Shown here: positions 1 to 22,902 of the stretch, piece by piece
How positions within the stretch are numbered: the first letter of the stretch is position 1
How the letters are laid out: every line of letters begins with the position of its first letter
Source: a virus
Length of the DNA: 22,902 nucleotides
Reading direction: 5' to 3' (one strand)
Virus record (IMG/VR): IMGVR_UViG_3300009553_000423
Coordinates: 1-22,902 of that record
Position numbers and translations under genes: made by a program
Notes under the pieces: model-generated
What the model saw: only the letters and a program-made list of their open reading frames with translations
The model's database searches: none
Told to the model about the DNA's origin: nothing

Positions 1-791
1 AGCCATTGCAAGAGCTTCATCGTTTTAGTTCCTCCTGTGGAATTCATAAGTTTTGCGCCCTCGTACCGCGGGCCAGCAACGACCGCGAGGTGCTTGAAAC
101 GCCCGTCAGTAACTTCCTTGTCGTATGCGACTTGGTTCAACGTGCCGGCAGGCCCCCAGGGCGGGAGCGCAGTGTACTCGCATGAAACAGCCTGGCTGAG
201 CAGGTTCTTTCTTGTGTCCTCGTCCCAGACAAGCGCCTCGCAACAGAACCAGGCTTCCTTGGGATCCCACCACGCGCGCGTCACCACGCCGTCGGCTTTA
301 CCGTTCTTGTAGTCGTCGGGCGAGACATCGCGGTGTGCGAGATTGATGACGGGTTTTCCGACGATGCTTTTCTCGGGGTCCGAGAGCATTTTGTCGATGG
401 CGTTCTTGGTGACCAGCACCCGCGCGCCGTCGCCGTCGTTCATGTATTCGTATTCGACCAGGCCCGGCATTAAGAATTTGATCGGCGGTGAGGCCTTGGG
501 AAAGCCGTCGCGCGTGACCAGCTTCTGCATGTCGGCGTTGGAGAGCAGCCCATGCTCGACGGCGTTTTCCAGCGCGTGCTTGATCGCCGGCTCCTCCATC
601 GATTTCTTGAGGCCTTCCTTCTCGTCCTCGGGGACCTCGTTTTCGATGTCCGTGTCCTCGATGCCTGTTTTCGTTCCGCGCCGCCCAGCGATGGTGTAGC
701 GCGGATTTTGATCGTCGCTGGAATCGATCTCGGTGATAGACCACGTCTCACCGAGCACACGCACCTTATCGCCGACGTTTCTTTTTGCCAT
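1..791 (-). CDS. DUF2213-like phage prohead protease (partial)
   Basis: Open frame from an ATG at 791 to the left edge (263 codons, C-terminus missing). The N-terminal half is charged and helical. The second half carries the block VGKPVINLAHRD, then VVTRAWWDP, then AVSCEYT, and near the edge HLAVVAGPRYEGAKL. This order resembles the DUF2213 family, thought to be phage head maturation proteases or scaffold proteins. Position fits: it follows portal and MuF-like genes, where a protease and then the major capsid protein are expected (the capsid would lie beyond the edge). A modest GGCGGA lies about 8 nt before the ATG. It starts 13 nt after the upstream 32-residue peptide. Family assignment is by recall of motif order; the serine/histidine catalytic pair is plausible but not proven. 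Confidence 0.75.
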   Translation of the reverse strand, partial: MAKRNVGDKVRVLGETWSITEIDSSDDQNPRYTIAGRRGTKTGIEDTDIENEVPEDEKEGLKKSMEEPAIKHALENAVEHGLLSNADMQKLVTRDGFPKASPPIKFLMPGLVEYEYMNDGDGARVLVTKNAIDKMLSDPEKSIVGKPVINLAHRDVSPDDYKNGKADGVVTRAWWDPKEAWFCCEALVWDEDTRKNLLSQAVSCEYTALPPWGPAGTLNQVAYDKEVTDGRFKHLAVVAGPRYEGAKLMNSTGGTKTMKLLQW

Positions 792-803
792 ATGCTGATC
801 CGC

Positions 804-902
804 CTATTTCAGGATCTTCGATAGCAGCCAATGCGCCAGAGAGAATCCAACCCCGAACGAAAACCCAAACACGACCTGTCTCAGACATTCAGCGAAGCTC
901 AT
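804..902 (-). CDS. 32-residue single-pass membrane peptide
   Basis: A short frame beginning MSFAECLRQVV and ending LLSKILK. It has a strong ribosome binding site, GGGAGG, ending about 4 nt before the ATG. The middle (about residues 9-30) is hydrophobic with aromatic residues (VFGFSFGVGFSLAHWLL) and is flanked by an Arg and a terminal Lys, as expected for one membrane span. It lies between a terminator hairpin and the DUF2213-like gene and stops 12 nt before that gene. Function unknown. Similar tiny membrane peptides in phage late operons are often lysis accessories, but nothing here shows that. Confidence 0.6.
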   Translation of the reverse strand: MSFAECLRQVVFGFSFGVGFSLAHWLLSKILK

Positions 903-920
903 ACACCCTCCCTTGAAATG

Positions 921-983
921 CCCGATAAAAAAGGCGGGACCGCTGCCATCTTTCGATGACGTCGATCCCGCCTAGTTATCGGG
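921..983 (-). terminator. Rho-independent terminator inside head operon
   Basis: On the minus strand GGCGGGA (972-966) pairs with TCCCGCC (939-933) and is followed directly by six T residues. The loop contains a nested hairpin CATC-GAAA-GATG. An outer pair CCCGATAA/TTATCGGG (921-928 and 976-983) encloses everything and would compete with the T tract. It lies after the 53-residue gene and before the 32-residue peptide, so it should end or attenuate transcription between MuF-like and protease genes. Confidence 0.8.
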
Positions 984-1040
984 TGTTTGCCGTAGCGTTA
1001 GACGCTTAAAGCGGGAGCAACCCCGCACCGGATAAAATGT

Positions 1041-1202
1041 TTACGGCTTGGCGACTGCTAAGACCTTCTTGCCCTCCACCTTGAATACCACGTCTGCCAC
1101 GGGTTTGCGAATGCGCACGGCCTCGCGCATACGCTCCGTGAACGTCACGCCGCCCTCTTTCATGGCCCGGCGCTTAATCGTTTGGACGTAAGACCCCTTC
1201 AT
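1041..1202 (-). CDS. Small basic protein downstream of MuF-like gene
   Basis: 53 codons starting MKGSYVQTIKRRAMKEGG and ending KKVLAVAKP. The ATG overlaps the TGA of the MuF-like gene as ATGA, so translation is probably coupled. The protein is rich in Arg and Lys and has no membrane segment or cysteine. It is the last gene before the terminator at 921-983. No family was recognised. By position it may be a small head or virion-assembly protein, but that is inference only. Confidence 0.65.
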   Translation of the reverse strand: MKGSYVQTIKRRAMKEGGVTFTERMREAVRIRKPVADVVFKVEGKKVLAVAKP

Positions 1203-2239
1203 CGCGCCTCCTGCAATTCCCGGCGGTATTCCTGCCGCGCCGAGGATTTGTCAGCGAGGATTGGGATCGCCACGCACCGGCAGTTATAGTCCTGTCCGGG
1301 GTTTGCCTTGCGACTCGTCGCTGGGTCTACCACCGGCGGATTGGCAAACGAAAAGACTCGTCCATCGAGCACGCGGTGGTTATCGGATCCGTGAGTGCCA
1401 GGTGCCGGACGTACGCGTATGTCATGCGACGTTGACCAGATGTATTCCGTGACGCCGGCTTCGGCGTAACGCTGCTCGTGGTACTTCGACATAAAGATCG
1501 ACGTCTCGTTGCGCGCCAGGAACTTGGCTTTGCGGACGGTGACGCCGTAGCGCTTCTTGATCGATGGGATGAGCTTGTCAAAGCGGTAACCCTCCTTCGC
1601 GTTTTCTTCGACGGCATCTCGCAGCGACATGACCTCTTTATCGGCGAATTTCTGGATATAGAGTTTCATGTTCTCGGAGTATTCCTCGGCCATTGTGCGG
1701 CGGGAGGCGGCATTGAGCTCGGGCGAGACCTCGATCTTCTCGGCCACCGATTTAAAGCCGTCCTCGAAGGCGTCCACGGTTTTATCGGCATCCATCGGCC
1801 GCACGTTGATGTCGTGCTGGATGGTGCGCTGGATCTCGTTTAAGCGGCGATTGAGCACGTCGTGGATCTCGCGGGCCTTCAGCTGGTAGGCGGCCGCCTC
1901 GGCCTTCATCCAATTCGGGACCATATTGGGGTCAATGCGGAACGATCGGCTGCGCTCGTCAAAGGTGGCGCCCAGCCGGCGCAGGGAGCTCGTAATCCCC
2001 GCGGAGAATTGCCCGGTAAACACCCCGAGCGTGTATTGGACGCGCCCCGAGCGGAGCGCCGTGATCAGCGGGTCTTCCTTGGCGTTTAAGATCAAGGCAT
2101 TGATCTTAGACCCTTGTTCAATCGATTTGATCGTATGGACGAGGGGTTTAAAGAGCAGGTCCCGCAGGGTATCGATGATTTGCGCCTCGATATCCCGCCA
2201 GTAGCTGGGCTTAAGCCGTAATGGAGCGAGCGTTTTCAT
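1199..2239 (-). CDS. SPP1 gp7 / Mu F-like minor head protein
   Basis: 346 residues. The C-terminal third contains the hallmark pattern of the SPP1 gp7/Mu gpF head morphogenesis family: ARNETSIFMSKYHEQRYAEAG, then the block WSTSHDIRVRPAPGTHGS, a DGRVFSF strand, and the closing GQDYNCRCVAIPIL with its conserved NCRC cysteines. The N-terminal part is helical. In related phages this protein binds the portal inside the head and helps DNA exit or assembly. It sits downstream of the portal with only a 70-residue protein between. Start ATG 2239 shares one base with the preceding TAA (TAATG), and the gene ends in ATGA with the next one. Confidence 0.88.
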   Translation of the reverse strand: MKTLAPLRLKPSYWRDIEAQIIDTLRDLLFKPLVHTIKSIEQGSKINALILNAKEDPLITALRSGRVQYTLGVFTGQFSAGITSSLRRLGATFDERSRSFRIDPNMVPNWMKAEAAAYQLKAREIHDVLNRRLNEIQRTIQHDINVRPMDADKTVDAFEDGFKSVAEKIEVSPELNAASRRTMAEEYSENMKLYIQKFADKEVMSLRDAVEENAKEGYRFDKLIPSIKKRYGVTVRKAKFLARNETSIFMSKYHEQRYAEAGVTEYIWSTSHDIRVRPAPGTHGSDNHRVLDGRVFSFANPPVVDPATSRKANPGQDYNCRCVAIPILADKSSARQEYRRELQEAR

Positions 2240-2451
2240 TAGGTCAGTTTGTGAATTCCGTTTCCGTTCCCGTTGGGGAGCGAGGCTGCTTTAATGATTG
2301 GGCTGTGCTCATAGGCCATGATGACCTTGATGGCCTCGAGCAAAATGGCGATCGAGAAATTCTTGCGTTGCTGGCTGCTCATATCCGCGCTGACCATCAC
2401 CTGGGTCTGCTCGTTGTTGTGGTCAAACGCGATCGTAATCGTGCCCTTCAT
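2239..2451 (-). CDS. Small protein between portal and MuF-like genes
   Basis: 70 residues starting MKGTITIAFDHNNEQTQV. Predicted as a short beta strand pair followed by a helix (ILLEAIKVIMAYEH) and a polar Gly/Asn tail (NGNGNG). No cysteines, signal peptide or membrane span. It overlaps the portal gene by ATGA and the MuF-like gene by TAATG, so it is embedded in the coupled head operon and is very likely translated. No family was recognised. A structural or chaperone role is only suggested by position. Confidence 0.7.
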   Translation of the reverse strand: MKGTITIAFDHNNEQTQVMVSADMSSQQRKNFSIAILLEAIKVIMAYEHSPIIKAASLPNGNGNGIHKLT

Positions 2452-3860
2452 GCGGCCTCCTCTTTGGGTTCTTTATCGTCGGTGGTTTCGTCGCTGCCAT
2501 TTTCCTCAAACATGGGCTCAGGCTCTGCGCCCTGCGATACCTCAGACTCGATGGGGATCAGGCCGTCCTTCTGCTGCATGTCCATGTATTCCTGCGGGTT
2601 CAAATAACCGCTGTTGGCGTCGTCCTTCCAGCGGGCGTGCTTGGAGGTTTTAACGGTTTCCTCCTCGACGGCCGTCATGGTGCGCATGGGGTAAAACTTA
2701 AACATCAGGTCGAACGTGTCGCCAAAGAGCGAGAGGCATTTGAGCTGCAGGAGCTCGTACAGCAGGGGCTTAGCCTCTTCGCGAACCTGCGACTCCACCA
2801 TGCCGTTGTAATTCTCGATATCGTCCTCGCCCGAGCTCAGGCCGGCCGCCGAGATGCCGAAGAGCTTGGTCATCGGGATCCGCAGGTTGCAGGAGAGCCC
2901 GATCCGGTTCTCTTTCCAGATTTCGGCCAGGCCCGACCAGCTGAGTTGCTTCTGCTCGTATTCGTCCTCCACGTCCATCACCAGGGCGTTGTTGGTCGAC
3001 TTGGCCCGGTTCGAGGTATTGAGGCGCTGCAGCATCTGCTGGGTGCCCTTCTGGGACGACAGCTGGGCGGCGAATCCTTTGAACCGATAAATGTCGACCT
3101 TGGCCTCTTTCAAAATGTCATAGACGACGTTTTGGGTGCGCAGGAAAATGTTCAAGGGCTGCACGATGTGCTCCACCTCAGACATGCCCCAGCCCTGCAG
3201 GATCATATTGATGGGGTACGGCGCCTCTTTGCCGGAGAGGGTCTTCACGCGCGAGGCGTGGACCTTCTGCCCATAGAACGTGTAAAAGCCGTCGGGCGGG
3301 AAGCGCAACGGGCTCGTGAGTTCCCAGCGGTGGCAAGGAATGAATTCCACGGGACGGTTCCGCGCGCCTTGCAGCGACAGGGGTTTCTGGGGGTTCTCGC
3401 CGTTCTGGATGATGATGGCGCCGCCTCCGAAGAGCCGGGCCCAATTCATCGCCGTCTTAAAGGTTTTGAAAAACGAGGTTTTATCGAGGTCGTCGGCCAG
3501 TATTTTGAGGTCGTCTTTATCCATCATGCTCGTGTGGGAGAGGAGCTCCAGCCCACCGCGGAACCCGTCCTGCACCGGCATGTCGATGGCGGCCTGCACA
3601 ATCCCCTCGCTCTTATAGAGATAGGCCAGCGCCATGTACTGGATGGTGACAACGTTATAGCCCGTGTTGTAAATGATCGAGTCGAAATTATTGATCTCGG
3701 CGGTGGCGCCGAAGCTTTGCACCAGCGCGTCGAAGGAGTTCGACATCTTGGATTCCATCGTATTGACCTGGTTACGCAGGCCCACGGCCTCCCGGTTTAA
3801 CGCGCCCAGCTCGCGCTGCAGCCGGCGCACCTTGGCGGTCTGAGGGATGCGCTGGTTCAT
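2448..3860 (-). CDS. Phage portal protein, DUF1073 type
   Basis: 470 residues from ATG 3860. It has the DUF1073/Mu gp29-like portal layout: an N-terminal coiled coil, then MALAYLYKSEGIVQAAIDMPVQDGFRGG, an ARLFGGGAIII strand, a long central clip/stem region, and the C-terminal PMTKLFGISAAGLSSGEDDIENY segment that marks this family, followed by an acidic tail (DETTDDKEPKEEAA). The portal forms the dodecameric DNA channel and docks the terminase. A GTG at 3884 would add eight residues. ATG 3860 is preferred because it forms an ATGA overlap with TerL, as seen at most junctions here, and has GGGTAGG about 9 nt upstream. Confidence 0.88.
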   Translation of the reverse strand: MNQRIPQTAKVRRLQRELGALNREAVGLRNQVNTMESKMSNSFDALVQSFGATAEINNFDSIIYNTGYNVVTIQYMALAYLYKSEGIVQAAIDMPVQDGFRGGLELLSHTSMMDKDDLKILADDLDKTSFFKTFKTAMNWARLFGGGAIIIQNGENPQKPLSLQGARNRPVEFIPCHRWELTSPLRFPPDGFYTFYGQKVHASRVKTLSGKEAPYPINMILQGWGMSEVEHIVQPLNIFLRTQNVVYDILKEAKVDIYRFKGFAAQLSSQKGTQQMLQRLNTSNRAKSTNNALVMDVEDEYEQKQLSWSGLAEIWKENRIGLSCNLRIPMTKLFGISAAGLSSGEDDIENYNGMVESQVREEAKPLLYELLQLKCLSLFGDTFDLMFKFYPMRTMTAVEEETVKTSKHARWKDDANSGYLNPQEYMDMQQKDGLIPIESEVSQGAEPEPMFEENGSDETTDDKEPKEEAA

Positions 3861-5083
3861 TTTGGTTTGCCTACCCAATCCCACGCCGGGTGTTCCTTGT
3901 GGTGGGTATAGACGGCGTAGCGTTTGGCGTCCATTAAATGATCCATGAATTTAACGGGTTCTTCGAGCACGATGCCGTTTTTATCCTGCCGCCATTTATA
4001 GACGGAGCGCTCTTTGTTAAGGTTGACGTTCGCCGGGATGGTGTAGAACTTGATGCGCTTACAGAAGTCGATCCCGATGTTGACCTCTTTATCAGCTGGA
4101 TAGATGTTGAACCCCGCGTTGGAAAATTCTTCGATGCGGTCAGGCTCTGCGCAGTCGGCGTATATCGGGCGGTGCCTGAGCTCCTCGGGGATGACCTCTT
4201 TGACCTTTTCAATGAGCTGGCTGTTGGTGAGATGGGTTTCGTAAAGCAGCTCGCGGAGGTTGCATTCCTGTTTATCTTTGATGCCGATTTCAAGGAGAGC
4301 GGATGGGTTGTTATATCCGAAGTCGAGACCATAGATAACGTCGGAGTTCTCGTCGGTGGCGGCGAATTCCTGAACCAATTCATAGGGCCGGTAAATAATG
4401 TTGGTGAGCGCGCCCCACTCACCCTTGGCATAAACCTGATAGGCGTTTGGGTCTTGGTCCTTGAGATCCTCCAGAATAGCGATGTAATCCGCGCCCAGGA
4501 ACGGGTTGTCCTGATAATTGGAGTGGATGATTTCAAGCTTCTCGGCAAACGTTTTTGTGAGCATGAGACGCTGGTTGATCCAGCTTTGCTCGTCGGACGG
4601 GTTAAGGCTGAAATAGATCCGATTGGGATGGTCCGGGGGAGCAGCCGAGCGGAGGCGGGTTTGAATGACGATCCAATCCTCCCAGGTAAATTCGCTGGCT
4701 TCTTCCAGCCAGATGTCGTTCCACTCAGTGGACTTAATTTTTTCAGGGTCGTCGATAGAGAGAAAGGCGATGAAGGCGCCGTTGGCGGGATTGGTGATAA
4801 CGTGGTTGGCCCGGTCATGACGAACACGGCCATACACGCCATAGTCGGACAGGAGGCCAACCACGAGTTTATACGCCGTGAGACGGAGCGCGGGAAACGT
4901 TTTGCGGCAGATAGCAATCTTTCGATTCGGTAGTGTAAAGAGCTTCTGGACGCAAATCTGGGCGAGCGAGTGGCTCTTGCTCGAGCCGGCTCCGCCGACG
5001 TTGACGATGTACTGAGCCTTTGATCGGACGTTTCGGTCATAGACCCTTGTCGTCTGAACTTGGACTATTTTTGGCTCGTTCAT
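3857..5083 (-). CDS. terL: Terminase large subunit (TerL)
   Basis: 408 residues. The N-terminal ATPase has a Walker A variant GGAGSSKSHS at about residues 30-39, a Walker B with catalytic acids at about 123-129 (DIWLEEA) and a coupling motif FSLNP at about 158-162. The C-terminal RNase H-like nuclease shows IYGLDFGY, YADCAEPDRI and a late Asp in MDHLMDAKRYAVY, the three acidic positions expected of PBSX/Terminase_3 type enzymes. It cuts concatemeric DNA and pumps it into the prohead. The frame stays open upstream of 5083, but that extension only reads TerS in another frame, so ATG 5083 is chosen. It overlaps TerS by 47 nt and the portal by ATGA. Confidence 0.93.
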   Translation of the reverse strand: MNEPKIVQVQTTRVYDRNVRSKAQYIVNVGGAGSSKSHSLAQICVQKLFTLPNRKIAICRKTFPALRLTAYKLVVGLLSDYGVYGRVRHDRANHVITNPANGAFIAFLSIDDPEKIKSTEWNDIWLEEASEFTWEDWIVIQTRLRSAAPPDHPNRIYFSLNPSDEQSWINQRLMLTKTFAEKLEIIHSNYQDNPFLGADYIAILEDLKDQDPNAYQVYAKGEWGALTNIIYRPYELVQEFAATDENSDVIYGLDFGYNNPSALLEIGIKDKQECNLRELLYETHLTNSQLIEKVKEVIPEELRHRPIYADCAEPDRIEEFSNAGFNIYPADKEVNIGIDFCKRIKFYTIPANVNLNKERSVYKWRQDKNGIVLEEPVKFMDHLMDAKRYAVYTHHKEHPAWDWVGKPK

Positions 5084-5573
5084 AATTGGCCGGCATAAAT
5101 TGTATGACGACGGGCGCTCCATTGCCGTCGGCGATCTCGTTGCGCTCCGTAAACATCTTGAGGTGCTTACCCAAGAGCTCCAGCGCCCGGACCTTATCCC
5201 AAAATTTGACCTTCTTGATGGACCCGTCTTTATCGTCAGACTCGATGGAGGCGATGGTGGCGGCGACGTCGGCGGGGATGTTGTGAATGCCCAGCAGCGT
5301 GCCGTCTTTATCAAAGAGCATCCGCGGGTCAATCTCGGCGACTTTCAAAAGAGCGTTCAACACCCGTTCCTGCGTAAGGCCGGCCTTCTCTTGGATCTTG
5401 GCGAGCTCAGCATCCACGGCCTCGCGCACACTAAGTTTCGCTAAGAGCTGCGCGGCCTGCTCATTGGCGGTTTTCTTTGAATAACCCGCGCGAATCGCCG
5501 CCTGCGTGCCGTTTTGGTCTTTTAAATATTCAGCCACGAACCTGCGGATCTTCGGCGACAGGCCGTGGCTCAC
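5037..5573 (-). CDS. terS: Terminase small subunit (Terminase_2 type)
   Basis: 178 residues. The start follows the Terminase_2 pattern: LSPKIRRFVAEYLKDQNGTQAAIRAGYSKKTANEQA, a helix-turn-helix with the typical NGTQAAIRAGYS turn, then LLAKLSVREAVDAEL. A central helical region (TQERVLNALLKVAEIDPR) and a later KVRALELLGKHLKMF match the usual oligomerisation and core segments. It recognises the packaging site and regulates TerL. It precedes terL as usual and overlaps the upstream helix-turn-helix gene by ATGA. A GNGAPVVIQFMPANYERA tail is typical of the family. Confidence 0.92.
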   Translation of the reverse strand: MSHGLSPKIRRFVAEYLKDQNGTQAAIRAGYSKKTANEQAAQLLAKLSVREAVDAELAKIQEKAGLTQERVLNALLKVAEIDPRMLFDKDGTLLGIHNIPADVAATIASIESDDKDGSIKKVKFWDKVRALELLGKHLKMFTERNEIADGNGAPVVIQFMPANYERAKNSPSSDDKGL

Positions 5574-6013
5574 AAATCGTGAGCGGAGTTTTCGGTATCG
5601 CGGTCTTGGACAGTCACGCCCTTCGACCCGTCGCGCGATAACGAAACCTCCGCTACTTCTCCCGTAAGGGGGACGGCATAACGACGCCCGCCTTTTAAAT
5701 CGTTCTTGAGATTGGACATGCCGATGGCGAGCTCGCTGGCGATGCGCGGCCAGCAGTCTTTGGGAATGATGGGGCGCACGATGTGCGTAAAGAAGACCAA
5801 GGCGCTTTCGAGCCCTGAGAATTCCTGATTTTCAAATTGTTTTTTTGCGTGCGCGAAGGCGCGGCAGAATGACGCATCCTTGCGGAGCCAATCATGCACG
5901 GCGTCTCTTGAAATGCGGGTGCGTTTAGCGGCGGATCGGATGGAGCCGAGGAGGGCGTACGCTTTTAAAAATGGAAATTTGCGGTGTTCCTTGCGGGAGC
6001 GGGAAGGGTGCAT
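5570..6013 (-). CDS. Helix-turn-helix protein, terminase-small-like
   Basis: 147 residues. A strongly basic N-terminus (MHPSRSRKEHRK) leads into FLKAYALLGSIRSAAKRTRISRDAVHDWLRKD, a helix-turn-helix of the kind found in phage small terminases and phBC6A51-like proteins. The rest is mixed and ends in a polar tail. It is the first gene of the packaging operon and its TGA overlaps the TerS start. It could be a second packaging-site binder or a late regulator. The ribosome binding site is weak. A hairpin TCGTCT/AGACGA at 6014-6033 immediately precedes the start and may influence initiation. Confidence 0.75.
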   Translation of the reverse strand: MHPSRSRKEHRKFPFLKAYALLGSIRSAAKRTRISRDAVHDWLRKDASFCRAFAHAKKQFENQEFSGLESALVFFTHIVRPIIPKDCWPRIASELAIGMSNLKNDLKGGRRYAVPLTGEVAEVSLSRDGSKGVTVQDRDTENSAHDL

Positions 6014-6063
6014 TTCGTCTTTGAGGATAGACGATATGACACAAACGCGCTATTAATGATTCC

Positions 6064-6384
6064 CTACAATTGATTGGCTTGCTTTAGCGGTCTGACGATC
6101 TTCTGCGGTGGGCCGGCGCGCTGAGGGTGACGGAGGGAATACGTTTCTATGTACGTCATGCGCACCAGCTGGTGCCGAATGATAATTTTCTGGACGCATT
6201 GCCATGTGACGTTCATCATGGCAGCGACCTCCTTGGGCGCCATCCCGGCCCGTAAATGCCGGATTACGGATGCGACCGTGTCTTTGGTTGTCTCTCGCAG
6301 GCGACTTCCCCCCTCCAGGGTACTTCCCGAGTGCAAACCATTATGCCCGCAAAGCGCAAATTTGGCAACTATTCGGCTGGACAT
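6064..6384 (-). CDS. Helix-turn-helix DNA-binding regulator (candidate)
   Basis: 106 residues if started at ATG 6384. Residues about 33-75 (KDTVASVIRHLRAGMAPKEVAAMMNVTWQCVQKIIIRHQL) form a homeodomain-like helix-turn-helix. It is at the head of the left arm, diverges from the RNA and recombinase unit, and carries one of the best copies of the 17-bp dyad (6396-6412) just upstream of its start. That arrangement suggests an autoregulated repressor or activator, which is inference. The start is uncertain: GGAG is only 2 nt from ATG 6384 and the first 30 residues look less protein-like. No family name was recognised. Confidence 0.6.
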   Translation of the reverse strand: MSSRIVAKFALCGHNGLHSGSTLEGGSRLRETTKDTVASVIRHLRAGMAPKEVAAMMNVTWQCVQKIIIRHQLVRMTYIETYSLRHPQRAGPPQKIVRPLKQANQL

Positions 6385-6395
6385 TCTCCGTCAAT

Positions 6396-6412
6396 GGTGG
6401 CATAATGTCACC
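6396..6412. promoter_or_regulatory. 17-bp dyad operator, copy 1
   Basis: GGTGGCATAATGTCACC, a near-perfect inverted repeat of form GGTG-N-CAT-A-ATG-N-CACC. On the minus strand the core reads TGACATTAT, which could also serve as an extended -10 box for the regulator gene starting at 6384. Related copies occur at 10691, 11607, 14722, 14733, 14896, 16164 and 22679. Confidence 0.6.
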
Positions 6413-6556
6413 GTCCTTTGCGGGCCTCTGCGCCGGGTGAAACCGGCGCTGCGCACCCACGGGTCCAGCGGCCGGTGATGACCACATGGTCCCCGCAGTT
6501 CAATAGGGGCTTTGAAATCCGGCAGCCCAGCGAAGGATGCCGTTCTTGTCTCCCCA
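6413..6556. other. Gene-free stretch with one GC-rich hairpin
   Basis: No convincing gene on either strand. A perfect 7-bp hairpin GCGCCGG/CCGGCGC with loop GTGAAA lies at 6430-6449. It lacks a T tract on either side, so it is not an obvious terminator. It may separate the divergent regulator and RNA promoters. Confidence 0.4.
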
Positions 6557-6585
6557 TTGCGAGAGGGTCATTCCCTTTCTATAGA
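6557..6585 (+). promoter_or_regulatory. Sigma-70-type promoter for the RNA gene
   Basis: TTGCGA at 6557-6562, a 17-bp spacer, then TATAGA at 6580-6585. This would start transcription near 6592, exactly where the structured, ORF-free segment begins. Confidence 0.6.
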
Positions 6586-6591
6586 GACTGT

Positions 6592-6815
6592 GCCTACAAA
6601 GTGGGCTAGTGTAATGGCACCCTAAGTGCGTAAAGAGATGATGAGTCATGAGAAAGCCGGGAGACTAATGTCCCACGAGTTGTGGCTGAGCATGCTGGCT
6701 ACCGCGGTTCGTGGCGATCGCACAGACTGTGTTGAGGGTACGCATTACAGCCGCAAGGCATAGTGCGGAGAGTAGATACCGAGGCTTGACGCCCCGGAGA
6801 GACGGGGATCTTTTT
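6592..6815 (+). ncRNA. Structured free-standing non-coding RNA
   Basis: About 220 nt between a good promoter and a rho-independent terminator. No frame of 60 or more codons covers 6610-6839 on either strand. Local helices visible by eye include GCAC/GTGC (6617-6629), AGCC/GGCT enclosing GGGA/TCCC (6655-6687), an outer CATG/CATG (6647-6694), CCGCG/CGTGG (6702-6714), CACA/TGTG (6721-6731) and CCGCA/TGCGG (6751-6768). GTGGG (6601-6605) can also pair with CCCAC (6672-6676), giving an alternative or tertiary pairing. It precedes a serine recombinase on the same strand. The class was not recognised: an orphan HEARO/omega-RNA-like element, a decayed intron piece or a new RNA family are all possible. 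Confidence 0.6.
6792..6815 (+). terminator. Terminator of the RNA gene
   Basis: CCCCG (6792-6796) pairs with CGGGG (6803-6807) around the loop GAGAGA, followed by ATCTTTTT to 6815. It ends the RNA 56 nt before the recombinase start, so the recombinase needs readthrough or its own promoter. Confidence 0.75.
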
Positions 6816-6832
6816 AGCATCACGACCAATTC

Positions 6833-6844
6833 GGTGACGTCACC
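6833..6844. promoter_or_regulatory. Perfect 12-bp palindrome before recombinase
   Basis: GGTGACGTCACC lies between the terminator and the recombinase start at 6872. Its half-sites resemble the GGTGNC/GNCACC arms of the dyad family but without the CATNATG core, so it may bind a different or related protein. It could equally be a recombinase binding half-site pair. Confidence 0.4.
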
Positions 6845-6871
6845 ACAATGGTTCGGGAGTACGAGGGCTTA

Positions 6872-7504
6872 ATGGAAAAACAAAAGCGAGTTGCCATTTA
6901 TGCCCGAGTTTCCACGGCTGACCAAACATCCGATAACCAGCTGCTCGATCTGCGGAAATACTGCGCGTCTCGTGGATGGACGGTTGTCGATGAATTTGTT
7001 GACAATGCCATATCGGGCTCGAAGAAGGACCGCCCGCGTCTTCGTTCACTTATGGAGTTTGCTTGGCCGGGAGTCGTGGACTGCGTGCTGGTTTGGCGGT
7101 TCGACCGATTCGCCCGCAGCCTGTCACATCTGGTGCAGGCGCTCGATACGTTCAGGGAGCGCGGTGTTGATTTTGCCTCCCACCAAGAACGAATTGATAC
7201 GTCCACCTCACAGGGCAAGCTCATGTTTGGGATCTTCGCTTCCTTTTCCGAATTCGAGCGCAACCTCATTCAAGAAAGAATTTACGCCGGACTGGCCCGC
7301 GCTCGCTCCCAAGGTAAGCGATTCGGAGCGCCGCCCCTTCCTGACATTAAGCGCCAGGAGATTCTTGCGCTCCGCGGAACCGCCTCCATCCGATCCATCG
7401 CAGCTCGAGTTGGCGTTAGCAAATCGTTAGTCCAAAAAGTGCTGTCCACGAAAGGGGGTCCAATTGTGGCTTCTACCATCGACGGAACCCCTGTGGCTTT
7501 CTGA
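6872..7504 (+). CDS. Serine recombinase, resolvase/invertase type
   Basis: 210 residues from ATG 6872, which has GAGGG 5 nt upstream; an ATG at 6848 has no ribosome binding site. The catalytic serine is S14 in YARVSTADQ. The arginine-rich active-site helix is WRFDRFARS (about 75-83), and the E-helix segment GKLMFGIFASFSEFERNLIQER follows. The C-terminus has a short Hin/resolvase-like helix-turn-helix (ASIRSIAARVGVSKSLVQKV). At this size it is a small resolvase or DNA invertase, not a large phage integrase. Typical roles are dimer resolution, inversion of a switch segment or transposition of a small element. No paired crossover sites were found. It is on the opposite strand to the structural genes and follows the RNA gene. 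Confidence 0.92.
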   Translation: MEKQKRVAIYARVSTADQTSDNQLLDLRKYCASRGWTVVDEFVDNAISGSKKDRPRLRSLMEFAWPGVVDCVLVWRFDRFARSLSHLVQALDTFRERGVDFASHQERIDTSTSQGKLMFGIFASFSEFERNLIQERIYAGLARARSQGKRFGAPPLPDIKRQEILALRGTASIRSIAARVGVSKSLVQKVLSTKGGPIVASTIDGTPVAF

Positions 7505-7562
7505 GTGGACATGATTCAGGTGATTTATGGACAGCCCTAAACGTTCTTATAAAGGAGAGCGC

Positions 7563-7778
7563 GTGGCGCACGACCCCATTTTCGAGGTCGTCATCGATTC
7601 GGAGGGCGTCCCTATGTTCAAATTCCTGCGGCCGTTCCTTCTGAACGACATGCTCAAATACAACGAGGACTTCAAGGCCATCGAGCGCATTGCACAGCCT
7701 GGGCAGCGATACGTTTTTTATCCGACCTACTTTGACGTTGTTGAACCCCCGGTAAAGGAAGGTGCGCGCCATGACTGA
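7563..7778 (+). CDS. Small protein of unknown function
   Basis: 71 residues from GTG 7563, which has an excellent AAAGGAG about 6 nt upstream; an ATG at 7527 in the same frame has a weaker site. It starts VAHDPIFEVVIDSEGVP. Predicted mixed alpha/beta, no cysteines, ending EPPVKEGARHD. It begins 58 nt after the recombinase stop, and its TGA overlaps the next gene start (ATGACTGA). Not recognised. Confidence 0.65.
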   Translation: MAHDPIFEVVIDSEGVPMFKFLRPFLLNDMLKYNEDFKAIERIAQPGQRYVFYPTYFDVVEPPVKEGARHD

Positions 7779-7932
7779 AAACCAAAAGAAGAAGATCGTT
7801 GAAATCACCAAGCGCTGGGCCGAAGGCGGCGCTGGGCGTTCGCTGCCACAGGCCATTGAGGACATGGGATTTTTGACCGGAGTGATCTTCGATTTAGAGG
7901 AGCAGCTGCGTGCCAAGAACCTACGATCTTAA
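7771..7932 (+). CDS. Small helical protein
   Basis: 53 residues starting MTENQKKKIVEITKRWAEGG and ending QLRAKNLRS. It is mainly helical and charged, with the pattern SLPQAIEDMGFLTGVIFDLEEQL. The ATG overlaps the previous stop by 8 nt and the gene overlaps the DUF3850-like start by 23 nt, so the three are translated as one coupled unit. Function unknown. Confidence 0.6.
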   Translation: MTENQKKKIVEITKRWAEGGAGRSLPQAIEDMGFLTGVIFDLEEQLRAKNLRS

Positions 7933-8167
7933 AATCTGGCCCAAGCATTTCGAGGACGTGCGCGCCGGCACCAAGAAATACGAGGTGCGCCGCAACGACA
8001 GGGTCTTCCTGGTTGGCGATGAGATCACGCTGCGCGAGTGGGATCCGCTCCCGGCGACTTATACGGGGCGGGTGTGCTTGGTGCGCATCATCCATGTGAC
8101 CGATTCAACCTCTTGGGAGTTCATCCCGGTGTGGATTACGATTTTTGGCATTGAGGTTTTGACATGA
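7910..8167 (+). CDS. DUF3850/ASCH-like RNA-binding domain protein
   Basis: 85 residues from GTG 7910, with GAGGAG about 7 nt upstream. The sequence follows the DUF3850 pattern: YDLKIWPKHFEDVRAGTKKYEVRRNDRVFLVGDEITLREWDP, then YTGRVCLVRI and a closing strand. This family has a PUA/ASCH-like fold and is common in phages as a single-domain protein, thought to bind RNA or modified nucleotides. The KxYEVRxNDR and GDxxxLREWD motifs are clear. Here it belongs to the short rightward operon after the serine recombinase. Exact role unknown. Confidence 0.85.
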   Translation: MPRTYDLKIWPKHFEDVRAGTKKYEVRRNDRVFLVGDEITLREWDPLPATYTGRVCLVRIIHVTDSTSWEFIPVWITIFGIEVLT

Positions 8168-8406
8168 TGCTGATGATCGAAGTCAAAGAGGACCTTTTCA
8201 GCGGGCTGGTTCGCGGGGAGATCGTTACCATACCGCTCGGGGACGGGAATACTGTAGGGCTCGCCCTACACGACATCTCATGGGAGCGCATGTACTACCT
8301 CATCGAGCGCGCCATCCGCGACCACGAGCACGACCAGGATTCAGCGGCGGCCGCTGGCGATCAACAGCAGCAGCAGAATTATAAAGACGAACGCTCCGCA
8401 GGCTAA
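8164..8406 (+). CDS. Small protein with low-complexity tail
   Basis: 80 residues starting MMLMIEVKEDLFSGLVRGE. The first 55 residues look folded (beta strands then the helix SWERMYYLIERAIRDHEHD). The tail is low complexity (SAAAAGDQQQQQ) because it is antisense to the Leu-rich membrane segment of the convergent mini-gene at 8341-8445. The ATG overlaps the DUF3850-like stop by ATGA. It ends the rightward operon. Not recognised. Confidence 0.65.
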   Translation: MMLMIEVKEDLFSGLVRGEIVTIPLGDGNTVGLALHDISWERMYYLIERAIRDHEHDQDSAAAAGDQQQQQNYKDERSAG

Positions 8407-8445
8407 CTCTTCAGGGGTAAGGTCGGACGGCGTGCTGATCAACAT
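8341..8445 (-). CDS. 34-residue single-pass membrane peptide
   Basis: Starts MLISTPSDLTPEELACG, then a very hydrophobic segment AFVFIILLLLLIA and a positive tail SGRR. GGAGAA lies 3-8 nt before the ATG. The ATG overlaps the end of the upstream gene by 7 nt, implying coupling. The gene runs tail-to-tail into the rightward operon: 66 nt overlap the last gene there. Membrane orientation by the positive-inside rule puts the C-terminus in the cytoplasm. Possible roles include holin-like or membrane accessory, unproven. Confidence 0.55.
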   Translation of the reverse strand: MLISTPSDLTPEELACGAFVFIILLLLLIASGRR

Positions 8446-8690
8446 GAGTTCTCCATGGAAACACGCTCTTTAAAATAAGCAAGCTGATTATTACGGATGG
8501 GGTCGGCAGTGGATACACGGCGCAGGGGCTCACTTTTAAAAAGGTTGAACAGCTCCCGGAGGATTGTCCGCTGGACCGCTATGGTTTCAAAAAGTCTGAC
8601 GAGTTCTTCGTCGTGGTAACAGCCATTAAAAACGTTCTTCTGGATATCTTCGATTTGCGCTGGCGTCAAGGCCCGGCCGTCATACGGCAT
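8439..8690 (-). CDS. Small phage protein, helical
   Basis: 83 residues from ATG 8690 (MPYDGRALTPAQIEDIQKNV), preceded by a GGGGGGA about 8 nt upstream. The frame stays open upstream but the extra residues only reread the previous gene. Helical segments EELVRLFETIAVQRTILRELFNLF and KERVSMENSC. Starts 5 nt after the preceding gene ends. Function unknown. Confidence 0.6.
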   Translation of the reverse strand: MPYDGRALTPAQIEDIQKNVFNGCYHDEELVRLFETIAVQRTILRELFNLFKSEPLRRVSTADPIRNNQLAYFKERVSMENSC

Positions 8691-8694
8691 TCGG

Positions 8695-8925
8695 TTAATC
8701 CCCCCTTCGGCGCTCGTCCGTATAGGTCCTCTCAAATGCCTCGTGGTCGAGGTTGTGGCGGATGCGTCCCGGCATCTCCACAAGCCATTGACCTTTAAAG
8801 CCCTTCACCCATCCGCGCGGTGTCTCGTACAAAAAATCATCATGCTCGATGCGGATGGCCTTTACGTTTTCGCTTTTGCTTCTGAAGATCAGCCACTCGA
8901 CCTTCTCCCCCATTTTGATGATCAT
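8695..8925 (-). CDS. PGDYG-like small protein
   Basis: 76 residues starting MIIKMGEKVEWLIFRSKSE. The second half, FLYETPRGWVKGFKGQWLVEMPGRIRHNLDHEAFERTY, resembles the short PGDYG-type domain (a strand-rich segment with a conserved G-W-V and terminal FExxY), often found in phage and accessory genes with unknown function. The ATG overlaps the upstream stop as ATGA. Assignment is tentative. Confidence 0.6.
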   Translation of the reverse strand: MIIKMGEKVEWLIFRSKSENVKAIRIEHDDFLYETPRGWVKGFKGQWLVEMPGRIRHNLDHEAFERTYTDERRRGD

Positions 8926-9158
8926 TTAATGGTTCGGGAAACCGCGCAGGTCAAGATGAACGTCACAACGGTCACAATCAGGAAAATAAGAATTTTTTCT
9001 GCTACTGAAAATGGACCGCGCACACATTCATGGTAAGCGACTGCGGGGTATTCGACTAACGATTTTTCCCTACATTTAGGACATATCGCGCCAGCGCCGT
9101 GCGGCGCTTTCGATTTGCCCGGCCAGTGATCGGAGCGATTGGGCCTGGTTATAAACAT
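8922..9158 (-). CDS. Zinc-ribbon protein with C-terminal membrane span
   Basis: 78 residues if started at ATG 9158; a TTG at 9179 is possible. A half zinc ribbon ICPKCREKS is followed by AYHECVRG and then a long hydrophobic segment KILIFLIVTVVTFILTCAV, ending SRTIK. The start overlaps the preceding gene by about 80 nt, which is unusual here, so the true start may be a non-standard codon nearer the cysteines. Its TGA overlaps the next start as ATGA, supporting expression of this frame. Confidence 0.5.
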   Translation of the reverse strand: MFITRPNRSDHWPGKSKAPHGAGAICPKCREKSLVEYPAVAYHECVRGPFSVAEKILIFLIVTVVTFILTCAVSRTIK

Positions 9159-9267
9159 CGAGCGGGTATCCCGAGGCAATGAGGCCGGAGCAGCGGTCGC
9201 GCAGGTTCGCCAGGTGGGTGTACATCTCGCGCTTCAATAATTCGGTCTTGGGTTCTTCGTCTTTCAT
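9076..9267 (-). CDS. Small helical protein
   Basis: 63 residues starting MKDEEPKTELLKREMYTHL. Mostly helical (LANLRDRCSGLIASGYPLDVYNQAQSLRSLAGQIESAARRW), with no zinc-binding pattern. It lies just downstream of the RusA-like gene. Not recognised; it may be a small accessory of the recombination genes. Confidence 0.6.
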   Translation of the reverse strand: MKDEEPKTELLKREMYTHLANLRDRCSGLIASGYPLDVYNQAQSLRSLAGQIESAARRWRDMS

Positions 9268-9313
9268 AGGCCGCCGGCTATCCGCGCGCGATTCACGATG
9301 TCCATCGCATCCG

Positions 9314-9709
9314 CTAAATCGGCGTAGTCTTTATAGATTCGCAATCCGAGATCGTCACTTCCACCCGCGGGTTCGCCTTGTCCACTTGGTAGGAGTCGGT
9401 CAGCTCCACAACCCATTTCTGGGAATCGTTTTTTATCCGGTCCATTTTCACCAAGGTGTCCAGCAGCACCTTCGACCCCGCCCGGATGTTGTCTAAGTCC
9501 CTCCGGCGATCCTGCTCCACCCAATGGATGTGGATCCGCACCGGGCCTTTGAATTTCGGAACGCGGCTGTAGAGGATCCACTGCGCGATGTGCCGCTTGA
9601 TCGATTTCCGCTTCCTGGCTGCGTAGAATCGATAGTATGGATTGCGCTGGTCCCTCTCCGTAGTGTTCAGGCTCTCCAGCCGGCCCGCCATGCTGAACGT
9701 GAACGTCAT
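9314..9709 (-). CDS. RusA-like Holliday junction resolvase
   Basis: 131 residues. The centre carries the RusA signature: VRIHIHWVEQDRRRDLDN with the acidic pair of DLDN at about residues 71-73, a Lys at about 80 and LVKMDRIKNDSQKW giving the third acid, followed by a beta strand VEVTI. RusA enzymes are small homodimeric nucleases that resolve four-way junctions and are common late in phage replication modules. The N-terminus is longer and more basic than E. coli RusA (KRKSIKRH). It starts next to the stop of the preceding coiled-coil gene. Another open frame across the same bases is a shadow. Confidence 0.85.
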   Translation of the reverse strand: MTFTFSMAGRLESLNTTERDQRNPYYRFYAARKRKSIKRHIAQWILYSRVPKFKGPVRIHIHWVEQDRRRDLDNIRAGSKVLLDTLVKMDRIKNDSQKWVVELTDSYQVDKANPRVEVTISDCESIKTTPI

Positions 9710-9850
9710 TCATTTCTCTTCTTTAGCTTGGACGATTTTCTCGCGCATGTACTTTTCAAACTCCTCGGCCCTGGCTTCCAGCTGCTTGCAAGACAGGCGA
9801 AAGGCCTCGAGGCTTTCCAGCATTTTGATGATCTGCCGTGGGGGTTCCAG
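9710..9850 (-). CDS. Short coiled-coil protein (CTG start likely)
   Basis: The coding frame gives a heptad-like helix: IIKMLESLEAFRLSCKQLEARAEEFEKYMREKIVQAKEEK. No ATG fits well; the first is at 9823. A CTG at 9850 lies one base after the upstream TAA and exactly 7 nt after GGAGG, so a rare CTG start is the tidiest reading (46 residues). A second frame opens with ATG at 9863 but encodes an implausible protein. Confidence 0.5.
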   Translation of the reverse strand: MEPPRQIIKMLESLEAFRLSCKQLEARAEEFEKYMREKIVQAKEEK

Positions 9851-9851
9851 G

Positions 9852-10223
9852 TTATTTCCTCCATTTAGGGATGCGGCTGTTGAGATACGCCGTGCGATCC
9901 GCATTCAGTAATTTGATGCCCAGGTCTGTAATGGTGCCGTCGGGCCAAATGAGATAGGCCGCCCGCAGGCGTTCAAAGATGGTCTTCGCGCGCGTCTCGG
10001 GGATGGTGGAGAGTTTGCTGAGTTCCGCCATATTGACGGAGGCGTTCGCCCACAAGGTGGCAAGCACGGCCACCGGGTCCGCGGTATCGCGCACGTTGAA
10101 ATTTTTTACGCTGACGGGCACCACGCGCCAGGCCGAGAGGACCTTCTTCGCCTCTTCGTCCTCCAGCACCAGGTTGACCGACTCGTCTTTAGTCAGTTTT
10201 GTTTTGACGTACTCCAGAGCCAT
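9852..10223 (-). CDS. Winged-helix-like small protein
   Basis: 123 residues from ATG 10223, which shares a base with the preceding TGA (TGATG). A GTG at 10238 in frame is an alternative start. The first half is strand-rich with FNVRDTADPVAVLATLWANA. Residues about 65-110 (VNMAELSKLSTIPETRAKTIFERLRAAYLIWPDGTITDLGIKLL) read as a winged helix, with a wing and the common closing TDLG. It may bind DNA and regulate the accessory operon. Not recognised as a named family. Confidence 0.65.
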   Translation of the reverse strand: MALEYVKTKLTKDESVNLVLEDEEAKKVLSAWRVVPVSVKNFNVRDTADPVAVLATLWANASVNMAELSKLSTIPETRAKTIFERLRAAYLIWPDGTITDLGIKLLNADRTAYLNSRIPKWRK

Positions 10224-10417
10224 CACGTCTCTGTCCACTCAAGCTCAATGAGGATGGGTTTGCCTTTACCGAGGGTGGTTTGAATGAATCGCTGGCCGCA
10301 TTGGCAGGCGCACAAAATGCCTTTGCACCAGACGGGCCAGGCGCCGGGAGGTAAATTGTCTTTACGATAGCCGGCCTCAACGTTCAGCGCGGTCTGGATT
10401 GGCTGGTGTACATGCAT
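10223..10417 (-). CDS. Small protein with cysteine pair
   Basis: 64 residues from ATG 10417 (MHVHQPIQTALNVEAGYRK). Contains WCKGILCACQCGQRF, four cysteines in a CX5-CXC-like cluster, then a short strand and the ending LIELEWTET. Probably binds zinc. An upstream extension in the same frame overlaps the ribbon-helix-helix-like gene and is not believed. Function unknown. Confidence 0.55.
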   Translation of the reverse strand: MHVHQPIQTALNVEAGYRKDNLPPGAWPVWCKGILCACQCGQRFIQTTLGKGKPILIELEWTET

Positions 10418-10452
10418 CCCGTAAATAAGTCCCCGCCCCCAGATCCCTTTCG

Positions 10453-10644
10453 TTATACGGCGGCGGACTCCTGCGGCACGGCATCTACAATGGGGATGTC
10501 TAAAATTTTTCTCCGCGCGTACTCGGCGCCGGATAGGCGCGCGCGCTTGGCCCGCTGGCTGCACTGCAAAAACTCGGTGCGGTTGACCCTCACCGTAATC
10601 CGCAGCGGGCGTTTCAGAAATTGTGTTTTCTTCTTTTTTGTCAT
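10453..10644 (-). CDS. Ribbon-helix-helix/MobC-like small protein
   Basis: 63 residues from ATG 10644, with GGAGGG 6 nt upstream. A Lys-rich N-terminus is followed by LRITVRVNRTEFLQCSQRAKRARLSGAEYARRKILD: a beta strand and two helices in the order of ribbon-helix-helix proteins such as MobC or CopG-type antitoxins. No relaxase or toxin gene is adjacent. It is the first gene after a copy of the dyad operator (10691-10707), so it may regulate its operon. An in-frame ATG at 10710 has no ribosome binding site. Confidence 0.65.
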   Translation of the reverse strand: MTKKKKTQFLKRPLRITVRVNRTEFLQCSQRAKRARLSGAEYARRKILDIPIVDAVPQESAAV

Positions 10645-10690
10645 CGTGTCCCTCCGTCCTTTATTCACGCTGATTATTCTCCCATGGGGT

Positions 10691-10707
10691 GGCGTCATTG
10701 TGCCACT
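10691..10707. promoter_or_regulatory. 17-bp dyad operator, copy 2 (degenerate)
   Basis: GGCGTCATTGTGCCACT, matching the CAT-N-ATG core with one change (GTG). It lies about 47 nt before the start of the ribbon-helix-helix-like gene. Confidence 0.4.
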
Positions 10708-10723
10708 CATTTTTCCCTACAAT

Positions 10724-10960
10724 TCATCGGTGCTCTTCCAAGATGCCCAGGTGCGTCTGCGGTTCTTGGTCACGATGCACCCAACAATACGCAGCGCACC
10801 AGGTAAAAAAGAGATTGATAACGACAGCCCAGATCAGCAGGCTCCGCATCCTATTGGCAGACTCCACCTCCGCAATCAGCGATTCGATCATTTCCTTGAT
10901 CTGCACCTCGTTTAAGGTGCGCCATTTATCACGGAGTGTTTTGACTTGTTCGGGGGTCAA
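10724..10960 (-). CDS. Small membrane-anchored coiled-coil protein
   Basis: 78 residues from a TTG at 10960 with GGAG 8 nt upstream, overlapping the preceding TGA as TTGA. The first half is helical (VQIKEMIESLIAEVESANRM). A membrane span follows at about 40-60 (LLIWAVVINLFFTWCAAYCWV), then a polar tail. The layout resembles phage Rz-like or other small envelope proteins, but there is no proof of a lysis role. Confidence 0.6.
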   Translation of the reverse strand: MTPEQVKTLRDKWRTLNEVQIKEMIESLIAEVESANRMRSLLIWAVVINLFFTWCAAYCWVHRDQEPQTHLGILEEHR

Positions 10961-11574
10961 TGCAGAATCTCCACGCGCGGCTCCTTCACTTCAAAATAGG
11001 AGGCCCAGCCAAAGAGGTCCCGGCAGAACCGCTTGGCGTCCTCGAATCCATGCTCGGGGTTTTCGCTGGAAATCTGGATGGCGTCCCGCAGGCGCTCTTT
11101 CAAGCGCACGAGCGCGGCCGTCACGATCAGGTCGTAAGGTTTAAAGTGGGTCATGCAGCTGCAGGCATAGCGACCGGGTTCCTCCGTGCGCTCCCAATCG
11201 CGCGCGATGTATCGGCGGTCCACCACAAACGGCTCGCCGGCGCAGCTGCCGCCACAGGAACGCGTCTCGAGATACGGCCCGCTGATATACGGCTCGGCTT
11301 TGGGATCGTAGGGCGGCTCGACCTCTTCGATGCCCTTGGCATTAATGCCCGCAAACGGTTTTCCTAAATCGCGGTAGCGGTGCCCACAGGTGGCGCTGCC
11401 ATTAAACGCGACCGTCTCCGGCCCGACCTGGGGCTTGCCTTTGCCCAGGGGTCCGGCTAAAAAAATACCCATCTCTTCCGCTTTGGCGATGATGGTCCGC
11501 ATATCGTCAACGAATTTTTCAAACGCAGAACGGTCCAGCTCTAGAGTTCTATTCCAATAATGTGCATAGGCCAT
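10957..11574 (-). CDS. Conserved phage protein with many cysteines
   Basis: 205 residues starting MAYAHYWNRTLELDRSAFEKFVDDMRTII. This N-terminus resembles a widespread uncharacterised phage protein in which FNG, C-x-H and a late CSCMTH...KPYDLIVTAALV block recur; those elements appear here (VAFNGSATCGHRY, YACSCMTHFKPYDLIV, GFEDAKRFCRDLFGW). Function unknown. It is the first gene of a leftward unit with a promoter and dyad at 11607-11640. A CGGGAG lies about 10 nt before the ATG. Confidence 0.7.
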   Translation of the reverse strand: MAYAHYWNRTLELDRSAFEKFVDDMRTIIAKAEEMGIFLAGPLGKGKPQVGPETVAFNGSATCGHRYRDLGKPFAGINAKGIEEVEPPYDPKAEPYISGPYLETRSCGGSCAGEPFVVDRRYIARDWERTEEPGRYACSCMTHFKPYDLIVTAALVRLKERLRDAIQISSENPEHGFEDAKRFCRDLFGWASYFEVKEPRVEILH

Positions 11575-11606
11575 GTGGTGGTGTCTCCCGTCATTCTAGC
11601 ATGGGT

Positions 11607-11640
11607 TGTGGCATTATGACACCATATACAGAGATGTAAA
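11607..11640 (-). promoter_or_regulatory. Promoter with embedded dyad operator, copy 3
   Basis: On the minus strand TTTACA (11640-11635), a 16-bp spacer and CATAAT (11618-11613) form a promoter with an extended TGT before the -10. The -10 is the core of the 17-bp dyad TGTGGCATTATGACACC (11607-11623). A protein bound there would block polymerase directly. Confidence 0.6.
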
Positions 11641-11656
11641 GGGAAGGCCTAATTTT

Positions 11657-11971
11657 CTATGGGCAGGATGCTGATAGGAGAGCGTTGGCGTCCAGCGTGC
11701 CGTTGAATTCGCCCGCGGCATTCGGTGTGCGGATCTCGTAAGGGTCGGCGCTCCTGCGCTGCGCGGGCGCCTTCAAAATAACGACGCCCTCCGCATTGGC
11801 CGCGCCTGAGATATTGCCCGGCTGAATCTGTACGGCCCCGCCCGGCGCGCAGGACGTGATTAAAAGAATTCCAGAACCCGACGGCGTTGACCCCACGGCC
11901 GCCGGCGGTGTTCTGGAATGAATCGGGGGCATGAGCATCAGGATCTGCAGCGCGATCTCGATTGCGGTCAT
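11657..11971 (-). CDS. Small protein with hydrophobic N-terminus
   Basis: 104 residues from ATG 11971, with GGGAG 6 nt upstream and an ATGA overlap with the zinc-ribbon gene. Residues 1-15 are hydrophobic (MTAIEIALQILMLMPP) without a clear signal peptidase site. The middle is Gly/Pro/Ala-rich with strands (GILLITSCAPGGAVQIQPGNISGAANAEGVVIL). Not recognised; a virion or surface protein is conceivable. Confidence 0.55.
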   Translation of the reverse strand: MTAIEIALQILMLMPPIHSRTPPAAVGSTPSGSGILLITSCAPGGAVQIQPGNISGAANAEGVVILKAPAQRRSADPYEIRTPNAAGEFNGTLDANALLSASCP

Positions 11972-12114
11972 TGAAACTCCCGATAGTGACAATTTTGGCA
12001 AACGAGAATAATATCCGAGTTCTCGTCATCGGGATAATAGAGCGCAGTTTTTAAACGCTCTTCGCCACACTTTGGGCAAACAATGGACGTGAAATCGCCG
12101 AGCGGAGTTTTCAT
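11968..12114 (-). CDS. 48-residue zinc ribbon
   Basis: Starts MKTPLGDFTSIVCPKCGEER; a second knuckle CQNCHYREF closes the protein. The CPKC and CQNC pairs are about 27 residues apart, a classical zinc ribbon. ATGA overlaps at both ends show that it belongs to the coupled mini-protein series. Likely a nucleic-acid or protein adaptor; no specific role is seen. Confidence 0.7.
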   Translation of the reverse strand: MKTPLGDFTSIVCPKCGEERLKTALYYPDDENSDIILVCQNCHYREFQ

Positions 12115-12335
12115 GTTGGGGTATCCAAGATCGGCTCTATGATGAGATCGGGATTCATGTCGGGGCGCTTGAGAAGATGTTGCCGCGCGCTCCTCGCGCT
12201 GTTTTCCAATTCGTAACGCCGAGCATCGTTAAGGTCCTGGGTCCAGCCTCCGGTCGCGCCATATTTCCAATAAAAGTTCATTCCATTTTCGCGCACCATC
12301 AGCACGTAATTAAAGGTCTGGCCGTTTACTTTCAT
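12111..12335 (-). CDS. Small protein of unknown function
   Basis: 74 residues from ATG 12335 (MKVNGQTFNYVLMVRENGMN); a TTG at 12347 is an alternative but lies almost on top of its AGGGG. Contains FYWKYGATGGWTQDLNDARRYELENSARSARQHLL, an aromatic strand plus helix, and ends EPILDTPT. The stop overlaps the zinc-ribbon start. Not recognised. Confidence 0.55.
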   Translation of the reverse strand: MKVNGQTFNYVLMVRENGMNFYWKYGATGGWTQDLNDARRYELENSARSARQHLLKRPDMNPDLIIEPILDTPT

Positions 12336-12353
12336 GGTCGTCTTCAAACCCCT

Positions 12354-12557
12354 TTAGCTGTCGTTATACAGCTGCTCGTATTCTGCGGCGTCGGCCCGCA
12401 GCATTTGATGGGCCTCTTCGATATCGTCCGTTTGAAATGGGCCCCATGCTTGCCGAACGAACGGCGACTCTGTCGCCTCCTGGATGTCCCGCCGATCAAA
12501 ATATCTTTTGAGATGCAGCGTTCCGTCTTTGTGCAGGTATCCCCACCATTTAATCAT
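12354..12557 (-). CDS. Small protein, WYL-less strand-helix fold
   Basis: 67 residues starting MIKWWGYLHKDGTLHLKRYF, with GGAGG 6 nt before the ATG. N-terminal strands (WGYLHKDGTLHLKRYFDRRDIQEA) are followed by a helix (DIEEAHQMLRADAAEYEQL). The pattern is reminiscent of small phage proteins that relate a sequence context to a KRYF/DRRDI turn, but no family can be named. Function unknown. Confidence 0.6.
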   Translation of the reverse strand: MIKWWGYLHKDGTLHLKRYFDRRDIQEATESPFVRQAWGPFQTDDIEEAHQMLRADAAEYEQLYNDS

Positions 12558-12590
12558 TCAATCCTCCAAACGTGAACTACTCGATGCCGG

Positions 12591-12833
12591 TTATTTGCCG
12601 CGGACCTTCTGGATCGCCTGCCGCGCGGCATCGCAGGTATTATGCGGGCATTCAATAAAGGTTCCGGGCTCGTCCTGGTGATAGGCCTGATGAATTGTCT
12701 GCGCCATCCACCGGATGGTCTCTAAAAATTCAGAGGCCGATGAATGCAGCGGACAGATCATGCTCATGTGGCCTTTCGATTCGGGGTCTTCGACGCGCGC
12801 GAAATAACACCCGCAGACATAGGTCGAGATCAT
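12591..12833 (-). CDS. Small cysteine-rich phage protein
   Basis: 80 residues from ATG 12833 (MISTYVCGCYFARVEDPES), overlapping the upstream stop as ATGA. Cysteines occur in VCGCYF, MICPLHSS and ECPHNTC, giving a likely zinc site. The middle helix is FLETIRWMAQTIHQAYHQ. An upstream extension in this frame rereads the previous gene and is rejected. Function unknown. Confidence 0.6.
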   Translation of the reverse strand: MISTYVCGCYFARVEDPESKGHMSMICPLHSSASEFLETIRWMAQTIHQAYHQDEPGTFIECPHNTCDAARQAIQKVRGK

Positions 12834-13045
12834 GACGCGTGCTCGAATTTCCAGCGGTTCACAAACCGATTCCAAAGCCCGGTCGCTACGGGGCGCGTCA
12901 GAGCGCCTTGCAGGAAACCGCAGGGCTGACAGCCGACCCAAAAGAGCTCGCGCGAGGCATAAGCAGCCCGCTCTTTCCATGCGTGCGGCACCCGTAAACA
13001 TTTGGGGCATTTGAGCGCTGTGGCGTTTTCAGTCATCGTCATCAT
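12830..13045 (-). CDS. Lar-like zinc-ribbon protein
   Basis: 71 residues. CPKCLRVPHAW, then WVGCQPCGFLQGA, then a late ATGLWNRFVNRW. The order CPxC...VxCxxCG...A..WNxR matches the Lar family, named for Rac-prophage Lar, which relieves type I restriction; most phage members are uncharacterised. The two-cysteine knuckles are about 25 residues apart. The ATG overlaps the upstream TGA. The resemblance is moderate and function may differ. Confidence 0.65.
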   Translation of the reverse strand: MMTMTENATALKCPKCLRVPHAWKERAAYASRELFWVGCQPCGFLQGALTRPVATGLWNRFVNRWKFEHAS

Positions 13046-13446
13046 GGCGTTTTTCCCCCTTTAGTTTTTTTCGCGGCAGCCATCGTGGCGGGATGCTGCG
13101 CGCCTTCAAAATCAATGTGAAGGATGTTGATCTCGCAGCGGCGGCACCACAATTGCAAACCGCGGCGCGTCCAGCCCGCCTCGATTTTTACCCAATCGCG
13201 CGCGGCGATATCGGCGGGTTTATCTTTTAAACAATTCGCGCAGTGCATGAAAAGCCCGATCGAGTTCGTGTTGGGAATTCGGCGCGGCGGTTTAAAGGTG
13301 CGCAGCGCGTTGGCGCGCTTGAGCAGCTTGTTATAAAGGCAGATGCTGCAGGTCCCGGCCAGGATTTCCGATTCCCTACACACACACTTCTCCGCTTGCA
13401 AAAGGTCATGAAGCGCGTCCGCTAATTCCCGCTGCAGTGTTTTCAT
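13042..13446 (-). CDS. Cysteine-rich phage protein under switch-like leader
   Basis: 134 residues starting MKTLQRELADALHDLLQAEKC. A first cluster is KCVCRES...GTCSICLYNKLL; a second is MHCANCLKDKPADIAARDW...LQLWCRRCE. Two zinc sites are likely. The tail is basic (KKTKGGKTP). The CANCLKDKP...W.ri....glqlwCrrC pattern recurs in small phage proteins of unknown function. Its AAGGAG ribosome binding site lies inside the interlocked hairpins at 13456-13491, so translation may be regulated. Confidence 0.7.
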   Translation of the reverse strand: MKTLQRELADALHDLLQAEKCVCRESEILAGTCSICLYNKLLKRANALRTFKPPRRIPNTNSIGLFMHCANCLKDKPADIAARDWVKIEAGWTRRGLQLWCRRCEINILHIDFEGAQHPATMAAAKKTKGGKTP

Positions 13447-13455
13447 TTGGGTTCT

Positions 13456-13491
13456 CCTTAGCCCCGGTCGCCGCTAAGGACAGAGACCGGA
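13456..13491 (-). promoter_or_regulatory. Interlocked hairpins hiding a ribosome binding site
   Basis: On the minus strand, in order: CCGGTC (13490-13485), five bases, CCTTAGC (13479-13473), three bases, GACCGG (13469-13464), one base, GCTAAGG (13462-13456), then AGAACCCAA and the ATG at 13446. First pairs with third (6-7 bp) and second with fourth (7 bp). The fourth element is the ribosome binding site. The two stems are mutually exclusive or form a tight pseudoknot, a typical translational switch layout. Confidence 0.6.
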
Positions 13492-13508
13492 GTAAAGAGA
13501 GGTGCTTC

Positions 13509-13682
13509 CTAAAACTCGTCTGATATGCCGCAGGGCTTGCATTCCGCAAAAGCCCTATACGTGCGCTCGCCATACTCGTCAAAAAACTCGGGCCGGAATG
13601 TCATTTTTTTCCCACACTTCGGGCAGTCCGTTTCTTCGGCGCATTCCCGGTCAATGGCAACACCGTCGATAAGTGGCTTCAT
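13509..13682 (-). CDS. 57-residue zinc ribbon
   Basis: Starts MKPLIDGVAIDRECAEETDC, with AAAGGAG about 7 nt upstream. CPKCGKKMTFRPEFF is followed by AECKPCGISDEF. It is a compact two-knuckle zinc ribbon like others in this block. The frame is open further upstream, but that part has no ribosome binding site. Function unknown. Confidence 0.65.
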   Translation of the reverse strand: MKPLIDGVAIDRECAEETDCPKCGKKMTFRPEFFDEYGERTYRAFAECKPCGISDEF

Positions 13683-13761
13683 TTCATTCTCCTTTATAAA
13701 AGACCGTCGGACGGCGTGACAGCGACAACTAAAATTTGTATCCTTTCCGCTTTTTTCAAAA

Positions 13762-14145
13762 TCAATCGCCCTGAACACGGCGGCGCGCCTTCGTGGGGTA
13801 CATGCGTTTACGTGCCGCAATGCCCTCCTTGGTCGTCGCGTGATCCTCATCAGGGAGCAATGAATCCTCGGCGCGGAATTCCCGCCCGTCATACTGGAAG
13901 TGGAACACCTCGCCCCAGCGGGCATACGCTGCGCTCGCCCAATTCACCACCGCTTTAAACATCTCCATTTGCCAGCGGGGCATGGCGCGCCCCTCCCATA
14001 GCAGCTCGCCCCGCTTATCGGTCCCGGCGGCATACGGCTGGATCCGTTCGATCGGCGTCACGATCTTCATTTCCGGTTTCGGCTGGTTCGCGCTGAATTC
14101 TTTTTCGCGGATAGAAAGTTGCGCCATTTTTTGTTTGTAGGTCAT
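13762..14145 (-). CDS. Hypothetical phage protein
   Basis: 127 residues starting [20 protein letters not shown]. Contains a helix ([18 protein letters not shown]) and a strand pair ([22 protein letters not shown]), and ends with a strongly basic tail ([17 protein letters not shown]). No cysteine. It lies 2 nt after the preceding gene. The basic tail could contact nucleic acid. Not recognised. Confidence 0.6.
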
Positions 14146-14147
14146 GG

Positions 14148-14504
14148 CTATTTCCCTTCCGCTTTTGCGATGACCGATTCAAGGCCCTGCCACAATTCGG
14201 CGTCAGGATGATTGGCGAGAGCGTTCTTGGCGAGTTTCAAAACACGCAGAAGTTCGGGGGCTGCGGCGATGAGGCGGGCATTGGCCTCGTGTTCGGCGCC
14301 TACTTTTCCCCACTCGCCTTGCGGACCATGCGCTATGGCAACGGTGATAATTTTTGATTGTGATTCAGTATCGAGACCAGAAGGGCCCGAGCAGATTTCG
14401 TTTTCGCTTCCATTGGTTTTATTAATCCACCACGGGCCTTGAGTGTGTTTTGCTTTTACTTTGTCGAATGTCGTGTAGGCCCATCCGTCTTTTTTATTTT
14501 TCAT
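14148..14504 (-). CDS. Common phage protein (HTQGPW / [13 protein letters not shown] type)
   Basis: 118 residues. It contains the two landmarks of a very common but uncharacterised phage protein: [10 protein letters not shown] near the N-terminus and [21 protein letters not shown] in the C-terminal third, with the intervening strand IITVAIAHG. Such proteins occur in accessory regions of many phages. Starts [13 protein letters not shown], one base after the preceding gene. Role unknown. Confidence 0.8.
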
Positions 14505-14505
14505 A

Positions 14506-14676
14506 TTAGGCCACCTTCTTTTCGTTGAGGCCCGTTAATTCCCGTTCAAGAATTTCGATCTTGTGGCGGGCGGCGGTCATTTCTTCGATGGTGGTTTGAG
14601 GGTTTTCTTGAAGGGTTAAAAACTGCTGCAGGGCGTCTCTCAATTCCGTCCAAGCCTGGTTCTGTGTTCTTTCCAT
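14506..14676 (-). CDS. Small coiled-coil protein, first of operon
   Basis: 56 residues from ATG 14676 (MERTQNQAWTELRDALQQFL), with AAGGAGG 6 nt upstream; the frame is open to 14748 but without a site. Two helices (LRDALQQFLTLQENPQ and IEEMTAARHKIEILERELTGLNEKK) suggest a helical hairpin or dimer. It is the first gene after tandem dyad operators at 14722-14749, so it opens a leftward unit that runs to about 11.6 kb. Function unknown. Confidence 0.65.
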   Translation of the reverse strand: MERTQNQAWTELRDALQQFLTLQENPQTTIEEMTAARHKIEILERELTGLNEKKVA

Positions 14677-14721
14677 GATGGCCTCCTTAGTAGGCGCATG
14701 TCTTATTTGCTTCTGATTAAG

Positions 14722-14749
14722 GTTGCCATAATGACGCCATAATGGCAAG
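14722..14749. promoter_or_regulatory. Tandem overlapping dyad operators, copies 4 and 5
   Basis: GTTGCCATAATGACGCC (14722-14738) overlaps GACGCCATAATGGCAAG (14733-14749). The two CATAATG cores are 11 bp apart, so two proteins would bind the same helical face. They sit 46-73 bp before the start at 14676. TTAATC (minus strand, downstream) could be a -10 box. Confidence 0.55.
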
Positions 14750-14759
14750 GGGAAAGATC

Positions 14760-14823
14760 GGAGGTTAAGGGGTGTAAATGGGGGGTCTAAATCGGGCGGG
14801 GTTTTAGGGGGTATTTGGAGGGG
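14760..14823 (+). repeat. G-tract array with quadruplex potential
   Basis: The plus strand has successive runs GGGG, GGGGGG, GGGCGGGG, GGGGG and GGGG separated by short AT-rich spacers (TGTAAAT, TCTAAATC, TTTTA, TATTTGGA). On the minus strand the units read roughly TTTANACCCC. It lies in the 300-base gene-free stretch 14677-14976 between the initiator gene and the accessory operon. It could be a G-quadruplex, a transcription barrier or part of an origin. Confidence 0.5.
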
Positions 14824-14895
14824 CTATTTTGCGCCTTTTGGCTGAAATCGATTTAAAGGCCCCAAACTTGGCGTTTTAGCGGGGGGTGGGTATCT

Positions 14896-14912
14896 GGGGC
14901 CATTATGACCCC
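14896..14912. promoter_or_regulatory. 17-bp dyad operator, copy 6
   Basis: GGGGCCATTATGACCCC. The core is CATTATG; the arms GGGG/CCCC differ from other copies but keep perfect symmetry. It lies within the gene-free stretch; a hairpin GTGCCG/CGGCAC (14953-14966) follows toward the initiator gene. No gene starts directly beside it. Confidence 0.5.
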
Positions 14913-14976
14913 CTAAAGCCCAAGGACGCCCCAAATGCGGCTACATGGCGGGGTGCCGGGCGGCACTTGCCGGGGC

Positions 14977-15891
14977 CTATCCCGGCGCGCCCGCTGGCGT
15001 GCGGTCTAGATATCGGCGCTTGAGTGATGGGTATTTTTCGTCAGTGACGAGGTACTCCATCTGCCGCTGAAATTCCCGCATAGCGAATCGCTGGCCCACG
15101 GCGTGGTCATAGCTCTTGGTGCCCGGCGTGATGAATAGCTCCCAGCAGGCTTGGATTTCATGCAGGGCCCGGACGACGAAAATTTGCCGCAGCGCCTCCT
15201 GGTCGTCCGGTTCGCGCCATGCCTTCCGGGCCTTGCCGCGGGCCCAGCCGGGGACCATCGGTTCGACCCAGGCTTTGAATTCCCGCAGCGGATCTGGTGG
15301 GCCTTCTACCTGCGCCGTTTTTTCCCGCCGTGGGGATTCTTGCGCAAGCAAAGCCGTATCACTATTCACACGCGCGGTCTGGTGTTTAACGGCAGTATTA
15401 CTACCTGACGGCTTAGGCTGTAAGCCGTTCTCTCTAACATCTACATCTGGGTTAACCGGTGGGTTAACCGGGGGGTTAACCGGGGGGTTAACCGAATTTT
15501 TGATCTTCGGATTGCCGCCCATTTTCCCATTTGCTCTATTTATCAGCCTGATTGATTCGTCTCGCACCATGCGGCGGCAATAGAAAACCCCATCTTTTGT
15601 CTGCGAAACGACACCATACCGGAGTAATTCCAGCACCCATTTTGTCACCTTTTCGGCACCCTTTTTGCCGCTCATCTTTGGAATTCGCTGCGCGAGCTCC
15701 TTCATGTCGATGGGAATCCCGTTGGTGGCTAGGTGCCCGTAAGGTTCGCCGCGGTGCATGATGCCGAGCATTCGCATCCAGATGGCTTGGGCTTGGAGGG
15801 AACAGCGTGATAAGGCGAGGTCGTTGACGTAATCGTCGAAGCTAAATTTAACCCACGGCAGCTTGCTTGAATCCTGTTTGTCTGTGTCCAT
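14977..15891 (-). CDS. Phage replication initiator-like protein
   Basis: 304 residues. The N-terminus WVKFSFDDYVNDLALSRCSLQAQAIWMRMLGIMHRGEPYGHLATNG followed by ELAQRI and ELLRYGVVSQTKDGVFYCRRMVRD is a winged-helix domain typical of phage replisome organisers and DUF1376-like proteins. A flexible linker begins with VNPPVNPPVNPPVNP (about 134-149) encoded by tandem 12-bp repeats. The C-terminal helical domain (FKAWVEPMVPGW...RQMEYLVTDEKYPSLKRRY) may contact a helicase or loader. This is the lambda O-like arrangement: origin repeats inside the initiator gene. Preceded by GGGGGGGACTTAAAA before ATG 15891. Confidence 0.7.
   Translation of the reverse strand: MDTDKQDSSKLPWVKFSFDDYVNDLALSRCSLQAQAIWMRMLGIMHRGEPYGHLATNGIPIDMKELAQRIPKMSGKKGAEKVTKWVLELLRYGVVSQTKDGVFYCRRMVRDESIRLINRANGKMGGNPKIKNSVNPPVNPPVNPPVNPDVDVRENGLQPKPSGSNTAVKHQTARVNSDTALLAQESPRREKTAQVEGPPDPLREFKAWVEPMVPGWARGKARKAWREPDDQEALRQIFVVRALHEIQACWELFITPGTKSYDHAVGQRFAMREFQRQMEYLVTDEKYPSLKRRYLDRTPAGAPG
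15449..15494 (-). repeat. Tandem 12-bp iterons (candidate origin)
   Basis: Four head-to-tail copies of GGGTTAACCGGG (plus-strand reading; the last is truncated and the first ends GGT). Each contains the palindrome GGTTAACC. The adjacent 15495-15545 is richer in A and T (AATTTTTGATC, CATTTTCCCATTTG, CTATTTATC). They encode the NPPV repeat of the initiator. Confidence 0.6.
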
Positions 15892-15930
15892 TTTTAAGTC
15901 CCCCCCGCATTTTCCCGAATTGATACGGTA

Positions 15931-16146
15931 CTACCTTATGGCTGCCTGCTTGGCTTGTTCAGCATTTTGTTTTTCCCATATTCTCTGGAAGCAAGAAATC
16001 ATCTGTGGGATAAGTTTAAAATCAACTTCGATCCCCTTATTGGTCGGGCGTGGACCTTTCTTGGTGATGCGCCAGTAGCGAACATCCACCATCAATTTCC
16101 CGTCGATCTCAAACGGAGATAGCTGTATGTTTTCTTTAGTTTCCAT
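15931..16146 (-). CDS. PC4-like single-stranded DNA-binding protein
   Basis: 71 residues starting METKENIQLSPFEIDGKLMV. The segment VDVRYWRITKKGPRPTNKGIEVDFKLIPQMISCFQRIWEKQ follows the PC4/SUB1 pattern (strand DVRYW, loop with P-T-x-K-G-I, strand, then a helix). PC4-type proteins form dimers that bind single-stranded DNA and modulate transcription or replication. The PTNKGIEVDF core is the strongest evidence. AGGTC lies just before the ATG and a dyad operator lies at 16164-16180. It is adjacent to the initiator gene. Confidence 0.65.
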   Translation of the reverse strand: METKENIQLSPFEIDGKLMVDVRYWRITKKGPRPTNKGIEVDFKLIPQMISCFQRIWEKQNAEQAKQAAIR

Positions 16147-16163
16147 AAGACCTCCGAATACTG

Positions 16164-16180
16164 CGCGCCATTATGCCGCG
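16164..16180. promoter_or_regulatory. 17-bp dyad operator, copy 7
   Basis: CGCGCCATTATGCCGCG: core CATTATG with arms CGCG/CGCG. About 18 bp from the PC4-like start at 16146. The arms differ from GGTG/CACC but are again symmetric. Confidence 0.45.
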
Positions 16181-16219
16181 AATTGACGCAAGGTATTGTG
16201 CAACACGTTCCCGAGGAAA

Positions 16220-17545
16220 TCAAATCCTCACCGCCGTTTTGCCGGTGGCTTTCTCCCAACGCATCACGATCACGTCGCAATATTTAGGGTCGAGCTCGAC
16301 GCCAATGAACCGGCGGTGCGTCTGGTCGCAGCCCATCAGGGTAGAGCCCGAGCCCGAGAATAAATCAAGCACTGTGCCGCCGGGAGGACATGAATTCTGG
16401 ATGGCATACGCGCTCAGCGCGACGGGCTTTTGCATGGGATGAACGTAGGAGCTATTCGCGTCTTTCGAGAATTCCCAAACGGTCGTGAGCGCGCGGCCGC
16501 CGGCCCAGAAATGGTGCTTGCCTTCTTTCCAGCCGTACCAGCAGATCTCATGTTTCCATTGGTAGTCGGCCTGGCCAAGGACGAGCGTATTTTTAACCCA
16601 CACGATTTGCGATTGCACGTGAATGCCGCCGTCTTTTAGAGCCTTCACGATTTCGTATCCCTGGTCCATCGAGGCGCTCCAGCAGTAAACGGGCGCCGCC
16701 TCTTTCACGCCGATCAAAATAGACGCGACCCACGAGGCGCTGAAATTGTAAAGCGTGTCGCCTTGCTTTTCGTCGTTAGCGATCGCGTCCCATTTCTTCG
16801 CGCGCGGGTTGTGATTGGCCTCGCCGAATTTGACGCCATAGGGGGGATCGGTAAAGACCATGTCGGCGGCCGCGCCTGCGGCTTTGATTAACCGCTCGAT
16901 CGTCGTCGGCGCGCAAGAGTCGCCGCAGATCAGCAGGTGGTCGCCCATCGTGATTAAATCGCCCAGCTTAGTCTTGGCGACCTTCGGCGGTTCCGGGGCC
17001 TCGTCTTCTTTAATGTCGGAGGTATCGATGAAGCTGTCGAAGAGCTCGCTTAAGCGCAGCTCCTCGAACGCCTCCGGCATGGTACCCTGAATTTCGTTTA
17101 AGAGCTCCTGCAGCTCGTCGGTGAATTCCCCGGCGACGTGCGGGTTGTTGAGGGTGATGTTGAGCGCGCGCTCATCCTCCGGGCCCAAATCGACCACCAC
17201 CACATCGGCCTCTTCCACGCCCTGGTCAAGCATGGCCTCGCGCCGCTGGTGGCCGCCCACGATTTGTTTGGAGCGCTTATTCCATACGATGGGCTGCACC
17301 AGCCCAAAGCGGGATAAACTCGCGCTTAAACCGCCCTTGGCCTCTTCCGTGATGGTGCGGGGGTTATAGGGCGCGGGGTCCAGGTCTTCGAGGCGCATTC
17401 GCGTGATATCGTGCTGCGGGATGATGCGGCCAGTTTTGACAGGTTTATTGGCGCGCTTACCACCAAGGGGAGGAGGAGGGTTTTTATTTGATTGGTTTGG
17501 AGCTCGTTGTTTACGTTGTGCAGGGCGTCTCTTAGCAGCAGGCAT
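16220..17545 (-). CDS. ParB-domain fused DNA methyltransferase (beta class)
   Basis: 441 residues. After a basic, proline-rich leader, a ParB/Spo0J-like nuclease-fold domain spans about 45-170 (LDPAPYNPR, LVQPIVWN, VGGHQRREA). The methyltransferase follows: catalytic motif DPPYGVKF (233-240), then AdoMet-binding VLDLFSGSGSTLMGC (392-406) and RRFIGVELDPKYC. Motif IV before motif I makes it beta class, an N6-adenine or N4-cytosine methylase. ParB fusions of this type are common in phages and mobile elements. The target is not readable from sequence. Starts at 17545 with GAGGAG about 12 nt upstream; a later ATG at 17398 is possible. Confidence 0.9.
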   Translation of the reverse strand: MPAAKRRPAQRKQRAPNQSNKNPPPPLGGKRANKPVKTGRIIPQHDITRMRLEDLDPAPYNPRTITEEAKGGLSASLSRFGLVQPIVWNKRSKQIVGGHQRREAMLDQGVEEADVVVVDLGPEDERALNITLNNPHVAGEFTDELQELLNEIQGTMPEAFEELRLSELFDSFIDTSDIKEDEAPEPPKVAKTKLGDLITMGDHLLICGDSCAPTTIERLIKAAGAAADMVFTDPPYGVKFGEANHNPRAKKWDAIANDEKQGDTLYNFSASWVASILIGVKEAAPVYCWSASMDQGYEIVKALKDGGIHVQSQIVWVKNTLVLGQADYQWKHEICWYGWKEGKHHFWAGGRALTTVWEFSKDANSSYVHPMQKPVALSAYAIQNSCPPGGTVLDLFSGSGSTLMGCDQTHRRFIGVELDPKYCDVIVMRWEKATGKTAVRI

Positions 17546-17583
17546 TCTTCAATTAACTCCTCGCGCGTAAAATAGCGGTACAT
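17326..17583 (-). CDS. Possible short ORF overlapping methylase start
   Basis: From ATG 17583 the frame begins MYRYFTREELIEECLLLRDALHNV, a plausible helical protein, but from 17545 on it runs 220 nt inside the ParB-methylase gene in another frame and becomes Ser/Arg/Pro-rich. It starts 11 nt after the cytosine methylase stop. It may be a coupling leader peptide or chance; no strong ribosome binding site. Confidence 0.3.
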   Translation of the reverse strand: MYRYFTREELIEECLLLRDALHNVNNELQTNQIKTLLLPLVVSAPINLSKLAASSRSTISRECASKTWTPRPITPAPSRKRPRAV

Positions 17584-17593
17584 CCGTGTGACG

Positions 17594-18613
17594 TCAGGCC
17601 TTGGGCATCGTCGCATTTTTAACCCTCCCGCTCAAGATTTCGTAAGCGCGGCGCGCTTGGGCCGGAACCACTGCGTTGCCCAATCCTCTAAGACGGTCCA
17701 CCCGCAGGGGTACCCCATCAGCCACTCGACCCACGTTGGGTTCAGCTGACCACCAGTTTCCTTTTTCATCGCCGATCCTAAATCGTCCGATCCGCTTGTT
17801 GGCCTGTTCTGACGATTCATGTCTGGGCGCGACATTTGAACGGTCGGTGTCGGCCACTGTTTTACTGCACGGTTTAAATCCAATATGCGGCTGGCCGGCC
17901 CGCGGTCGTCGCGCGCTGTCGGCGTGGGCCATGTTTTCGCCATGCGGTCCAATCCCATTTCGTTTTTTCGATCGCCGCCACGGCTGCGGAAGGGATCGGC
18001 TGTTGGCGTCGGCCACATCTGCACTGCCTGATCCAGACAGAACTGCGCTTTTTTCCCGCTGGGTCGGATCCAGTGATTTCCTTTGCGGCGCAATATCGAC
18101 GGTGGGTTGCCGTCCCCGCCCACCGTTGGTGTGGGCCAAAAGCCACCATCGTTCTCGGCGGTGGTTGGCTCCGACATCTGCAGCTGATACAAAACACCAT
18201 CGCGCGTCATACCCGAGGGCGGTAAGCTCTGCAGTGACTCGCAGCCCTCCCCGAGAAGTGATTGCTGGAACGTTTTCCAAGAACACGAAGGCGGGTCGAA
18301 TTTCGCCAACGAGCCGAGCGACTTCTGAAAAAAGGCCGCTTCGCTTTCCGTCCAGTCCTTCTCCGCGTCCCGCAACGGATATGTCTTGGCAAGGAAACCC
18401 GCCATAGACGATATCGACGGGGAATATGCTTCGGCTATCAAATGTGCGGATATCATCCCATACGGGAGCGATAGGGAGCTCGCCGCTTGACATGCGTGAG
18501 AGTAATACGGCGGTTGCATGTCGATCGTTTTCACAGTAGGCGACTGGCGTGCTGTACCCTTCGAGCGCTTTGGTGAGGCCACCGATTCCACTAAATAAGT
18601 CCAAGCCATACAT
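17594..18613 (-). CDS. C5 cytosine DNA methyltransferase
   Basis: 339 residues from ATG 18613, with GGAGGACTTA directly before it. Motif I is DLFSGIGGL (5-13). Motif IV is GGFPCQDIS with the catalytic Cys at 75. Motif VI is FLENV (111-115). Motif VIII is NHRRER (150-155). Motif X is LRGLGNAVVP near the C-terminus. The target-recognition region is short and has repeated A(D/H)(T/A) units (LAHTNG, VADANS, MAHADS, VADTDS-like). The enzyme probably protects phage DNA from host restriction. The same DNA is also open for 325 codons in a second frame (17632-18609). Confidence 0.93.
   Translation of the reverse strand: MYGLDLFSGIGGLTKALEGYSTPVAYCENDRHATAVLLSRMSSGELPIAPVWDDIRTFDSRSIFPVDIVYGGFPCQDISVAGRGEGLDGKRSGLFSEVARLVGEIRPAFVFLENVPAITSRGGLRVTAELTALGYDARWCFVSAADVGANHRRERWWLLAHTNGGRGRQPTVDIAPQRKSLDPTQREKSAVLSGSGSADVADANSRSLPQPWRRSKKRNGIGPHGENMAHADSARRPRAGQPHIGFKPCSKTVADTDRSNVAPRHESSEQANKRIGRFRIGDEKGNWWSAEPNVGRVADGVPLRVDRLRGLGNAVVPAQARRAYEILSGRVKNATMPKA
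17632..18609 (-). other. Overlapping 325-codon frame inside methylase
   Basis: A second open frame on the same strand, from ATG 18609, inside the cytosine methylase. It contains four WPTPT units spaced along the target-recognition region, SWKTFQQSLLG and GQLNPTWVEWLMGYPCGWTVL. These strings resemble proteins deposited for phages as methylase C-termini. Because long shadow frames are common in this window, length is not evidence. There is no separate ribosome binding site: its ATG lies 4 nt into the methylase gene. Confidence 0.25.
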
Positions 18614-18637
18614 TAAGTCCTCCCCTCCCGAAAAAGA

Positions 18638-18674
18638 GAGGCCAGCGGACGGCTTAACCTCGCCCGCCGGCCTC
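18638..18674 (-). terminator. Rho-independent terminator after secreted gene
   Basis: On the minus strand GAGGCCGGCGG (18674-18664) pairs with CCGCTGGCCTC (18648-18638), 11 bp with one G-U, followed by TCTTTTT. It closes the secreted-protein unit just before the cytosine methylase leader. Confidence 0.8.
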
Positions 18675-18681
18675 AAATGTT

Positions 18682-19260
18682 TTACTTCTCGAACCGGATG
18701 TCGTCCAGATAAATCACAAAGCCATCTGGGTTGTCGTCGCGCGAGGCCGACCACGCGAAACCGCCGATGATGTTGCTCAGATTTTTACCCGCCAGATCGA
18801 TGGTGTATTTTTTCCACTCTTTGCCCAGCGTGACCGGGCCCATCTCAATGGCGTCCGAATCGCCGTGCTCGCCATTGATGCCGCCGACTTTAAACGTGGC
18901 AATCTTCTCGCCGCCTTTTTCGCCGCGGGCTCAGAAGGTCAGCTTCGTATAGGCGGTGAGATCGTACCCGCCCACACGCTCGCCCCAATTGTTCGCCGGG
19001 GATTGCCAAAACGCCCCGGCCCAGCCTGCGCCCTGTTTGCCCAGCGCGGTGTAGGTCCATTTGATGGCGGTCTTTCCTGCGTGGGGGGTTAAGGTCGCGC
19101 CGTCGTCGACTTTGAGGTCGCCGTAGTCGCCCATCCATCCCGAGGGAACGAAGTGGTTGGTGGGTGCGCCTTTATCGCTGTAGATGTAAAACACGTCGGT
19201 GGCGGGTGCGGCGATTGCGGATGCGGCGATACAGCCAACAAGCATCATGACTTTGATCAT
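18682..19260 (-). pseudogene. Secreted carbohydrate-binding-like protein with in-frame UGA
   Basis: 192 sense codons plus one internal TGA at 18931-18933 (codon 110). A signal peptide (MIKVMMLVGCIAASAIA, cleavage probably after AAPA) is followed by a beta-rich domain: VFYIYSDKGAPTNHFVPSG, KTAIKWTYTA, GWAGAFWQSP, GGYDLTAYTKLTF, then the TGA, then ARGEKGGEKIATFKVGG, WKKYTIDLAGKNLSNIIGGFAWSASRDDNPDG and FVIYLDDIRFEK. Both halves clearly belong to one domain, whose relatives read KLTFWARGEKGGE, so TGA replaces a Trp TGG. It may be a point nonsense mutation, a sequencing error or programmed readthrough. AAGGAGGACTTA precedes the ATG; an 11-bp terminator follows, as in a phage moron. Confidence 0.75.
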
Positions 19261-19296
19261 GGCGTAAGTCCTCCTTGTTTTTTGAACGACAAATTT

Positions 19297-19557
19297 CTAG
19301 TCCCCGCCTCCTTTGGGTTCACTGAAATGACGGTCGGGTGCCTCTCGGTTTTTGCCGCTGAATTCGTTAGCGTTCGGGCAGGTTGAAAAATGGCTGACGT
19401 AGAGCTTCTCGCCGATCAAATTCGGCGGGACTTTCACGGCGACGTTATCGACCACGCTATACACGACGATGTTGGGGTCGAGCGGAATGCTGAACCCCTT
19501 GCTGGATTTGGCCCAGACGATTTCCCGGCCACAGCCTTTACAAATGGCGAGGTTCAT
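19297..19557 (-). CDS. Small zinc-binding phage protein
   Basis: 86 residues starting MNLAICKGCGREIVWAKSSKGFSIPLDP. An N-terminal CKGCG knuckle with IVWAKSSKGFSIPLDP is followed by strands and VSHFSTCPNANEFSG. The CxxCGxxIVW...G..iPlD...H...CPna pattern is seen in small phage proteins of unknown function. The start overlaps the nuclease stop as ATGA. It is 36 nt upstream of the secreted gene, and the last member of the recombination operon before it. Confidence 0.7.
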   Translation of the reverse strand: MNLAICKGCGREIVWAKSSKGFSIPLDPNIVVYSVVDNVAVKVPPNLIGEKLYVSHFSTCPNANEFSGKNREAPDRHFSEPKGGGD

Positions 19558-20291
19558 TCGGCAACCTCCGCGCGCACCTGGCTTTCATGCGGCACGCGAT
19601 CCGAGACAAAGGCGCAGTATTCGCAGGCGGGTTTGGGCACGCCCTTCTTACTGATCGTCATCTCCATTGCCGGCGGCTCGGGAAGCTTGAGGCATTCCAC
19701 GGCGTCATGCACCAGCTTCACCGCGCGCGCGGGATCCGTTTCCATTTTCACGACCGCGGTGTGGAATTTAAACTCGCCGTGCCCGGATACGACGTCGGGC
19801 CAATAATAACCGAGGTATCCGTCGCCGTTGCATTTGAGCCCGCAGCCCTGCTCGACCAGGAGGTGGTAGCAGTCCAGCTGCGTGCCGTAATACTCTTCCG
19901 ACGCGCCTTCCTTCGGCGCCGCCCCGCGCGTCTTGTAATCGTATGGGCTGCAGAGCCCGTCGTCCCAAATGAGCAGCTCGTCCAGCGCGCCCGAGAGCAG
20001 CGCAATGCCGTCCACCTCAATGATGAGGTTACGCCAATTGCGCCAGCGCTCAAGCGCCTCACGGTCGTGGTAGGGCTTGGCTCCGGTCAGATGCGCCATT
20101 TCGGGCGGCAGCGTCCCCTGGCTCATGTGTTGGTCGAAATACGTTTTCAGCACGCGGTCCACGCCGCCCGGCAGCGAGGGGAATATCCCTCGCGGCTGGA
20201 CGATCTTGTGGTTCTGTGCAAGCCAAAAGCACCGCGGGCAGTCCTCGTAAACACCCAGCGACGAATTGGAAAACCGGATCAGCTCGCTCAT
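19554..20291 (-). CDS. PD-(D/E)XK nuclease, RecB/Cas4-like
   Basis: 245 residues from ATG 20291, overlapping the upstream stop as ATGA. The N-terminus RFSNSSLGVYEDCPRCFWLA is the start of RecB-like nucleases. The active site is SGALDELLIWDD followed by SPYDYKTRG, giving the D...(D)xK triad, and QLDCYHLLVEQ supplies the conserved Gln helix. A C-terminal PACEYCAF pair with the N-terminal CPRC suggests an iron-sulfur or zinc site as in Cas4/AddB. It probably processes DNA ends in recombination or repair. Another in-frame start at 20507 rereads the upstream gene. Confidence 0.85.
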   Translation of the reverse strand: MSELIRFSNSSLGVYEDCPRCFWLAQNHKIVQPRGIFPSLPGGVDRVLKTYFDQHMSQGTLPPEMAHLTGAKPYHDREALERWRNWRNLIIEVDGIALLSGALDELLIWDDGLCSPYDYKTRGAAPKEGASEEYYGTQLDCYHLLVEQGCGLKCNGDGYLGYYWPDVVSGHGEFKFHTAVVKMETDPARAVKLVHDAVECLKLPEPPAMEMTISKKGVPKPACEYCAFVSDRVPHESQVRAEVAE

Positions 20292-21043
20292 TTGGGACCT
20301 CCTACGGTCACGCTGCTGGGCGTGGCGTAACATTGCACGCCGTGCTTGGCGAATTCGGCCATGTTCCCGTTCAGCTTGGCGGCATAGCCCTTGAGTTTCG
20401 CGCGCAGGTCGTCGATATCGATCCACTCGTGGTACTCGGGATGCGCCGCAATGTGCTTCAAGAGCGCGCCCAGGTCCTCGATCTCGACCCGATAATCCAT
20501 TTTCCACGCGGCATTCTCGATCTTGGGCATAGCGATCGTCTTCGGCACGAAGGCCAGCGGTTTACGCGCGACGGATTTCGCCTCTTTCTCTTTACCGAGG
20601 TCCATCAGCGTCTGGATGGTTTTCTCTTTTTTCTCTTCGGCTTTTTGAATGTCCTTGGTGGCCTGCTTTTCTTGGAGGAGTTTGATGCGGTTTGATTCGT
20701 CGAGGTACCAGCGGTCCATTTTCGTCTTGGCGTCTTTGAATAGCTTCTCGCAGGGGTTGACGTAGGAATTGATCTCGGCGTCGACTTCGCGTTTTAAGGC
20801 CAGCAACTTTTTACTGGCCTCGCCCAACATGCCCGATTCAACGGAGCGGATAAAGTCCCGCACCTCGACGCGCCAGGCCGATGCCTTCTGTGCGCCCTCT
20901 TCGTTTTTAATTCCAGCGATGATCTTGGGGCCTTCGCGTTCCAGCTTCGCCAGCGTCTTTTTGTAATGTTCCCGTTGCGCTTCCGTGACCGTCATCACGC
21001 GCAGCTGCGTGGTGGGCGTTACTTCCATTGTGTCCTGTGACAT
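20288..21043 (-). CDS. Coiled-coil recombination-operon protein
   Basis: 251 residues. After a short leader, residues about 20-150 form long charged helices (HYKKTLAKLEREGPKIIAG, KKLLALKREVDAEINSYVNPCEKLFKDAKTKMDRWYL, KAEEKKEKTIQTLM). The C-terminal part is strand-rich (WKMDYRVEIEDLGALLKHIAAHPEYHEWIDIDDLRAKLKGYAAKL) and ends GVQCYATPSSVTVGG. Phage proteins with this shape, including DUF1351-like ones, sit in recombination operons with exonucleases and annealing proteins; the function is not established. GGAGGACTTAAA precedes the ATG. Confidence 0.65.
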   Translation of the reverse strand: MSQDTMEVTPTTQLRVMTVTEAQREHYKKTLAKLEREGPKIIAGIKNEEGAQKASAWRVEVRDFIRSVESGMLGEASKKLLALKREVDAEINSYVNPCEKLFKDAKTKMDRWYLDESNRIKLLQEKQATKDIQKAEEKKEKTIQTLMDLGKEKEAKSVARKPLAFVPKTIAMPKIENAAWKMDYRVEIEDLGALLKHIAAHPEYHEWIDIDDLRAKLKGYAAKLNGNMAEFAKHGVQCYATPSSVTVGGPK

Positions 21044-21075
21044 TTTAAGTCCTCCATTTTTCCCGAGTTAACAGT

Positions 21076-21747
21076 CTAGTACGACAAGATCTTGGTCAGC
21101 TTCTGCGGCGGCTCCGCGCGCCAGCGTTGTACGGTTTTCAGGTTTGATTGCCACACGTAATAGTCGTCCTCGTCGTCGAATTCTTTAACCCTGAATTTCC
21201 CGTTTTGCTTGAGCTCCACGCCAATGCGCCGGCGCGTCTTTCGCTGGTCTTTATCCCAGGGATGAATCGCCATGTCGTGGGCGGCCGTCTGGATCGCGGT
21301 CCACCAGGGCATCGTCCCCGTTTTAATCTCCACAATGGCCTCGTCGCCCTGCAATATCAGCCCTTCCCCATCGGGCGTAGTGGCATAATGACGCTCTGCA
21401 TTATATATCGGAACCTCGCGCAAGCGTGGCTTCCATTTCCAGACTTCTTTGAATTCGGCGAAGGCCTCCACAAACCCCAGATAGCGATGGTGGATCTTAT
21501 TCCAGACCCCGGTATCGCCGTCGTCGATGAGGTGGGTGACGCGGTGGACATAGGACCCCCGGTGCCGGGATTCTTCGGTGTAGTAGGTGGGGTCCACATA
21601 GCGGACCTGCAGGAACGTGCCCGATGGACTCCACATGCGCTTTGCACGCAGCAGGTAATCGTGCGGGTCGGAGATGAAATTAAAGGACGGGTCTTTTTTC
21701 TCGAAGAACCGCCAGTCGGGGATTCCCTTAAGCGTCTCGGTGAGCAA
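21076..21747 (-). CDS. PD-(D/E)XK exonuclease-like protein
   Basis: About 223 residues if started at TTG 21747; an ATG at 21816 in frame overlaps the upstream gene by 89 nt and is less likely. RHRGSYVHRVTHLID resembles the entry helix of phage exonucleases. The active site is ATTPDGEGLILQGDEAIVEIKTG (D, E and K of PD-(D/E)XK), followed by WTAIQTAAHDMAI with the conserved Gln. It probably resects double-stranded ends, delivering single strands to a partner. The upstream neighbour may be that annealing partner, as in lambda exo/bet. A CATAATG-like dyad inside the gene (21379-21395) is probably coding coincidence. Confidence 0.8.
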   Translation of the reverse strand: MLTETLKGIPDWRFFEKKDPSFNFISDPHDYLLRAKRMWSPSGTFLQVRYVDPTYYTEESRHRGSYVHRVTHLIDDGDTGVWNKIHHRYLGFVEAFAEFKEVWKWKPRLREVPIYNAERHYATTPDGEGLILQGDEAIVEIKTGTMPWWTAIQTAAHDMAIHPWDKDQRKTRRRIGVELKQNGKFRVKEFDDEDDYYVWQSNLKTVQRWRAEPPQKLTKILSY

Positions 21748-22636
21748 TGTGGTAACGACCCTTGTCCACGCCTTCGCCGATGTAGAGCATGGGCATACCC
21801 GTCTGGATGAATTCATTGCATAGCTTACAGGGCGCGTCGAATTTGGCGTTCATCTCCCGCGCGCCTTTTAAGTTGATCTGGGCTCTCGGCGGCTGCGGGG
21901 GTTGCTCCTCTTCCTCGCCAGCGGCTGCGGCCGGCGGCGTGGTTGCGGGCTTTTGCATGGACGGCGCAGGCGTGCGATCAGGGATCGGCGGCCGCTTTTC
22001 GCTCGTCATGTTCTGGCGCAGCGCAGGGTCCATGTCTTCCAGGTCCTGCTCGAACACATCCGAGGCGGCGGTGCAGGTCAGCGTGGCGTCAATCAGTGCC
22101 CGCTTTTTGCACATTTTCAGAATCGTGTTGGCGACGTCGGCGATGTTCACGCGCACCTGCATGGCGGGTTTGCCCTCGTCGTAATACTTGAGGCGGCGCT
22201 GGTCTTCGGGCGTGGCGTTGTACTCGGCGAGATACGCTTTTTTCCATTTGTATTTTTCCTCGTCAGAGGAGCATTCGCCGACGCCCCAGCCAATCACCGC
22301 TCCCGTGACCTGGTGCGTCATGCGGATGCGGATGCGATAGCGGATCTCGCCAGGAACACGGAGGTCCTCAATCAACGGCTCCGCGCATAGGCGAAAGGTC
22401 ACCATGATTTTCTCCGCACCCTGTTTGTAAAGCGTGTTTTTCTTGGTGCCCGGAATAATGCCAAAGTGGACGTCGCGCTTAAACACCGACTTGATGACTT
22501 GCTGGATAAGGCTCACATCGGCTTTTATCTCGGCGGCGGTGAGCTTCATTAATTCGGGCGGTCGTACTTCCTGCTGAATGATTTCAGTGGTCACGGGTTT
22601 TTCCTTCTTCTGCGGTTTTGGTTTTACCTCTGGCAT
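21728..22636 (-). CDS. Candidate single-strand annealing protein
   Basis: 302 residues. A conserved core (about 30-200) reads LIQQVIKSVFKRDVHFGIIPGTKKNTLYKQGAEKIMVTFRL, IRIRMTHQVTGAVIGWGVGECSSDEEKYK and ADVANTILKMCKKRALIDATLTCTAASDVFEQDLED. This core is widespread in phages as an uncharacterised protein. A proline/glutamate-rich linker (EEEEQPPQPP) then leads to a small C-terminal zinc-finger-like module PCKLCNEF...YIGEGVDKGRYHIAHRDA. Next to an exonuclease and a coiled-coil protein, it is a good candidate for the annealing or loading partner, by context only. GGGGAGGACTTAAACC precedes the ATG; promoter and dyad lie at 22677-22705. Confidence 0.55.
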   Translation of the reverse strand: MPEVKPKPQKKEKPVTTEIIQQEVRPPELMKLTAAEIKADVSLIQQVIKSVFKRDVHFGIIPGTKKNTLYKQGAEKIMVTFRLCAEPLIEDLRVPGEIRYRIRIRMTHQVTGAVIGWGVGECSSDEEKYKWKKAYLAEYNATPEDQRRLKYYDEGKPAMQVRVNIADVANTILKMCKKRALIDATLTCTAASDVFEQDLEDMDPALRQNMTSEKRPPIPDRTPAPSMQKPATTPPAAAAGEEEEQPPQPPRAQINLKGAREMNAKFDAPCKLCNEFIQTGMPMLYIGEGVDKGRYHIAHRDA

Positions 22637-22676
22637 GGTTTAAGTCCTCCCCAAACGTCGTCGATGTCATGCGGAT

Positions 22677-22705
22677 ATGGTGCCATAATGCCGCCACATT
22701 GTCAA
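22677..22705 (-). promoter_or_regulatory. Promoter with dyad operator, copy 8
   Basis: On the minus strand TTGACA (22705-22700) is a perfect -35, followed by a 17-bp spacer and a weak CACCAT. The 17-bp dyad GGTGCCATAATGCCGCC (22679-22695) fills the spacer and -10, so a bound repressor would compete with polymerase. The candidate annealing gene starts at 22636. Confidence 0.6.
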
Positions 22706-22726
22706 ACACAAAATAAGCAAAAAATA

Positions 22727-22753
22727 GCCCGGCGCTCTGGGGAGAGGCCGGGC
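22727..22753 (-). terminator. Terminator ending the upstream unit
   Basis: GCCCGGC (22753-22747 read on minus) pairs with GCCGGGC (22733-22727), followed by TATTTTTT. It separates the gene that enters from the right edge from the promoter at 22677-22705. CTTTT on the plus strand may make it bidirectional. Confidence 0.75.
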
Positions 22754-22771
22754 CTTTTGAGACTGTTATTC

Positions 22772-22807
22772 GGGATGCCAACCGGGGACTTAAGCCGATT
22801 GGCACCC
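22772..22807. repeat. Imperfect hairpin before the terminator
   Basis: GGGATGCCAACCGG pairs with CCGATTGGCACCC with one bulge, about 13 bp around a nine-base loop. It precedes the terminator as a second stem and may stabilise the message end. Confidence 0.5.
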
Positions 22808-22839
22808 ATATCCTAGCAGAGCGCGATTTTCCCAACAAG

Positions 22840-22902
22840 TTATTTTTTAATGTCGGGGGAGTCCTTGAATTTGCCGTTACCGGGATCGCCTTTCTGTCGA
22901 TG
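22840..22902 (-). CDS. C-terminal end of a gene entering from right edge
   Basis: Twenty codons in frame to a TAA at 22842-22840, ending FKDSPDIKK. It is the only frame leading sensibly into the hairpin and terminator that follow. The fragment is too short to identify; its charged, Gly/Lys-rich tail is typical of small phage proteins. Confidence 0.4.
   Translation of the reverse strand, partial: HRQKGDPGNGKFKDSPDIKK

What the first reader, a model, noticed from the sequence alone, without database searches (positions are those of the whole stretch)
6557..6871. Free-standing structured RNA gene beside a serine recombinase
A promoter (TTGCGA-17-TATAGA), about 220 nt of helix-rich sequence with no ORF of 60 codons in any frame, and a stem-loop plus T tract form a complete RNA gene. 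It is divergent from the regulator gene and sits directly upstream of a small serine recombinase. GTGGG (6601-6605) can pair with CCCAC (6672-6676) over a nested hairpin, hinting at tertiary or alternative folding. I could not match it to a known class. Known precedents for RNA beside recombinases (HEARO/omega-RNA with IscB/TnpB, IS110 bridge RNA) involve other protein families, so a serine-recombinase partner would be new. The loop CTAATGTCCC is also partly complementary, with one bulge, to the GGGACTTA leader of right-arm genes, though such a match could be chance.
Basis: partly seen in the sequence, partly recalled or inferred. Interest (0 to 1): 0.75.

Follow-up and report, generated by a model that had tools for sequence, protein, structure and literature searches.

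The report
Conserved phage RNA with shared hairpin
A real, strongly conserved untranslated RNA sits in front of a phage recombinase gene; its 3' end is a small hairpin that unrelated phages (including P1 and many E. coli prophages) also carry, unannotated, in untranslated gaps, so it looks like a widespread phage RNA control element rather than a partner of the recombinase.

Summary
The RNA is real. A divergent phage (L004) has it at the same place: 95% identity in the core, 100% in the 3' block, only 26% in one hairpin whose pairs are kept by double changes. Third codon positions of the flanking genes are only 43-61% identical. A third, distant copy (L181, E about 8e-6) lies near a tRNA and before a ParB-like gene, not beside a recombinase. 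Two near-identical phages (L002, L003) keep a 99% identical recombinase but have a 94-aa ORF in place of the RNA. The proposed RNA-recombinase pairing therefore fails. The 'terminator' is a module: UGAC(A/G), a 5-bp stem and a GA..GA loop. Unrelated phages carry it in unannotated gaps: leaders behind repressors, tRNA/tmRNA clusters, before P1 ban. Stems covary. A model built without the window finds it at the window RNA's 3' end (29 bits; next background 9). A related branch hits 1506 of 5426 complete E. coli genomes. No Rfam family matched. Best guess: an untranslated leader RNA acting in cis on transcription, in the manner of HK022 put. That mechanism is inferred, not shown; a free sRNA remains possible.

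The parts
6557..6585 (+). promoter-like TTGCGA-17-TATAGA (weak, 8 of 12)
   Evidence: sequence; below the scan threshold; not clearly conserved in L004
6600..6623 (+). 5' stem-loop AGUGGGCUA...UGGCACCCU
   Evidence: W/L004 consensus structure, one consistent change
6624..6740 (+). conserved core: closing helix GUGCG (6626-6630) with CGCAC (6719-6723), hairpin AGUC/GACU (6644-6647 with 6663-6666) with invariant loop AUGAGAAAGCCGGGA, long hairpin 6670-6718
   Evidence: 95% identical to L004; closing helix and loop kept in L181, with a U-A to C-G change in the AGUC/GACU hairpin
6741..6767 (+). variable hairpin, 26% identical to L004 with pairs kept by three double changes and one single change
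6768..6790 (+). invariant 3' block GAGAGTAGATACCGAGGCTTGAC; its end AGGCTTGAC is also in L181
   Evidence: 100% identical in L004
6787..6807 (+).
   Evidence: model R2 built without the window: 29.2 bits at 6780-6819, next background 9.4; three double pair changes against L004
6811..6815 (+). TTTTT three bases after the hairpin; possible weak terminator
   Evidence: T tracts also in L004 and L181 but not in the hairpins of most other phages
6538..6814 (.). cassette absent from phages L002/L003, which carry a 94-aa ORF here between 91-99% identical flanks
6064..6384 (-). small HTH protein, divergent neighbour
6848..7504 (+). small serine recombinase (PF00239, PHROG DNA invertase), first gene downstream; not an obligate partner

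Best explanation
Positions 6600-6807 form a structured, untranslated RNA of about 210 nt at the head of the rightward operon that faces away from the regulator. A branched 5' domain is followed by a 3' module: UGAC(A/G), a 5-bp stem and a purine loop with GA at both ends. The same module caps different RNAs in many unrelated phages, mostly in long untranslated leaders behind repressor genes and in tRNA/tmRNA-containing gaps. I think the nascent RNA acts in cis on the elongating host RNA polymerase, keeping transcription going through untranslated or terminator-bearing stretches, as HK022 put RNA does with a different sequence. Shown: the RNA's conservation, structural covariation, the shared 3' module, its genomic positions and its independence of the recombinase. 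Inferred: transcription, cis action, polymerase as the target and antitermination as the outcome.
For: W and L004: core 95% identical against 43-61% at third codon positions of neighbouring genes, with double pair changes in three hairpins. L181 homologue found by model R1 and the three-sequence covariation control (9 double changes, 0/500 shuffles). UGAC hairpin: 23 copies, 15 cells with both sides changed, 10 extra pair types, 0/500 shuffles; independent hits at the 3' end of the window RNA and of L181 at 29 bits. Positions: between HTH gene and early operon in an E. coli prophage and BUCT708 with terminator-like hairpins in the same leader, mEp390 (77), JJ1886 repressor to yfdP (133), P1 trnI to ban (114), tRNA clusters (67, 80, 88). 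In a P1/mEp390/JJ1886 branch a second helix abuts UGAC directly, with one double change: two hairpins, as described for put (PMC9378689). Occurrence across very different hosts suggests a conserved host target.
Against: No transcript or function data. HK022 put lacks the motif. In W, L004 and L181 a T tract follows the hairpin, which fits a terminator. In RcCWillis and Alexa the next gene downstream is on the other strand. Near-identical phages L002/L003 do without the RNA. A helix abutting UGAC is only suggestive over all copies (combined p about 0.1). The full-length model R1 does not find the other phages, so only the 3' module is shared. L004's own hairpin scores weakly (18.5 bits, E 0.19) because of one inserted base.
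Confidence: 0.45

Rival explanations
1. A free-standing small RNA gene: transcribed from the weak promoter, ending at the hairpin plus T tract, acting in trans (as a regulator, or by binding a host protein).
For: Hairpin plus TTTTT here and T tracts after the hairpin in L004 and L181; the swap cassette 6538-6814 carries promoter-like site, RNA and T tract together; RcCWillis and Alexa copies do not read into a same-strand gene.
Against: Promoter weak and not clearly conserved; three bases separate stem and T tract; most copies of the hairpin in other phages have no T tract and lie in leaders of same-strand genes or tRNA clusters.
Confidence: 0.3
2. A processing or stability element of phage stable-RNA transcripts: the hairpin marks or protects the 5' side of tRNA/tmRNA or leader RNAs.
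For: Hairpin 4-31 nt before a tRNA in L373, L375, L378 and L363 and about 10 nt before a tmRNA-like sequence in CS01; L181 RNA 55 nt after a tRNA.
Against: The window, mEp390, the E. coli prophages and others have no tRNA nearby.
Confidence: 0.12
3. RNA partner or guide of the serine recombinase.
For: Adjacent in the window and L004.
Against: L002/L003 keep a 99% identical recombinase without the RNA anywhere in their records; L181 has it about 13 kb from its resolvase; relatives with the same gene order lack it.
Confidence: 0.02
4. A DNA element (resolution or crossover site of the recombinase), conserved as DNA.
For: Location beside the recombinase; a palindrome GGTGACGTCACC nearby at 6834-6845.
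Against: Conservation follows RNA pairs including G-U pairs that one strand only can form; homologue L181 is far from its resolvase; L002/L003 lack the element but keep the palindrome.
Confidence: 0.04

Closest known systems
HK022 putL/putR antiterminator RNAs (PMC9378689)
   Same: Phage RNA in untranslated leaders of early operons; hairpins close together; found in the segment between repressor and early genes; needs no obvious phage protein partner here.
   Different: put is about 70 nt with a different sequence; the UGAC hairpin is absent from HK022; window RNA is about 210 nt and has a T tract after it; no activity shown.
lambda nut/boxB and rrn boxA-type antitermination sites
   Same: 5-bp hairpin with purine-rich loop near the start of untranslated or early transcripts (from general knowledge).
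   Different: boxB varies with its phage's N protein, whereas UGAC and the GA..GA loop are nearly invariant across unrelated phages; no boxA motif was sought systematically.
HEARO/omega RNA and IS110 bridge RNA
   Same: Structured RNA beside a mobile-element enzyme.
   Different: No Rfam HEARO match, protein is a serine recombinase (PF00239), and the RNA is not linked to it.
Phage tRNA/tmRNA clusters
   Same: Several hairpin copies lie inside them; L181 and P1 RNAs follow a tRNA with anticodon CAT.
   Different: The window RNA is not a tRNA or tmRNA.

Membership tests
HK022 put antiterminator RNA | sequence similarity to known put sites | tested here: not met
   model R2 has no match in the HK022 genome and the motif is absent from the pL and pR segments
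HK022 put antiterminator RNA | located in the leader of an early operon next to the repressor region | tested here: met
   window (between HTH gene and recombinase operon), mEp390, E. coli prophages, BUCT708
HK022 put antiterminator RNA | two adjacent stem-loops | tested here: inconclusive
   clear in the P1/mEp390/JJ1886 branch; over all copies combined p about 0.1
HK022 put antiterminator RNA | suppresses pausing and termination without phage proteins | not testable with these tools
   needs a transcription assay
HEARO / omega RNA | match to the Rfam family and an IscB/TnpB-type nuclease partner | tested here: not met
   no Rfam match at gathering or E up to 10; neighbour is PF00239
IS110 bridge RNA | adjacent IS110 DEDD transposase | tested here: not met
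   neighbouring recombinase is Pfam Resolvase
tRNA / tmRNA | ARAGORN or Rfam match | tested here: not met
group I or II intron | Rfam match | tested here: not met
UGAC hairpin module defined here (model R2) | UGAC, 5-bp stem, GA..GA loop, found by a model that excludes the window | tested here: met
   29.2 bits at 6780-6819, E 0.0028 in 82 kb, next background hit 9.4 bits
   recombinase without RNA in L002, L003, L005, L033-L035; RNA away from the resolvase in L181

The most novel reading that the evidence does not exclude
Unrelated phages across several bacterial phyla share one small RNA module (UGAC plus a GA-looped hairpin) that caps different structured leader RNAs and acts directly on a conserved host machine, most likely RNA polymerase; the window RNA is one branch, and the P1/e14-like branch is carried unannotated by over a quarter of complete E. 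coli genomes.
Probability: 0.35. Interest if true: 0.88.

Novelty: new variant of a known kind. Interest (0 to 1): 0.7.

Why it matters
A recurring, unannotated RNA module in model phages such as P1 and in many E. coli prophages would be a new handle on how phages control transcription of their early and stable-RNA regions, and could be tested at once in laboratory strains. It also corrects a tempting false lead: the RNA is not a guide for the serine recombinase beside it.

Tried and rejected
Rfam at gathering and permissive thresholds: no family for the window RNA or the hairpin. Exact 15-17-mer scans: besides L004/L016 and the near-identical contig L013 only chance hits. The one genome-contig scan gave a chance hit in a protein gene. 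blastn of the window region against phages and plasmids: nothing. 80 terminase-related loci: no RNA. Coding hypothesis: rejected by the lack of synonymous changes. Folding energy: uninformative. Hammerhead- or snoRNA-like strings: the UGAUGA box of the window is not kept in L004. A shared upstream motif besides the hairpin: only marginal. Full-length model R1 on the other phages: no hit above background. JBD68 and BUCT551 hairpin hits lie in coding sequence and are probably chance. Literature search for the hairpin sequence and for put-like elements found only the HK022 structure paper; subscription journals are not held. Relatives could not be drawn for a virus record.

Full report
What is there. 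The window is an IMG/VR virus record. Terminase and portal genes run leftward; a small HTH protein (6064-6384, -) is divergent from a small serine recombinase (6848/6872-7504, +; PF00239). Between them lies 6600-6815, with no ORF of 60 codons inside it. Folding energy is not special, the promoter is weak (8 of 12 consensus positions) and terminator-like sites in the region are near chance. Judged by single-sequence features alone, the observation would not stand.

Homologues. A recombinase search gave eight phage contigs. L004, with 78% identical recombinase protein, has the RNA at the same place. Over 191 positions the core (25-141) is 95% identical, the 3' block (169-191) 100%, but one hairpin only 26%. 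Third codon positions in four neighbouring genes are 43-61% identical, so the core is under much stronger constraint than silent DNA. Differences within helices are compensated: three double changes in the variable hairpin, one (C-G to A-U) in the long hairpin, three in the terminal hairpin (CCCCG/CGGGG against GCGGG/CCCGC around the same GAGAGA loop). The only conserved small frame has two changes, both non-synonymous, and no synonymous one.

A third copy. A 14-mer scan followed by covariance model R1 found L181 with 33 bits over the full model, E about 8e-6 in 661 kb. It keeps the GUGCG/CGCAC helix, the loop AUGAGAAAGCCGGGA with a compensated closing pair, AGGCTTGAC, and a terminal hairpin with a GAGAGA loop. 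On the three-sequence alignment 9 pairs show double changes, with none of 500 shuffles as high, though that alignment is fitted to the model and the outer part of the last helix is doubtful for L181.

Not a recombinase partner. L002 and L003 are 91-99% identical to the window on both sides but carry a 94-aa ORF (PHROG 5459, unknown) exactly in place of 6538-6814, with a 99% identical recombinase and no RNA elsewhere in their records. L005/L006 and L033-L035 share the gene order without the RNA. In L181 the RNA lies between a tRNA and a ParB_N gene, about 13 kb from that phage's resolvase.

The 3' hairpin is a phage-wide module. A blastn hit of L181's last 26 nt in the cyanophage MinM2, then further searches, led to copies in Cronobacter, Klebsiella, Pseudomonas, Stenotrophomonas, Acinetobacter, Rhodobacter, Phaeobacter, Microcystis and uncultured marine phages and E. 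coli prophages, almost always where nothing is annotated. The motif is UGACA, a 5-bp stem and GARAGA or a slightly longer GA..GA loop. On 23 copies every pair forms, 15 cells have both sides changed and 10 extra pair types occur, with none of 500 shuffles as high. Ascertainment inflates the invariance of UGACA, since the first copies were found by similarity and the rest by a scan that required GAC and pairing. A model trained without the window sequences (R2) gives 29.2 bits at 6780-6819 and 29.4 bits in L181; the next unrelated hit is 9.4 bits. L004, with one inserted base, scores 18.5.

Where the module sits. In temperate phages it lies in 300-700-nt untranslated leaders behind the repressor or HTH gene (mEp390, Medea1 79, BUCT708 89, E. 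coli 23GD11002 92, JJ1886 133), sometimes two to four copies with a terminator-like hairpin between them. It lies in tRNA clusters, 4-31 nt before tRNAs in four phages and about 10 nt before a tmRNA-like sequence with the frame ANDDLMLMAA in CS01. In P1 it lies between trnI and ban. In RcCWillis and Alexa the next gene is on the other strand.

A better-known branch. P1, phiV10, SopranoGao, mEp390, BUCT708 and E. coli JJ1886 share a longer RNA of 150-190 nt. A hairpin is followed by the invariant GGTAGCCGGAATGTGCAAG, a 4-bp helix that directly abuts UGAC (with one double change) and the module. The mEp390 copy has matches in 1506 of 5426 complete E. coli genomes, without annotation in the rows shown. 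The window RNA has the same order (structured domain, then UGAC hairpin) and similar length but no detectable sequence similarity in the 5' domain.

Mechanism. The positions fit a cis-acting element of untranslated transcripts, and HK022 put is the closest working precedent: an approximately 70-nt two-hairpin RNA downstream of PL and PR that binds the elongating polymerase and suppresses both intrinsic and Rho-dependent termination without phage proteins (PMC9378689). HK022 itself has no such hairpin, so this is not a put site by sequence. The T tract after the hairpin in W, L004 and L181 leaves a trans-acting RNA possible. Shown: conservation, structure, module, positions, independence from the recombinase. 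Inferred: transcription, target and effect.

Limits. E-values from the in-session models are rough.

Noticed in passing
window 6538-6814 versus L002/L003 3642-3943: The RNA is exchanged as a neat cassette for a 94-aa ORF (weak PHROG 5459 match) between near-identical flanks: a small variable spot next to the recombinase.
   Followed up: partly
L382 1010-1201 (P1 71009-71200), L386 3869-4057, L385, L387, L366, L374: Unannotated 150-190-nt structured RNA shared by P1, phiV10, mEp390, SopranoGao, BUCT708 and an E. coli prophage; one copy's matches occur in 1506 of 5426 complete E. coli genomes.
   Followed up: partly
L364 2534-2725 (Cronobacter phage CS01): tmRNA-like gene with tag-like frame ANDDLMLMAA and a T-arm plus CCA end, just after the UGAC hairpin; only weak Rfam tmRNA matches.
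   Followed up: no
L378 2295-2676 (MT835676.1): ARAGORN predicts a phage tmRNA between tRNA-Pro and tRNA-Met, with the UGAC hairpin 6 nt before tRNA-Pro.
   Followed up: no
window 9494-9501, 10426-10433, 15895-15902 (-) and 22785-22792 (+): GGGACTTA occurs four times against 0.33 expected, one copy just before the start codon of the ORF at 15891; possible shared leader or ribosome-binding motif. Its proposed pairing with the RNA loop needs a bulge and the loop changes to CTAATGTCCA in L004.
   Followed up: partly
window 6834-6845: Perfect palindrome GGTGACGTCACC just before the recombinase, also in L002/L003 but not L004; candidate recombinase or regulator site.
   Followed up: no
L004 3890-3945: T-arm-like string GTGGGTTCGACTCC after the hairpin; possible tRNA remnant.
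   Followed up: no
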